Shown here: one piece after another, positions 1-64,000 of the stretch
How the letters are laid out: each line of letters starts with the position of its first letter
Position numbering within the stretch: the stretch's first letter is position 1
Source of the DNA: Acinetobacter baumannii
GTDB lineage: Bacteria > Pseudomonadota > Gammaproteobacteria > Pseudomonadales > Moraxellaceae
Reading direction: 5' to 3'
Assembly (NCBI RefSeq): GCF_009759685.1
Contig: NZ_CP046654.1
Location: 3,596,001-3,660,000, forward strand
Length of the DNA: 64,000 bases
Program-made: the position numbers and the translations under genes
Notes under the pieces: model-generated
Database searches by the model: none
Told to the model about the DNA's origin: nothing
What the model saw: only the letters and a program-made list of their open reading frames with translations

Positions 1-1069
1 ATTGCTCATCTTTTTGATGCTTTGATACGAACTGTAAGCCCACAGGCAAGCCTTCACTGGTTTCAAGTGGCACTGAAATAGCTGGATGTCCTGATAAATT
101 AAATGGTCGAACTAAACCGGTTAGGTTCAAAAAAGCGACTGTGTTTTCAGCTTCAGAAACTTTTGGTGGAATTTGTGGAAGTGTCGGTAGAACCAATGCA
201 TCATATTTTTCTAATAAAGCATCGAGTTCTTGGGTCAACTGCGCTTTCACAACTTCTGCTTGCTTTACTTGCTCTAAAGTGGTGTGGGCTGCTTTTAATA
301 AACGATTATTTACATCAGAACCAATTAAGCCTGTTTGAGTTAACTCACCAAAAGCTTGCCAGTTTTCATAGTTAATAATCTGCATGCCTGCATCATAAGC
401 TGCTTCAAAATGTTCAACTTTTTCTAAAACGGTCTCTAAATTCGCTTTTTGAAGTGCTTGATAAATACAGTTCCAAACAACCTCATCTGCTTTGACATTG
501 AGCAGCGCAAGTTTTGGTGTACGAGTGCATTCAGCCGGCTTAAAAGTTGGATCAATAATTTGCATAGCTTTTTCAATCATCTCGACTGAATTTGCAAAAG
601 GACCAACGCAATCTAAAGAACTTGACGGCGGGTATACGCCTTCGCGACTTACCCGACCAAAAGTCGGTTTTAAACCAAAAACTCCGCAGCACGCAGCGGG
701 CATACGGATAGAGCCACCCGTGTCAGTGCCTAGAGTAAAGTCAGCTTGTTTAGCTGCAACTGCTGCGGCTGAACCACTTGAAGAGCCACCCGGAATAAGT
801 TCAGGATATTTAGGGTTAATAGGTGTACCAAAAGCATGGTTAATGCCCGTAATTCCAAAAGCCAATTCGTGCAAATTTGTCTTGCCAATAATTTCGCAAT
901 CAGCTTTTAAGATGTTTTTAACCACCTCTGCATCATCATGTGCGGGTTCAACTTCTAATAAAGCTCTACTGCCAGCAATGGTTTTTAGACCTTGAATATC
1001 TATAGTGTCCTTCACCATCACCTTAATTTTGCCGCTTCCTTTTTGCACACTTTGGCTAATAATATTCAT
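1..1069 (-). CDS. Amidase-signature family amidase, C-terminus cut by the window edge
   Basis: Predicted hydrolase of a carboxamide; the substrate cannot be read from the sequence. The frame starts at ATG 1069, with a GGA-rich ribosome site just upstream, and leaves the window after 356 codons without a stop; the family is usually about 400-500 residues. The Ser-cisSer-Lys triad is visible: Lys20 in VMVKDTID, the Gly/Ser-rich block GGSSSGSAAA at 94-103 with the cis-Ser, and the nucleophile Ser120 in TDTGGSIRMP. There is no signal peptide, so it is probably cytoplasmic. It is divergent from a MarR-type gene, with an inverted repeat between them, so control by that regulator is a reasonable inference. 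The family call is firm, the reaction is open. Confidence 0.85.
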   Translation of the reverse strand, partial: MNIISQSVQKGSGKIKVMVKDTIDIQGLKTIAGSRALLEVEPAHDDAEVVKNILKADCEIIGKTNLHELAFGITGINHAFGTPINPKYPELIPGGSSSGSAAAVAAKQADFTLGTDTGGSIRMPAACCGVFGLKPTFGRVSREGVYPPSSSLDCVGPFANSVEMIEKAMQIIDPTFKPAECTRTPKLALLNVKADEVVWNCIYQALQKANLETVLEKVEHFEAAYDAGMQIINYENWQAFGELTQTGLIGSDVNNRLLKAAHTTLEQVKQAEVVKAQLTQELDALLEKYDALVLPTLPQIPPKVSEAENTVAFLNLTGLVRPFNLSGHPAISVPLETSEGLPVGLQFVSKHQKDEQ

Positions 1070-1090
1070 TCACTTTTCCATGTATTTTTA

Positions 1091-1123
1091 TCCATTAATT
1101 AAAATATCAGAAAATTTAATGGA
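1091..1123. promoter_or_regulatory. Inverted repeat between amidase and MarR genes, candidate operator
   Basis: TCCATTAA at 1091-1098 is repeated as its exact reverse complement TTAATGGA at 1116-1123, with a 17-nt AT-rich spacer. It sits in the divergent intergenic region of the amidase and the MarR-type regulator. MarR proteins usually bind such dyads and control a divergent neighbour, so this is the best operator candidate. The half-site spacing (25 bp) is wider than in many MarR sites. Confidence 0.35.
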
Positions 1124-1218
1124 ATTGTCAAGTAATTTTTCTAATGTGCGTTCAAGGAAATATGCAAAATTTTGTTTATAATAGAATTACCCTTTTTTTA
1201 CTAAGTTATTGCTTAGCT

Positions 1219-1686
1219 ATGCTTGATCATTTAGAACAATTTCTTCCCAATAAAGAACCGTCGAGTATTCAAAACTTCCCCTTTTTCTGGATTTCCCAAG
1301 TTAATGGTAAATATTCACAACTTATTGAAAAATCTATAAAGAAACTTGGCATTGATAATACTCGCCGCAAAATTATTTTAAGTACCAATGCGCTTGGGGA
1401 AGCCAGTATCACTGACATTGCCAATCTTTCTACTTTAAAACTCACAACAGCAACAAAGGCTGTATATCGATTGGTAGAAGATGGCATTGTGGAAGTCTAC
1501 TCTTCCACCACTGATGAACGGATTTCGATGGTGAAATTAACGGCCAAAGGTGTTGAGCTTGTTGAGCAGATTAACCAAATTAGTGTGGTTACCTTAGCGG
1601 GGATCCTCAATGCTTTTTCAGAAGATGAACTGCATAATCTAAATCATCAGTTAAAAAAGTTATTTGATCTCATGCCATCAAGTTAA
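1219..1686 (+). CDS. MarR family transcriptional regulator
   Basis: About 155 residues with a winged-helix core. The N-terminal dimer helices run to about residue 40, a helix-turn-helix lies around ITDIANLSTLKLTTATKAVYRL, and the wing is VYSSTTDERISMVKLTAKG, where the DER motif is typical of the MarR wing. Starts at ATG 1162 or 1144 would add a hydrophobic stretch foreign to the family, and neither has a well-spaced ribosome site. ATG 1219 (MLDHLEQF) is preferred because it begins where the fold begins, although its own ribosome site is weak too. Divergent from the amidase and upstream of an MFS carrier and a porin; it probably controls one or more of them in response to a small ligand. Confidence 0.8.
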   Translation: MLDHLEQFLPNKEPSSIQNFPFFWISQVNGKYSQLIEKSIKKLGIDNTRRKIILSTNALGEASITDIANLSTLKLTTATKAVYRLVEDGIVEVYSSTTDERISMVKLTAKGVELVEQINQISVVTLAGILNAFSEDELHNLNHQLKKLFDLMPSS

Positions 1687-2098
1687 TTATTTCCATCGAC
1701 ATTAAATTAACTGGGCTCTAGAGCAGTTAAAGCTAGTCTTTCTTTAGCTGCTCACTATAAAAAATCTGCCACAAATAGTAAAATTTATTAAATTCAAATA
1801 TTTATAATAATTAAACCCTCCTAATAGCTCACTTAACATACTTTTTAGGTATCTAAACATACTCAACAAGTAATGGAATTTTACATATAAAAAGAAAATA
1901 ATAATTCAATAATCTAGTCAGCATTACTATTTCTGTTTGTGTTAAGTCACCTTCTTCAAGGCCCCTTACCAAACCAAATTCAATCATTTCTAGCCGTTTC
2001 ATAATTCATTTCAAATGGGGACGTATCAAAAATTTTGAGGATGAATAGAAGCTAGAGATCAATTTCTTTAAAGCGTTTTATACATAAGGATTAAGTGT
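1687..2098. other. Intergenic region between MarR gene and MFS gene
   Basis: This 412-nt AT-rich gap holds no convincing gene. The only open frame with protein-like composition is a 49-codon minus-strand frame (1853-2002), listed separately. An AAGGA ribosome site for the MFS gene lies just before 2099. I found no clear sigma-70 promoter or terminator. Confidence 0.5.
1853..2002 (-). CDS. Possible 49-residue small protein or gene remnant
   Basis: ATG 2002 opens a 49-residue frame ending at TAG 1853. Its first 30 residues (MKRLEMIEFGLVRGLEEGDL then TQTEIVML) are polar and helical, as in a real protein; the last third is hydrophobic and AT-driven. No good ribosome site precedes it. It could be a small gene or the 5' end of a decayed one. 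Not recognised. Confidence 0.2.
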   Translation of the reverse strand: MKRLEMIEFGLVRGLEEGDLTQTEIVMLTRLLNYYFLFICKIPLLVEYV

Positions 2099-3448
2099 AT
2101 GAACCAAAGTAATATCGCTGTTGAAAGGACACAAAAGAAAACCAATGCATATGCATGGTATGTGGTCATACTTTGTATGTTGGCCTATATTTTTTCATTT
2201 ATTGACCGTCAAATTCTGGCCTTGATGATTGAACCCATCAAAGCAGACCTTCAACTTTCAGATACTCAATTTAGCTTGTTACATGGCCTTGCCTTTTCAC
2301 TATTCTACGCTGTGATGGGCTTACCATTAGCCTATATTGCCGACCGTTTTTCCCGACCAAAACTGATTTCAATCGGGATTATTGTCTGGAGCTTAGCAAC
2401 AGCAACTTGCGGTTTAAGTAAAAACTTTATTCAACTATTCCTAAGCCGTATGGCTGTGGGCGTTGGTGAAGCAGCTTTATCTCCAGCTGCCTATTCAATG
2501 TTTAGTGACATGTTCAGTAAAGACAAACTAGGCCGCGCGGTCGGGATCTATTCAATTGGTGCTTTCTTAGGTGGAGGTATCGCCTTTTTAGTTGGCGGTT
2601 ACGTGATTAACCTGCTTAAAGGCGTGACACTCATTGAAGTTCCTTTATTAGGTGCACTCAAGGCATGGCAAATTGCCTTTTTAGTGGTGGGGTTACCCGG
2701 CATTATTATAGGTTTGCTATTTATTTTGACAGTTAAAGATCCTGCACGTAAAGGACAGCAGCTCAACCAAAGCGGACAAGTTGACCAAGTTAAATTCACG
2801 CAGTGCCTTCAGTTTATCAAGAAACATGCAAAAACTTTTGCTTGTCATTATTTAGGTTTTACCTTTTATGCAATGGCACTCTATAGCCTAACTAGCTGGA
2901 CACCTGCATTTTATATTCGAAAGTTTCAACTTGCTCCGACTGAAACAGGCTATATGCTCGGCACTATATTGCTAGTTGCAAATACTTTAGGCGTGTTTTG
3001 CGCAGGATGGCTAAACGACTGGTTTATTAAAAAAGGACGCCAAGATGCACCGATGTTCACGGGTGTGATTGGTATTGTTGGCCTGATTATTCCAATTGCA
3101 TTTTTTACCCAGACAGATCAACTCTGGCTTTCAGTAACTTTGCTCATTCCTGCAATGTTCTTTGCCTCCTTCCCACTTGTGATTTCGGCAACAGCATTGC
3201 AAATGTTAGCACCCAACCAATTTAGAGCACGCCTTTCTGCCCTATTCCTTTTGGCAAGTAACTTAATTGGACTAGGTGTTGGTACAACATTAGTGGCAAT
3301 TATTACAGATAAGGTTTTTGGCAATCCATTAATGGTGGGGTCTTCTTTATCTATTGTGGGTGGTTTGTCCTGTGTACTGGCTTTGGCTCTACTTTTCAAA
3401 GGCTGTAAATCCTTTAGTGAAAGCATGAAGCTTGAAAAATTACGTTAA
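2099..3448 (+). CDS. MFS transporter (spinster-like)
   Basis: A 449-residue inner-membrane carrier with about 12 hydrophobic segments. The first helix carries IDRQILALMIEPIK, and the loop between helices 2 and 3 carries the MFS signature LAYIADRFSRPK. The family moves small organic solutes, usually by ion-coupled symport or antiport; the substrate here is unknown. The start is supported by AAGGA about 9 nt upstream. The OprD-type porin gene begins 116 nt after its stop on the same strand, so the pair may provide inner- and outer-membrane passage for one compound, possibly the amide hydrolysed by the nearby amidase (inference). Confidence 0.85.
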   Translation: MNQSNIAVERTQKKTNAYAWYVVILCMLAYIFSFIDRQILALMIEPIKADLQLSDTQFSLLHGLAFSLFYAVMGLPLAYIADRFSRPKLISIGIIVWSLATATCGLSKNFIQLFLSRMAVGVGEAALSPAAYSMFSDMFSKDKLGRAVGIYSIGAFLGGGIAFLVGGYVINLLKGVTLIEVPLLGALKAWQIAFLVVGLPGIIIGLLFILTVKDPARKGQQLNQSGQVDQVKFTQCLQFIKKHAKTFACHYLGFTFYAMALYSLTSWTPAFYIRKFQLAPTETGYMLGTILLVANTLGVFCAGWLNDWFIKKGRQDAPMFTGVIGIVGLIIPIAFFTQTDQLWLSVTLLIPAMFFASFPLVISATALQMLAPNQFRARLSALFLLASNLIGLGVGTTLVAIITDKVFGNPLMVGSSLSIVGGLSCVLALALLFKGCKSFSESMKLEKLR

Positions 3449-3478
3449 TTGAAGCAACAGCCACTTATAAAAACAGGA

Positions 3479-3503
3479 GTTCCCTTTAAACAATTTAGGG
3501 AAC
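3479..3503. repeat. Intercistronic stem-loop between MFS and porin genes
   Basis: GTTCCCT (3479-3485) pairs with AGGGAAC (3497-3503) around an 11-nt AT-rich loop. There is no U-run after it, so it is more likely an mRNA-stability or pausing hairpin, or a regulator dyad, than a terminator. Confidence 0.35.
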
Positions 3504-3564
3504 ACCACACCAATATTTCACAATACGTAATGCCGAGGACTGGCATATATCTTGGAAATGGATT

Positions 3565-4821
3565 ATGGAATTATTTCACCGTTTTAAACCACACACTTTA
3601 GCTTTTGCCACTTTATTTATTATGTGCAGCAGTTCTTGGGCTGCAAATCCAAATCAGCAAACTGAAGATGAGTGGAAATTCACTTTAAAAAATGCCTATA
3701 TCAATCGTGATTTTGATAATGACGCCCTTAAAGATACCGGTAGTTGGTCTCAGGCAGCATCTTTATTTTATAAATCGAAAATGCATGACACTCCACTAGT
3801 CATAGCAGATAAACCTATCACCATTGGAGCTGACGCTTCCGTTCAATACGCCGTACGTTTGAGTTCAGACAAACATGTCGCAGATACTGTTTTGCCTTTT
3901 AATAAAGAAACGCAATCTCAAGCATCTGATTATCTAAAATACGGCGCGACTTTAAAACTAGGTTATGACAAAACACTTTTAAGTGTCGGTGAACTCTGGC
4001 TAGAGTTACCTGTAACGGCTGTTGATGCTAGCCGCCAGTTACTCACTTCGTATTGGGGGACCAATCTTAAGTCACAACTTTCAGATCAACTTTATGTCGA
4101 AATTGGTCGAGTTGAAAAAGTCTCGCCACGAAATGAAGAAGATTTTAAAAAGTTTTCGTTCACAGCAAATGGAATTACCAAAGAATCTGATGGCTTAAAT
4201 TATATTGACCTGCGCTATCAGTTTACGCCGTCTTTGAAGGGCGAATATTATTTTGGTAATTTAGAAGATCTCTACAATAAACACTATGTAGGGCTTGAGC
4301 ATACGTGGAAACAACCAACTTTTGCTCTAACTTCCAAATTTAAATACTTCAATGCGAAAGATGACGGTAATACCTTTGATATTGATGCCCAGAACATTGG
4401 TTTACTTGAAACCGTCAAAGTAAAAAACCATACCTTTGGTTTGGGTTACCAACAAATTATTGGAGAGTCGGCTTACCCATTACCAGATGGCTTCTTACCA
4501 GAAACTTATTTCATTAACTGGAATGCCACAGGCTTTTTCAAAGAAAATGAAAAGTCTTACCATGTCATGTATGGCTATGACTTTAAAGATTACGTTCCAG
4601 GCTTAAACGCAATGGTGAAATATGTTTACGGTCATGACTTTAAAGCAGCTAATGGTGAGAAAAACCACGAAACTGAGTCAAATGTGATTTTAAACTATAC
4701 GTTTCAACAGCCTTTCTTAAAAGGCTTTGCCCTGCAATATATTCGTATTGACTACAACGTTAAACACGGCAATGACTTTGGCGAAGACCGTTTATTCGTC
4801 AATTACACCAAAAAATTCTAA
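3565..4821 (+). CDS. OprD family outer-membrane porin
   Basis: A 418-residue beta-barrel protein. An N-terminal signal peptide ends near residue 26 (CSSSWAA), followed by DEWKFTLKNAYINRDFDND, typical of OprD porins. The rest alternates short hydrophobic/aromatic strands and polar loops, and the C-terminus FVNYTKKF ends in the Phe expected for BAM-dependent barrel insertion. The family forms substrate-selective channels for amino acids, peptides or aromatic acids. Probably co-transcribed with the MFS gene upstream. It is followed by a strong two-way terminator. The exact substrate is not readable. Confidence 0.8.
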   Translation: MELFHRFKPHTLAFATLFIMCSSSWAANPNQQTEDEWKFTLKNAYINRDFDNDALKDTGSWSQAASLFYKSKMHDTPLVIADKPITIGADASVQYAVRLSSDKHVADTVLPFNKETQSQASDYLKYGATLKLGYDKTLLSVGELWLELPVTAVDASRQLLTSYWGTNLKSQLSDQLYVEIGRVEKVSPRNEEDFKKFSFTANGITKESDGLNYIDLRYQFTPSLKGEYYFGNLEDLYNKHYVGLEHTWKQPTFALTSKFKYFNAKDDGNTFDIDAQNIGLLETVKVKNHTFGLGYQQIIGESAYPLPDGFLPETYFINWNATGFFKENEKSYHVMYGYDFKDYVPGLNAMVKYVYGHDFKAANGEKNHETESNVILNYTFQQPFLKGFALQYIRIDYNVKHGNDFGEDRLFVNYTKKF

Positions 4822-4823
4822 AT

Positions 4824-4858
4824 AAAAATTACCCCCTAAAATTTAGGGGGTAATTTTT
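4824..4858. terminator. Bidirectional intrinsic terminator
   Basis: A perfect 17-bp inverted repeat around a single central A (4841), with a core of five C and five G pairs flanked by A-run and T-run. It serves the converging porin (+) and SDR (-) transcripts. Its right edge touches the SDR stop codon. Confidence 0.85.
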
Positions 4859-5600
4859 ATCCTAATTTATTAACCAATCTCAAAGGTAAAACCTTCATGG
4901 CAATACTCATTGGTAACCACGGCCACTGCGGTACATAAGCTTTTACAGGTTGTTTTTCGATCGCTTTGACTAAAGCTTTACACCCTGTTTTGGCGTCGAC
5001 TTCAAAAGGTAAATGTTTAGCACCTTCATTCATTTCAGTTCGGATGTAACCTGGGAAAATGGTTGAGACTTTAATTGGGGTATCAAGTAATTCAGCACGA
5101 ATACCCTCGGCCAAGTGAGCAACTGCAGCTTTACTTGCCGCATAGGTCGATAAATGTTTTGGTAATCCGCGCATCGCACTCATAGACGACATGACCACCA
5201 AATGACCTGCATTTTGCGCTCTAAAAATTTCAATCGCTGCCTCACACTGTGCTAAAGCAGAGATAAAGTTTGTTTCGGCCGTGGCTCTGTTAATTTCAAA
5301 ATTACCTTTACCAATACGGCGACCATTTCCGACTCCGGCATTTACAATAATTCGGTCTAAATAGCCAAATTCTTGTTTAAAGGCACGAAAAACTTCAAAA
5401 ACCTGATCGTAATTGGTAACGTCCAGACTTTTCGCAATGACTTTAATACCGTACTGATGTTCTAGTTCGGTTTTTAAAGTCTCTAATCGGTCTAAACGGC
5501 GTGCACAAATCGCCAAGTTATAACCTTTTGCTGCAAATTCATGCGCCATACCTGCGCCTAAACCAGAACTTGCGCCTGTAATTAAAATTGTCTTCGCCAT
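4857..5600 (-). CDS. Short-chain dehydrogenase/reductase (SDR)
   Basis: A 247-residue classical SDR. The N-terminal nucleotide-binding motif is TGASSGLGAG (8-17), the NAG motif is VNAGVGNG near 90, and the catalytic Ser and Tyr-x-x-x-Lys are in VMSSMSAM and YAASKAA. It should oxidise or reduce a hydroxyl/keto group with NAD(P)(H). It is last in a four-gene minus-strand run after the histidine-phosphatase gene (15-nt gap), kinase and acyl-CoA dehydrogenase genes, so the substrate is probably a hydroxyacyl or keto-acyl intermediate (inference). The start has AAGGA 8 nt upstream. Confidence 0.85.
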   Translation of the reverse strand: MAKTILITGASSGLGAGMAHEFAAKGYNLAICARRLDRLETLKTELEHQYGIKVIAKSLDVTNYDQVFEVFRAFKQEFGYLDRIIVNAGVGNGRRIGKGNFEINRATAETNFISALAQCEAAIEIFRAQNAGHLVVMSSMSAMRGLPKHLSTYAASKAAVAHLAEGIRAELLDTPIKVSTIFPGYIRTEMNEGAKHLPFEVDAKTGCKALVKAIEKQPVKAYVPQWPWLPMSIAMKVLPLRLVNKLG

Positions 5601-5615
5601 GCTTTTATCCTTATT

Positions 5616-6314
5616 TTAAATCCATGTCAGTAAATCTGGACGCTCAGCTTTTATAAAATGGTGTTCATTTAAACTTAAAACCTGAGCTTCATTTCCAACT
5701 AAACGTAAAGTCGTGAGGCTTGTATTGGTAATTGCCCAATTCAAAGCAAAAGTTCGATTAGGGCTCAGTTCAAGCAGCTTGCCAATTGCTACCGAAATCA
5801 CACCACCCGAGGTAAAAACGACTGCATAACGAGGTTTGGTTTTTGCCAACTCATCACAAAGTTGCTGTAGCGCCGTTTCGACTCTATTTTTAAAATGCGG
5901 CCAAGACTCATCATATTCATGATGAAAATCGCCATCGGTCCATCGTTCAATCGCACCTTCAAAGATTTTGGCAAGATACGCGCGAGGGTTATGCTCTTTT
6001 GCGACATCGGCTTTTAACAGTTCAGGCTGTTCAAAACGTGGCTCATAACGGGCAAAAACCTGTTGATGGTTAAACTCATTCCATAAATTATTATGATGAA
6101 TTACCGCATCTGGAAAACATTCTTTTAGTGCAAGCTGTGCAGTTTGTTCATGGCGCTGCATAGTTCCTGCAACTACATAAGGTTGTTCTTTCAATATTTT
6201 CTTAAAATATTGGCCTAATAAAGTCGCTTGAGCTTCACCATTTTCAGACAACTCATCATAGTTACTTTTACCAAACGATGCCTGTCCATGCCTTACCAGA
6301 TAAATTGTGGTCAT
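5616..6314 (-). CDS. Histidine phosphatase family protein
   Basis: A 232-residue member of the phosphoglycerate-mutase-like superfamily. The phospho-accepting histidine is in the N-terminal LVRHGQASFG. A second conserved block, VAGTMQRHEQTA, carries the arginine, and the C-terminal VVFTSGGVI takes the place of the usual GHG-type motif, so the second catalytic histidine is not obvious there. ATG overlaps the stop of the upstream kinase gene (ATGA), implying translational coupling. Next to an APH-fold kinase it may remove or proofread the phosphate that the kinase adds (inference). Cytoplasmic. Confidence 0.8.
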   Translation of the reverse strand: MTTIYLVRHGQASFGKSNYDELSENGEAQATLLGQYFKKILKEQPYVVAGTMQRHEQTAQLALKECFPDAVIHHNNLWNEFNHQQVFARYEPRFEQPELLKADVAKEHNPRAYLAKIFEGAIERWTDGDFHHEYDESWPHFKNRVETALQQLCDELAKTKPRYAVVFTSGGVISVAIGKLLELSPNRTFALNWAITNTSLTTLRLVGNEAQVLSLNEHHFIKAERPDLLTWI

Positions 6315-7432
6315 CTTCTTAAAATACCCTGTATTTTCTGTAGAGATTGCTGAGCAAATTCCGATTCTTGCAATTTTTGCTGGGCGATAAGTTTTAAAGC
6401 TCTGATATGTAGTGCATGAATGACAATCCAGAAATCTTTAAAAGCAGGGTTTCGGGTTTGTTTATGGTAATAACGATAATAGATTTGCTGGGCAATCACT
6501 GCTAAACGGAATACACCAAACACTTCATAAAAAGTCCAGTTTTGAGGCTCCAGACCAGTTTTTTGCAAATAATAGTCAACAACTTCTTTGCGAGAGAACA
6601 TTCCCTTTAAGTGAGTAGGCTGACGACGTGTCGATCTAAAAATCATATTATCCGTAGGCTCAACCCAATAGGCCAAAGCACTGCCCAAATCCATTAATGG
6701 ATCACCCAAGGTCGCCATTTCCCAATCCAACACCCCAATCACTTCAGTTGGATGTTTTGGATCTAAAATCACGTTATCAAAACGCCAATCATTGTGAATG
6801 ATACAAGTTGTAGAATCTTGAGGGATATTATCGTTTAGCCATTTTCGAACATATTTAAATGAAGGAACATTGATTGTGCGGACTTTTTCATAGCGTTTAT
6901 CCCAACCTTCAACTTGTCTACGGCAATATCCTGTACCTTTACCTAGTTCAGCTAAAGGCGTGTTCTCATAAGGAACTTGATGTAACTCAATCAGCTTATC
7001 AATAACATTTACACAAAGTTGATGGACATCTTCTTCAGTAAAGCCAAGCTCAGGCGGTAGTTTTGCACGAGGAATAATACCTTCAATGCGTTCCATGACA
7101 TAAAAATCACAGCCAATGACCGACTCATCCTGACAAAGTGCCACCATTTTAGGGAGTACTGGATAATAAGGCGCAAGATTTTTCTGCACCATATATTCAC
7201 GGGCCATATCGTGGGCTGACTTCGCTTTTGTTCCTTTTGGGGGACGCCGTAAAATTAAATCGGTATTTTCATATTTTAAACGATAAGTCCAATTCGACGC
7301 TCCGCCCGTATATTGAGTAACGACCGCTGGGCCAACCAACTCAACACCTTGGCTTTTTAACCAGTTTTCAACTGCCCCAATATCAAGCTCTTCACCTTCA
7401 CGTACTTCACCGCCTACATCAATTACCGACAT
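6311..7432 (-). CDS. APH-fold phosphotransferase, ACAD10/11 kinase-like
   Basis: About 373 residues with the aminoglycoside-phosphotransferase/choline-kinase fold. The ATP-binding lobe has YTGGASNWTYRLKYENTDLI and LRRPPKG, and the catalytic loop reads IIHNDWRFDNVIL followed by VLDWEMATLGDPLMDLG, the metal-binding Asp region. Proteins of this branch sit next to, or are fused with, acyl-CoA dehydrogenases (eukaryotic ACAD10/11, LvaA of Pseudomonas), where they phosphorylate hydroxyacyl-CoA. Here the next gene upstream is an acyl-CoA dehydrogenase. I chose ATG 7432 over GTG 7438 because AAGGA is well placed only for the ATG. Confidence 0.85.
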   Translation of the reverse strand: MSVIDVGGEVREGEELDIGAVENWLKSQGVELVGPAVVTQYTGGASNWTYRLKYENTDLILRRPPKGTKAKSAHDMAREYMVQKNLAPYYPVLPKMVALCQDESVIGCDFYVMERIEGIIPRAKLPPELGFTEEDVHQLCVNVIDKLIELHQVPYENTPLAELGKGTGYCRRQVEGWDKRYEKVRTINVPSFKYVRKWLNDNIPQDSTTCIIHNDWRFDNVILDPKHPTEVIGVLDWEMATLGDPLMDLGSALAYWVEPTDNMIFRSTRRQPTHLKGMFSRKEVVDYYLQKTGLEPQNWTFYEVFGVFRLAVIAQQIYYRYYHKQTRNPAFKDFWIVIHALHIRALKLIAQQKLQESEFAQQSLQKIQGILRR

Positions 7433-7449
7433 ATTCACTTCCTTTAAAC

Positions 7450-8691
7450 TTATACTTTCTTATGACGACCATAACCACGTTTGGCCAACTCTAATTTGGC
7501 AATCATGCCTTTATGTACTTCATCTGGGCCATCAGCTAAACGTAAACTGCGTGCTTGGGCAAAGAAACCCGTTAATGGCGTATCTCTTGAAACGCCCGCA
7601 CCGCCATGTAGCTGAATTGCCATGTCGACTACTTTTTCTAATACGCTTGGAGCGACTACTTTAATTGCAGATATTTCTGTTAAAGCGGCCATGTTTCCTA
7701 AAGTATCCATTTTATAAGCAGCATACAAGGTTAAAAGTCTAGCTTGATCTATGGCTACTCGAGCATCGGCTACACGCTCTAGGTTTCCACCGAGTTTTAG
7801 AATTTCTTTGCCAAACGCCGTTCTAGACATACCTCTATCAATCATAAGCTCTAGTACTTTTTCAGCAGCTCCGATACAGCGCATACAATGATGAATACGC
7901 CCCGGCCCTAAACGACCTTGTGCAATTTCAAAACCTTGCCCCGCTCCACCAATAAAGTTTTCAAGAGGTACTCGAACATTATTAAAATGAACCTCACCAT
8001 GTCCATGCGGCGCATCATAGTCACCAAACACAGGTAACATCCGTTGAATTTCTACACCCGCCGTATCAATCGGTACTAAAACCATAGAGTGTTGATGGTG
8101 GCGGTCTTTAGTTTCATCTGGAGTATGGGCCATAAAAATAATGACTTTAGCATTTGGATCACCTAAACCAGACGACCACCATTTTTTGCCATTTAAAACA
8201 ATTTCATTACCGTCAATGAGTGCAGTTGCTTGCATGTTGGTTGCATCGCTTGACGCAACATCAGGTTCAGTCATGCAAAAAACCGAACGAATTTTTCCGT
8301 CCAATAAAGGCTCTAACCATTGCTGTTTCTGCTGCTCACTGCCATAGCGCCATAACACTTCCATATTTCCCGTATCTGGTGCATTACAGTTAAAAACCGT
8401 GGGCGCCAATAAACTACGACCGGTTAATTCAGCAATATGCGCATATTCTTGAACAGTTAACCCTGCACCGAGTTTTTCATCGGGTAAAAACATATTCCAA
8501 AGACCTGCCTGTTTGGCTTTAGATTTTAGAGTTTCTAAAAGTTCGGGCCACTGCCATTTTTTCCAGTTTCCATCTGGATTTAACTCATGAACTTCTTCCC
8601 AAAATTTTGCTTCGACAGGTTCTATTTCTTCTAAAATAAATTTTTTAGTTCGCTCAGCAAAATCTTGAGCTTTCTTGGAGAGTTCAAACAT
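7450..8691 (-). CDS. Acyl-CoA dehydrogenase family protein
   Basis: A 413-residue flavoenzyme. An N-terminal all-alpha domain (to about 125) precedes the FAD-binding beta domain with CMTEPDVASSDATNM and KWWSSGLGDPNAK. The C-terminal helical domain has GPGRIHHCMRCIGAAE, RTAFGKEI and IQLHGGAGVSRDTPL. The architecture is that of ACAD10/11-type dehydrogenases, acting on an acyl-CoA in the cytoplasm and passing electrons to ETF. It is the first gene of a four-gene operon with an APH-fold kinase 17 nt downstream. The classical base Glu cannot be placed by eye, so desaturase versus phosphate-eliminating chemistry is open. Confidence 0.88.
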   Translation of the reverse strand: MFELSKKAQDFAERTKKFILEEIEPVEAKFWEEVHELNPDGNWKKWQWPELLETLKSKAKQAGLWNMFLPDEKLGAGLTVQEYAHIAELTGRSLLAPTVFNCNAPDTGNMEVLWRYGSEQQKQQWLEPLLDGKIRSVFCMTEPDVASSDATNMQATALIDGNEIVLNGKKWWSSGLGDPNAKVIIFMAHTPDETKDRHHQHSMVLVPIDTAGVEIQRMLPVFGDYDAPHGHGEVHFNNVRVPLENFIGGAGQGFEIAQGRLGPGRIHHCMRCIGAAEKVLELMIDRGMSRTAFGKEILKLGGNLERVADARVAIDQARLLTLYAAYKMDTLGNMAALTEISAIKVVAPSVLEKVVDMAIQLHGGAGVSRDTPLTGFFAQARSLRLADGPDEVHKGMIAKLELAKRGYGRHKKV

Positions 8692-8779
8692 TCTTTTTCC
8701 TTTACATCATTATCTGGTCTTTACATCAACATAACTTGAAACTTAATATGAATGAAATGATTTTATTAAATAATGCATC

Positions 8780-8794
8780 ATGAATAATATTCAT
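8780..8794. promoter_or_regulatory. Palindrome over the LysR start codon
   Basis: ATGAATA-A-TATTCAT is a perfect 15-bp palindrome whose inner part fits the LTTR box T-N11-A. It begins exactly at the LysR start codon, so a bound regulator would block its own gene. The site is AT-rich, so chance cannot be excluded. Confidence 0.3.
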
Positions 8795-9700
8795 AACCTA
8801 CATGGCCTAGACTTAAGTTTTTTTCACCGAATTGATATCAATTTATATCCGCTTTTTATCGCGATTTATGAGCAAAAAAGTATTTCAAATGCGGCAAGTA
8901 GTCTCAATATTACGCAGTCAGCAGCAAGTCATGCTTTGCAGCGTTTACGGCAGCAACTTGAAGATGATGTATTTATACGTGTAGGTAATAAAATGTCTGC
9001 TACTCCTTTTGCCGAGCAGATTTATCCAACTGTTAAGCAAGCACTTTTAACCATTCAAACCATTAGCCAACAGAAGCATGTGTTCGACCCAACAAGTTTA
9101 AAAAGCTTAAAAATCGCCGTGCATGACGAAATTGAGCCAATTATTCTTCCAAGATTGGCTCAACACTTTCAAAATCTTAATTTAGATTTGCAGTTTGTGA
9201 GTATGAAACTCGATCGAAAACATATTATGACTGACTTGGCGACACAGCAGCTCGATTTCGTGATTGACCTAGAACAATACTTATCTCCAAAAATTACCTT
9301 TGATCATTTGGTGACAGATGAATTTGTAATTTGCAGCCAACTTAAAGAAGTCGATTTAGCTAGTTATATTAGTGGTCGTCACATTGGTGTTTCGTCACGC
9401 CGTACGGGCGCTTTACTTGAAGATATTTATTTAAACCAACACCAAAAAATCTCTAGAAATGTATTTATGCGCTGTCAAAACTACTCAACGGCATTACAAG
9501 TTTTGGGAGCCCAAGCCGACGCAATACTCACCATGCCCCGTATGATTTTGCAGCATTTATCTTATAGCCCTAAGATTCGGTTACATTCTCTACCCTTTGA
9601 AATGACCAATATTAAAATGGGTATGTTTTGGCACGAAGATTTAAGGGATAATTTAAGGCATCAATTTTTGCGACATGAAATTATTAAACTTTTTCAGTAA
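8780..9700 (+). CDS. LysR family transcriptional regulator
   Basis: A 306-residue LTTR. The N-terminal winged helix-turn-helix covers about 15-75 (PLFIAIYEQKSISNAASSL, ITQSAASHALQRLRQQL), and the substrate-binding domain follows from about 100 (LKSLKIAVHDEIEPIILPRL). It is divergent from the acyl-CoA dehydrogenase operon, with 88 nt between start codons, the usual arrangement for an LTTR and its target. No internal Met offers a better start, and no good ribosome site precedes ATG 8780, which sits inside a perfect palindrome. It probably controls the divergent operon and itself. Confidence 0.85.
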   Translation: MNNIHNLHGLDLSFFHRIDINLYPLFIAIYEQKSISNAASSLNITQSAASHALQRLRQQLEDDVFIRVGNKMSATPFAEQIYPTVKQALLTIQTISQQKHVFDPTSLKSLKIAVHDEIEPIILPRLAQHFQNLNLDLQFVSMKLDRKHIMTDLATQQLDFVIDLEQYLSPKITFDHLVTDEFVICSQLKEVDLASYISGRHIGVSSRRTGALLEDIYLNQHQKISRNVFMRCQNYSTALQVLGAQADAILTMPRMILQHLSYSPKIRLHSLPFEMTNIKMGMFWHEDLRDNLRHQFLRHEIIKLFQ

Positions 9701-9742
9701 AGCGAATTGATCTATTAAGCTTCTATCGTACAAGGACCAGTA

Positions 9743-10555
9743 ATGAGTAAAGATGAACGGATAATCCAGAATCAGGACAACAAAAAAACGATTCGTCATG
9801 AAGATTACATTGCTGGCATTGGTAAAGGCATGGCGATTTTAGATAGCTTTAGTAGTAATCAACATCGTTTAAACATTTCTATGGCGGCTGAAAAAACCGG
9901 GCTCACCCGAGCAGCAGCAAGACGCCATTTATTAACTTTAGAATATTTAGGGTATCTTGAGTCAGATGGCCACTATTACTATTTAACCCCTAAAGTACTC
10001 AAATTTTCAGGAGCTTATTTAGGTGCAGCTCAGCTTCCAAAAGTATCTCAACCTTTATTAAATCTTCTAACTAACCAAACCTCTCTCATTTATTCGGTGA
10101 TGGTACTTGATGGTTATGAAGCCATTACGATTGCCCGTAGTGCTGCCCACCAACAAACTGACCGTGTAAATCCATATGGTTTGCATTTGGGTAATCGCTT
10201 ACCTGCTCATGCAACTTCAGCGGGTAAAATTTTACTGGCACATTTAAGCCAAGAAGAACAATTGGACTGGCTCCAAAAATATCCGCTTCAGCGTTTAACT
10301 AAATATACGCATGTCGAAAATGATAAATTTTTAGAGTTACTAAAAGAAATCCGAGAACAAGATTGGTGTTATTCACGTGAAGAGCACGAATTAGGTGTCC
10401 ATGCGCTCGCCGTACCGATTTATGGACAAGACTTTAAAGTGGTTGCTGCTTTAAACATTGTTTCTCCAACCATGAGAACAACTGAAGAATATTTAATTCA
10501 ACATATTTTGCCGCTATTGCAAGAGACTGCGCGGGATTTAAGACAAGTTCTTTAA
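9743..10555 (+). CDS. IclR family regulator, PcaU/PobR-like
   Basis: A 270-residue IclR-type regulator. The N-terminal winged helix carries RHEDYIAGIGKGMAILDSF, then EKTGLTRAAARRHLLTLEYLGYL. The effector domain has NPYGLHLGNRLPAHATSAGK, REEHELGVHALAVP and a C-terminal LLQETARDLRQVL. These blocks resemble the PcaU/PobR branch of aromatic-acid activators (family knowledge). The pca-qui operon upstream region has a PcaU-type operator at 27941-27975 but no adjacent regulator, so this gene is a candidate for that job, though a role at the neighbouring operons is equally possible. The start has AAGGA 9 nt upstream. Confidence 0.75.
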   Translation: MSKDERIIQNQDNKKTIRHEDYIAGIGKGMAILDSFSSNQHRLNISMAAEKTGLTRAAARRHLLTLEYLGYLESDGHYYYLTPKVLKFSGAYLGAAQLPKVSQPLLNLLTNQTSLIYSVMVLDGYEAITIARSAAHQQTDRVNPYGLHLGNRLPAHATSAGKILLAHLSQEEQLDWLQKYPLQRLTKYTHVENDKFLELLKEIREQDWCYSREEHELGVHALAVPIYGQDFKVVAALNIVSPTMRTTEEYLIQHILPLLQETARDLRQVL

Positions 10556-10561
10556 ATCTTG

Positions 10562-10647
10562 CTTAGGCTATTTCCATAAGATTAATTTTATTTTTGCTTA
10601 GGCTATTTGAATAAATAAAATAGTTGGAATATACGCTTAGGCTATTT
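10562..10647 (+). repeat. Three copies of 12-mer CTTAGGCTATTT
   Basis: Exact copies at 10562-10573, 10597-10608 and 10636-10647, all in one orientation and starting 35 and 39 bp apart. They fill the gap between the converging IclR and metallo-beta-lactamase genes; the last base of copy 3 touches the metallo-beta-lactamase stop. Each is preceded by G. Three further exact copies lie at 13047, 28069 and 38148. Function unknown. Confidence 0.75.
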
Positions 10648-11514
10648 CTAAAAGTAATTAAATGGGATTTTTAAATAGCGGATGCCATTCGCTTCAGGTT
10701 CCGGAAAATTTCCACCGTTCATATTAATTTGAATTGAAGGCAGAATTAATTTTGGCATTGCCAAAGTAGCATCTCTTTCTTGACGCATTTTTATGAATGA
10801 TTCTTTGGAAACTCGTCGATTTAAATGGATATTGCTTTGCTTTTGAGTTTTTATATCTGTTTGACAGATATATTCATCACGACCTTCGGGCTTATAGTCA
10901 TGGCATAAGAACATACGCATGTCGTCAGGAAGTGTATAAAGTTTTTGTACCGAATCATAAAGCTCAGCAGCACTTCCTTTAGGAAAGTCGCATCTGGCCG
11001 AACCATAATCAGGCATAAATAAAGTATCACCTACAAAAACAGCATTACCAATCACATAGCTTAAGCAAGCAGGTGTATGCCCTGGTGTAGGAATGTTATA
11101 GGCTTCTACCTCCCCTATTTTGAAATGTTCATAATCTCCAAATAAATAATCAAAAGACTGATTTTCATTGAATTTCTTAAAATCAAAATTATAAATAGCC
11201 GAAAATGTTTCTTGTACTACCGAGATTTTTTGACTAATCGCAATTGTACCGCCTAATTTAGATTTTAAATATTGAGCCGCAGTCATATGGTCCGCATGTA
11301 CATGGGTTTCTAAAATCCATTGTACTTTGAAGTTTTGCGCCAAGACATAATCGACGATCAGATCAGCATTAGTTGTTTTTGTAGTGGCCGAAGCAGCATC
11401 ATAGTCAAGCACACTATCAATAATTGCGCATTGACGAGTCGCTAAATCCGCAACAACATAGCTAAAAGTATTGGTATTTTCATCAAAAAAATCTTTTACT
11501 AGAGGTTGTTGCAT
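10648..11514 (-). CDS. MBL-fold hydrolase, persulfide dioxygenase (ETHE1)-like
   Basis: A 288-residue metallo-beta-lactamase-fold protein. The metal motif is THVHADHMTAAQYL, followed by the histidine in IPTPGHTPACLSY, the aspartate in FVGDTLFMPDYGSARCDFP and the histidine in MFLCHDYKPEGRDEY. The SARCDF and CHDY blocks are those of ETHE1/Blh-type enzymes, which oxidise glutathione persulfide to sulfite with a single iron. The next two genes upstream encode YeeE/YedE sulfur-transport-like membrane proteins, as in BigR-type sulfide-detoxification operons. No ArsR-type repressor gene is adjacent. The function is inferred from family and context. Confidence 0.85.
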   Translation of the reverse strand: MQQPLVKDFFDENTNTFSYVVADLATRQCAIIDSVLDYDAASATTKTTNADLIVDYVLAQNFKVQWILETHVHADHMTAAQYLKSKLGGTIAISQKISVVQETFSAIYNFDFKKFNENQSFDYLFGDYEHFKIGEVEAYNIPTPGHTPACLSYVIGNAVFVGDTLFMPDYGSARCDFPKGSAAELYDSVQKLYTLPDDMRMFLCHDYKPEGRDEYICQTDIKTQKQSNIHLNRRVSKESFIKMRQERDATLAMPKLILPSIQINMNGGNFPEPEANGIRYLKIPFNYF

Positions 11515-11518
11515 AGCT

Positions 11519-11932
11519 TTAATTTCCTTTATTTAAAATTCGGTAAATAAACATTCCTACTAACATCGCGACAATAAAATAAAGTGCTTCAAAATACCCT
11601 AATCCAATAAGAGTTAAAGCGGGCGCTGGACATATACCTGCTATTCCCCAGCCTATACCGAAAATAAAAGCGCCTACAATTAACCTTTGGTCAATCTGTG
11701 TATTTGTTGGTAATTGAATTTGTTCATTAAAAATCGTTTTTGGTTTTTTAATGGCCCTTTGAAACGGAATAAATGCCACAGCAATAGCACCTAGCATCAC
11801 AAACATTAAGCTAATATCCCATTGCCCAAAAATATCTAGAAACCCTAAAACCTTTGCAGGGTTAGACATACCAGAAATCATTAACCCCAATGAAAACAAA
11901 CCACCAAATATAAAAGCAAAGATATTTTTCAT
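11519..11932 (-). CDS. YeeE/YedE family membrane protein (DUF6691-like half)
   Basis: A 137-residue inner-membrane protein with about four hydrophobic helices. It has MKNIFAFIFGGLFSLGLMIS at the start, then SGMSNPAKVLGFLDIFGQWD, and a second half with GIGWGIAGICPAPALT, whose Cys is conserved in this family of thiosulfate/sulfur permeases. ATG 11932 is preferred to ATG 11950 because GGGG stands 7 nt upstream of it. The upstream partner's stop (11937) lies just before this start, so the two half-proteins are coupled and probably form one transporter. Confidence 0.8.
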   Translation of the reverse strand: MKNIFAFIFGGLFSLGLMISGMSNPAKVLGFLDIFGQWDISLMFVMLGAIAVAFIPFQRAIKKPKTIFNEQIQLPTNTQIDQRLIVGAFIFGIGWGIAGICPAPALTLIGLGYFEALYFIVAMLVGMFIYRILNKGN

Positions 11933-11936
11933 AAGA

Positions 11937-12350
11937 TTACCCCAACACATGGCGAATAATATAAACAGTCAGCATGCCAGCAAACATAAAAATTGCGGTC
12001 GCTATTATTGAGCGTTTTGATAGCCTGCTCATACCACAAATACCATGCCCACTTGTACAGCCTGATCCAAGTCGAGTACCAAAACCAACAAGTAACCCTG
12101 CTAGAATAAGTACAAATGAATTGGCTTTAATTTCGATTTCAGGCTGATAGAAATAACCATATATGAAAGGTGTAATCACGAGTCCTGCAATGAACCAGAA
12201 TGCAGAACTTTTAAATATATCTCTAGATGGGCTAATGAATTGAGCAAGTAAACCACTAATTCCAGCTATACGACCATTTATATATAAATACCCAACTGTT
12301 GCGATACCGAGTAATAAACCACCCACAAAGGCATAGACAATACTTGACAT
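11937..12350 (-). CDS. YeeE/YedE family sulfur-transport-like protein
   Basis: A 137-residue membrane protein, first gene of the three-gene sulfur cluster. It has [20 protein letters not shown] near the N-terminus and [21 protein letters not shown] in the second half. The [11 protein letters not shown] block is the hallmark cysteine motif of YeeE/YedE/PmpA proteins. Together with the downstream half-protein and the ETHE1-like enzyme it probably moves and oxidises reduced sulfur species. The promoter region at 12351-12450 is AT-rich with no box I can name. Confidence 0.82.
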
Positions 12351-12455
12351 ATAAGCACTCTTAACAATATATGTTTTTATAATCTGTATTATACGCTGAT
12401 TCTTTTAGAAATACTTAATATAAAACTTTTAAGTTTATAATTCTTCTTAACAAGA

Positions 12456-12481
12456 AAAAGCCCCAAGATTTTGGGGCTTTT
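12456..12481. terminator. Intrinsic terminator
   Basis: AAAAGCCCCAA (12456-12466) pairs with TTGGGGCTTTT (12471-12481), loop GATT. The T-run on the minus strand places it directly after the small lipoprotein gene. Confidence 0.85.
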
Positions 12482-12485
12482 ATCA

Positions 12486-12953
12486 TTAAATTAGATCTTT
12501 AATGCCTAATTGTTCAGGTAATTTTTCCATAACTTTATTTAATCTATTATTTGCTGGAGAGATACAACCTGTGTAATGGCTTAATTTTGTTTCTGTACCA
12601 TTTGGTTGAATCCAGGTGATGTAATAGCTAGACATATCGGTCGCAGTTTGCTGACAACCTGCAGTTTTAGATTGGGTTCCTGTTTGCGGACGATAAGTTT
12701 TTAATTCATCAGCAAGTTTTTGATAATCTTTTACGCTACCTTGAATTTCTTTAACACCAATTGCTTTTGTATATTGCTTACCTTCAAAACGAATTAAACC
12801 TGTAGGTGTTACTTCTACTGAGTAAATTGGGCATGCGCCGAAACATGGACTAGAAGCATAACGAATGGTTTCTTGTGTATTAGGTGCTTGTTGAACAGAA
12901 GCACAACCCATTAAAGCCAAACCGGATAAAGTTGCAAGAACTAAAAATCTCAT
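12486..12953 (-). CDS. DUF6438-type small lipoprotein
   Basis: 155 residues. A lipoprotein signal runs from MRFLVLATLSGLALMGC, with the lipidated Cys at 17, so the protein is exported and membrane-anchored. The mature part begins with SSPCFGACPIYSVEV, the CFGxCPxY motif of the DUF6438 family, and has two further cysteines (AGCQQTATDM, HYTGCISP), suggesting two disulfides in the periplasm. ATG 12953 is chosen because AGGTGA lies just upstream and the lipobox then sits at the expected distance. No function is known. It ends at a strong terminator and is probably monocistronic. Confidence 0.8.
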   Translation of the reverse strand: MRFLVLATLSGLALMGCASVQQAPNTQETIRYASSPCFGACPIYSVEVTPTGLIRFEGKQYTKAIGVKEIQGSVKDYQKLADELKTYRPQTGTQSKTAGCQQTATDMSSYYITWIQPNGTETKLSHYTGCISPANNRLNKVMEKLPEQLGIKDLI

Positions 12954-13046
12954 TACATCACCTATTATTATCAAGTGGCATTAATCTAACAAATCATATG
13001 CAAATTGTCATTAAAGACTCATTTTTCATAGTATTATTTGCTATTA

Positions 13047-13058
13047 CTTAGGCTATTT
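13047..13058 (+). repeat. 12-mer CTTAGGCTATTT, copy 4
   Basis: Exact copy of the dispersed 12-mer, upstream of the DUF6438 lipoprotein gene and downstream of the small-RNA terminator. Confidence 0.7.
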
Positions 13059-13092
13059 TTAGTTATTAAGAAAATTAAAATATAAAGCACAT

Positions 13093-13190
13093 AAAAAAAG
13101 GCCCATCGTTAGATGAGCCTTAAGCCAATTAAAGCTTAAATTCCTGAAATACAAATTATTACTGGGTAGTAATAACCTGCGCCGACCATT
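13093..13190 (-). ncRNA. Candidate structured small RNA or leader ending in a terminator
   Basis: Reading the minus strand, three stem-loops follow each other: TTATTACT/AGTAATAA (13156-13175, 8 bp, 4-nt loop), TTAAGC/GCTTAA (13120-13139), and GGCTCATC/GATGGGCC (13100-13119, one G-U pair, 4-nt loop) with a run of seven U after it (13093-13099). The last is a textbook intrinsic terminator, yet no open reading frame precedes it, so a short untranslated RNA about 90-120 nt long is the simplest reading. A promoter is not clear; the 5' end is a guess. Confidence 0.5.
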
Positions 13191-13548
13191 CTATCTTAAT
13201 GCAATACATTATTTAAATATAATATAAGTATATATTTACGCTCGTTTTTCCAACAAAAAAAACCTGTTTTTTAGAGTTAAAAACTCAATAATGTTTATTT
13301 TTAATTAAAATTCACAACTTTAAGTTAAACAAAACTTAATAAATTTTGAAATTTTATTTATAGGTAAAACATTATAAAAAAATGCTTAATAGTTCGGCTA
13401 TATCTAGTGTTCAGGATGAATCAATTATAGGAATATTTTAAGTTTAGCAATAACTTCAAGCACTTTTTTACTATTTGGTAAAGCTATCTCACTAAAATTA
13501 CAGAATTTACGCAAACACTCTAATAGAAAAAAGATATTAAAAAAATAA

Positions 13549-13576
13549 GGGCAAAAGAAAATTTAACCTTTTGCCC
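13549..13576 (-). terminator. Terminator of the pca-qui operon
   Basis: GGGCAAAAG (13549-13557) pairs with CTTTTGCCC (13568-13576). On the minus strand the hairpin is followed by a T-rich tract, directly after the quiA stop. Confidence 0.8.
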
Positions 13577-13583
13577 TCTTTCA

Positions 13584-16013
13584 TTATTTCTCTAAACTAT
13601 ATGCGATCACATAATCACCATGGTCTGGGGACTGTCGTGCACCACCCGCGGTAACCACTACATATTGTTTACCTGTTTTAGGTGAAACATAGCTGATTGG
13701 TGTACCTTGACTACCTACTGGCATACGTGACTTCCACAGCTCTTTACCTGTAGATGAATCAAAAGCACGCAAGTAATAATCTTGAGTTGCAGCAAAGAAA
13801 ACTAAACCACCTTGAGTTGCCATTGGCCCACCAATAGTTGGCATACCAATCGGTGCTTTCAAGCCCATCTTAATACCAAGTGGTCCAGTGTCCTCAACTG
13901 TACCAAGTGGTACTTGCCATGCAATCTGACGAGTTTTCATGTCAATTGCTGTCATGGTACCAAACGGTGGTTTTTGACAAGGAATACTTAAAGCGGACAT
14001 AAAGCGGTTTTTATTCACTTTATATGGTGTACCTTTCATTGGTACAGCACCCATACCTGTATTTACTTTTTCGCCACCACTCGCCTGAATCTTAATATCT
14101 TCAGGTGTTTGTTTAATGAGTTGAACCCATAAACCAAGACGCATATCGTTTACGAACATGTAACGATGTGTCGGGTCAAAAGCAATACTACCCCAGTTCA
14201 TGCCACCTAAAGAACCAGGGAAGCTTAATGAAACATCAGTACCCGGTGCAGTAAATAAACCTTCGTAACGCATTGACTTAAAGTTAATACGACACATGAG
14301 CTGATCAAACGGCGTTGCACCCCACATATCTGACTCAGTTAAAGTCTGATTACCAATTTGAGGCATTTCAACAGAACGTGGTTGAGTTAAACTGTATTGC
14401 TCACCCGGAATATTTGCCGCTTTCACTGGCTGTTCAATTACTTTAGTTAGCGGTTTACCAGTTATGCGGTCAAGGACAAAGAATTGACCTGATTTGGTTC
14501 CAATCACAACAGCTGGCTTAGTCGTACCATCTTTTAATGGAAAGTCGACTAGACTTGGTTGCATTGGTAAGTCAAAGTCCCATAAATCGTTATGAACAGT
14601 TTGATATACCCACTTTTCTTTACCCGTTGTCGCATCAAGTGCCAAAACAGAAGTATTGTATTTGTGATCTAACGGATTACGGTTACCACCCCAAATGTCG
14701 ACAGATGAACTACCCATCGGTAAAAACACCGTATTCATTTGTGGATCATATGACATTGCAGCCCAAGAGTTTGCCGAACTACGTTTATAGGTTTCACCCG
14801 GTTTAAGAACATAGTTAGGATCTGGATTACGCGGGTCAAATGCCCAGCGAAGTTTACCCGTGATCACGTCATAACCACGTATTACACCACCCGGCATATC
14901 TGCTGCCACGTTGTCTGCAATACGGCTACCCACCACAATAGTTGTTCCGGCAATAGTTGGTGCAGAAGTCACTTCAAAACGTGGAGCCTTAGTCCCACCG
15001 CCTAAGCCTTCGAGTAGATCAACTGTTCCATTTACACCAAAGTCTGCACAGCGCTGACCATTATCTGCATTAACTGCAATTAAACGGCCATCTGGCGTAT
15101 TGGTATATACACGGCGTGGACAGGCTGTGTTGCTAGCAACAGTAGTGACCGGAGTTGCACCAGCTAAAGTTGGTTGCACTAGTGGTTTAGTTGAATCGAA
15201 GTATGCAACACCACGGCAGCGTTCCCAAGCATCGGCTGTAGAGTTCACCTCAGCTTTCCAGAGTTGTTTGCCCGAGTCGGCATCTATTGCAAAAATGTTG
15301 TTATGTGGCGTACATAAAAAGACTTTATTTCCAACTTGTAGCGGCGTCATTTGGTCTTCGGCACCATTACCGCTACCCGTTGTAAAATCACCTGTTCTAA
15401 AGCGCCAAGCTTCTTTTAGTTTATGAACGTTATCTCGGTTAATTTGATCGAGAGCAACAAAGCGACTACCACCCGCATCATTTCCATAATTTTCCCAATT
15501 CACCTGTTTTTTAGATGGGTCAACTGGTACTAAAGGTAGTTTTTCACCTGAGCTTGCTACTGTTGGATGCGGTTGGAACATTTGATAGAGCGCAATCAAC
15601 ATACCCACAACGACTAAGCCACCTACTGCATAGGCTGAAGATGCCAAACTAGTTTGAAATTGGTAGCGTCGAATTGAAGGTAAGGTAAATAACAACGCAG
15701 CAAAAAGACCAGCAGGAAACATTAAGCGCGAGAATAACGGCCAAAACTCCCATCCAGCATCAATGAGTGACCAAATTACGGTACCAACAAAAACAGCCGC
15801 AAAAATCCAGACGCCCAGCGCTTTTTTTCGGAAAATACTAATTGCTGAAATGGTTATAAACAGTCCTGAGATAAGGAAATACCAAGAACCACCGAGAGAT
15901 ACTAGCTTTCCACCGCCCACGATATAAAAAATACCAGTAGCCAATAAAGCTAAACCTAAAATAAAACACCATATTTTGAATAAGATATGAAACTTAGAAT
16001 CTGACTCAGACAT
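13584..16013 (-). CDS. quiA: Quinate/shikimate dehydrogenase, PQQ-dependent, membrane-bound
   Basis: An 809-residue quinoprotein that oxidises quinate to 3-dehydroquinate (and shikimate to dehydroshikimate) on the periplasmic face and passes electrons to ubiquinone. The N-terminus has about five membrane helices (to about 145), as in membrane glucose dehydrogenase, followed by a PQQ beta-propeller with WENYGNDAGGSRFVALDQIN, WRFRTGDFT, QLWKAEVN, and C-terminal ATQDYYLRAFDSSTGKELWK. ATG 16013 is chosen because GGAG lies 8 nt upstream and it gives 809 residues, the usual QuiA length. ATG 16055 has no ribosome site. Last gene of the pca-qui operon, with its own terminator. Confidence 0.92.
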   Translation of the reverse strand: MSESDSKFHILFKIWCFILGLALLATGIFYIVGGGKLVSLGGSWYFLISGLFITISAISIFRKKALGVWIFAAVFVGTVIWSLIDAGWEFWPLFSRLMFPAGLFAALLFTLPSIRRYQFQTSLASSAYAVGGLVVVGMLIALYQMFQPHPTVASSGEKLPLVPVDPSKKQVNWENYGNDAGGSRFVALDQINRDNVHKLKEAWRFRTGDFTTGSGNGAEDQMTPLQVGNKVFLCTPHNNIFAIDADSGKQLWKAEVNSTADAWERCRGVAYFDSTKPLVQPTLAGATPVTTVASNTACPRRVYTNTPDGRLIAVNADNGQRCADFGVNGTVDLLEGLGGGTKAPRFEVTSAPTIAGTTIVVGSRIADNVAADMPGGVIRGYDVITGKLRWAFDPRNPDPNYVLKPGETYKRSSANSWAAMSYDPQMNTVFLPMGSSSVDIWGGNRNPLDHKYNTSVLALDATTGKEKWVYQTVHNDLWDFDLPMQPSLVDFPLKDGTTKPAVVIGTKSGQFFVLDRITGKPLTKVIEQPVKAANIPGEQYSLTQPRSVEMPQIGNQTLTESDMWGATPFDQLMCRINFKSMRYEGLFTAPGTDVSLSFPGSLGGMNWGSIAFDPTHRYMFVNDMRLGLWVQLIKQTPEDIKIQASGGEKVNTGMGAVPMKGTPYKVNKNRFMSALSIPCQKPPFGTMTAIDMKTRQIAWQVPLGTVEDTGPLGIKMGLKAPIGMPTIGGPMATQGGLVFFAATQDYYLRAFDSSTGKELWKSRMPVGSQGTPISYVSPKTGKQYVVVTAGGARQSPDHGDYVIAYSLEK

Positions 16014-16095
16014 AGATCCTACTCCACATATACTGAACCCGAATAGTTCAAGCATTTGGGCCAGTTAAACTATGTCTAACCAGCCATCAATATTA

Positions 16096-17415
16096 TTAAA
16101 AATTAACTTTTACACTCAGACCTGCCACCCAAGCATCATCGACTTCTTTCACACCAGCAGGTTGATGGATATATTGAATGTTTGGACGTAACATGACGGC
16201 CGGAGACCATTGATAGGTATAGTTCAACTCGACATTTAACTCGTCGTCTTGAATTGGAATATAGTCAGATGCAATCGGATCATAGCTATAGTATCCGCGG
16301 CTTTCGTTTGTCGCGATCTGTTTATCTTTAGCACGATCATTGACTACATAATTGGCAATACCAAAGCCAATCGAATCGTTTGGACGGCTATCAAACGGTC
16401 CCTTATACCAAAGAGCAAGCTGTTGCGTACTTTGAACAAAAGTCGTTGCTTTATCATTTACAACGCCATTAAAACTGACATATAAACCGCGTTTCGGATC
16501 TTGGCCGGCATGGCTAAGTTGTTGCTGTGCATTAATCCAGAAGCTTTGTTTTCCGTCATGCACTTTACCCGCAGTTTTAATATCATTTGCTTCTGCGGTT
16601 GAGTACAGCGCACCTACTTTATATTCACCCGGTAAACCATTAAAAGCAGCAAGTTTTGGTTTCCATGCAAGTTCAACTGGTATGGTAGCACCCTTGACGT
16701 TATTCATATCCAGATTAAAACCATCACTATTTGATTCGGTTTTAATATTGTCTGGATTGACCTCATACACACCAACACCTAAAGTCCACTCAGGTGCAAA
16801 CTGATATTTAACGTTTGTAGCCCAAACACCGACTGGTGAGTTATACCAAATTGAACCAATTGATTTTCCTAACTGCCCACCGCAAAGCAATAAGTTCTGA
16901 AACTCACATTGAGAACTATTAAAGTCCTCTGACATTCCCATACGACCAAATTTGACCTGTACAGTATTATCAACAAAGCCCTTCTTCACCCACGCTTGAG
17001 ACAGACGCCAGATTTTACCGCGTCCGTAAATTTCTTGAGCATTGCCCAATTGGCTAGAACGTGGGTCTTTAATACGCTCGAGAGTTAGTGCATTGCCGTC
17101 ACGTTTAGTCACGACTAGGCTCGCTGTTGTATCTTTCCATCCAGCAATTTTTTCTAAATCGAAGTTGGCACCTAAAGAAAGTTGTGCAGCATTTTCAAAA
17201 GTATTGCTGTCGTTATAACCGCCGTCTAAATTTGTGGCACTTTGGCTCATAATGGAAGCTGTAAATTTATAGCCCTGCTGCTCTAATTGCTGGCGTTTTC
17301 CATTCCAGTCGCCTAGCAACCATTGACGGTCTTGTGACCACGGCTCATTCGCAAGCGTAAATTGGCTACCTAGTACAGCGAGCGTTAAAGCACTCAATTT
17401 CATTAAATTTGGCAT
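16096..17415 (-). CDS. quiX: OprB-like carbohydrate-selective porin
   Basis: A 439-residue outer-membrane barrel. The signal peptide ends near residue 22 (LGSQFTLANEPWSQDR), followed by LLGDWNGKRQQLEQQGYKF, the N-terminal motif of OprB porins, and the C-terminus AGLSVKVNF ends in Phe. Its place between quiC and quiA matches quiX of the Acinetobacter supraoperon, where a porin for quinate or shikimate entry is the likely job (inference). ATG 17415 has AGGGA 6-7 nt upstream; Met5 is a less likely start. It includes two neighbouring cysteines (SSQCEFQNLLLCGG) that may form a loop disulfide. Confidence 0.88.
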   Translation of the reverse strand: MPNLMKLSALTLAVLGSQFTLANEPWSQDRQWLLGDWNGKRQQLEQQGYKFTASIMSQSATNLDGGYNDSNTFENAAQLSLGANFDLEKIAGWKDTTASLVVTKRDGNALTLERIKDPRSSQLGNAQEIYGRGKIWRLSQAWVKKGFVDNTVQVKFGRMGMSEDFNSSQCEFQNLLLCGGQLGKSIGSIWYNSPVGVWATNVKYQFAPEWTLGVGVYEVNPDNIKTESNSDGFNLDMNNVKGATIPVELAWKPKLAAFNGLPGEYKVGALYSTAEANDIKTAGKVHDGKQSFWINAQQQLSHAGQDPKRGLYVSFNGVVNDKATTFVQSTQQLALWYKGPFDSRPNDSIGFGIANYVVNDRAKDKQIATNESRGYYSYDPIASDYIPIQDDELNVELNYTYQWSPAVMLRPNIQYIHQPAGVKEVDDAWVAGLSVKVNF

Positions 17416-17484
17416 TTCAAGTCCCTTTTATCATTTCTATATTTCTATGCTGTGCCTCGGTTTGAGGCGCTTTCCTTATTGTTA

Positions 17485-18939
17485 TTATTTAGTTTGTACG
17501 GCCGAACTAAGTTCAGACGTAGCTCCAAAACGATCAGTAATATTCGCTGTAATTGAGGCAACTTTTACAGACGGCTTCCAATTTGCTTTTGCGATCCCTT
17601 GTGCATCTGTAGCAACAGTTATTGCTCCTAAATATTGCTCAGCTTCTTTTGATGCCGCATTTTGGTTGCCAAAAAACTCAACTTGATAGCGTTGATTTGG
17701 TAAGCCATTGACTTCTACCGCAACTAAACCTTTATTTGCAGTTAATTTAGGCGCTTTAATGCCCTGATTAGGTTGAGCATTACAGCCTTGTTCATTTGGC
17801 TGAGTACATGTTTTTTGTTGCTTAGATGGGTCGACAATCACACCACCACCACGAGAACCGACAAATCCGGCATGCTCAAGTGCAGGCACAGCAAATACAA
17901 TTGCACCCAAACGCTGATCTGGTACACATGAACCACCCGCTTCACAGCGTTTAATATCTTTACCATTGTCCCAAATCAGGTTTTTAGTCAATGTAATTCT
18001 TGCATTTGCATCTTTTTCAGAACGGATGGCTACACCAATACGGTTACCATGTACTTTATTGCTATCAAGAATGTTGCCATCGCCTGTCATGTTGAAACCA
18101 ATCGAGTTATTGGTCATTTCGTTGTAAGCGATATAGTTACGCTTACCCCAGTTAATCTGTAAGCCATCGGAGTAGTTTTCGAATTTATTACCAACTACGG
18201 CATTATCATTACCCCACAAGATTTCAATACCTTGTGATGGTTCAGGATTTGCTTTGGTTGAAACAAAATGATTATTAGCAATTAAGTTAAACGCAGCACC
18301 ACGTGTCAGCTCTAGACCATCACCATTGTCTTGGAAAATGTTGTCTAAAACTTTGTTGTTATTGGTGGTGGTTGCAGTTGGGTTACCTTGACCATCATCA
18401 CCCGTCAACATAACACCAGCACCACCGTAGTTATTACTAATACGGTTGTGTTGAATAAGGTTATTGCTTGAACGGTTAATCAATACCCCAATACAGAAGC
18501 GATGAATGTCTAAACCTTTTAAAGTGACATTGTTGACGTCACGCAGTACCAATCCCGGTAAAGTCATCGTACGTACATTGGTGCCGTACTGTTCAGGGTT
18601 TGCACCAGGACAAGCTTTTGCACCTTCGCCTTTAATATAATTTGAACCATCAATTGCGATGTATTCGCCAGTTTTATCCCACTCTGTACCAATGATTTTG
18701 ACAGGTGCTTTAATTTCAGGAAGTGCACTATTTAATTTAATCGCATAAGGCGCTTTACCTACTGCTTGAATCAAAATGTCGCTAGCTTCGCTTGGGTTTG
18801 CATTGGCTTGTTCAATTGCCCAGCGTAAAGAGCCTTTATTGCTATCGTCTTGATAACGGTCAACCACATAAGTTTGAGCCGCAGCTATGCCTGAAACCAT
18901 CAAACCTAATGCAAGAGTAGTTAAACGTAATGTATTCAT
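17485..18939 (-). CDS. quiC: 3-dehydroshikimate dehydratase, beta-helix type, exported
   Basis: 484 residues. A signal peptide (cleavage near GIAAAQTYVVD) directs it to the periplasm. The body has the repeating N-x-x-x-x-N pattern of a right-handed parallel beta-helix (NNVTLKGLDIHRF, SSNNLIQHNRISNN, NDNAVVGNKFENYSDG, KRNYIAYNEMTNNS). It converts 3-dehydroshikimate to protocatechuate, closing the quinate branch. It is unrelated to the sugar-phosphate-isomerase-like dehydratases of fungi. Position between quiB and quiX fixes the identity. A C-terminal domain from about 395 (QGIKAPKLTANKGLVAV) looks like a beta-sandwich. Confidence 0.9.
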   Translation of the reverse strand: MNTLRLTTLALGLMVSGIAAAQTYVVDRYQDDSNKGSLRWAIEQANANPSEASDILIQAVGKAPYAIKLNSALPEIKAPVKIIGTEWDKTGEYIAIDGSNYIKGEGAKACPGANPEQYGTNVRTMTLPGLVLRDVNNVTLKGLDIHRFCIGVLINRSSNNLIQHNRISNNYGGAGVMLTGDDGQGNPTATTTNNNKVLDNIFQDNGDGLELTRGAAFNLIANNHFVSTKANPEPSQGIEILWGNDNAVVGNKFENYSDGLQINWGKRNYIAYNEMTNNSIGFNMTGDGNILDSNKVHGNRIGVAIRSEKDANARITLTKNLIWDNGKDIKRCEAGGSCVPDQRLGAIVFAVPALEHAGFVGSRGGGVIVDPSKQQKTCTQPNEQGCNAQPNQGIKAPKLTANKGLVAVEVNGLPNQRYQVEFFGNQNAASKEAEQYLGAITVATDAQGIAKANWKPSVKVASITANITDRFGATSELSSAVQTK

Positions 18940-18958
18940 TTCATCATATCCTTATGAT

Positions 18959-19792
18959 TTATGGGTTTGTTGGTTGAACTGTTTGTAAAATCTGTTTGAG
19001 CTTGGTCACATCAATTTGACCCGGTGCAGAAGCCTGACCAATCATGCCAAAGCTATAACTTCCGCCCATATTGGCAGTCGCAACACGAGAAATCGTACCT
19101 AATTGCCCCATCGACATCGTTAATAAAGGCTTAGTGGTTTGCTGACTTACTTTTAAAGTTGCGTTCATTAAAGTGAAAACATCTTGTTTAGATTTAGGCA
19201 TTACAGCAATTTTGAGAATATCTGCGCCCATTTGATCTTGTTTTAACAAGCGTTTTTCAATTTCATCTTGGCTTGGTGTTTTTTGGAAGTCATGGTTAGA
19301 CATGACAATTAGCACTTTCTTTTGATGTGCTTTTTGAACAATTTCTGAAACTACTTTTTGATCACGGAACATTTCAACATCTAACCAGTCCATGAACGGA
19401 TTCTTTAAGTAAGCCTGATAAGTTTTACCATAATCCACATCACTAATTTCAAGCTGGCCGCCTTCGTTTTTTGTACGAATGGTGGCAATCATTGGCTTAT
19501 TGCCCAAAATCTTTTTCAACTCATGGCCCAAGGCAATCACTTGTTTTGTATCACTCGCAAAACTAAGTAAATCGATACGAAACTCTGCCAAATCAGCATC
19601 TGCTGTATTTGCAATGACTTGAGCTTGTGCCAAAGCTTGTTCTTTGGTTTTTGCAGTAATCGGAACAATCGTTTGAACGGCTGTAGCGGCAGGTTGTGTC
19701 TGAGCAGCTAAAGCAACAGGTTCAGCATTTACCTGTGCAGTAAAAAATGGGAGTGCAAGCAAACTTAGGCTTAATAATGTTTTCATGTTCAT
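18959..19792 (-). CDS. quiB: 3-dehydroquinate dehydratase type I, exported, catabolic
   Basis: 277 residues. A signal peptide (MNMKTLLSLSLLALPFFTAQ, cleavage near VNAEP) precedes a type I dehydroquinase barrel. The Schiff-base lysine is in ADILKIAVMP, the catalytic histidine in MSNHDFQKTP, and the early VPITAKTKEQALAQA and ADLAEFRIDLL blocks are typical. It dehydrates 3-dehydroquinate to 3-dehydroshikimate outside the cytoplasm. The usual biosynthetic enzyme lacks an export signal, so this is the catabolic copy. A terminator-like hairpin separates it from pcaG. Confidence 0.92.
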   Translation of the reverse strand: MNMKTLLSLSLLALPFFTAQVNAEPVALAAQTQPAATAVQTIVPITAKTKEQALAQAQVIANTADADLAEFRIDLLSFASDTKQVIALGHELKKILGNKPMIATIRTKNEGGQLEISDVDYGKTYQAYLKNPFMDWLDVEMFRDQKVVSEIVQKAHQKKVLIVMSNHDFQKTPSQDEIEKRLLKQDQMGADILKIAVMPKSKQDVFTLMNATLKVSQQTTKPLLTMSMGQLGTISRVATANMGGSYSFGMIGQASAPGQIDVTKLKQILQTVQPTNP

Positions 19793-19807
19793 ATGTTCAT
19801 CCTTAAA

Positions 19808-19845
19808 AAGGCTACACGCATCCTTGAATAATCAGGTGTAGCCTT
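19808..19845 (-). terminator. Intra-operon stem-loop between pcaG and quiB
   Basis: AAGGCTACAC (19808-19817) and GTGTAGCCTT (19836-19845) form a perfect 10-bp stem with an 18-nt loop. On the transcribed (minus) strand it is followed by a short U-run and then by the quiB ribosome site. It may act as a partial terminator or as an mRNA-decay barrier that sets qui expression below pca. Confidence 0.55.
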
Positions 19846-19854
19846 AGGTGTTTC

Positions 19855-20484
19855 TTAAATATCAAAAAATACAGTTTCGTCATCGCCTTGAATACGAATA
19901 TCAAAGCGGTAAACAACTTCACCATTTTCTTCAAAACGTTTTGCAATAAGAGTTTGGCGACGTGGGGCCCATTCAATGCTATTTAGAATTGGATCGTTAG
20001 CATTTGCCTCTGCTTCATCTTCAAAATAAACACGTGTATGAAGACCCAAGTTAATACCGCGAGCGAAAATAACTAACGCAATATGTGGAGCTTGAGTTGA
20101 ACCCTTACGACCTGCTGTCGCGCCCGGTTTAATCGTATTGAAACTCCAAACGCCTGTTTCAAAATCGGCACCTGTACGGCCCCAACCCTGAAATGCCGGG
20201 TCAGCTTTTTGCTCACGCGTATCTGCCTGACTTGGATAAATACCGTTCGCATCAGCCTGCCAAATCTCAATGAGTACATCACGTAGCGGTAAACCTAATC
20301 CGTCAAACACTTGACCTTCAAGACGAATACGCTCACCTTTTGTCTGGTCTTGAACTAACTGGTTATTAAAGTTGTTTTCAAAAACTTCAATACCGGCCTG
20401 TTGTGGCAATAAGCCAATGTGAACGTAAGGACCACCTGTTTGAGATGGAGTTTCTTTTAATTCCTGAAAATTCCAGTTGTTCAT
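19855..20484 (-). CDS. pcaG: Protocatechuate 3,4-dioxygenase alpha subunit
   Basis: A 209-residue subunit of the intradiol ring-cleaving dioxygenase. The family fold is shown by KGERIRLEGQVFDGLGLPLR, DVLIEIWQADANGIYPS and PHIALVIFARGINLGLHTRVYF. The alpha subunit lacks the full set of iron ligands and builds the heterodimer with PcaH, which cuts protocatechuate to beta-carboxy-cis,cis-muconate in the cytoplasm. It starts 14 nt after pcaH, with a GGGAG ribosome site. It precedes the intra-operon hairpin. Confidence 0.95.
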   Translation of the reverse strand: MNNWNFQELKETPSQTGGPYVHIGLLPQQAGIEVFENNFNNQLVQDQTKGERIRLEGQVFDGLGLPLRDVLIEIWQADANGIYPSQADTREQKADPAFQGWGRTGADFETGVWSFNTIKPGATAGRKGSTQAPHIALVIFARGINLGLHTRVYFEDEAEANANDPILNSIEWAPRRQTLIAKRFEENGEVVYRFDIRIQGDDETVFFDI

Positions 20485-20498
20485 GCTCGTGCTCCCGA

Positions 20499-21648
<1,150 letters not shown>

Positions 21649-21663
21649 TGTGATAGACCTCTA

Positions 21664-23019
21664 TTAAGTTGCATCGGTATGCGCAACAATTGATTTAATA
21701 AATACCGCAACAGCAGCAGCGGTCGCTGGAATGAGTAATAAACTAAGAATGGCGGTAAACGACCAATCATTACCGAGTAACACAGCTCCAATCCACGCAC
21801 CAAATACAGCACCAAAACGCCCAATACCCGTCATCCAAGACACGCCTGTTGCACGGCACTGAGTTGGATAGAAGCGTGCACTTAACGCCGGCATCGAAGA
21901 TTGCGCACCATTAATGGCGATACCCGCACAAAGCACCAATACTGCAAGTAAGGTTGAGTTGCCTAAGCTTTGACCGACAGCAATTGCAAATAGACCTGCG
22001 GCAAAGTAGAAAATGGCGATGACTCGGTTCGGGTTAAATTTGTCCATCGCCCAACCAATGAACAGCGCACTCACTACACCACCGAACTGGAACAATCCAC
22101 CAATAAATGCGGCACGCTCCATGGAAGCCCCTGTTTCACGCATAAGCGTTGGTAACCAGCTTGTAAGCAAGTAAACAACCACGAGTCCCATGAAATAGGT
22201 CAACCAAAGTAAAAGTGTTCCTTTGGCATATGGTTTAGAAAACATAATTCCAAAGACATTTTTCTTTTGAGCTGTTTCAGTTTTCTCTTCAGGTACGTGA
22301 AATGCAGTCGCATTTTCGATCTGAGCTGGCGCGATATGATTTAAGATTTTGCGTACTTTTTCAGGATTCTTACCTTTCACAATTAAAAAGCGGTAAGACT
22401 CAGGTAATACCAAAATCACTAAAACCATTAAGATCAAAGGTGACCAGCCACCAAGTAAAAATAGGCTGTGCCAACCGTAGGTCGGGATGAGCCAGCTACT
22501 AATAAAACCGCCTGTCGCCATACCCAAGTTGTAGCCACAGAACATACATGTCACGAGTAATGAACGAATGCGTGTTGGACAGTATTCAGAAAATAAAGTG
22601 GTCGCATTTGGCATCGCTGCACCCAAACCAATACCTGTCAAAAACCGTAAAACGACAAGGCTATCTAAGTTGGTTGCATAAGCAGATGCCAAGGTGAACC
22701 CACCAAATACAAGCATCGAAAAAGCTAAAACGATTTTGCGACCAAAACGGTCAGCTGTCGGGCCAGAAACTAAAGCTCCAATAATCATCCCACCAAGTGC
22801 AGCACTCATCACTGGTCCTAACTGAGAACGGTCAACGCCCCAGTCCTGAGCCAATGCTGGAGCGATAAAACCCATTGCAGCTGTATCGATACCATCAGTA
22901 AAAATAATTAAGAAACAGATGATTGCGATCATCCATTGATATTTACTAAGTGGAGCATCATTAATCAGTGCTTGAGCATCGATGCTTTTGCTTGGTGTAG
23001 CGTAATCCTGAGACGCCAT
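21664..23019 (-). CDS. pcaK: 4-hydroxybenzoate/protocatechuate transporter, MFS
   Basis: A 451-residue inner-membrane H+ symporter of the aromatic acid family, with 12 hydrophobic segments. The family motif in helix 1 is FTDGIDTAAMGFIAPALAQD (the DGxD aspartates are needed for uptake), and the loop 2-3 motif is GPTADRFGRKI. It imports protocatechuate and 4-hydroxybenzoate, and it is placed between pcaD and pcaC as in the Acinetobacter supraoperon. GGAGG lies upstream of the ATG. Confidence 0.92.
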   Translation of the reverse strand: MASQDYATPSKSIDAQALINDAPLSKYQWMIAIICFLIIFTDGIDTAAMGFIAPALAQDWGVDRSQLGPVMSAALGGMIIGALVSGPTADRFGRKIVLAFSMLVFGGFTLASAYATNLDSLVVLRFLTGIGLGAAMPNATTLFSEYCPTRIRSLLVTCMFCGYNLGMATGGFISSWLIPTYGWHSLFLLGGWSPLILMVLVILVLPESYRFLIVKGKNPEKVRKILNHIAPAQIENATAFHVPEEKTETAQKKNVFGIMFSKPYAKGTLLLWLTYFMGLVVVYLLTSWLPTLMRETGASMERAAFIGGLFQFGGVVSALFIGWAMDKFNPNRVIAIFYFAAGLFAIAVGQSLGNSTLLAVLVLCAGIAINGAQSSMPALSARFYPTQCRATGVSWMTGIGRFGAVFGAWIGAVLLGNDWSFTAILSLLLIPATAAAVAVFIKSIVAHTDAT

Positions 23020-23061
23020 ATTTGCCTCCTTAAGGCCAATTCCTTTTAAATTACTAAGCGA

Positions 23062-23847
23062 TTAGATTTGCTGAATAAATCTAGTCAATTCCTGAGTAAA
23101 TCTTTGTGGTTGCTCAATATTAGAAAGATGAGATGCTTCGAGTTTTGCAAGCTGACTGTTATTAATCGCCTTCTGCATAAATTCGGCATCTGCTACTGTG
23201 GTTACCGGATCTTCTGTTCCTGCAATCAGTAGCGCTGGAATTTGGATTTGTGCAATTTCATCTCTCAAATCGGCATACGCTAAAGCGCGACATGCATTGG
23301 CATAACCTTGTGCTGGCGTGTTTGCGAGACTTTGAATCGTTGTCTGTGCAACCACATTATGCTGATAATCAAATTTTTCACTGAACCAGCGGGTATGGGT
23401 AGTTTTAACTAGCTCGGCTAAACCATTTTTTTCTACCGATTCAGCACGACTCAACCAAGCCTCGGTTTGACCAATTTTGGCTGCTGAGTTTGCAACTGTA
23501 ATGCTATTAAAACGATTTGGATGATGAATACCCAACCACAGCCCTGTAATTCCGCCCATTGAAATGCCGCAAAAATGAGCTTTTTCAATATTCAAGGCAT
23601 CTAAAATATCAACAACATCTTCAGCTAAGTTTTGCAATGTGGTGTCACTAATTACATCACTTTCGCCATGACCACGTGTGTCGTATGTAATGACATTAAA
23701 ATGACTTTTTAATTCATTCAGCTGAGGTTGCCACATACCATGGTCTGTTCCTAATGAATTAGAAAACATAAGCACAGGAGCATCTTTTAAGCCTTCGGTA
23801 TAAACAGCTAGCTGTTTTCCTTGGCGATTGCTAATAGTCTGTTTCAC
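23062..23847 (-). CDS. pcaD: 3-oxoadipate enol-lactonase
   Basis: A 261-residue alpha/beta hydrolase. The nucleophile elbow is CGISMGGITGLW, the acid lies in IAGTEDPVT, and the histidine in ASHLSNIEQP. It opens beta-ketoadipate enol-lactone to beta-ketoadipate. The start is GTG 23847, with AAGGAG 7 nt upstream, and it overlaps the pcaB stop (GTGA), so the two are translationally coupled. Confidence 0.93.
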   Translation of the reverse strand: MKQTISNRQGKQLAVYTEGLKDAPVLMFSNSLGTDHGMWQPQLNELKSHFNVITYDTRGHGESDVISDTTLQNLAEDVVDILDALNIEKAHFCGISMGGITGLWLGIHHPNRFNSITVANSAAKIGQTEAWLSRAESVEKNGLAELVKTTHTRWFSEKFDYQHNVVAQTTIQSLANTPAQGYANACRALAYADLRDEIAQIQIPALLIAGTEDPVTTVADAEFMQKAINNSQLAKLEASHLSNIEQPQRFTQELTRFIQQI

Positions 23848-25199
23848 TTTGACTCTCCTTGTGCTTCTTGCAAAACTGCATCAATCTGTTGCTGAATATT
23901 GCCTAAATAGTTTTTTGGTTTAAAAATATCTTGTATTTCTGGTTGGCTAAACTGCCCTTTCACTTCGTCTAATTGGCTAACAACATCAAACAAATGCAGG
24001 TTTTGTGCTACTGCTGTTTTACATGCAGCTTCAACTAAATGATGAGCATTTAAACGACCAATTTTAGGAGCAAGTGCCATCATCACAGCTTCTGCCATAA
24101 TCAATCCATTCGTACACTCAAGATTCTGTTGCATATGTTCAGCATTCACTTCGAAACCTTGTAGAACTTCGCCAGTACGGCTTAATGATCCAGCACAAAG
24201 CTGAAAAATTTCAGGGATTGCTAACCATTCTGCATGCCATGCGCCTAAGCTACGCTCATGTTCCTGCACCATACTTTGATAAATGCTAGACATCAGTGCT
24301 GGTACACGATTCGCCGCGGCCAATACGGATGCTGCCGCAACTGGATTACGCTTATGAGGCATGGTCGATGAACCACCACGACCCTTTGCGGTTGGCTCAA
24401 ACAACTCTGCAATTTCAGTTTGCATCATGAGTGACCAATCCCGTGCCATCTTGCCCGTATTCCCGACAATCATGCCAAGCACACTTGCAATTTCTACAAT
24501 ACGATCACGCTCACCATGCCATGTACTTGTTGGTACAGTCAGATTCAGTTGCTTCGCAAATGCGCTGACCACAAGCGAACCTTGGTCTTGCAATGAAGCC
24601 AACGAACCCACAGCACCGCCTAACTGAGCAGTGAGCACACGTGACTTCATAGCTTGTATACGATCTAAATCACGTTTAAATGCAGAAGCCCAACGAGCAA
24701 GCTTATGCCCTAAAGTAATAGGTAAAGCTTGCTGTAACCATGTACGCCCAATCATGACTTGATGGCGATATTGTTTAGCTTGTTGTAATGCTGTGGTGTA
24801 GCACTGTTGAAGTTGACCTTCCACAATATTCAACGCATCACGGCATTGCAAAATACAAGCTGTGTCTAAAATATCCTGACTGGTTGCTCCCCAATGCACA
24901 TAACGCGAAGCATCTTCATCAGTATCTTTAACAATTGCCGTAAGCTGTTTTACAAATGGAATTGCGATATTCCCAGCTAAGCCAGTTGCTACCGCCAAAG
25001 CCGAAAAGTCAAACTTTTCTAACGCCTGTTCAGCTACTTGGGCAATGGTATTTGCTGCATTTTGAGGAATCACGCCAACTTGTGCCTGCGCTTGGGCTAA
25101 CGCAACTTCAACCTGAATCATGTAGGTGATTAAAGATGAATCACTAAAGATTTCAGTGACGTCTTTTTGGTAAAACAAGCTGGCATATAACTGGCTCAT
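23844..25199 (-). CDS. pcaB: 3-carboxy-cis,cis-muconate cycloisomerase
   Basis: A 451-residue member of the fumarase/aspartase superfamily. The signature GSSTMPHKRNPVAAA is present, as are HWGATSQDILDTA and RTWLQQALPITLGHKLA. It lactonises beta-carboxy-cis,cis-muconate to gamma-carboxymuconolactone in the cytoplasm. It lies directly after pcaF (2-nt gap) and overlaps pcaD by 4 nt. Typical family length. Confidence 0.94.
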   Translation of the reverse strand: MSQLYASLFYQKDVTEIFSDSSLITYMIQVEVALAQAQAQVGVIPQNAANTIAQVAEQALEKFDFSALAVATGLAGNIAIPFVKQLTAIVKDTDEDASRYVHWGATSQDILDTACILQCRDALNIVEGQLQQCYTTALQQAKQYRHQVMIGRTWLQQALPITLGHKLARWASAFKRDLDRIQAMKSRVLTAQLGGAVGSLASLQDQGSLVVSAFAKQLNLTVPTSTWHGERDRIVEIASVLGMIVGNTGKMARDWSLMMQTEIAELFEPTAKGRGGSSTMPHKRNPVAAASVLAAANRVPALMSSIYQSMVQEHERSLGAWHAEWLAIPEIFQLCAGSLSRTGEVLQGFEVNAEHMQQNLECTNGLIMAEAVMMALAPKIGRLNAHHLVEAACKTAVAQNLHLFDVVSQLDEVKGQFSQPEIQDIFKPKNYLGNIQQQIDAVLQEAQGESK

Positions 25200-25201
25200 G
25201 A

Positions 25202-26413
25202 TTAGACTCTCTCAATAATCAATGCGATACCTTGACCTACCCCAATACACATTGAACACAAGGCATAACGGCCACCTGTTTGTTCAAGCTGGTTTAAAGC
25301 TGTCGTCACAAGACGTGCACCTGATGCACCAAGTGGATGACCTAAAGCAATGGCACCACCATTTGGGTTTACCTTGTCAGAGTTGTCTGGTAAGCCTAAA
25401 TCACGGGTCACTGCCAAAGCCTGTGCAGCAAAGGCTTCATTGAGCTCAATTACATCCATCTGATCTAAAGTCAGGTTGGCTTGTTTAAGTAATTTTTTAA
25501 TGGCTGGTGCTGGAGCAAAACCCATAATGCGTGGTTCTACACCTACAGCTGTCGAAGCAATGATCTTGGCACGTGGTTTTAGGTTGTAAGCCTGAACTGC
25601 ATCATCAGAAGCTATCAGCAGAGCCGCTGCACCATCGTTAATGCCTGAAGCATTCCCCGCAGTAACTGTGCCATCTGCTTTAACCACAGGTTTAAGTTTG
25701 CTTAAACCTTCAAGTGTGGTTGATGCACGAGGATGCTCATCGGTATCAATCACCACCGCATCACCCTTACGCTGAGGGATTTCAACTGCCACGATTTCTT
25801 TAGAAAAAAAGCCTTTGGCTTGCGCGCTTGCGGTGCGTTGTTGGCTCACCAAGGCAAACTGGTCCTGATCTGCACGATTCACGTTGAACTGTTCAGCGAC
25901 GTTTTCGGCAGTCTGGGGCATGGTGTCTACACCATACAATTCTTTAAGTTTAGGGTTAATGAAACGCCAGCCCATGGTGGTGTCTTCAATCTTCTGGCTA
26001 CGGCCAAAGGCACAGTCAGACTTACCCATTACATAAGGTGCACGGCTCATGCTTTCCACACCACCAGCAATCACCAGATTCGCTTCACCTGCTTTAATAG
26101 CACGGGCAGCAATGGCAATGGCATCGAGTGATGAACCGCATAAACGGTTAATGGTGGTTGCTGGCACTTGATAAGGTAAACCAGCAAGTAATGCTGACAT
26201 ACGGCCGACGTTACGGTTATCTTCACCGGCTTGATTCGCACAGCCATAAATCACATCATCGACCTGTTCCCAGTCTACATTTGGGTTACGCTGCATGAGT
26301 GCTTTAATCGGCACAGCGCCAAGGTCATCGGCACGGACGGGTGCAAGGCCACCGGCGTAACGGCCAAATGGAGTACGGATGGCATCGATGATATAAGCGT
26401 TTTTTAATGTCAT
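25202..26413 (-). CDS. pcaF: 3-oxoadipyl-CoA thiolase
   Basis: A 403-residue thiolase. The acylated cysteine is in [17 protein letters not shown], the catalytic histidine in [17 protein letters not shown], and the second cysteine in [12 protein letters not shown]. It cleaves beta-ketoadipyl-CoA to succinyl-CoA and acetyl-CoA, the last pathway step. It follows pcaJ by 12 nt in the operon. This stretch reads as slightly more GC-rich than the neighbouring housekeeping genes. Confidence 0.94.
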
Positions 26414-26425
26414 TTCCCTACTTCC

Positions 26426-27079
26426 TTACCCTTGAGTCGCATCAATCAAAGTTGCACCCGTTAAAGCCTGTAACTCATCAAAGCTAAGACCTTCAACTTT
26501 CTCAATCACCTTTAAACCATCTTTGGTCACATCAATCACACACAGGTCAGTGTAAATACGATCCACACAGTGCTTACCCGTTACCGGATAAGTTAGCTCA
26601 GCCACAATCTTCGGTTCACCTTGCTTGGTGACGTGGTCTGTAGTGATAAATACTTTCTTGGCACCAACCGCCAAATCCATCGCACCACCAACAGCAGGAA
26701 TTGCATCTGGTGCACCCGTGTGCCAGTTGGCCAAGTCACCATTCGCAGCAACCTGAAATGCCCCAAGCACTGCAATATCAAGATGACCACCACGCATCAT
26801 CGCAAATGAATCGCCATGGTGGAAAAAGCTGCCGCCTTCAAGCATGGTCACAAACTCTTTACCCGCATTAATCAGTTCAGGGTCTTCTTCACCTGCAGCT
26901 GGTGGTGGGCCAAAAGCCAACAGGCCATTTTCAGAATGTAGGAAGACATCTTTGTCAGCAGGTAAGTAGCTGGCAATCTTGGTCGGTAAGCCAATACCCA
27001 AGTTCACATAGGCGCCATCGGGAATATCTTGTGCCACACGCTTTGCAATCTGGTCACGGCTGAGTTTCTGGTAGCTCAT
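26426..27079 (-). CDS. pcaJ: 3-oxoadipate:succinyl-CoA transferase subunit B
   Basis: A 217-residue CoA-transferase beta subunit. The catalytic glutamate is in VFLHSENGLLAFGP, preceded by YVNLGIGLPTKIASYLP. It works with PcaI to move CoA from succinyl-CoA to beta-ketoadipate. GGAG lies 7 nt before the ATG and the gap to pcaI is 18 nt. PcaIJ-type and CatIJ-type transferases are very alike; the operon identifies this copy. Confidence 0.94.
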   Translation of the reverse strand: MSYQKLSRDQIAKRVAQDIPDGAYVNLGIGLPTKIASYLPADKDVFLHSENGLLAFGPPPAAGEEDPELINAGKEFVTMLEGGSFFHHGDSFAMMRGGHLDIAVLGAFQVAANGDLANWHTGAPDAIPAVGGAMDLAVGAKKVFITTDHVTKQGEPKIVAELTYPVTGKHCVDRIYTDLCVIDVTKDGLKVIEKVEGLSFDELQALTGATLIDATQG

Positions 27080-27097
27080 GTTATTTCTCCTTATTGC

Positions 27098-27769
27098 TTA
27101 CTGTGCGGGCTGTACTTGTACAACGTGCTGTACAAAGATACCTGGGGTAATGATGTGTTCCGGGTCTAATCCACCCAGTTCAACCACTTCAGAAACCTGG
27201 GCAATGGTGACATCAGCAGCCATGGCCATGATCGGGCCAAAGTTACGTGCAGATTTACGGTAAACCAGATTGCCCCAGCGGTCGCCCTTGTAGGCTTTAA
27301 TCAGGGCAAAGTCAGCCTTGATCGGATACTCAAGCACATAATCTTTACCATCAATATGACGGGTTTCTTTGCCTTCGGCTAAAAGTGTTCCAAAGCCAGT
27401 TGGGGTAAACACCGCCCCGAGACCCATACCTGCTGCCTGAATACGGCACGCCAGATTGCCTTGCGGTACCAGTTCAAGTTCAACCTTTCCGGCACGGTAC
27501 AGTTCATCAAACACATAAGAGTCCGACTGACGTGGGAAAGAGCAAATCACTTTTTTAATAGAACCGGCTTTGAGCAGTTTAGCCAGACCATAATCCCCAT
27601 TACCGGCATTGTTGCTCACAATGGTCAGGTCCTTAACGCCAAGTTCAATCAGGCCGTCAATGAGTTCAGCGGGTTGTCCTGCGGTACCAAAACCACCAAT
27701 CAGAATGGTTGCACCATCTTTAATCTGCGATAAAACCTCGCTTAGTGAGGACTTACTTTTGTCAATCAT
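27098..27769 (-). CDS. pcaI: 3-oxoadipate:succinyl-CoA transferase subunit A
   Basis: A 223-residue CoA-transferase alpha subunit, first gene of the pca-qui operon. The CoA-binding glycine-rich block GGFGTAGQPAELIDGL lies at about 23-38, with VSNNAGNGDYGLAKLL and GTLLAEGKETRHIDG later. It has GGAG 7 nt before its ATG. The region upstream holds a three-box PcaU-type operator; in the best-studied Acinetobacter the pcaU gene faces pcaI, but here ispD stands there. Confidence 0.94.
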   Translation of the reverse strand: MIDKSKSSLSEVLSQIKDGATILIGGFGTAGQPAELIDGLIELGVKDLTIVSNNAGNGDYGLAKLLKAGSIKKVICSFPRQSDSYVFDELYRAGKVELELVPQGNLACRIQAAGMGLGAVFTPTGFGTLLAEGKETRHIDGKDYVLEYPIKADFALIKAYKGDRWGNLVYRKSARNFGPIMAMAADVTIAQVSEVVELGGLDPEHIITPGIFVQHVVQVQPAQ

Positions 27770-27940
27770 TAGACAACTCCATTGTGCTCATTGAAGAAGA
27801 GAGAGGTAAGAGATTTAGGCACACTGAGGTGAGAAGAATAGATAAATATTTCACTCAATCCCGAGTGTTTCCCTTAGATTTCCCTTTTAAACATTTTTGA
27901 TAATTTTCAGATTTTGATCTAGTCAGCTATATATAGTTTT

Positions 27941-27975
27941 GTTCGATTTAGGATTTTTTTGTGCGACTATCGAAC
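27941..27975. promoter_or_regulatory. PcaU/PobR-type operator of the pca operon
   Basis: GTTCGATTTA (27941-27950) is followed after exactly 10 bp by a palindrome-like pair GTGCGACTAT (27961-27970) and ACTATCGAAC (27966-27975, reverse GTTCGATAGT). This is the known PcaU site design of one direct repeat plus a palindrome of the same 10-bp motif with a 10-bp gap. It lies about 171-206 nt upstream of the pcaI ATG and should bind the protocatechuate-responsive activator. Confidence 0.75.
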
Positions 27976-28068
27976 ATTATCTAAGTAAATTACTTATTCA
28001 ATCTTACAAATACAAGTTGTAAAAAAATACTAATTATTTTGAATAGATATGTAGAAATACCATATTCA

Positions 28069-28080
28069 CTTAGGCTATTT
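28069..28080 (+). repeat. 12-mer CTTAGGCTATTT, copy 5
   Basis: Exact copy of the dispersed 12-mer, just beyond the ispD stop in the pca upstream region. Confidence 0.7.
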
Positions 28081-28118
28081 TATAGGTAAAAATTACCACC
28101 TATCCTGTATATAAAATC

Positions 28119-28835
28119 TTAATTTTGTGATTGTAAAATCAAGCGAGCAAGTTCTAAATCATCGGGGTAAGTAATTTTTATATTATCAGAACGCCCCATG
28201 ACCACCTGTACACTCTCTCCTATAGATTCAAGTGCACTCGCCTCATCAGTAATAGTCAAATTATTTTTTAGCGCTGTTTCTATCGCTTTTTTAAGAATTC
28301 CAATTTTAGCAATTTGAGGAGTTTGAGCTTGCCACAACAGCTCTCGACTCACTGTTTTGTCAATTTGCTGTTCCTGATTCACTTGTTTTAGCGTATCGCG
28401 TACCGGAATTGCCAAAATAGCACTCTGGTTAGTCTCAATTGCATTTTTAACAAGAGTATTCAAGCATTCGAAAGTCACGCAAGGCCTTGCTGCATCATGT
28501 ACTAATACCCAATCATCCTCATCCGCAATCTGTGATAGATAATTCAGCGCATTTAATACCGAATGCACACGTTCAACGCCACCATTACAAAAATGCGCTT
28601 TATGCTTATCTTGAAAAGATAAAGTTGAGGCAAAAGTATCCTGTTTTCCAATTGCCAAGACATAACCCGTCAGCGGAAGCTGACTTAAACGCTTAACCGT
28701 ATGTTCTATAACAGTAGCATCTTGAATATATTGGTATTGCTTTAATTCAGTTTTGGAAAACCGACTTCCTGAACCAGCGGCAGGGATAACTGCCCATAAT
28801 TTAGTCTGGGATGTCTGGTGATGGAGGTGTCTCAT
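28119..28835 (-). CDS. ispD: 2-C-methyl-D-erythritol 4-phosphate cytidylyltransferase
   Basis: A 238-residue enzyme of the MEP isoprenoid pathway that joins MEP and CTP to CDP-ME. The N-terminal nucleotide motif VIPAAGSGSRFSKTELKQY, then VLVHDAARPCVTFECL and the C-terminal ITDEASALESIG are characteristic. The frame starts inside ftsB (35-nt overlap); no alternative Met exists before the catalytic Gly/Arg loop, so the overlap is accepted. FtsB-IspD coupling is common in gammaproteobacteria. Confidence 0.92.
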   Translation of the reverse strand: MRHLHHQTSQTKLWAVIPAAGSGSRFSKTELKQYQYIQDATVIEHTVKRLSQLPLTGYVLAIGKQDTFASTLSFQDKHKAHFCNGGVERVHSVLNALNYLSQIADEDDWVLVHDAARPCVTFECLNTLVKNAIETNQSAILAIPVRDTLKQVNQEQQIDKTVSRELLWQAQTPQIAKIGILKKAIETALKNNLTITDEASALESIGESVQVVMGRSDNIKITYPDDLELARLILQSQN

Positions 28836-29190
28836 TAGTTTCCAAATCTACTTTAGCGTTCGGGTCAATATAAATAGGTTTGTAATGGGTACTAATTGTA
28901 CTCATTTGAACAAATGTCTCATGTGGCTTAACCAAACCTAGATCTAGGCGAGCATGCTCTTCTATCGCCTCCGTACCATTCTTTAGGTCGAAAACTTCAG
29001 CTGCCAAAATACGGTTTCGCTCTTTAAGCTCGTCATTTACTTCGGCTTGTTGTTGAATCTGCTGCATAAGCGCTTGATGAGGAAAATAACCACCCTCACC
29101 TAACCAAAACTGATATTGCAATATAGCCACTAAAACAATAACCAGTAGCAATATAAGTTTGCTTGAAGTGGAACGAAATACTTCTAACAT
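28801..29190 (-). CDS. ftsB: Cell division protein FtsB
   Basis: A 129-residue divisome protein. A single N-terminal membrane helix (about 10-27, LILLLVIVLVAILQYQFWLG) is followed by a coiled coil (HQALMQQIQQQAEVNDELKE, RNRILAAEVFDLKNG) and the conserved EEHARLDLGLVKPHETFVQM. It links FtsL and FtsQ in septum assembly. A Pro/Glu/Thr-rich tail of about 25 residues goes beyond the E. coli length (about 103). It overlaps ispD. Confidence 0.9.
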   Translation of the reverse strand: MLEVFRSTSSKLILLLVIVLVAILQYQFWLGEGGYFPHQALMQQIQQQAEVNDELKERNRILAAEVFDLKNGTEAIEEHARLDLGLVKPHETFVQMSTISTHYKPIYIDPNAKVDLETNETPPSPDIPD

Positions 29191-29369
29191 AGCATTAAGA
29201 GCTTTAATTAAAAACTTTGATTAAGTTTTTGTATTGTATGACAATTTACAAGCAGCATGCAAAATTCCTGCAAAGTTCCTGCAAAACGATGAATGGTCAT
29301 ATTACTTTAAATTGACCATTGTGACATGTTTCATTTTGTCAAAATTCAACTCAATTGGAAAGGAAAATA

Positions 29370-29429
29370 ATGTTTATGAACACAACTGCTTATAAATCAA
29401 TCTATGCATATAAAAATACTTCTAATTAA
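29370..29429 (+). CDS. Possible 19-residue small ORF
   Basis: ATG 29370 with AAGGA about 6 nt upstream opens a 19-codon frame (MFMNTTAYKSIYAYKNTSN). A TTGACC element lies about 60 nt before it. This could be a genuine small protein or leader, or the 5' relic of a decayed gene whose later part survives at 29479-29622. Confidence 0.25.
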   Translation: MFMNTTAYKSIYAYKNTSN

Positions 29430-29478
29430 CAAAAAAAGTGTCTCAATAAATATAAAAAAGCTCTCCTGAAAGATATAG

Positions 29479-29622
29479 AGAAATAGATTCTCTGAATATA
29501 AAGACTATCTTCTTACTACCAATGAGCAAAGTTTAAATATTGTATTACTTACAATGCTTGATTCCGGCCGTAGTTTTATTCAAGATGATAAATTAATAAA
29601 ACAGAATTTTTTTAAAATTTAA
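29479..29622 (+). pseudogene. Possible remnant of a decayed gene
   Basis: After an in-frame TAG (29476-29478) the frame stays open to TAA 29622 and reads like protein (EYKDYLLTTNEQSLNIVLLT then MLDSGRSFIQDDKLIKQ), but it has no ATG until its middle. Family unknown; it could also be chance in AT-rich DNA. Confidence 0.2.
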
Positions 29623-29816
29623 TAGCTGTATCATCATTTTTTCAAGCTCGGCCCTTCTATTCTATATATGAGATTTATATCTTTTAATTTCATATAACAA
29701 TACACATATATCAATTTTTTAACCAATAACCACTTAAAAAGTATATTTTTTTTAATTTTATTCTGATATGAATTTTAAATGTATTTTTTATACATATTTA
29801 AACAAGTGAGAAAAAG

Positions 29817-30494
29817 ATGGATCTTTCTAATATTCTTATAGGTGACACAACGTGGTCCTTTGTTTTAGAAATTTTGGTCCGTTGTACCATCATGTTTATC
29901 ATTATCATTAGTTTTCTAAGGCTATCTGGTAAACGTGGTATTCGGCAACTCTCCTTATTTGAACTTGCCATTATTTTATGTTTAGGTTCTGCTGCTGGCG
30001 ATCCTATGTTTACTAAAGATTTACCGATTGCCCATGCATTGATAGCTTTTATCGCTATTCTTTCTCTATATCGTCTTGTCACTTGGGGTATGGTAAAACA
30101 TAAAAAAATTGAAGACTTATTAGAAGGAAAAGCGCTCTGTGTCGTTAAAGAAGGCCTTTTAGTCTACAAAGATTTCCAAAAACAGACCTATTCTCATGAT
30201 GAGTTTTTTTCGGAAATGCGCCAACAAAACGTTGAACATTTAGGCCAAGTCAGAACAGCCCTACTTGAATCGGATGGTATTCTGAGCTTGCTTTATTATG
30301 AAGATGAAGATGTCAAATGGGGACTTCCCTTATTCCCTGATGCTTATCGTAAAGCAGAAGTTCTTAAAATTAATACTTTTTATTCCTGTATGAAATGTGG
30401 CGAAACTAAAATTTTAAATAAGCTAGATCAAGAATGCTCTCGTTGTCATCACCACAGTTGGGCTGAATCTTTAAAAACCCGGCGCTTAGGGTAA
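29817..30494 (+). CDS. DUF421 (YetF-type) membrane protein with C-terminal zinc ribbon
   Basis: 225 residues. Three N-terminal membrane helices (about 14-90) hold the DUF421 motif LRLSGKRGIRQLSLFELAII. A cytosolic domain follows (DLLEGKALCVVKEGLLVYKD, LGQVRTALLESDGILSLLYY). Unusually, the C-terminus carries CMKCGETKILNKLDQECSRC plus HHHSW, two CxxC pairs that could bind zinc. No function is known for the family. It stands on the plus strand between ftsB and eno, in a cluster that is otherwise all minus, which suggests later insertion. Confidence 0.82.
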   Translation: MDLSNILIGDTTWSFVLEILVRCTIMFIIIISFLRLSGKRGIRQLSLFELAIILCLGSAAGDPMFTKDLPIAHALIAFIAILSLYRLVTWGMVKHKKIEDLLEGKALCVVKEGLLVYKDFQKQTYSHDEFFSEMRQQNVEHLGQVRTALLESDGILSLLYYEDEDVKWGLPLFPDAYRKAEVLKINTFYSCMKCGETKILNKLDQECSRCHHHSWAESLKTRRLG

Positions 30495-30500
30495 ATAAAA

Positions 30501-30533
30501 AAGTGCTATTTCTAACACTTAGAAATAGCACTT
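30501..30533. terminator. Bidirectional intrinsic terminator
   Basis: A perfect 15-bp stem (30501-30515 with 30519-30533) and a 3-nt loop CAC, flanked by A/T runs, between the converging DUF421 (+) and eno (-) genes. Confidence 0.85.
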
Positions 30534-30590
30534 ATATTTAAATATTAATTTTTCATCAATATTTAAATAAATAAAACTTTATTCAAAAGA

Positions 30591-32783
<2,193 letters not shown>

Positions 32784-32814
32784 TTAAACTTTCCCAGTTT
32801 ATTTTAAAATCGCA

Positions 32815-34518
<1,704 letters not shown>

Positions 34519-34675
34519 CTATAAAGCAAAGTCAAACCGCATCAATTCAAAGAACAATAAACAACTGGTTATTCTATCAGCATTTTTAATAAAAAATTAG
34601 CTCAATCTGACATGATTTTTTCATAGCTATTTACTGTTATAATGCCAATTCCTCAATTAAATGTTGTTTAGGGCA

Positions 34676-35164
34676 ATGGCAAATAAAAAACTTTTAATCT
34701 GTGCTGCAATTGCGGCTGGACTATTGTTAACCGCATGCGTTAAAAAAGAGACACCGAAAGAAGAAGAGCAAGACAAGGTTGAAACTGCTGTTTCAGAACC
34801 TCAACCACAGAAGCCTGCAAAATTTGAATCTTTAGAGAGTGTAGATACTCAAGAAGCTCAAGTTCAAGAGCAACCACAAGTTGAAGTTCATCGTGAAGAA
34901 ACTGCTAACACGACAACTGAAATTCGCCGTGAAACTCGTCCTGCGCGTTCTGATGAATCTTCACAGACACAAGTTGCTGAACAACCTAAATCTGAGACAC
35001 CAAAAGTAGAACCTAAACCAGAAAAAAAACCTGAGCCTAAAGCTGAACCTAAACCGGAAAAAGCTCAGTCAAAACCAGCTGCTAAGGCAACTGAACCTGC
35101 GAACACAGAAGATGATGCCGTTGCTGCTGCTATTGCTGCTGCAACACCAGCACTTAAGAACTAA
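34676..35164 (+). CDS. Lys/Glu/Pro-rich lipoprotein of unknown function
   Basis: 162 residues. The signal MANKKLLICAAIAAGLLLTA leads to a lipobox Cys21 (LTAC), so the protein is lipid-anchored. The rest is low-complexity and charged, with a run of KPE/EPK repeats (PKPEKKPEPKAEPKPEK) and an Ala-rich C-terminus (AVAAAIAAATPALKN). Such tails often span the periplasm or touch peptidoglycan, but no domain is recognised. ATG 34676 is chosen because it gives a clean lipoprotein signal; ATG 34661 has no ribosome site. A terminator follows. Confidence 0.7.
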   Translation: MANKKLLICAAIAAGLLLTACVKKETPKEEEQDKVETAVSEPQPQKPAKFESLESVDTQEAQVQEQPQVEVHREETANTTTEIRRETRPARSDESSQTQVAEQPKSETPKVEPKPEKKPEPKAEPKPEKAQSKPAAKATEPANTEDDAVAAAIAAATPALKN

Positions 35165-35178
35165 GCTTCTGTTCAAGA

Positions 35179-35208
35179 ATGCCCAAATTATTTTTTTAAT
35201 TTGGGCAT
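35179..35208 (+). terminator. Intrinsic terminator
   Basis: ATGCCCAAATTA (35179-35190) pairs with TAATTTGGGCAT (35197-35208), loop of T residues, followed by an AT-rich tail. It lies directly after the lipoprotein gene. Confidence 0.75.
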
Positions 35209-35399
35209 TTATATAAATAGTCATAATACAAATAAATTTAATTTTATTACTTTTTGTCTTTAAAGCTCTCCTGTCTATCATTTTAGGACAATCTATTTTC
35301 AATCATTCGAAATTTATTGACTCCAATCTAGTCTGCTTATAATTTTTATTAACAAGTTCCTTTTTGGAACCTAATCTAAAAGAAGATTGGAGCAAGAAA

Positions 35400-36245
35400 A
35401 TGAAAACAGCTTTAAACCGTACACCAGCCTCTTTTCCTGTCCGCCGCATGGACTACAATTTTGAAGATACTCCGCGCTATTGGTGCAATCATGAGCCTTC
35501 TCTCACCCACTATTTCACGGGGCTTTCGACTTTATTTCCTGAAGGTGAATCATACTTTGTTAGATCTGTCCGTGCTTTACGAGCTAAAGCTAAAGAGAAT
35601 GAAATTCTAGACAGAGAAATAGGCGCATTTATTGGTCAAGAAGCAATGCATTCTAAAGAACATCATGCTTTCCATGTCAGTGCACAACAATATGGTTTAA
35701 ACCCAGAATCACTAGAGAAAGCTACAGGTATTGTTCTTAAAGCTATTGAGAAAGTTTTTAGTAAAAAATGGAATTTATTGGTAACTGTTGGATTAGAACA
35801 CTATACAGCTGTTCTGGTAGTCAGCATGATGCAATCCGTAAATGAGCTTATGACCGACAACACTATTCGCAACCTATGGTTATGGCACAGTGTAGAAGAA
35901 ACCGAGCATAAAGCTGTTGCATTCGATTTATATCAACATCTATATGGCAACGGATTAGATGCATATATTCCACGTGTTGGAATTTTTACATTCAGTTTAG
36001 TTTTGATTACAGCCTTTTCAACTATTTACCATATTGTTTTAATGAAACGAGATAAGCAACTGACCAATTTCAAAACTTGGCGCAACTTTTTTAAGTTTGC
36101 GAGCAAACAATATAAAGTGTTGATTCCTAAATTTCTTGAATACTACCGTTTTGATTTTCACCCTAATCAAACAGATGAAAAAGCTTTAGTTGCCGCTACA
36201 AAAGTAAAACTTGGAATAAATGATAGATCACTCCTCTTATCTTAA
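35400..36245 (+). CDS. Metal-dependent hydrolase-like protein (PF10118 type)
   Basis: 281 residues. The protein has several E-x-x-H pairs typical of this putative metal-dependent hydrolase family: FIGQEAMHSKEHHAFH near residue 85 and WHSVEETEHKAVAFDLYQHL near 175. A hydrophobic stretch FTFSLVLITAFSTIYHIVLM around 206-225 may be a membrane helix or a lipid-binding segment. The di-iron-like helical pattern resembles ferritin-like oxygenases. No substrate is known. The start at ATG 35400 has GGAG 8 nt upstream; TTG 35364 is rejected. Confidence 0.75.
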   Translation: MKTALNRTPASFPVRRMDYNFEDTPRYWCNHEPSLTHYFTGLSTLFPEGESYFVRSVRALRAKAKENEILDREIGAFIGQEAMHSKEHHAFHVSAQQYGLNPESLEKATGIVLKAIEKVFSKKWNLLVTVGLEHYTAVLVVSMMQSVNELMTDNTIRNLWLWHSVEETEHKAVAFDLYQHLYGNGLDAYIPRVGIFTFSLVLITAFSTIYHIVLMKRDKQLTNFKTWRNFFKFASKQYKVLIPKFLEYYRFDFHPNQTDEKALVAATKVKLGINDRSLLLS

Positions 36246-36254
36246 GGTATAAAA

Positions 36255-36281
36255 AATAAAGCCCAAGATCTGGGCTTTATT
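36255..36281. terminator. Bidirectional intrinsic terminator
   Basis: AATAAAGCCCA (36255-36265) pairs with TGGGCTTTATT (36271-36281), between the converging PF10118-type and alpha/beta hydrolase genes. Confidence 0.8.
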
Positions 36282-36297
36282 TATATTCAAAGATTAT

Positions 36298-37392
36298 CTA
36301 TTTATTATGTTCAATTAAAAAATAATCAGCCATGAGACGTGCTGCCCACGATGTACTGCGCCATCCCTCATAAAATGCACAATGACTTCCTTTTTTCGTT
36401 GTCACCACAGCAACATTGCTCATCTGCTGAATTGGCTCTTTATATGGCTCTAAATTTTTAATAGAACATACAGGGTCATCTTCAGCATTCAAAATCATTA
36501 AAGGAATTTTAATATTTTCGAACACATAAATCGGGTTAATAGATTTACAGTAAGTTTCATAATCTTCAAAACCCGCCATCTCGAAATATTCTTTTTCAAA
36601 TTCTTCTAAATTGGTTGCTGATAAAACTTTCTCTAAAGATGCAATCTGACTCCATGTATTTTGGTACGGATAAATAAAATACTTGAAGAGCTTCTTAGTC
36701 ATCATTTTACTGTAAAAAGGATGGACATTTTTAAAACCAATTTCTGTGTTATAGCCCGGACACATCGCAAAAGCAGCTTTAAAAGGTGTATCTTCGCCTT
36801 GTTCACCCAAATAACGAACTAGCAGCCCCGTACCGGCCGAAGAACCTACCGCATATAAATCCGATGCCGGAAATAAACTTTGAATATGGTTAAGTTGTTC
36901 CTTTAAATCACTCGTAGAACCAAAAAGAGAAATTTGCGGCACAGGCATTGGCAAACCTGCGTGACCACGGCGCAGGCATAATGCAATTCGCCAGCCTGTG
37001 TATTGATTTAAATCGCGTACCAATTCACGCATACTCTCAGGTGTACCTGTAATGGTATGCATAATTACAACTGTTGGTGTATCTGGCGGTAAGTTATAGC
37101 CATACCAAGCAATTGCGGTAATACCACCATCACTCATAGTGAGTTGATCAATTCGATCATATGCCAACTTTATGGTCTGTTTTCTAATAAGATCAAAATA
37201 AAGTAAGTGAACATGACTATTTGTGAGCCAAGGCGTAGGACGATATTTCTGTTTAAGTTGTGGCAACTTATCCAAAATATCTTTTATTTTTCCTTGAGGA
37301 TGATAATAGACTTTTGGGTGCTCAGCGCCCAACACTAAATCGAACAGCTCCGAACCGAAATCTTTAATTTTATTAAAAACAGATATGCCCAT
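36298..37392 (-). CDS. Alpha/beta hydrolase, YheT-like
   Basis: A 364-residue serine hydrolase. The nucleophile elbow is AVGSSAGTGLLVRYLG, the oxyanion region MHTITGTPESMRELVRDL, the acid lies in LNAEDDPVCSIKN and the histidine in KKGSHCAFYEGW. The long N-terminus and the GSSAG elbow fit the YheT/ABHD1-3 branch of lipid or ester hydrolases. The start is ATG 37392; the TTG two codons upstream is not needed. It lies 19 nt after the GDSL gene, so the two are probably one transcript. Substrate unknown. Confidence 0.82.
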   Translation of the reverse strand: MGISVFNKIKDFGSELFDLVLGAEHPKVYYHPQGKIKDILDKLPQLKQKYRPTPWLTNSHVHLLYFDLIRKQTIKLAYDRIDQLTMSDGGITAIAWYGYNLPPDTPTVVIMHTITGTPESMRELVRDLNQYTGWRIALCLRRGHAGLPMPVPQISLFGSTSDLKEQLNHIQSLFPASDLYAVGSSAGTGLLVRYLGEQGEDTPFKAAFAMCPGYNTEIGFKNVHPFYSKMMTKKLFKYFIYPYQNTWSQIASLEKVLSATNLEEFEKEYFEMAGFEDYETYCKSINPIYVFENIKIPLMILNAEDDPVCSIKNLEPYKEPIQQMSNVAVVTTKKGSHCAFYEGWRSTSWAARLMADYFLIEHNK

Positions 37393-37411
37393 ATCCAATA
37401 ACTACCTATGA

Positions 37412-38128
37412 CTATGAGTTAAATGATTGCCGCACTAAGGCTGCAACCTGCCGTCCCCAAACTGCGTAAACTTCTTTACTTGGATGAAAACCGTCGCTTG
37501 CCATAGGCAAGTTCATGGCTTGAAAAGTTTCAATATCATATTCAAGAAACTTAAAATGGCTTTGTGGTGCTAACCATTGTTGTAATTTTTGATTCATTTG
37601 CACTGCATATTGCCCAAACAACCAAGCTAGTGGATTCGGTAAAGCCGGGAAATGTTGCATTGGAGGCACACCAGAAACGATAATCAACTTTGGCTGAAAA
37701 CGTTTCTGTATATGCTCAAATAATTGCTTCTGTTGTTTAATCCATGATTTAGCAGAGGTCAACTTTGTGACATCATTTACACCAATAGATGTCACAATCA
37801 CATCATACTTCTGCTCTTCTAAATGCTGCAAAGCATTAAAAACTTGTCGAGTTGTATCACCAGTTTTAGCATGAAGTTTCCACTGTAGGGAAAATTCATT
37901 TTGCAGTTCTTGAATAATAGCACCAGACAAGGCATCTTTCTGATTTTCTACACCAACACCTGCTGCGGCAGAATCCCCCAAAATAAGCAGAGATAAAGAT
38001 TTACCTTGACCAGCTCTACCTTCTCGTTCACCTTTAGCTTCTGCTAAACGTGGTGTGTTCTTTCGAACTTTATGGCCTTGTATGAATAATACTGGTAATA
38101 AAAACAATGTTGAAAGTTTTAACCACAT
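37412..38128 (-). CDS. SGNH/GDSL hydrolase
   Basis: 238 residues. A hydrophobic N-terminus (MWLKLSTLFLLPVLFIQGHK) is a signal or membrane anchor. Block I LLILGDSAAAGVGVE holds the nucleophile Ser, the Asn block is VIVTSIGVNDVTKL, the Gly region is IIVSGVPPM, and SDGFHPSKEVYAVWG supplies the Asp-x-x-His. It is an esterase or lipase acting at the cell envelope. TTG 38164 is rejected in favour of ATG 38128, with TGAGG about 9 nt upstream. A 12-mer repeat copy lies in its 5' region. Confidence 0.83.
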   Translation of the reverse strand: MWLKLSTLFLLPVLFIQGHKVRKNTPRLAEAKGEREGRAGQGKSLSLLILGDSAAAGVGVENQKDALSGAIIQELQNEFSLQWKLHAKTGDTTRQVFNALQHLEEQKYDVIVTSIGVNDVTKLTSAKSWIKQQKQLFEHIQKRFQPKLIIVSGVPPMQHFPALPNPLAWLFGQYAVQMNQKLQQWLAPQSHFKFLEYDIETFQAMNLPMASDGFHPSKEVYAVWGRQVAALVRQSFNS

Positions 38129-38147
38129 TTTTATATACCTCAATATT

Positions 38148-38159
38148 CTTAGGCTATTT
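38148..38159 (+). repeat. 12-mer CTTAGGCTATTT, copy 6
   Basis: Exact copy of the dispersed 12-mer in the 38-nt gap between the NTF2-like stop and the GDSL start. Confidence 0.7.
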
Positions 38160-38166
38160 AACAAAA

Positions 38167-38574
38167 TTATTGAGGTTTAAATTGAGCTATTCGTATGCCC
38201 ATTTGCTCAGCTAATGCAGCTAAACCGCTCATTGGACGAATCATTACTTCAAAATCAACAATTTTACCCTGCTCATTAAAACGAATCATATCAATACCTT
38301 TTAATGATTTATCTCCTACATCCGCACTAAACTCTAGCACTACATTTTCACCATCTTCCGTGTAAAATTCTCGATGATAGGTAAAATTCTGAAATACCTG
38401 AATTACATTGGTGAGAATAAAGAAAACAACTTGTCTTCCCTCATAAGGTTTATAAGCAACCGGTGAACGGAAAACGACTTCATCTGCCAGCAAATCATTT
38501 AAGTTCGATAAGTCATTTGACTGAATCATGTAATGCCATTTTTCTAATGACTGTTTAGTTATTTCGAGTGTCAT
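38167..38574 (-). CDS. NTF2-like (SnoaL-type) small protein
   Basis: 135 residues with the cone-like NTF2 fold: N-terminal helix KQSLEKWHYMIQSNDLSNLN, then DLLADEVVFRSPVAYKPYEG, and strands ending with GIDMIRFNEQGKIVDFEVMI. Such proteins are small-molecule isomerases, cyclases or binding proteins. It lies between fadH and the GDSL/alpha-beta hydrolase pair on the same strand, so a lipid-related role is possible, but nothing in the sequence names a substrate. Confidence 0.75.
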   Translation of the reverse strand: MTLEITKQSLEKWHYMIQSNDLSNLNDLLADEVVFRSPVAYKPYEGRQVVFFILTNVIQVFQNFTYHREFYTEDGENVVLEFSADVGDKSLKGIDMIRFNEQGKIVDFEVMIRPMSGLAALAEQMGIRIAQFKPQ

Positions 38575-38644
38575 TTTTATTTTTCCTTCAAATAGGTTTT
38601 AGTAATGAGCATTTTCTTACCCAAGACAATGCTCATTTAAGTCA

Positions 38645-40699
<2,055 letters not shown>

Positions 40700-40703
40700 T
40701 TAA

Positions 40704-40717
40704 TGCAACTTGTTGCA
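40704..40717. promoter_or_regulatory. Palindrome 1 in fadH/PadR intergenic region
   Basis: TGCAACTTGTTGCA: half-sites TGCAAC and GTTGCA with a 2-nt centre. Paired with palindrome 2, 42 bp away centre to centre (about four helical turns). Candidate PadR operator near the fadH start. Confidence 0.6.
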
Positions 40718-40744
40718 CAAATTTATAATCAAATTTTGACTTTT

Positions 40745-40760
40745 ATGCAACATGTTGCAT
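40745..40760. promoter_or_regulatory. Palindrome 2 in fadH/PadR intergenic region
   Basis: ATGCAACATGTTGCAT is a perfect 16-bp palindrome with the same half-site as palindrome 1. It lies 45 nt before the PadR start. PadR family sites typically use ATGxxACxxGT-type dyads (family knowledge), which fits. Confidence 0.65.
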
Positions 40761-40804
40761 AATCTAATGAGTCACACTTTACTTTTGCTTACAAACGGAT
40801 TGCC

Positions 40805-41365
40805 ATGTCACTTCCTCATGTTTTATTGACCAGTTTACTAGAACGGCCAAGCACGGGCTTTGAACTCGCCCGCCGTTTTGACCGATCTATGGGCTTTTTC
40901 TGGAATGCCACACATCAGCAAATTTATCGTGAACTCAATAACATGCTTAAAAAAGGCTGGGTTTCCACTTTAGAAAATGAGATGGATAGTGGCCGAAAAA
41001 AAACTTATCAAGTCGAACAGCTTGGCCGTATTGAACTCGCTTCATGGATGACGCAGCAAAGCGAACCGGCACAGCTTAGAGATGACCTAATGGTAAGATT
41101 GCGCGCTGAGGCGCAATTGGGCAATAATCAAATATTACCCGAACTGTTACGACATCTTGGTCTACACCAAGAAAAGCTTAAGCTTTACCAAACTATTTAC
41201 GATAAAGATTTTAAAGATAGCGATGATTTGAATAATCGAGTGTTATATATTCATAAAATGATCTTAGAACTCGGCATTACTATGGAAACTGAGTGGATCA
41301 AATGGTTGGAACAAGTCATCCCGCAATTAAAACTCTTTGCTCAAGATAATGTATCTGGAGAATAA
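40805..41365 (+). CDS. PadR family transcriptional regulator
   Basis: A 186-residue regulator. The N-terminal winged helix has LTSLLERPSTGFELARRFDR, then GFFWNATHQQIYRELNNMLK and the wing SGRKKTYQVEQLGRIEL. The C-terminal helical half is the PadR/AphA dimerisation domain. It faces fadH across twin palindromes and stands 2 nt before an alpha/beta hydrolase gene. It probably represses fadH and its own operon until a fatty-acid-like ligand is bound (inference). Confidence 0.85.
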   Translation: MSLPHVLLTSLLERPSTGFELARRFDRSMGFFWNATHQQIYRELNNMLKKGWVSTLENEMDSGRKKTYQVEQLGRIELASWMTQQSEPAQLRDDLMVRLRAEAQLGNNQILPELLRHLGLHQEKLKLYQTIYDKDFKDSDDLNNRVLYIHKMILELGITMETEWIKWLEQVIPQLKLFAQDNVSGE

Positions 41366-41367
41366 TC

Positions 41368-42285
41368 ATGCCTTATTACACCATGCCCGATCAGGAAAGT
41401 TTATTTGTACGCCGTGTTGGTCGTGGTGAACCGGTATTAGTTTTATCCGGTTTAGGTATGCAAAGTTGGCAATGGCTACCTTTTATCTATGCAAATCGTA
41501 AAAAATACGAGTTTATTATTCCCGACTGGCGGGGCTTTGGCGGTTCAAAAAACTGTGCAATTCCCGAGCAAGATGCCATATCAAGCCACTGGCAAGATGT
41601 TGCTCACTTAATTGAGCAATTAAAGTTAGATAAATTTATTTTAATGGGCTACTCAATGGGAGCCACCACTGCAATGCATGGCATGAAGCATGCTCATCTC
41701 GCTCAGCAGTTAAAGGCCTATTTACATATCGATCAAACCCCTAAAATTTCAGTAGATGCTACATGGCAATATGGGTTATTTGGGCCATTACATGCCCAAT
41801 TTAAACAATTACTCAATGATATTTATCAGTTATTATCAATCCATAAAAATGCTAAATATCTTTATGAATTATCACTTCCGGACCGTCAAAAGTTGGTGCG
41901 GTTGTGGGTAGATTTTATTGAATTGCAAAGCAGCAATCCATTTAGCCCTTTTGTTTTTAAAACGGCATTAAAACAGCCCTTTTTACAAAAATATCTTCTT
42001 CCGATTCAACGTTTAGACTACTTATTTTGGTATGTCGAAAATTATCTTTTCCACAACGAGGATTATCGTGAAGCACTTCAGCAATTACAGTGCCCAACAA
42101 CTTTCTTTATTGGACGCAATTCGACACTCTATCCAGAAACGGGCCAAACCCTGATTGCACATAGTGTCGAACATGCAAAAACAATTTATTTTGAACGCTC
42201 AGGCCACACGCCATTATTAACCGAGCCAAAAAAATTCGGGCATGAAATCACTACTTTTTTATCCGAACTTAAACATGCTTCTTAA
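41368..42285 (+). CDS. Alpha/beta hydrolase
   Basis: A 305-residue alpha/beta hydrolase. It has EPVLVLSGLGMQSWQWLPF, the DWRGFGGS motif, the nucleophile elbow LMGYSMGATTAMHGM, and the histidine in RSGHTPLLTEP. The acid is probably in the FIGRNSTLYPETG region, although no clear Asp is visible there. It starts 2 nt after the PadR stop, so the two are one transcript, and probably serves lipid or ester metabolism together with fadH (inference). A strong terminator follows. Confidence 0.82.
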   Translation: MPYYTMPDQESLFVRRVGRGEPVLVLSGLGMQSWQWLPFIYANRKKYEFIIPDWRGFGGSKNCAIPEQDAISSHWQDVAHLIEQLKLDKFILMGYSMGATTAMHGMKHAHLAQQLKAYLHIDQTPKISVDATWQYGLFGPLHAQFKQLLNDIYQLLSIHKNAKYLYELSLPDRQKLVRLWVDFIELQSSNPFSPFVFKTALKQPFLQKYLLPIQRLDYLFWYVENYLFHNEDYREALQQLQCPTTFFIGRNSTLYPETGQTLIAHSVEHAKTIYFERSGHTPLLTEPKKFGHEITTFLSELKHAS

Positions 42286-42286
42286 A

Positions 42287-42318
42287 AAAAAGGGATCTGC
42301 TAAAACAGATCCCTTTTT
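42287..42318. terminator. Bidirectional intrinsic terminator
   Basis: AAAAAGGGATCTG (42287-42299) pairs with CAGATCCCTTTTT (42306-42318), between the converging alpha/beta hydrolase and DAHP synthase genes. Confidence 0.85.
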
Positions 42319-42332
42319 AAATGTTTACATCA

Positions 42333-43388
42333 TTAAGCCGAATGAGCTAATTCACTTGCTTTTAATTGTTTAGCAACATTTAACAAAAGCTGTTCAGTTT
42401 TATCCCACCCTAAACAACCGTCCGTTACCGACTGTCCATAAGTCATTTCACATGAAATCTTCTGGTTACCATCAACTAAATGGCTTTCAATCATGACACC
42501 CTTTACCTGAGTTTTTAGACGTTCAGCAACGATTTGCTGTAAAACTTCTGGCTGACGTAAAGGATCTTTACCACTGTTGCCATGACTACAGTCAATAACT
42601 AAGGCAGGTAGGTTTTGTTTGTGCTTTTCTCTAATTGCCTGAATTGAAGCCAAATCATAATTAGGACCGTGATTGGCTCCACGTAAAATCAAGTGTGGCA
42701 ATGGATTTCCAGAACTCTGAATCACTGAAGGCAAACCTTGCTGATTCATACCTAAAAATTGATGCTCATTTTGTGCAGACTGAATAGCATCTAAAGCAAT
42801 TTGAATTGAGCCATCCGTACCATTCTTGAAGCCAATACTGTATGGCATATGACTTGAGATTTCACGGTGAATCTGGGACTCACTAGTACGAGCTCCAATT
42901 GCACCCCAAGCCAATAAATCATCAAAATAGCCTGTTGCCATTGGGCTTAAAATTTCGCTCGCAATCGGCAAGCCTTTTTCAATAATTTGTAAATATAGCT
43001 CACGCGATTTTTCTAAACCTAATTGTAGATTAGATGAACCATCAAGATTTGGGTCATACATAAACCCTTTCCAACCTACTGTTGTACGCGGCTTTTCAAT
43101 ATAAGCACGCATCACAATGAAGATTTGATTTTTTACTTTTTCTTGTAATTTTTGCAATCTATCTGCGTATTCAAGTACAGCAACTGGGTCATGAATTGAA
43201 CATGGTCCTGTAATAACCATTAAGCGCTGATCTTTGCCAGCAAGAATATTTTGAATAATTTGACGATGTTCTGCAATTTGTCGTGCGAAGGTCTGCACAA
43301 GCGGGTATTTAGCTTTTAACTGAACAGGTAAACTAACTGGTGTTTCTTTTGTATTGCTTTGAGTTAGTAAAGTATTTAAGGCATTCAT
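42333..43388 (-). CDS. aroG: 3-deoxy-7-phosphoheptulonate (DAHP) synthase, type I
   Basis: A 351-residue enzyme for the first step of aromatic amino acid biosynthesis (PEP plus erythrose-4-phosphate). Visible motifs are RLMVITGPCSIHDPVAVLEY, MRAYIEKPRTTVGWKGFMYD, GARTSESQIHREISSHMP and IDCSHGNSGKDP. Whether it is the Phe-, Tyr- or Trp-sensitive isozyme (aroG/F/H) cannot be told by eye, so the gene symbol is provisional. AAGGAA lies 9-10 nt before the ATG. The 300-nt region upstream encodes two aromatic leader peptides and an intrinsic terminator, so expression is probably set by attenuation. Confidence 0.93.
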   Translation of the reverse strand: MNALNTLLTQSNTKETPVSLPVQLKAKYPLVQTFARQIAEHRQIIQNILAGKDQRLMVITGPCSIHDPVAVLEYADRLQKLQEKVKNQIFIVMRAYIEKPRTTVGWKGFMYDPNLDGSSNLQLGLEKSRELYLQIIEKGLPIASEILSPMATGYFDDLLAWGAIGARTSESQIHREISSHMPYSIGFKNGTDGSIQIALDAIQSAQNEHQFLGMNQQGLPSVIQSSGNPLPHLILRGANHGPNYDLASIQAIREKHKQNLPALVIDCSHGNSGKDPLRQPEVLQQIVAERLKTQVKGVMIESHLVDGNQKISCEMTYGQSVTDGCLGWDKTEQLLLNVAKQLKASELAHSA

Positions 43389-43402
43389 TGGTCTTTTCCT
43401 TT

Positions 43403-43423
43403 GGACTGAAACCTAATCAGTCC
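43403..43423 (-). promoter_or_regulatory. Hairpin just before the aroG ribosome site
   Basis: GGACTGA/TCAGTCC (7-bp stem, 43403-43409 with 43417-43423, 7-nt loop) lies between the leader peptide 2 stop and the aroG Shine-Dalgarno. It has no U-run, so it is not a terminator. It could tune translation of aroG after leader 2. Confidence 0.5.
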
Positions 43424-43429
43424 GATCAT

Positions 43430-43522
43430 TTATTTGAGCGTTTTGGATCTATTCGTTGGCAAAGGTAGGCAAAAGTAAAACCAATAAAAGTTGCTAAAGT
43501 ATGAATAAGTCATGTTGTTCAT
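43430..43522 (-). CDS. Leader peptide 2 of aroG, aromatic-rich
   Basis: A 30-residue frame from ATG 43522 with GAGG 8 nt upstream. Between residues 6 and 17, nine of twelve residues are aromatic (Y-S-Y-F-S-N-F-Y-W-F-Y-F). It lies downstream of the leader 1 terminator and ends 41 nt before aroG. It looks like a second ribosome-stalling sensor of Phe/Tyr/Trp charging, possibly acting on aroG translation through the hairpin at 43403. Reality as a translated peptide is inferred. Confidence 0.55.
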   Translation of the reverse strand: MNNMTYSYFSNFYWFYFCLPLPTNRSKTLK

Positions 43523-43555
43523 TTTGAAGTCCTCGATTTGAAAAAGATAAAGCAT

Positions 43556-43586
43556 AAAAAAACCTGATCGGGGTTGCCGATCAGGT
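43556..43586 (-). terminator. Attenuator terminator in the aroG leader
   Basis: CCTGATCGG/CCGATCAGG (stem 43563-43571 with 43577-43585, 5-nt loop) followed on the minus strand by seven U (43556-43562). Its 5' arm and loop hold GGCAACCCC, which can instead pair with upstream TTGCC segments, giving an antiterminator. A stalled ribosome on leader 1 would choose between them. Confidence 0.8.
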
Positions 43587-43598
43587 ATTAACTGTGAT

Positions 43599-43645
43599 GG
43601 GCAACTCTCGTGCCCGAATACGCTCAGGCAACTATCTAAATTGCC
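43599..43645 (-). promoter_or_regulatory. Competing hairpins of the aroG attenuator
   Basis: In the transcript GGCAA (43645-43641, inside leader 1 Trp-Gln codons) can pair with TTGCC (43631-43627, right after its stop). GGGCA (43615-43611) can pair with TGCCC (43603-43599). The TTGCC segments can also pair with GGCAA inside the downstream terminator. This is the usual alternating-pair layout of amino acid attenuators. Confidence 0.65.
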
Positions 43646-43688
43646 AGAAATAAAAGTAAGCGTTAGAATTCACAGATTGATTTAACAT
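43632..43688 (-). CDS. Leader peptide 1 of aroG, aromatic-rich
   Basis: An 18-residue frame from ATG 43688 (GAG about 7 nt upstream) ending ...AYFYFWQFR and TAG. Five of seven residues in the YFYFWQF run, plus the final Phe, are Phe, Tyr or Trp. It is followed by alternating hairpins and an intrinsic terminator. This is the arrangement of a transcription-attenuation leader that senses all three aromatic amino acids, in front of the enzyme that starts their synthesis. Confidence 0.75.
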   Translation of the reverse strand: MLNQSVNSNAYFYFWQFR

Positions 43689-43724
43689 CTTTATCTCAAA
43701 TATTAAAAAATGTTCCTTAAATCT

Positions 43725-43753
43725 AAAATACGCATTGTTGATGACTTTGACAA
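43725..43753 (-). promoter_or_regulatory. Sigma-70 promoter of the aroG leader
   Basis: On the minus strand, TTGTCA (43753-43748) and TATTTT (43730-43725) are separated by 17 nt. Transcription would start about 7-10 nt later, roughly 30 nt before leader peptide 1. Confidence 0.6.
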
Positions 43754-43815
43754 GTATTTTTTGCAAAAAAAATTGCTTATTTTTTCACTTAAAATTTAAT
43801 TGAACACTTTCAGAA

Positions 43816-44178
43816 TTAACGGATTAATCCTTGGGGCTGTAAAATAATTAAACCTGCTCCGCAAAGCACGATTAAACCACCTAAGATATCCCATCTGGTT
43901 AAAACGACTTGATCTACAAAACGAAGCCACATAAGCGCAGTAAAAATATAAATACCGCCATAGGCTGCATAAATCCGTCCAGAAGCTGCAGGATGCAATG
44001 TCAGTAACCAGACAAACACGGCCAAACTCAGAGCTGCAGGTAACCATAGCCACGCAGACTTCCCTTCTTTTAAAATAAGATAAGGAAAGTAACAACCCAA
44101 AATCTCAGCAATTGCAGTAATAATAAATAACCCGAACACACTAAATATTCGGGTTATAGAAAGACTATCAATTAACAT
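43816..44178 (-). CDS. YnfA (UPF0060) family membrane protein
   Basis: 120 residues with four membrane helices, as in small YnfA proteins: [59 protein letters not shown] and [17 protein letters not shown]. The ILGCY and AAYGG blocks are conserved. Some homologues are described as small-multidrug-resistance-like. It begins 3 nt after the clpA stop on the same strand, so it may be co-transcribed. Function here is not established. Confidence 0.88.
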
Positions 44179-44181
44179 AAA

Positions 44182-46458
44182 TTAAGCTGGTTCTGCCGTA
44201 TGGTGATCTTCAAACACTTCAAGTTTTAGACCCACTGCTTTACCATCTTCTTTCTTCACTGATACCGCCACATTACCGCCATGATCTGCAAGTTCACCAA
44301 ACAAAATCATTTCAGCTAATGGTTTCTTCAAGTGTTCTTGAATGAGTCGTTGCATTGGTCGAGCGCCCATTAAACGATCATAACCATTTGTCGCTAACCA
44401 GTCGCGTGCACTTTGATCGACATCTAAAACTACGCGTTTTTCATCTAGCTGCGCTTGCAATTCTGTCAAGAACTTATCAACTACAGATTCAATCACTGTG
44501 GTTGGTAAAGCTTTGAATTGAATAACACCATCTAGACGGTTACGGAATTCAGGTGAGAATGCACGTTTCATGGCTTCTTGGTTGTCCGAACTATGGTCTT
44601 GCTCTGTAAATCCAATGCTTGCACGAGAAATACTTTCTGCACCAATGTTCGTCGTCAACACAATAATGACATTTCTAAAGTCTGACTTACGACCATTATT
44701 GTCTGTTAATGCACCATGATCCATGATTTGCAACAACAGGTTAAACACATCAGGATGTGCTTTCTCAATTTCATCCAGTAACAATACACAGTGTGGATTT
44801 TTATGAATCGCATCTGTGAGTAAGCCACCTTGGTCATAACCTACATAGCCTGGAGGAGCACCAATTAAGCGAGAAACAGCGTGACGCTCCATATACTCAG
44901 ACATATCGAAACGAACAAGCTCTACACCTAAAAGTTTTGCTAATTGCTTCGTAACCTCAGTTTTACCTACACCGGTAGGACCAGCAAACACAAAGCTACC
45001 AACTGGTTTATCCGGCGATTTCAAACCAGCACGTGACAACTTGATTGCAGAAGCTAGTGCAGTAATTGCTTCATCTTGACCAAATACAACACGTTTTAGG
45101 TCACGCTCAAGATTTTCAAGTACAGATTTATCATCTTTAGATACAGTTTTAGGCGGAATACGCGCAATCTTAGAAACGATATCTTCGATGTTCTCTACAG
45201 TAATTAAGCTGTCTTCACTTTCTGCTTTTAGACGGCGCTGTGCACCTGCTTCATCAATGACATCAATCGCTTTATCTGGCAAGAAACGATCATTAATAAA
45301 TTTCGCAGAAAGCTCAACCGCAGAAACCAAAGCTTTGTCGTCATACTGTACATGGTGGAAATCTTCAAACTTCGTTTTCAAGCCACGTAAAATATCAATA
45401 GTTTCAGAAATGCTCGGTTCATTTACATCAATTTTTTGGAAACGACGAGATAACGCATGATCCTTTTCAAATACCTGACGATATTCTTGGAACGTTGTTG
45501 ATCCAATGCAGCGTAAAGTACCATTTGCTAAAGCTGGTTTGATGAGATTCGAAGCATCCATCGTACTGCCCATACTAGAGCCTGCACCAATGATCATATG
45601 AATTTCATCAATGAATAAAATCGCATTCGGATTTTTCTTCAAAGCGTTTAACAATTGTTTTAAACGTTTTTCAAAGTCACCACGATATTTTGTACCCGCA
45701 ACCAATGCACCAATATCAAGGCTGTAAATTTCTGCATGGCTTAGCGGTTTTGGTGCTTTACCATTTACAATGAGCCATGCAAGGCCTTCTGCAATTGAAG
45801 TTTTACCTACACCCGGGTCGCCTACCAACAATGGATTGTTTTTACGACGACGGCAAAGAATTTGTGCTGTACGCTCAATTTCTTTCTCACGACCAATGAG
45901 TGGATCAGTTTTACCTTTTTGCGCTTCAACATTTAAATTGAGCGTATAAAGTTCTAATGGTCCGGCATTGCCTGAATTGCTTTCACCCTCAATGTCTTCA
46001 ACTTCTTCTTCAACCTGAACTTCGTCTTTACGTGTCCCATGAGACAAGTATTGAGTTAAAGTCAATCGATTAATTTGATGACGTTTAAGCAGATAAACAG
46101 CAAAAGAATCACGCTCTGAATACATTGCGACCAAAACATCCGCACCTTCAACAGTACGGTCACCACCACTCGATTGAACGTGGAAAATTGCACGTTGCAA
46201 AATGCGGTCGAAACTTTCTGTTGGATGTGGAGCTTGCTCGCTATTTTCGCCAAGCTTAGGAGTATGTTGTTCTACATATTCTTCTAATTCTTTACGTAAA
46301 GAAACAATATCAGCTCCGCATGCTTTTAATGCATTCACAGCCGAATCGTTATCGAGTAAGGCTAATAGTAAATGTTCAACTGTAAGAAACTCATGTCTCT
46401 TTTGACGAGCCATGCTAACAGCCAAACGTAATGATACTTCTAATTGACGACTGAGCAT
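44182..46458 (-). CDS. clpA: ATP-dependent Clp protease ATP-binding subunit ClpA
   Basis: A 758-residue AAA+ unfoldase that feeds ClpP. The N-terminal Clp domain (about 1-145, [20 protein letters not shown]) is followed by two ATPase domains with Walker [13 protein letters not shown] (about 213) and [13 protein letters not shown] (about 490), Walker [11 protein letters not shown] and [11 protein letters not shown]. Without a ClpB-type middle coiled-coil domain it is ClpA. It follows clpS by 9 nt, the standard pairing, with GGGGG before its ATG. ClpS directs it to N-end-rule substrates. Confidence 0.96.
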
Positions 46459-46467
46459 GTGACCCCC

Positions 46468-46881
46468 TTATGCTTTAGGCTCAATCTGGCAAAGTAATGG
46501 ATGACCTTGCGATCGAGCGTAATTATTAACAAGGTTTGCCTTGGTTTCCGCGATGTCTCTTGGATATACCCCGGCAGTACCTTTACCTTCATAGTGTACT
46601 GTTAGCATTACTTGAGTTGCTTGGTCAAGATTCATTGCAAAGTATTGTTGTAAAATTTCAATTACAAAGTCCATTGGCGTGTAATCGTCATTCAATAATA
46701 CCACTGCATACAAGGGAGGACGCTTGAGTTCGGGAGGTGCTGTTTGCACAACAACCTCTCCGTCATGATCTTCGTTTTGCGAATCACTTAAGCGTGGATT
46801 GAAGTGCCAATCGACATAGCCAGACTGCTGAAAAGAAGCCTTAATATCTTTTAAATTTGTTTGACGCTTATTTGTTCGCAT
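46468..46881 (-). CDS. clpS: ClpS adaptor of the ClpAP protease
   Basis: A 137-residue adaptor that binds N-degron substrates and hands them to ClpA. The core has [20 protein letters not shown] (with the DDYTPM substrate pocket) and [20 protein letters not shown]. The first 55 or so residues ([19 protein letters not shown]) are longer than in E. coli ClpS (about 106 residues in total). Other start codons inside are possible, but the ATG at 46881 is the only in-frame ATG before the core. Confidence 0.93.
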
Positions 46882-46890
46882 ATGATGTTA

Positions 46891-47643
46891 CTATTGTGAA
46901 TTTGCTTCAGCTTGAGGAATTTCTGCAACAAAAGCAGAAGGTGTTTCGACAGGTTTACCACGCTGCCAACTAAAACGCTTAATAACCGGTGTATCAGAAC
47001 CGCCTGTTAGACGCACTTCAATAAATTGAGGTGTGAACCCCTTAGGCATCGTCCATCGGCCAGTCAAACGCTCAAAATCAGTGAAGTTAAAGTTCTTATC
47101 TTCAAGTGGTACCACTAAAACTTCTGTATCTTTAATCAGTCTTATTTCAACTGAACCTGCAGCACGGCGTTTACTCGGGCTAACTTGTACCAGATCAAGC
47201 TGATATTCATAAGCATTTTCCGGTAACGGTTTTATCGCCAAATTCTGAATTGTTAAGCTTAAACCACCACGTTGTCTTAAAATTTCACGGTAGATGTTAC
47301 TCATACCTTCTTGCTGCGTTTTATCAGCATTGGCTTGATTAAGTGCTTCAAACAAATCATTGGCATTTGTAACAGCAACATCACGCTCTTGTACAGCCGC
47401 ATTCAAACTTTTGTTAACTGCATCTAATGCTGTTTTTTGTTTTTGCACTACCTCAACCAATTGCTCTGCATCTGCATCGTAACCAACAACAGTTAAACCT
47501 TGACGGTGCCCAATTGTATAGCCGAGCGCAAAACAACCACTCATTAAAATAGCGGCACCAATAAATAATGGTTTATTGGTGTTTAAAAATTTTTTCTTTT
47601 GCAACGAACTTTCTACAGAAGTCGTCTGTTCCGAGTTTTGCAT
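46891..47643 (-). CDS. Membrane-anchored coiled-coil protein of unknown function
   Basis: A 250-residue protein with one membrane helix near residues 35-55 (PLFIGAAILMSGCFALGYTI). A coiled coil follows (LVEVVQKQKTALDAVNKSLN, then AVQERDVAVTNANDLFEALN), then a periplasmic beta-rich domain with LSLTIQNLAIKPLPENAYEY, FTDFERLTGRWTMPKGF and RRAAGSVEIRLI. It resembles the DUF6776 type. ATG 47643 has GAG 7 nt upstream; the 11-13 extra N-terminal codons are rejected. Neighbours are clpS and argC; no functional link is evident. Confidence 0.7.
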   Translation of the reverse strand: MQNSEQTTSVESSLQKKKFLNTNKPLFIGAAILMSGCFALGYTIGHRQGLTVVGYDADAEQLVEVVQKQKTALDAVNKSLNAAVQERDVAVTNANDLFEALNQANADKTQQEGMSNIYREILRQRGGLSLTIQNLAIKPLPENAYEYQLDLVQVSPSKRRAAGSVEIRLIKDTEVLVVPLEDKNFNFTDFERLTGRWTMPKGFTPQFIEVRLTGGSDTPVIKRFSWQRGKPVETPSAFVAEIPQAEANSQ

Positions 47644-47724
47644 CGTCATCTCAGTGTTTAAGATCAGAGTCAAGACACACATTTAAATCGAAATTTAAAT
47701 GTGTGTGAAGCAAAAAAGAGTTTT

Positions 47725-48774
47725 TTATGGTAATAAACCAATCCCTTGTAAGCCTTCATCTTCACTAAAGCCAAACATAAGGTTCATATTTTGTACAGCC
47801 TGACCAGATGCACCTTTTACAAGGTTATCTTGAGCCGCCAAAATAATGAGTTTATTTGGTTGTGGTTTATACAAAGCAATACGTAATTCATTTGCTCCAC
47901 GCACGCTGCGAGTTTCAGGTGAACTATTTGCAGGCATGACATCTACAAATTTTTCATTTGCATAGAAGTTTTCATACAAAGCTTGTAAGTCTGTTTGTTT
48001 ACCCGCTTCTGTCAAGTCTACATAAATTGTACTTAACATACCGCGAATCATCGGTACTAGGTGCGGAACAAATAAAAGACCTTCAAAAACATCTTTCTTA
48101 CCTGCAATATTTTCCAAAGCCTCTACAATCTCTGGATGGTGGCGATGGCCTGCAACACCATAAGCTTTAAAGTTATCCGCATTTTCACTGTAAATCATGC
48201 CCAAACTTGCTTTACGACCAGCACCAGAAACACCGGATTTTGCATCAATAATAATATTCTTTGTTTCAATCAATGCTTGTGCCGATTTTAAAAGTGGAGC
48301 CAAGCCCAGTTGAACAGTCGTTGGGTAACAACCCGGATTACCAATGACTTGAGCTTGCTTAATTTTTTCACGATTTAACTCGGTTAAACCATAAACAGAA
48401 TCTTTTAGTACATCTGGGCAAGCATGCTCCATACCATACCACTTTTCAAATTGCTCAAGATTCTGTAAACGAAAGTCAGCAGCTAAATCAATAACTTTGG
48501 TGCCTGCTGCAATCAAATCTTTCGCATGTTGCATCGCAACACCATGAGGAGTTGCAAAAAATACGACGTCACACTCTTTTAATGCATCAATGTTTAAATC
48601 TGAAAATTGAAGATCTGTATGCCCACGTAAGTTTGGGAACATATCAGCAACTGGTTTGCCCGCTTCTGTACGTGAAGTCAGAACTCGAACCTGCGCTTTT
48701 GGATGTCGTAATAAAATACGTAATAGTTCAACGCCTGTATAACCAGTTCCACCAACAATTCCGACAGAAATCAC
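47725..48774 (-). CDS. argC: N-acetyl-gamma-glutamyl-phosphate reductase
   Basis: 349 residues; reduces N-acetylglutamyl phosphate to the semialdehyde in arginine biosynthesis. The NADP-binding [20 protein letters not shown] and the catalytic cysteine in [20 protein letters not shown] are present, with [12 protein letters not shown] later. GTG 48774 is chosen over ATG 48780 because GAGG is 8 nt from the GTG and only 2 nt from the ATG; the GTG also matches the usual 349-residue length. Confidence 0.93.
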
Positions 48775-48962
48775 GTGCATTACCTCAAATTTTGAATCTA
48801 TACTTGCGGTAGTATGACAGGATGTCTAGGCTTACAAAACCATTTCATGCTTGGTAATTTTAATTTTTTTATTTTAAACGATAATTACATAGCACTTGCC
48901 GGCCTGTCAGTACCAAACAAATATCAGTAAATAAATACCAAATTTATTTTTGGAGAGCTAGG

Positions 48963-50483
48963 ATGCTTGATCAATCAAAAGAAATAAAAGTGTGCACTTA
49001 TCTCGGCCTCACCACTTTAATTTTAAGTGTAGCCCTTGTTGGGTGTGGTGGTGGTAGCAGTAGCGGAGGTTCATCTAACACGCCTAAACCATCTGAACCC
49101 TCTCCTGAAGTCATGACGGATATTACGCTTAAAACCCCTGTCGAAATGCGCAATGTTCAACTCAAGGTATATGATAATACCGACAATAGTATTTTGATTG
49201 ATACCCAAGTTGCCAGTTTAACGAGTTACGATATTAAACTTCCAAGCACAAAACTAAATCGTCTTTATCGTGTTGAAGTCACGACCCAAGGCTCATCTCA
49301 AGTATTTGATCCAACCAAATCTGAATATCAAAATATTTCTGGTGTTTATCACGCTTTTATTACCCCAAGCTCGATAAGCAATAAAACACAATTGATCAGC
49401 CCAAGTTCAGAAGCAATTTATCAACGTGCTGTGATTCGTTCAGGTCAGTTGCCTAATGAGACAATTATCCCAACCAGTATTGAACAATTACATGTTGACT
49501 TAGCCTCTCAAGATGTCTACAGATCTCTTCTTAATGCGTTTAAAGATACCAATATTCCAAGTTTAAGTCCGGCAAGTACGCTTACAATTTTAAATTTATT
49601 GAAATACTCAACCACAAAGCCAAGTACTTATGTGGATAGTTATCTAAGCTTTGGTTATCTTCAATATTGGTCAAGCATCCATAATACGAATTCACCTTAT
49701 CAAGATCTTACCCAAAGTCTCGCTACAGATTTAAAAGATGGATATTTAGACGGCAAAAAACTTATTGGGGACAAAACATCTTTTACCCCTATCTTCACCT
49801 CAGCCCCTGATAATATTGATCCAGCAAAAAATACACTTTTAGATATCGCAGCTAATCAAAAGGTAACACGTGATTATTTTGCCACCAATCTAAGAGCAGC
49901 CACCTTTAAACTAGCAGATTTGCAAGATCAATCCCATCTAGACCCAATAGGTTATGATCTACTGAACAAGAAACAATATTCGGGGATTATACCTTCTGGT
50001 AATACGTCTGAATTTTTCCGTATAGATGGTGCGGGAGATTACCGACGTGCTGTTGGCTTTAGTGGTATTACAGCGACCTGCAATGGTTCGGCTTATCCGT
50101 GTAAACAAGGTTTAACTAGTATCAATATTTCTGACCCAAAACTACCAGCTACAGACTATTTAGTCGGCCATTATGAAGATAGTACAACAGGCTGCCAACT
50201 TAACTTCCGTGCTAATGGTCAAATTGAATTAATTAAAGGCTCTCAAAGCTATCGCTCTGCCTTAAGCGCAGATAGTACAGATAACTTATTGCAAACCGAC
50301 GCTGCAAGTTATAGTTATTTACTTAACTCAAGTTCATCCGAACCTAACAATTCAACACAGCAATATAATTTTATACAGCTACATATTAAAGCGAACAAGA
50401 TTGTTAGTGCTCAAGCAGGCCTTGATAGCCGCAAAGCACCAGATGTCTTACAAACAACACAATTAGAGTGTAGCTTTAGCTAA
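48963..50483 (+). CDS. Putative lipoprotein of unknown function
   Basis: 506 residues. The signal ends at a lipobox Cys28 (ALVGC) followed by a Gly/Ser linker (GGGSSSGGSSNTP), so it is a surface or periplasmic lipoprotein. The body has beta-rich stretches (DITLKTPVEMRNVQLKVYDN; YLVGHYEDSTTGCQLNFRAN) and a helical middle (LHVDLASQDVYRSLLNAFKD). Three further cysteine pairs may form disulfides. I do not recognise the family. GGAG precedes the ATG. It runs convergent to, and overlaps by 4 nt, a zinc protease gene. Confidence 0.7.
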   Translation: MLDQSKEIKVCTYLGLTTLILSVALVGCGGGSSSGGSSNTPKPSEPSPEVMTDITLKTPVEMRNVQLKVYDNTDNSILIDTQVASLTSYDIKLPSTKLNRLYRVEVTTQGSSQVFDPTKSEYQNISGVYHAFITPSSISNKTQLISPSSEAIYQRAVIRSGQLPNETIIPTSIEQLHVDLASQDVYRSLLNAFKDTNIPSLSPASTLTILNLLKYSTTKPSTYVDSYLSFGYLQYWSSIHNTNSPYQDLTQSLATDLKDGYLDGKKLIGDKTSFTPIFTSAPDNIDPAKNTLLDIAANQKVTRDYFATNLRAATFKLADLQDQSHLDPIGYDLLNKKQYSGIIPSGNTSEFFRIDGAGDYRRAVGFSGITATCNGSAYPCKQGLTSINISDPKLPATDYLVGHYEDSTTGCQLNFRANGQIELIKGSQSYRSALSADSTDNLLQTDAASYSYLLNSSSSEPNNSTQQYNFIQLHIKANKIVSAQAGLDSRKAPDVLQTTQLECSFS

Positions 50484-51160
50484 GCTGTAACATACCACCA
50501 TGCAGGCAATGGATTACCTTTTAATTGTCTGCGATGCTGCATATAGTTAGGGTCGAACTTTGCAACTTCGGCCCAAAATGCAGGACTATGGTCGAAGTGT
50601 TTGGTGTGTGCTAATTCATGAATGCAAACATAACGGGTAATTTGAGCAGGCATAAGAACCAGACCTGCATGCAGCATAATATTATGTTGACTACTGCAAC
50701 TTCCCCAACGAGTTTTAGGACGCCGGATTGCACACTCTGCATAACTCAGCCGAGTTTTTTGGCTAAGCTCTGACAAAAGTACTGGTAACTCTTGTTTTGC
50801 ATAAGCAATAACAGCGTTTTGTAAAGCTTGATAGGGTTGTTGATCTTTAATAAATAAATAACTATTTTCCCAATCAAATTGAAAAATGCGATGTTGCTTC
50901 TGCACAACAATTTGAAAAGGCTGTTCTCTATTAAAAAAAGAAATTTCTGAAGGAATTTCAAACGAAGTGGATCGAACGTGGTGCTGTTTATTCCACGTCT
51001 CGATTAACCATTGTTCAGACTGAGCTAAAAACTGCTGAATTTGTTTCTTACTACAAAATAACGGCACAGTAAGTCGTATAGACGCAGGCTCAACACGTAA
51101 GCGCAATTTTCTTGCCCTTACGTGACGAACAATTTTAATTTCTGGCATTTCCACAGCCAT
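50480..51160 (-). CDS. YgjP-like M48-type zinc metallopeptidase
   Basis: A 226-residue protein with the zinc motif CIHELAHTKHFDHSPAFW (HExxH, third ligand in the following HSPAF). The N-terminal [20 protein letters not shown] and RRPKTRWGSCSSQHNIML are typical of the YgjP/DUF45 (WSS-like) metallopeptidases. Its ATG overlaps the rpiA stop (TAATG), so the genes are coupled. Role unknown; cytoplasmic, no signal peptide. Confidence 0.82.
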   Translation of the reverse strand: MAVEMPEIKIVRHVRARKLRLRVEPASIRLTVPLFCSKKQIQQFLAQSEQWLIETWNKQHHVRSTSFEIPSEISFFNREQPFQIVVQKQHRIFQFDWENSYLFIKDQQPYQALQNAVIAYAKQELPVLLSELSQKTRLSYAECAIRRPKTRWGSCSSQHNIMLHAGLVLMPAQITRYVCIHELAHTKHFDHSPAFWAEVAKFDPNYMQHRRQLKGNPLPAWWYVTA

Positions 51161-51831
51161 TACTGTGCAGTACGCTCTTCAATACCATCATTTGTTGCAA
51201 CAATTGCAATCGTTGCTGGATTTAACGCAAAAATACCGTTAGTCACAACGCCCGGAATATTATTAATTGTCTTTTCCAAATCAATTGCATTTAAGATGTT
51301 CAAATTAAATACATCTAAAATAACGTTTCCGTTATCTGTTACCACACCTTCACGATAAACCGGATCACCCCCTAAGCTTACCAATTTACGAGCTACAGCA
51401 GAACGCGCCATTGGAATAACTTCTACTGGTAATGGGAAATCACGACCAAGTTGATCAACCCATTTCGAATCATCAACGATACATACAAACTTTTTAGCAA
51501 TTGAGGCTACAATTTTTTCACGAGTTAATGCTGCGCCGCCGCCTTTAATCATATGCATATGACGATCAATCTCATCTGCACCATCAACATAAGCATCAAG
51601 GTTACCCACATGGTTCATATCAACCACTTCTATGCCTAATTTTTTAAGACGATCTGCTGTTGCTTGAGAACTTGCTACTGCTGCTTCTAATTGTAGTTCA
51701 GGCAATAAATCAATCAGGAAATTTACAGTACTTCCAGTTCCTACCCCCAAAATGCCACCTTTGGGTAAGTGTTTTAAAGCAGCTTTCGCAGCAGCTTGTT
51801 TCTTTTCATCTTGGGTTGCATATAGGCTCAT
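51160..51831 (-). CDS. rpiA: Ribose-5-phosphate isomerase A
   Basis: A 223-residue enzyme interconverting ribose-5-phosphate and ribulose-5-phosphate. The motifs [60 protein letters not shown] and [15 protein letters not shown] are complete. ATG 51831 is the start; the TTG four codons upstream is rejected because its added residues are not conserved. Overlaps the downstream protease start. Confidence 0.95.
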
Positions 51832-51938
51832 TACATCACTCAACTATTTTTTGACATTTATGCGCCAATAAACGGCGCAAATGCACAAGGGTTTGCTACA
51901 ATAATTTCCTATTTTAAACTGTTATAGGGAAGATGAAC

Positions 51939-53480
51939 ATGCTGTCTCGTGTGGTACGACAAATTTTACAAGCAACGGTTTATGATGTTGCAATTGAAAC
52001 ACCTCTCGAAGCAGCTCCACGAATTAGTCAAAAATTAAACAACACAATTCGTTTTAAGCGTGAAGATTTACAACCGGTTTTTTCTTTTAAATTACGCGGT
52101 GCCTATAACCGTATTAGCCAATTACCGAAAGAACAACTTGAACGTGGCGTCATTTGCGCATCTGCCGGCAACCATGCGCAAGGTGTAGCGTTGTCTGGTC
52201 AACGTTTAGGTATTCCTGCAATTATTGTTATGCCAAGTACTACCCCTGACATTAAAGTTCAGGCAGTGAAGCGTTTGGGTGGCCAAGTTGTATTACATGG
52301 CGATAGTTTTGATATTGCAAACAAATACGCTCAGCAACGTGCCGAAGCTGAAGGATTAGTTTTTATTCCACCTTATGACGACGAGTTGGTTATTGCGGGC
52401 CAAGGCACAATTGCGAATGAAATTTTACGCCAATGGCGTGATGTAGAATATGTTTTCGTTGCTGTTGGTGGTGGTGGCTTAATTGCTGGTGTAGCAGCTT
52501 ACTTGGGTGATGTTGCACCGCATGTCAAAGTCATCGGTGTTGAATATGAAGAGTCAGCTTGTTTAAAAGCAGCGCTAGAAGCAAATGAACGTGTAGTCCT
52601 ACCCCATGTAGGCTTATTTGCTGATGGTACAGCAGTCGCTCAAATTGGTGCTTTACCTTTTGATATCGTTCGTCTACGCAAGTCAGATAACTCTGGACCA
52701 ATTGTTGAACCAGACATTGTTACTGTAAATACAGATGAGATCTGTGCTGCAATTAAAGATACTTTTGATGAAAACCGCAGCATCGTTGAACCGTCAGGTG
52801 CAATGGCCCTAGCTGGTATCAAAAAATATGTTGCCGAGCATAAAATTAGCGGCAAAAACATGGTATCGATTGTTTGCGGCGCCAACATGAACTTTGACCG
52901 CTTACGTTACATTGCAGAGCGCACCGAATTGGGTGAACAACGTGAAGCAATTTATGCAGTTACTCTTTCTGAAGAAAAAGGCGCATTCTTAGGCTTCTGC
53001 CGTGCTCTACAGGGCCGTAACATTACCGAGTTTAACTACCGTGCAAATAACACAGAAGAAGCACAAGTATTTGTGGGTATTAGCTTAAAAGGTGGTGACA
53101 CTGAACGTCATGAAATTTTAGAACAACTTAAACAGCAAAATTATGTTGTAGATGATTTATCTGATGATGAAGTTGCCAAATTGCATATTCGTTACTTGAT
53201 TGGTGGTCATGCCAATCTGGATGACGAAAGATTGTTCCGTGTTGAGTTTCCGGAACGTCCGGGTGCCTTACTCACCTTCTTAACTCGTTTAGGTCCAACC
53301 CACAATATTACGCTATTCCATTATCGTAACCACGGCGCTGCCGAAGGTCGTGTACTAGTTGGCTTACAAGCAACAGATGCTAAACAAAACCCAGATGGTT
53401 TAATTGAAACTCTGGAGCAAATTAGCTATCCATATGCAGAAATTACAGACAATGTGGGCTATAAACGTTTCTTGAAGTAA
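51939..53480 (+). CDS. ilvA: Threonine deaminase (biosynthetic)
   Basis: 513 residues; PLP enzyme turning threonine into 2-oxobutyrate, the first step to isoleucine. The PLP lysine is in VFSFKLRGAYNRI, the phosphate loop is VGGGGLIAGV, and a PLP-binding Ser/Asn block lies in ICASAGNHAQGVALS. Two C-terminal ACT-like regulatory domains (about 320-510) indicate isoleucine feedback, so this is the biosynthetic form. ATG 51939 has AGGGA 8 nt upstream; ATG 51933 is too close. Not next to other ilv genes. Confidence 0.95.
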   Translation: MLSRVVRQILQATVYDVAIETPLEAAPRISQKLNNTIRFKREDLQPVFSFKLRGAYNRISQLPKEQLERGVICASAGNHAQGVALSGQRLGIPAIIVMPSTTPDIKVQAVKRLGGQVVLHGDSFDIANKYAQQRAEAEGLVFIPPYDDELVIAGQGTIANEILRQWRDVEYVFVAVGGGGLIAGVAAYLGDVAPHVKVIGVEYEESACLKAALEANERVVLPHVGLFADGTAVAQIGALPFDIVRLRKSDNSGPIVEPDIVTVNTDEICAAIKDTFDENRSIVEPSGAMALAGIKKYVAEHKISGKNMVSIVCGANMNFDRLRYIAERTELGEQREAIYAVTLSEEKGAFLGFCRALQGRNITEFNYRANNTEEAQVFVGISLKGGDTERHEILEQLKQQNYVVDDLSDDEVAKLHIRYLIGGHANLDDERLFRVEFPERPGALLTFLTRLGPTHNITLFHYRNHGAAEGRVLVGLQATDAKQNPDGLIETLEQISYPYAEITDNVGYKRFLK

Positions 53481-53494
53481 CCTTTCATTTTGAT

Positions 53495-53524
53495 AAAAAA
53501 GCCGGCAAATATGTCGGCTTTTTT
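53495..53524 (+). terminator. Intrinsic terminator after ilvA
   Basis: AAAAAAGCCGGC (53495-53506) pairs with GTCGGCTTTTTT (53513-53524), one G-U pair, followed by a T-run. A good plus-strand terminator. Confidence 0.85.
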
Positions 53525-53624
53525 ATCATTTAAGCTTATTATTTTTTATATTTACATTGCTTCTCTTTATCTCAAAGAAAATATCATTAAAAATAAAGCC
53601 CTAACTAAGTATAAAAGGACAACT

Positions 53625-54275
53625 ATGGCACAGTTCGCGGTCATCGGCTTGGGAAGTTTTGGGGCAACTGTTGCTCAGGAACTTACGAGATTAAACCATG
53701 ATGTTATTGGTATTGATACAGTCAAAAAGAATGTTGAGAACCTTGCCGATGTTTTAACTCATGCTGTCATTGCTGATGCTACAGATGAACATGTATTGGA
53801 TGAATTAAACATTCAAAATTGTGATGCAGTGGTTGTAGCAATTGGTGAAGATATTGAAGCCAGTATTTTATGTGTGTTGAATTTAAAAAATCTGGGCATT
53901 GATAAAATTTGGGTAAAAGCAAAAACCAAAGCACATCATACAATCTTATCTCATCTAAATATCAATAAAATCATTCATCCTGAAGAAGACATGGGGGTAC
54001 GTGTTGCTCAAGCACTAAACTACCCAATGGTGAGCCGTTATATGTCTTTAGATGATGAGCACTATATTGTAAAAATTGATATTCCAGAGAAGTTAAACGG
54101 CATTAATTTGTACGGAATTATGCAGCAAGCCCCTCAAGTAAAAACGCTTCTTGTAAAAAGACAACAGCAGATTTTATTTGAAACCGAAGAGACTTTTACT
54201 TTACAAACGCATGATATTCTTATTTTAGAAGGTCATTTACAGCAGCTAAAAAAACTCTCAAATTGTTTCATATAA
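53625..54275 (+). CDS. KtrA/TrkA-type potassium uptake regulator
   Basis: A 216-residue RCK-domain protein. The NAD-binding Rossmann motif VIGLGSFGATVAQELTRL lies at the N-terminus, and an RCK-C domain follows from about 135. It gates a Trk/Ktr channel in response to nucleotides. The longer frame to 53490 is rejected; ATG 53625 has AGGA 6 nt upstream. It stands 18 nt before a TrkH-type gene, forming a Ktr pair. Confidence 0.9.
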   Translation: MAQFAVIGLGSFGATVAQELTRLNHDVIGIDTVKKNVENLADVLTHAVIADATDEHVLDELNIQNCDAVVVAIGEDIEASILCVLNLKNLGIDKIWVKAKTKAHHTILSHLNINKIIHPEEDMGVRVAQALNYPMVSRYMSLDDEHYIVKIDIPEKLNGINLYGIMQQAPQVKTLLVKRQQQILFETEETFTLQTHDILILEGHLQQLKKLSNCFI

Positions 54276-54293
54276 GAAAACGAACCAGAAAAT

Positions 54294-55631
54294 ATGTCTC
54301 TTAAGCCTAAACCGCATAAAACACTAAATTTAAGCCCACCTTCTCTGTTAGCACTGGGCTTTCTGGGCTTTATTGTCTTTGGCACATTATTGCTTAAACT
54401 TCCTATTGCCAATAACGGACATGTTAGTTGGATGGATGCTCTATTTACGGCGACCTCGGCAGTCACTATTACAGGTCTATCCGTTTTAAATATTCATGAA
54501 TCTTTTACACTTTTCGGACAGGTCATTATTTTATTATTGATTCAGTCAGGTGGTTTAGGCTTTATGACTTTTGCCATTTTGGCAGCATTAAGTTTATCTC
54601 CTAAAGTTGGCCTTAAACAGCAAATGATGGCTCAAGATAGCCTTGGGCAGACTAGTCTTTCAAAGGTTACTTTTGTGGCAAAAGGTGTTGTTACTTACAC
54701 ACTTCTTTTTGAACTGATTGGAACAGTGATCTTAACTACCGCATTTACACCCATTTATGGCTTTGCTCGGGGACTGTATTATGCAGTTTTCTATAGTATC
54801 TCATCATTTAACAATGCGGGTTTTTCACTATTTAGCAACAGTTTAGTTAACTTCCAAAGCAACTACCTTATATGTATTACGATTAGTTTGCTCTATACAT
54901 TAGGTGGACTGGGTTTTTTAGTCCTCATGGATATCAAACAAAATAAAAAATGGAAAAAACTCAGCCCAAATAGCAAACTCATCCTAACAACTATTGCGAT
55001 TATTAATTTGGTTGCGTTTGTATTAATTTGGGTTTTGGAAGCACAAAATCCTCATACCTTAGGTCTGCTCAATGTAGGTGATCAAGCTTTAAATGCATGG
55101 TTTCAAGCGACTGTTCCACGTTCTTCAGGGTTCAATACTATTGATACTGGAGCAATGACCAACAGTAGTTCTTTACTTATGATGCTACTCATGTTCATCG
55201 GTGGAGGTTCACTCAGTACTGCTGGAGGTATAAAAGTCGGCACCTTTGTCATATTAGTTTTAAGTGTACTTTCCTTTTTAAGACGTACCGATGAAATCAG
55301 GGTTTTCAATCACTCCGTTTCTCACGAAACTACTTATAAAGCCTTAGCTGTCACCGCAATTACCAGTATTCTCATATTTATCGGGTTCTTTATACTTTTA
55401 CTTTTAGAACCTAAAGCAGACTTTATGAACTTATTATTTGAAGTGGTTTCAGCAGCCTGTACGGTAGGCCTTTCTCGCGGTATCACGCCAGATTTACACA
55501 ATGGTAGTTTATTTATTTTAAGCCTACTTATGTTTGCAGGCCGTTTAGGCCCCTTAACACTCGCCTATTTAATTGCTACTCCTAAAAAAAGCCGTCTCAA
55601 ACACCCTCAAGCCAATATTCAAATTGGTTAA
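54294..55631 (+). CDS. TrkH/KtrB-type potassium channel subunit
   Basis: 445 residues with four repeats of membrane-pore-membrane. Filter-like turns can be seen in FTATSAVTITGLSV, FNNAGFSLFSN, PRSSGFNTID and AACTVGLSRGI. It forms the ion path through the inner membrane and is gated by the RCK subunit encoded just upstream. Followed by a strong terminator. Confidence 0.9.
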   Translation: MSLKPKPHKTLNLSPPSLLALGFLGFIVFGTLLLKLPIANNGHVSWMDALFTATSAVTITGLSVLNIHESFTLFGQVIILLLIQSGGLGFMTFAILAALSLSPKVGLKQQMMAQDSLGQTSLSKVTFVAKGVVTYTLLFELIGTVILTTAFTPIYGFARGLYYAVFYSISSFNNAGFSLFSNSLVNFQSNYLICITISLLYTLGGLGFLVLMDIKQNKKWKKLSPNSKLILTTIAIINLVAFVLIWVLEAQNPHTLGLLNVGDQALNAWFQATVPRSSGFNTIDTGAMTNSSSLLMMLLMFIGGGSLSTAGGIKVGTFVILVLSVLSFLRRTDEIRVFNHSVSHETTYKALAVTAITSILIFIGFFILLLLEPKADFMNLLFEVVSAACTVGLSRGITPDLHNGSLFILSLLMFAGRLGPLTLAYLIATPKKSRLKHPQANIQIG

Positions 55632-55633
55632 TA

Positions 55634-55661
55634 AAAAAGCCGCTGTAAAAGCGGCATTTTT
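55634..55661. terminator. Bidirectional terminator after KtrB
   Basis: AAAAAAGCCGC and GCGGCATTTTT around a 7-nt loop, between the KtrB gene (+) and pldA (-). Confidence 0.85.
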
Positions 55662-55672
55662 ATAGGTCAAAC

Positions 55673-56824
55673 TTAGTACCAGTTCATGAGTGAAACACCC
55701 AAGCCGGCATAAGTTGCACGATGGTTATAGTCAATTAAGCTTTCACCATAACCATTAAATAATTGGAAGTGTCCGCGCAGCTTGCCACTAATCGGGAAAG
55801 CCCAGTCAAACTGAACAGCACCATGAGAATCATCACCACCTTTTAAAGAGTGACGTAGCATTAATGAGAAGTCATTTTGCTTCCACTTATAAAAAGCAGT
55901 TAAATCACCACGCCCCACATAATCTTCAATATCTGGATTGTTATCATCTTTGCTGTCTTCTTCAATGCGTATCCATGGACGAAGCATTAAAGCAAAGTTA
56001 CCGCGTTCTAAACCCACATTAAAGATGACACGGTTCCAGCTACGAGATAAAGGATCTGAACGTCCATTTGATTGGTGATTTAAAGTTACCCCAAGCAAAC
56101 GACCATCTAAGCCAAGCAACTCATAGTTTGTTCTAAACATTAAACTTGCTTCTGGCTCATAGTTCGTTTCACGGAATGGTCGAGACTCTTCAGCATTAAA
56201 GGTCTGCCAACGTGAAGATTGAGTATAACCTACCCACAAGTCACCATTGTTACCAAAAATATTTTCCCAAGCTTTCGTTTTCAAAGAAATCTGAAATTTA
56301 CTTTCAGTTGATTTAAGATTCTGGGCTGTATGTTCTACATTATTAGGGTTTGGACTAGTAGGTAGCTCATTTTTATCGCTCGTCCAGAAAACTGGTAGCA
56401 AATAAACAGGTTGATAAGCACGAATATTCCAAACACCCAGTTTACTTTTTTCAGACAACTCCCAACGTTGATCTAGTAAAGATGTAGTAGGTTCAAGTGT
56501 AGGTGCCTTACCAATTACTTTGATATTACTTACCTTATCTACAACCTTTTCTTTAAATGTTTCAGGTTGAACAACAGGTTTATCAATTTTTTTAACAGGC
56601 TCTGGTACTACTGCGGCTTGAACTACTGGTAAGGCCGATGGTTTAAACACAGCATCATAACAAGCTAGGCGATCAGCATTCGAAGCAAGGGCAACACATG
56701 CATCTACACTCGCAGGTTTTACAGGGGCTAAGGTGTCGGCATATGCCACCGACGCACATAAACAGCTAAGCAGGGTTCCCATACTTAGCTGTAAAGATGT
56801 GCGTTCAAATTGTCTGAACGCCAT
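55673..56824 (-). CDS. pldA: Outer membrane phospholipase A
   Basis: A 383-residue OMPLA. A signal peptide ends near residue 29 (CASVAYADTL), a Pro/Val-rich linker follows to about 130, then a 12-stranded barrel. The catalytic His and Ser are in LGVTLNHQSNGRSDP and the Asn in LSRSWNRVIFN, the family triad. It hydrolyses phospholipids in the outer membrane when the bilayer is disturbed, and depends on calcium. The N-terminal linker is longer than in E. coli PldA (about 289 residues). ATG 56824 has GGAG 8 nt upstream. Confidence 0.9.
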   Translation of the reverse strand: MAFRQFERTSLQLSMGTLLSCLCASVAYADTLAPVKPASVDACVALASNADRLACYDAVFKPSALPVVQAAVVPEPVKKIDKPVVQPETFKEKVVDKVSNIKVIGKAPTLEPTTSLLDQRWELSEKSKLGVWNIRAYQPVYLLPVFWTSDKNELPTSPNPNNVEHTAQNLKSTESKFQISLKTKAWENIFGNNGDLWVGYTQSSRWQTFNAEESRPFRETNYEPEASLMFRTNYELLGLDGRLLGVTLNHQSNGRSDPLSRSWNRVIFNVGLERGNFALMLRPWIRIEEDSKDDNNPDIEDYVGRGDLTAFYKWKQNDFSLMLRHSLKGGDDSHGAVQFDWAFPISGKLRGHFQLFNGYGESLIDYNHRATYAGLGVSLMNWY

Positions 56825-56844
56825 GTTCATCTCCAATTTTTATT

Positions 56845-59784
56845 TTAATTAACTTGTTTGATCGTAAAGCCCAGTTGTTGCAATTCATCACGTTTTGCAA
56901 AAGGTGCAACGACAGCTTTTACAGGTGTTTGTTCAATTAAATATTGACGTGCAACACGTTTTAAATCTTCTAAAGTTACATGCAATAATCTTTCACGTAA
57001 TGTACGACGGAAAGTCGGAGTTCTTGCATGCAACAATGCATAACACGCTGTTATTGCTTCACCTGCTGGTGAACCAGGTTTGTCCATACTTGCCACCAGA
57101 CCAAGAATTGCTTCTTCAAGCTGATGAGGTTGTTGCTCTGTGTTTAACAACCATTGCACGCTCGCTTCAAAATCTTTAAAAGTCTCAGCTAAGCGTGGGT
57201 CACGGTAACTAAAGAAACGGAATGAACATGCATTTCCGTCATAACTAGCACCACCACCATAAGCACCACCTTTTTCACGGATAGCACTGTGCAAGAAACC
57301 ATTACGCAAGTAAGCTGCCAATACCATTAGAGGTGCCGCATCTGGATGAGATACTTCCACAGCTTGATATGCAGAGGCACAGAACTGAACATTGGTTTGA
57401 ATTAACCAAGCTTCATGTTCATTATCATTTTCTTGCTCAACTTGGGTTAACTCAGTCGCTGCTGTATCAACGTTTAATTTATCCCAAACATTTTGTATTT
57501 CTTCAACTAAACGCTCTGACTGATGCTCTTCACATACGAGCAGGAACTGTTTAGGTGCTTGCAATAATTTTGTATGAATATGCTTCAATTCAGCAATAAG
57601 CGCATCATAAGCAGCATCATCTTGGGTAATTTTATTAACAAGCTCGCCTAACCAGTTCAACGCACCTAAGCCAGTGTTTTGATAGTCGCGTTGAGCTAAT
57701 GCACTCATATTACGAGAAGCAATCTGCATTGCATAACTATGACCAGCACCAGATAAACGAGACTGCCAGCGTGTCTTACGTTGCTGCAATAACTCAATGA
57801 TTCGCTCTTTTTCATCAAAACGAAGTTGTTCAAATGCTAATTTTAATAAATGAATCGCATCGAACTTCTGAGTTAAAGATTTAGTTGTTAAAGTTAACCA
57901 AGCACTAATTTTGTCTTTATCATCAACCTTACTGCGTAACGAAGCACCCATTCCCAAACCACCACTTACAGCTGTTTGTAAGTTCTGGAGTTCAAGGTAG
58001 TCATACTCACCTGCACCAACTTCACCCATTAAAATAGAGAGCAAATTGAAGTATGGTGATTTAACCACATCATCTGGAATTTGAATAAGTACTTGTTGAT
58101 AGTAAATACCATTGGTTCCGGCATGATACAAATTCAACGGCGTATCCATTCGATTACAGATAATTTCACGCAATTGACCTTGTACAATATGCAAGTCAGC
58201 CGGTACGTCTTCTAGACCTACTTTTGGCAACAGTTCAAGATTATCTGGTGTATCTTGACGCTCTTGCAATGCCTTGGTTTTAGCGATGATCTCTGCTTTA
58301 TCTTCTTCAGTTAGCTTTTCACCAATTGCAGCTAAACGTGCTTTTTCAGCTTCTTGCTCTTTCGCTGACTTGGTTGCATCCGGTACTAAAGTCATTTGCA
58401 CGCGGTGCGGATTATCTAATAAATGCGTTTGAATCAGGTTAGATAACCACATTGGGTCTTGGAGTTCTTCTTTAACCTGAGCAATGGCACTATCAACATC
58501 CCAAATTTGAATCGGATCGTTATGGTGAATCGCACCACTTAAACCATTTAAAATTAGGCTTAAGCCATATGGTGTACCATCACCATTAATTTCACGTTGG
58601 TGTAACTCGATTTGATGCAAAATTGCATCAACTAACGATGAGTCAATTGGTTTTGCAGCTACTTCACGTAAAACGTTTAAAACACCATCTCTAAAGCTCT
58701 CTGCATGCTCTGGATTTGAACCTTGAACACCACAATAGAACGTCATTTCAAAGTTACTATCGTCTACCCCCATTAAAGGACCAGTCGACTGAGCATAGCC
58801 ACAAGTTTCTAAATAATGACGAAGTGGTGAAGCTGAGTTTTCGAGTAAAACGCCTTCTACTAATCGCATACCCAGACGAAGTTTAATGTCACTCGCCTGA
58901 GGTAATAACCACGACAATACATGGTAAGTTTTGTCTTTTAACTCATCGCCATCAACAGCATAAGTTTCAGTAACTTCAACAGGTGCCGTTAAGCGTTTTT
59001 CTGGTTTCGAATATAAAGTTGTACCAGCAGTGAACTTATGTAGAGCCAATTTTTCAAATTGCTCTTGTAATTCATAGGCGGTTTGGTTACCAAAAGTCAT
59101 AAATACCGCATTACTCGGATGATAATGGGTTTTATAAAATTCAACCAATTGTTCATACGTTAAGTCAGGAATATCTTTTGGATCACCGCCTGAGTTGTAG
59201 TGATAAGTGGTTTCAGGGAATAGATGATGAGCCAACTGATGATAAAGCTGATCAGAAGGCGCACTCATTGCACCTTTCATTTCATTGAAGACTACGCCTT
59301 TGTATACAGGCTGACCATTTTCAAGTTCAATACGGATACCTTCCTGAGCAAAATCCAGAGGATTCAAATTTGCCGAGAAAGCAGCATCAAGATAAACAGA
59401 TAATAAGTTTTGGAAATCTTTCTTATTTTGAGTTGCAAATGGATATGCAGTCCAATCTGCTGCTGTAAACGCGTTCATAAAAGTATTTAATGAACGGCGT
59501 ATCATTAAGAAGAATGGATCACGAACAGGAAACTTTTCAGAACCACATAAAGCAGTATGCTCTAAAATATGTGCAGTTCCTTTAGAGTCCATAGGTTGTG
59601 TTCTGAACGCAACAAGAAATACATTTTCATCATAATCAGTTGCCAAGTGATAATGCACCGCACCTGTGACTTTATGCTTATATTCAGACACTAAAATATC
59701 TAATGCTTCAACATGGTGCTGACGTAGCAACTGAAACGCAGGGTGAACAGTTTGAGAAATGGTTTCAGTGACATCTACAGTCAT
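56845..59784 (-). CDS. M16C-family zinc peptidase (PreP-like)
   Basis: A 979-residue insulinase-type peptidase of the presequence-protease branch. The inverted zinc motif is in HILEHTALCGSEKFPV (HxxEH), with the distal glutamate about 75 residues later. A second, inactive M16 half forms the C-terminal half of the clamshell (SYDGNACSFRFFSY). No signal peptide is seen. The longer N-terminus to 59823 is dropped, as ATG 59784 has AGGAG 6 nt upstream. It lies 20 nt upstream of pldA on the same strand, so the two are probably co-transcribed. Substrates are unfolded peptides. Confidence 0.88.
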   Translation of the reverse strand: MTVDVTETISQTVHPAFQLLRQHHVEALDILVSEYKHKVTGAVHYHLATDYDENVFLVAFRTQPMDSKGTAHILEHTALCGSEKFPVRDPFFLMIRRSLNTFMNAFTAADWTAYPFATQNKKDFQNLLSVYLDAAFSANLNPLDFAQEGIRIELENGQPVYKGVVFNEMKGAMSAPSDQLYHQLAHHLFPETTYHYNSGGDPKDIPDLTYEQLVEFYKTHYHPSNAVFMTFGNQTAYELQEQFEKLALHKFTAGTTLYSKPEKRLTAPVEVTETYAVDGDELKDKTYHVLSWLLPQASDIKLRLGMRLVEGVLLENSASPLRHYLETCGYAQSTGPLMGVDDSNFEMTFYCGVQGSNPEHAESFRDGVLNVLREVAAKPIDSSLVDAILHQIELHQREINGDGTPYGLSLILNGLSGAIHHNDPIQIWDVDSAIAQVKEELQDPMWLSNLIQTHLLDNPHRVQMTLVPDATKSAKEQEAEKARLAAIGEKLTEEDKAEIIAKTKALQERQDTPDNLELLPKVGLEDVPADLHIVQGQLREIICNRMDTPLNLYHAGTNGIYYQQVLIQIPDDVVKSPYFNLLSILMGEVGAGEYDYLELQNLQTAVSGGLGMGASLRSKVDDKDKISAWLTLTTKSLTQKFDAIHLLKLAFEQLRFDEKERIIELLQQRKTRWQSRLSGAGHSYAMQIASRNMSALAQRDYQNTGLGALNWLGELVNKITQDDAAYDALIAELKHIHTKLLQAPKQFLLVCEEHQSERLVEEIQNVWDKLNVDTAATELTQVEQENDNEHEAWLIQTNVQFCASAYQAVEVSHPDAAPLMVLAAYLRNGFLHSAIREKGGAYGGGASYDGNACSFRFFSYRDPRLAETFKDFEASVQWLLNTEQQPHQLEEAILGLVASMDKPGSPAGEAITACYALLHARTPTFRRTLRERLLHVTLEDLKRVARQYLIEQTPVKAVVAPFAKRDELQQLGFTIKQVN

Positions 59785-59992
59785 GTGATCTCCTAACATA
59801 TCGGATAAGTGAATAAGTCTCATTATAGCCTGAGTCGGCTTGAGAATGGCGAATAAAAGCCAAGCAAAACACTATGTTTTTGTTAAGTATTAGTTTTCAT
59901 AGCCATAGCTTTAATATCAAGCACATAGCCCGCGTCGTTGTATCCTATCAGAACAAAACCTTTTAATACCATCTATATCCTACACGACAAAT

Positions 59993-60022
59993 AAAAAAGC
60001 TCATCGAAATGATGAGCTTTTT
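59993..60022. terminator. Intrinsic terminator after the TonB receptor gene
   Basis: AAAAAAGCTCATC pairs with GATGAGCTTTTT (60011-60022), 5-nt loop, with a U-run on the minus strand. It lies just downstream of the TonB receptor gene. Confidence 0.85.
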
Positions 60023-60036
60023 AGAGTTTTTTTTAA

Positions 60037-62133
60037 TTAAAAACGATAGCGAAGTGCAACTTGAGCATTTAAAGGATCGCCCATCATGTTCGAATCATTT
60101 GCTCCACTATGACCTGACACAAAATAATCGCGATCAAACAAGTTATTTAGGTTTAAATTCACATCATAACGTTCACTTTGATAACCTAACGCCGCATTTA
60201 CAACTGCATATCCCGGTAAAACGTTTTTGTTGTCTGGCGCACTAAAACGTGATGATTCACCACGACCACCCACAGCTGCATACCAATAATCATTAATTTG
60301 ATATTTTAACCATAAGTTAGCAGTATTGTTTGGCGTGAGCGCAGAATGATTGCCTGTAAAACCAATAGTCGATTTTTCAATCTTACCATCCATATACGAA
60401 TAACCAGCCAATACTGACAATTGATCGGTCAACTGACCTGTTAATGAAAGTTCAACACCTTTGGTTTTTTGCTCACCTGCCAACAATGCTTGATTTGGGT
60501 TTGCTGGATCTTGGTTTTGAATATTAGTTTGGCTCATCTCAAACAAAGCCAAGGTTACATTCAACTGATCATTTACATCCCACTTTGCACCAATTTCATA
60601 GTTTTCAGTTTTTGTGGGCCTTAAGTCATCACTGTTTTGATAAAAAACAAATGAATCAGCCAAAGGTTGGAAAGAGCGGTTATAAGAAGTGTAAAGTGAG
60701 ATATTATTTACTGGCTGGTAGACCACTCCAATTCGTGGAGAATAAGTATTGTCAGTACGGTTTAAATCTAAATTCGTACTCGTTTTATCATCACGATCTT
60801 GCGATAGATTGTCATAACGTAAACCCACTAAAACTTTAAGCTGATCTGTCACTGTCATTAGATCTTGCAGATACACGCCGTAGTTTTCAAAAGTATTGCT
60901 ATTGTTATTACGTGCAGTTGTAGTTCCTGTATTAATAGGCGCCCAATACTCTAATTTAGGATTATATAAATCAGTAGTTGTTTTAGCACCTTGCCAAAGT
61001 ATCTCATCTTTATGCTGCTTGCTATATTCAGCACCAATTAAGGTATTGTGCTTTAAAAAACCTGTATTAAATAAAGCGCTCAACTCTTGTTGAACATACA
61101 CACCATCTTCATTACGTAAGCGTTTATTCTGGGTTAAAGTAATTTTTGACTTATCAGCAGCTGGATGTGAATCTACACTATATTGACGATCAAGTGAGTA
61201 GTTATAGTGGCGAACTGCACCATGATACTTAAAATTATCATTAAACTCATGGTCTAAGCTGATAGTTTGGCTTGAGATTTCAGTATCAACATCCCCAACC
61301 TCTTTACCATTTAAAGCGCCATAAAAAGTTTTAGGATTTGTTTTAACAGGTTTACCTGTAATCGGGTCTGTCGGGAAACCTTGATCTGCCAAACGGTTAT
61401 CATGCAAATAGTCAGCCTGAAGTAAAAGTTTGGTCTTATCAGTAATATCCCACTGTACAGATGGAGCAACCGCTTGACGTTTTAAAAAAGCCTGATCACG
61501 GTAACCATCTGAGTCTTCAACTGCACCAGTTAAACGAACCTTAACATTCTCTGCGACTTTTTCATTTACATCGACTTCTGCGCGGCGTTGTCCTGTTGTA
61601 CTACCAATCAGGCTCACTTCACGCAAAGATTGATCGATTGGTTTTTTATTAATCTTGTTAACTAAACCACCTGCCGAACCACGCCCATATAATACCGAAG
61701 CAGGTCCTTTTAAAACTTCGATCCGCTCTACATTCGACATATCGCGAAAATACAATGCGTCATCGCGAATACCATCTACATAGTTATCGGTGATTGCAGA
61801 GAAACCACGAATCATGACCTGATCACGTTGTCCATCTCCTACACTAAAGCTTAAACCTGCAACATTTTGCAAGGCACCTTGCATAGAGGTAACTGTCTGT
61901 TCTCTTAAAACTTGTTTGGGTACAACGTTTACAATTTGAGGGACATCTTTTAATTGCATAAGTCCTTTAGTTGCACTTGATGCTTGCCCCACTTCTTGTT
62001 TTAAACTGATTTCCTTATCAGCTTTAACTGAAATTGTTGGAAGGTTGGTTACCGCCTGTTGATCTGCTTCTAGAGCATATACATGGCTTGTCATAACCCC
62101 AACTGATGAAATAAATAAAACTGAACGCTTCAT
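60037..62133 (-). CDS. TonB-dependent siderophore receptor
   Basis: 698 residues. A signal peptide ends near residue 21 (VYALEADQQAV), followed by a TonB-box-like TISVKADKE, the plug domain (about 50-165: PQIVNVVPKQVLREQTVTSM, RIEVLKGPASVLYGRGSAGG) and a 22-strand barrel with C-terminal VALRYRF. It imports ferric siderophores across the outer membrane. The plug shows the Fiu/FhuE-like catecholate/hydroxamate type, but the ligand cannot be named. A Fur-like site lies upstream. Iron limitation should induce it. Confidence 0.9.
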   Translation of the reverse strand: MKRSVLFISSVGVMTSHVYALEADQQAVTNLPTISVKADKEISLKQEVGQASSATKGLMQLKDVPQIVNVVPKQVLREQTVTSMQGALQNVAGLSFSVGDGQRDQVMIRGFSAITDNYVDGIRDDALYFRDMSNVERIEVLKGPASVLYGRGSAGGLVNKINKKPIDQSLREVSLIGSTTGQRRAEVDVNEKVAENVKVRLTGAVEDSDGYRDQAFLKRQAVAPSVQWDITDKTKLLLQADYLHDNRLADQGFPTDPITGKPVKTNPKTFYGALNGKEVGDVDTEISSQTISLDHEFNDNFKYHGAVRHYNYSLDRQYSVDSHPAADKSKITLTQNKRLRNEDGVYVQQELSALFNTGFLKHNTLIGAEYSKQHKDEILWQGAKTTTDLYNPKLEYWAPINTGTTTARNNNSNTFENYGVYLQDLMTVTDQLKVLVGLRYDNLSQDRDDKTSTNLDLNRTDNTYSPRIGVVYQPVNNISLYTSYNRSFQPLADSFVFYQNSDDLRPTKTENYEIGAKWDVNDQLNVTLALFEMSQTNIQNQDPANPNQALLAGEQKTKGVELSLTGQLTDQLSVLAGYSYMDGKIEKSTIGFTGNHSALTPNNTANLWLKYQINDYWYAAVGGRGESSRFSAPDNKNVLPGYAVVNAALGYQSERYDVNLNLNNLFDRDYFVSGHSGANDSNMMGDPLNAQVALRYRF

Positions 62134-62202
62134 ATAAGTTCGCTACGAAAAATTTCAGGCGAAGTTTCAATGAAACAGTATAGATTTGTAAATATTAGCA
62201 AG

Positions 62203-62222
62203 AATCATTATTAATTGATAAT
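62203..62222. promoter_or_regulatory. Fur-box-like site upstream of the TonB receptor gene
   Basis: AATCATTATTAATTGATAAT partly matches the iterated NATWAT hexamers of a Fur box, about 70-90 nt before the receptor start. Fits an iron-uptake gene. The match is imperfect, and the region is AT-rich. Confidence 0.35.
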
Positions 62223-62370
62223 ATTTATTAAAAAGATTATTTCAATTGCTTAGGCAAACAATAAAACTCTGCTAGCCGCTGAATAACCTGAATTTTATTC
62301 AACAAACTACAGCAAATGTGAGCAATGGTGTAAACTTATCGATCTGATTTTTTATTCTGTGACAACACAT

Positions 62371-63375
62371 ATGGCAACTGTAGATCTTTTTGCAATTGGT
62401 AATGCATTAATCGACCAAGAATTTAAAGTTTCTGATGATTTTCTTAGTCAGCAAGGCTTACAAAAAGGCACCATGCAGTTGTCTGATGGTGAAACACAAT
62501 CTGCCCTTTATGAAAAATTAAAACAAACTCAAGATTACAAAGGTCAAGCAAGTGGCGGCTCTGCTGCAAATACAACTGTAGCGTTTAGTGCATTAGGTGG
62601 TAGCGCATTTTATGGTTGCCGCGTTGGTCATGATGAATTAGGTGGAATTTACCTGCAAGGGTTAAATGATGCAGGCATCCAGACTACACCAAAGTCCATC
62701 AGTGAAGGGGTGACCGGTACCTGTATGGTCCTGATTAGCCCAGATTCTGAGCGTACTATGCATACCTATTTAGGTATTACCGCTGAGCTCTCTCAAGACC
62801 AAATCGATTTTGAACCATTAAAAACAGCAAAATGGCTTTATATTGAAGGCTATCTTTCTACAAGTGAAACAGCACGTAAAGCGGTAAAACAAGCTAGAGA
62901 AATTGCAAAAGCTCACGGCGTTAAAATTGCCCTATCTTTATCAGATCCTGCAATGGTTCAATACGCTCGTGAAGGCCTAGAAGAGCTTATGGATGATGGT
63001 GTGGATTTATTGTTCTGTAATGAACAAGAAGCCTTAATGTATACCAATACCACTACTGTTGAAGATGCACTTACTCAATTACGTTTTAAAAACCATACTG
63101 TTGTAATTACACAAAGTGCAAAAGGTGCTCTAGTTGCAAATCCAACTCACCATTTTCACGTTGCAGGCCGTCATGTTGAAGCTGTAGATACAAATGGTGC
63201 GGGTGATGCTTTTGCAGGTGCCTTCCTCTACGCATTAAACCATCATGAAGATTTAACTGCTGCTGCACAGTTAGCCATCTTAATTTCAAGTGAAGTCGTG
63301 TCTCAATTTGGTCCTCGTTTAGCCATTAATGACTATGCTAAACTTCTCGAAAATTTTCAGAAGGAATGTGCTTGA
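62371..63375 (+). CDS. PfkB-type sugar/nucleoside kinase, adenosine-kinase-like
   Basis: A 334-residue ribokinase-fold kinase. The N-terminal LFAIGNALIDQEFKVSDDF and the ASGGSAANTTVAFSALGGSA block bind the substrate. The C-terminal signature DTNGAGDAFAGAFLYALNHH holds the anion hole and the catalytic Asp. Members phosphorylate adenosine or a ribose-like sugar with ATP; adenosine kinase is the usual label for this Acinetobacter type. ATG 62371 is chosen; the GTG four codons upstream gives a poorer ribosome site. A Rieske gene follows 16 nt later. Confidence 0.82.
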   Translation: MATVDLFAIGNALIDQEFKVSDDFLSQQGLQKGTMQLSDGETQSALYEKLKQTQDYKGQASGGSAANTTVAFSALGGSAFYGCRVGHDELGGIYLQGLNDAGIQTTPKSISEGVTGTCMVLISPDSERTMHTYLGITAELSQDQIDFEPLKTAKWLYIEGYLSTSETARKAVKQAREIAKAHGVKIALSLSDPAMVQYAREGLEELMDDGVDLLFCNEQEALMYTNTTTVEDALTQLRFKNHTVVITQSAKGALVANPTHHFHVAGRHVEAVDTNGAGDAFAGAFLYALNHHEDLTAAAQLAILISSEVVSQFGPRLAINDYAKLLENFQKECA

Positions 63376-63391
63376 AATGGAAAGGATCTGT

Positions 63392-63700
63392 ATGACGGAA
63401 GAAGTTCCTGAGCGTGAAGCTAGAGCTTTTGACACTTTACAAGGAACTACTATTTTCATTACACAGCGTGATGGCTCTTTCTACGCCTATCAGAATTTAT
63501 GCCCACATTTGCAAACCGAACTTGAATATCTAGAAAACCAATTTCTAGATCAAGACCAAGAATATATCCAATGCTCAACCCACGGTGCTTTATTTAACGT
63601 GGAGACTGGTGAATGTATTTCAGGTCCTTGTTTAGGTGAGTTTCTAAATAAAGTTGAGATTAAGGTACATTCAGATGGCGGTATTTATATCGTAGACTGA
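63392..63700 (+). CDS. Rieske-type [2Fe-2S] protein
   Basis: 102 residues with the Rieske cluster motifs LCPHLQTELEYLE (CxH) and YIQCSTHGALFNVETGECIS (CxxH). It is a small stand-alone ferredoxin-like electron carrier of the NirD/Rieske type. ATG 63392 has AAGGA 5 nt upstream; the earlier frames overlap the kinase gene and have no good site. Co-transcribed with the kinase. Partner oxygenase not in the window. Confidence 0.82.
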   Translation: MTEEVPEREARAFDTLQGTTIFITQRDGSFYAYQNLCPHLQTELEYLENQFLDQDQEYIQCSTHGALFNVETGECISGPCLGEFLNKVEIKVHSDGGIYIVD

Positions 63701-63725
63701 GATCATCAACATTAGAGTTTCTACC

Positions 63726-64000
63726 ATGGCTGATTTCTTTTTTAATTATTATCTTATGCCATTTCATTTAAGTGTTGTGGCTTTGATATTGCTCAGCGTG
63801 GTAGAAACTATTGGTATGTATGTTGGTTTACGACCAAGCCAGCTATTAAAAAAAATTGCGCCAATTTGGCTTACCAATTCCCCTTTGCTCAATGTTAAAT
63901 TTTCTAAAGCTCTAATTTTTGTTTTTTTACTCATCAATTTCAGTTTTGCCGGTTATTTTTTACAGCTTTCTTTCTTTGCTATACAGCATTACTTTATCAC
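63726..64000 (+). CDS. YqiJ-like inner-membrane protein, cut by the window edge
   Basis: The frame from ATG 63726 stays open to the right edge (91 codons). It shows two membrane helices, with PFHLSVVALILLSVVETIGM near the start and ALIFVFLLINFSFAGYFLQL later. This spacing resembles the N-terminus of the YqiJ/OB-fold membrane proteins. The start of the C-terminal domain is not in the window, so the family call is tentative. Confidence 0.5.
   Translation, partial: MADFFFNYYLMPFHLSVVALILLSVVETIGMYVGLRPSQLLKKIAPIWLTNSPLLNVKFSKALIFVFLLINFSFAGYFLQLSFFAIQHYFI

Follow-up and report, generated by a model that had tools for sequence, protein, structure and literature searches.

The window, by which we mean the whole 64,000-nucleotide stretch of DNA that was analysed, comes from a genome of 3.99 Mb belonging to the Acinetobacter calcoaceticus-baumannii (Acb) complex, a placement made because its DAHP synthase is 98% identical to the A. 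nosocomialis counterpart. The gene for this enzyme lies on the minus strand at 42333-43388 and encodes a type I DAHP synthase of 351 residues (aroG/aroF type), as judged by PF00793 (E = 4.5e-77) and the NCBIfam model aroFGH (421 bits). DAHP synthase catalyses the first step on the route to every aromatic amino acid, and in enterobacteria its isoenzymes are under the control of the repressors TyrR and TrpR. An earlier note on this DNA had labelled the gene aroG; the type I assignment stands, but the protein misses the AroG equivalog cut-off (354 versus 568 bits), and aroG is therefore a working name only. A second DAHP synthase, 49% identical to this one, is encoded elsewhere in the same genome. 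The gene in the window, like those of most relatives, has its own Shine-Dalgarno sequence (AAAGGA, 43397-43402, minus strand). A gap of 427 bp separates it from a YnfA-family gene upstream, and a convergent neighbour occupies 41368-42285 on the plus strand. Upstream of the YnfA-family gene are two adjacent ORFs of 758 and 137 residues (44182-46881, minus strand), which we take to be ClpA-like and ClpS-like.

Every part of the transcription attenuator that the earlier note had described in front of the DAHP synthase gene is present where it had been placed, on the minus strand. To judge conservation we used 86 loci: the window, 65 named Acinetobacter loci and 20 deep loci, the last being the lowest-scoring window-type genes (55-72% identical) listed for the genus in a search of 299 genomes of the family. 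Two loci (L094 and L100) repeat the contigs of L061 and L063, so that the 86 loci represent 84 genomes. The putative promoter (TTGTCA-17 nt-TATTTT, 43725-43753), which had been called sigma-70-like, is present and conserved: a site of the form TTG[TC][CA]A, a spacer of 15-19 and TANNNT was found in 63 of 66 loci, with a spacer of 17 in all 63. By itself it does not rise above chance, there being six promoter-like sites between 43000 and 44200 against 4.0 (sd 2.0) in shuffles, and the case for this candidate rests on conservation.

Downstream of the putative promoter, leader peptide 1 (LP1, MLNQSVNSNAYFYFWQFR, 43632-43688, minus strand) was found in all 86 loci, or 84 genomes. It is a short upstream ORF with a cluster of pathway codons, its translation being predicted. 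Both the length of 18 residues and the YFYFWQF motif are as the earlier note had them, but an Arg follows the motif, so the peptide does not end there. Phe, Tyr and Trp are all present in LP1 in 85 of 85 scored loci, and are visible in the 86th (L064); the mean aromatic content is 33%. Calculated from a large number of non-independent pairs, equal in length and 70-99% identical, pN/pS for LP1 was 0.26 in frame against 1.28 and 1.18 in the other frames (951 pairs). By this measure LP1 evolves as a coding frame, with coding-type selection in its own frame only.

The RNA in and behind LP1 contains six segments that can pair in two mutually exclusive ways (all coordinates on the minus strand). Segment 1 (GGCAA, 43641-43645) overlaps the Trp-Gln codons of LP1 and pairs with segment 2 (GTTGCCTGA, 43624-43632), which shares its first base with the end of the LP1 stop codon and contains the TTGCC partner of GGCAA at 43631-43627. 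Segment 2 can instead pair with segment 3 (TCGGGCA, 43611-43617, with GGGCA at 43615-43611), and segment 3 in turn with segment 4 (GTTGCCC, 43599-43605, with TGCCC at 43603-43599). Segments 5 and 6 make up the stem ACCTGATCGG-CAACC-CCGATCAGGT (43562-43586), whose 10 bp and T7 tract (43556-43562) constitute an intrinsic terminator between the leader ORF and the gene. The antiterminator consists of GTTGCC of segment 4 and GGCAAC of segment 5 (43578-43573), so that 2:3 and 4:5 stand against 1:2, 3:4 and 5:6. Between 43000 and 44200 there are four terminator-like sites, compared with 0.6 in shuffles. The strong terminator with seven U that had been reported (stem 43586-43562 plus T7) recurs in the same place in all 86 loci; its strict pattern is matched in 66 of 66 and in 15 of the 20 deep loci, the other five having variant stems. 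On the opposite strand, an Rfam search returned a weak match to the Hrs10 sRNA (43551-43631, plus strand; 27 bits against a gathering score of 108, E = 8e-4), which is probably due to the inverted repeat of the terminator.

Both sets of stems are kept across the relatives, including the competing hairpins GGCAA/TTGCC and GGGCA/TGCCC named in the earlier note. In an alignment of 51 rows, 98.4% of cells were standard pairs for the terminator-state stems (1:2, 3:4, 5:6) and 97.1% for the antiterminator-state stems (2:3, 4:5); sliding the partners by 1-3 columns lowered these figures to 20-49% and 28-58%, respectively. Taken one by one, helix 1:2 was paired in 94.5%, 2:3 in 96.1%, 3:4 in 99.6%, 4:5 in 98-99% and the terminator in 99.8%. 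Compensatory changes, which had been proposed as a check, were seen at two pairs of 2:3 and at three pairs of the terminator, but not in 1:2, 3:4 or 4:5. Counted as cells, double changes numbered 12 in the terminator state (shuffle mean 2.5, reached by 0 of 500 shuffles) and 9 in the antiterminator state (shuffle mean 4.1, reached by 2 of 500); counted as pairs, they numbered three (reached by 26 of 500) and two (reached by 304 of 500). Most pairs of this element scarcely vary, as two overlapping structures would require, and its covariation is thus modest.

We infer the signal and the direction of control from this arrangement. When the aromatic tRNAs are uncharged, a ribosome would stall on the Tyr-Phe-Tyr-Phe-Trp codons of LP1 and cover segment 1; segments 2 and 3 would then pair and leave 4 free for 5, and the resulting antiterminator would block the terminator, letting RNA polymerase continue. 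With charged tRNAs, the ribosome would reach the LP1 stop, 2:3 would be blocked, 3:4 would form and the terminator would end transcription. In a crude equilibrium simulation, in which RNA up to segment 5 was folded with a masked ribosome and a stall meant codons up to Trp, the mean probability of the antiterminator over 85 loci was 0.89 for a stalled ribosome, 0.43 for one at the stop and 0.58 for RNA free of ribosomes. In 60 of 85 loci the stalled state exceeded the stop state by over 0.1 (the stop state was higher in one), and in 56 of 85 it exceeded the ribosome-free state. For the window itself the values were 1.00, 0.96 and 0.88, which amounts to no discrimination. LP1 is very probably a ribosome-mediated transcription attenuator of his-leader architecture, to judge by sequence comparison, and we refer to it as gate 1. 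The proposal of transcription attenuation by a Phe/Tyr/Trp leader has held up well: the suggested search of other Acinetobacter genomes recovered leader and terminator in 86 of 86 loci, with the aromatic codons conserved in them and the alternating stems in the 51 that were aligned.

How far this element extends was examined with a covariance model. Of the 126 genomes of the genus, 124 had a single hit (E up to 0.001), and the two genomes without a hit carry only a DAHP synthase about 51% identical to that of the window. The family-wide search (299 genomes), run with stricter filters under which weak matches are lost, returned one weak match in the other 173 genomes of the family (G102, E = 9e-5). 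This match was rejected as an unrelated terminator; none of the ATG ORFs listed there is rich in aromatic residues. Within the genome of the window the model gave seven hits at E up to 10, the true one at 1.6e-23 and the next at 0.04. One of them (L110) overlaps the LP1 element itself on the other strand, and none of L108, L109, L111, L112 and L113 has an aromatic leader before a gene; L108 does lie near a Phe-rich ORF of 16 codons, but the match is antisense within an open frame of 204 codons. Furthermore, no LP1-like peptide was present within 500 nt upstream of 20 DAHP synthases of the other kind (45-51% identical; L067-L086), drawn from the same genome, the two genus members without the window type and 17 loci of 15 other genera. 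In this sample, the LP1 element appears to be single-copy and confined to one DAHP synthase type of one genus. No Rfam family reached its gathering score anywhere in the window, and within 43340-43800 even a limit of E = 5 brought up none of the amino-acid leader families. Two further observations concern the other DAHP synthases: upstream of one of the other kind (L069) there is a TTG ORF with 6 of 8 aromatic residues, and in the 299-genome search five genomes of one other genus had two DAHP synthase matches listed and nine genomes had none.

The arrangement just described had been called the full layout, but it is incomplete: a second aromatic ORF, overlooked at the time, lies after the terminator and directly before the DAHP synthase gene. 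This ORF, leader peptide 2 (LP2, MNNMTYSYFSNFYWFYFCLPLPTNRSKTLK, 43430-43522, minus strand), is preceded by a Shine-Dalgarno-like GAGGA (43530-43534), which is of the GGAG type in most relatives. The earlier remark that the leader is too short for ordinary gene callers holds for LP1 and LP2 alike. LP2 is intact in 85 of 86 loci, a count that covers these 86 loci only; the sole exception, L064, is frameshifted in a draft assembly and may be a real loss or a sequencing error. The mean aromatic content of LP2 is 27%, with Trp missing in 9 of 85 loci, and pN/pS was 0.41 in frame against 1.07 and 0.75 in the other frames (453 pairs), again indicating coding-type selection. The 64 kb contain just two ATG ORFs of 10-45 residues in which 6 or more of 8 residues are aromatic, namely LP1 and LP2; 15 Markov sequences contained 0.93 such ORFs per window, and at a threshold of at least 5 of 8 the window had 11 against 6.3. 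A single aromatic ORF is thus unremarkable; two of them in the 300 bp before a DAHP synthase, throughout the genus, are not.

Does LP2 matter at all? The his, phe and trp systems are regulated with a single leader. LP1 could likewise be the sole regulator, explaining the regulation unaided as aroR does in the account of Corynebacterium glutamicum given in PMC11802643; LP2 would then be a translated relic or spacer and the hairpin behind it (P2, described below) would only insulate the ribosome-binding site of the gene. The strong divergence of LP2 sequence in the deepest loci agrees with this. A relic would decay, however, and an aromatic ORF kept in 85 of 86 loci with the pN/pS given above and a conserved rare-codon pattern makes such a role unlikely. 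That pattern is seen in the 43 loci with a 30-codon LP2, where Arg25 is AGA in 40, Leu29 is CTC in 37 and Tyr16 is TAC in 42; in the DAHP synthase genes AGA accounts for 5% of the codons for Arg, CTC for 5% of those for Leu and TAC for 28% of those for Tyr. Because the rare AGA and CTC codons are kept, the third letters of LP2 are not free, which points to an RNA-level role or a slow-codon effect. A motif TAGAYC..GCTCAAATAAA.GATCGGAC at and after the end of LP2 (43451-43420, minus strand) is likewise found in many relatives and kept despite the rare AGA and CTC.

These codon data also bear on what LP2 might sense. If it were a sequence-specific arrest peptide of the TnaC kind, it would respond to free aromatic amino acids and not to tRNA charging. 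A pattern of the kind YF[SG]..(.)WF[YN]F is indeed kept in 63 of 85 loci, as an arrest peptide would lead one to expect. In the deepest loci (L087-L100), though, the pattern is gone while the aromatic richness stays, and part of the conservation is at the codon level (TAC, AGA, CTC), which fits a role of the RNA better than one of the peptide; we consider an arrest peptide highly improbable. LP2 instead has the form of the upstream ORF of a translational attenuator with a conserved stall-prone cluster, its translation and stalling being predicted.

The position of LP2 relative to the gene was measured in 85 loci. Its stop codon lies between -25 and +45 nt from the gene start: four loci overlap by 25 nt, six have 8-17 nt and 75 have 25-45 nt. 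The overlap in four loci and the short spacing in six suit coupling or occlusion just as well, which tells against the second gate proposed below. In L087-L090, LP2 has 40-55 codons and runs 25 nt into the gene in a different frame, and the gene has no obvious Shine-Dalgarno. From the last aromatic codon of the LP2 cluster to the gene start the distance is 53-110 nt, which suffices for a stalled and an initiating ribosome simultaneously. There is no terminator-like site on the minus strand from 43561 to 43000; P2 is followed by AAAGGA and not by a U tract, and LP2 therefore does not control a second terminator such as that of mgtCBR.

Between the LP2 stop and the gene Shine-Dalgarno lies the P2 hairpin (GGACTG/CAGTCC, 43403-43423, minus strand), and comparison of the loci argues strongly for it. 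It was paired in 98.6% of cells (63 rows, with three gapped deep rows uncounted), and double changes occurred at three pairs in 4 cells, as many such pairs being found in 1 of 500 shuffles; no shuffle out of 500 reached the covariation score. Of the 75 loci whose gap measures 20 nt or more, 72 have a stem of 4 bp or longer near the Shine-Dalgarno (20.9 in mononucleotide shuffles) and 61 have one of 6 bp or longer (3.4 in such shuffles); the remaining 10 of 85 loci have no room for P2. Among the 22 arm pairs listed, most have the GGACTG core with longer or shorter ends, and others are GGGCTG/CAGCCC, GAGCA/TGCTC, GGGT/ACCC, GGGCAG/TTGCCC and GGATTGCGA/TTGCAATCC. A blind scan of all column pairs in 34 less redundant rows placed P2 first among the 40 helices listed, while helix 2:3 came fourth, 1:2 seventh and the terminator ninth; 3:4 and 4:5 were absent from these 40, and the A/T-rich matches in the list were taken for chance. 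RNAalifold returned no consensus structure for the LP2-to-gene alignment, and pair counts on named helices were used in its place.

A terminator-like site on the plus strand at 43401-43425 corresponds to the complement of P2 and the AT-rich stretch that follows it there. P2 with its preceding AT-rich stretch might accordingly act as an antisense terminator for the plus strand, given the convergent neighbour at 41368-42285, and this would explain the nucleotide conservation at the end of LP2. The T-rich stretch TCATTTATTT is interrupted, however, and so makes a poor tract, and part of it is the context of the LP2 stop, kept for coding reasons; an antisense terminator is on this evidence quite improbable.

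How could LP2 act on translation? In the window, its Phe-Tyr-Trp-Phe codons (TTTATTGGTTTT, 43477-43488, minus strand) can form 12 bp with the gene start (AAGACCAATGAA, 43395-43384). This sequestering pairing is stronger than in shuffles in the Acb complex and shows no covariation across the genus; as a genus-wide element it was rejected, being clade-specific. P2 takes no part in this proposed pairing, which leaves the hairpin unexplained. A second candidate, P1, with its 5' arm TACTTTAGC in LP2 codons 8-10 (43493-43501) and a possible partner GCTCAAATA at 43439-43431, crosses the sequestering helix of the window and would have made a two-state switch. It was rejected, as 97 of 500 shuffles reached its covariation score; its sequence is conserved, and we keep it as unexplained conservation.

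Folding of the region around the gene start gave results that differ between clades. With downstream RNA only (65 loci), a stall raised the mean accessibility of the gene start from 0.37 to 0.63, the rise being greater than 0.1 in 50 loci, within 0.1 in 13 and replaced by a fall in two. With upstream RNA allowed, the means over 85 loci were 0.42 free, 0.56 stalled and 0.40 with the ribosome at the stop; the stalled state beat both others by more than 0.05 in 31 of 85 and fell below the free state in six. The Acb complex (11 loci) gave 0.16, 0.66 and 0.18 for the free, stalled and stop states, the loci with a 34-codon LP2 (20) 0.30, 0.54 and 0.34, the haemolyticus-type loci (22) 0.50, 0.48 and 0.35, the deep loci (14) 0.55, 0.57 and 0.59, and 18 other loci 0.50, 0.59 and 0.53. 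A stall thus has a large effect in the Acb complex, a clear one with the 34-codon LP2 and a small one in the 18 others, and relative to free RNA it has none in the haemolyticus-type and deep loci. Of 65 loci, 22 have a real LP2 that hides the start more effectively than 95% of its dinucleotide shuffles, and 43 do not; against random synonymous recoding the number is 10 of 65. Given this low count against recoding, it is the Phe-Tyr-Trp-Phe amino-acid sequence that supplies most of the complementarity. In the 65-locus foldings and shuffle tests, the gene start of L020 was wrongly set 15 nt after LP2; the distances, the 85-locus folding and the P2 stem counts use the correct 42 nt.

These results can be read as a second gate, at translation. 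Transcripts that read through the terminator carry LP2, and without a stall its codons would fold onto the DAHP synthase start; if a ribosome stalled at Tyr-Trp-Phe-Tyr-Phe, which lies 53-110 nt upstream, the start would stay open. Transcripts that leak through in times of plenty would thus be poorly translated and those made under starvation well translated, and in this stall-opens-start model both gates are of the same sign. That LP2 is a second gate of this kind we regard as an evenly balanced proposal.

The strongest rival for LP2 is termination-reinitiation, because the LP2 stop sits close to or inside the gene start in each of the 85 loci. Ribosomes finishing LP2 would restart on DAHP synthase, with P2 bringing the LP2 stop beside the Shine-Dalgarno; LP2 would then serve to raise or couple translation, and a ribosome stalled within it would have the opposite effect. 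The distances of -25 to +45 nt suit such restarting, as does a hairpin of at least 4 bp filling the gap in 72 of 75 loci, and Korolev et al. 2016 propose reinitiation for leader genes near structural genes, stalling at the regulatory codons decreasing it (PMC4833913). On the other hand, reinitiation would shut the enzyme off in the same starvation that opens gate 1, and it gives no reason for an LP2 that is 27% aromatic. In addition, the 75 of 85 loci at 25-45 nt lie beyond the peak of 10-11 bp described there for leader-stop distances in Actinobacteria (PMC4833913), and the gene has a Shine-Dalgarno of its own in the window and most relatives. We therefore place reinitiation, and with it a stall that lowers translation, on the unlikely side, as a minority prospect.

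Returning to the stall-opens-start model, we think it somewhat probable that charged Phe, Tyr and Trp tRNAs are sensed before DAHP synthase by two gates in series, each operated by a ribosome. A more specific form of this proposal is tentative and falls a little short of even: a single leader would read the same signal twice, LP1 setting passage of the terminator and LP2 access to the start, as a genus-wide two-stage attenuator whose tightness is multiplicative. Part of that same form is that, in some clades, the LP2 control codons would themselves cover the gene start. An attenuator with Phe, Tyr and Trp codons at DAHP synthase is a simple way to sense all end products together. Two leaders reading the same signal, one before and one after the terminator, would be a neat natural experiment on whether attenuation at transcription and at translation is combined to make control tighter. 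Searches of open-access literature turned up no account of this Acinetobacter leader; subscription papers lie outside this coverage and may contain an earlier description. In two transcriptome papers on Acinetobacter (PMC11472050, PMC5094136) the main text mentions neither 'aroG' nor a leader peptide, and neither Acinetobacter nor aroG occurs in the available text of a survey of premature terminators (PMC2965389) or of the reinitiation paper (PMC4833913).

Finally, we compared the locus with known leaders. The closest architecture is that of hisL. In the enterobacterial his leader, six segments A-F form A:B, C:D and E:F or, alternatively, B:C and D:E. The Acinetobacter leader shares with it a leader ORF rich in pathway codons, three consecutive hairpins set against two alternative ones and a terminator before the first gene; it differs in having aromatic and not His codons, a single gene behind it and a second leader ORF after the terminator. 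The LP1 element also has no match to any Rfam amino-acid leader family. Among DAHP synthase genes, aroR-aroF of C. glutamicum (Neshat et al. 2014, as described in PMC11802643) has a leader peptide with Phe-Tyr-Phe, at which ribosome stalling under Phe limitation enhances transcription while Tyr availability has no effect (PMC11802643). LP1 resembles aroR as an aromatic leader before DAHP synthase, but aroR is actinobacterial and one leader is described for it, whereas Acinetobacter has two leaders, with Phe, Tyr and Trp codons together. In Vibrio species, gammaproteobacteria like Acinetobacter, database-predicted attenuators precede a DAHP synthase-tyrA operon (PMC1173090); these share a predicted attenuator before DAHP synthase, but they are predictions only, in another operon, and the description given there includes no leader peptide.

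For the pairing of two leaders, the nearest case is Salmonella mgtCBR, whose tandem attenuators mgtM and mgtP are called a singular example for different signals (PMC3641672). As in mgtM/mgtP, two short ORFs stand in series in one leader. The signals of mgtM and mgtP, as described in that source, are different (ATP and proline-charged tRNA) and both act on transcription (PMC3641672), whereas LP1 and LP2 are both rich in the same aromatic codons and no terminator lies behind the second ORF. Two leader peptides, ermBL and ermBL2, take part in translational attenuation of ermB (PMC8274638), and mgtQ works through alternative RNA structures (PMC8092293). The predicted action of LP2 resembles these cases in that translation of a short upstream ORF affects that of the downstream gene. 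Their triggers are erythromycin or acidic residues, and the switch at LP2 is a predicted one, in some clades only. The probable LP1 attenuator belongs to a known kind, and the pair of LP1 and LP2 is a variation on it.
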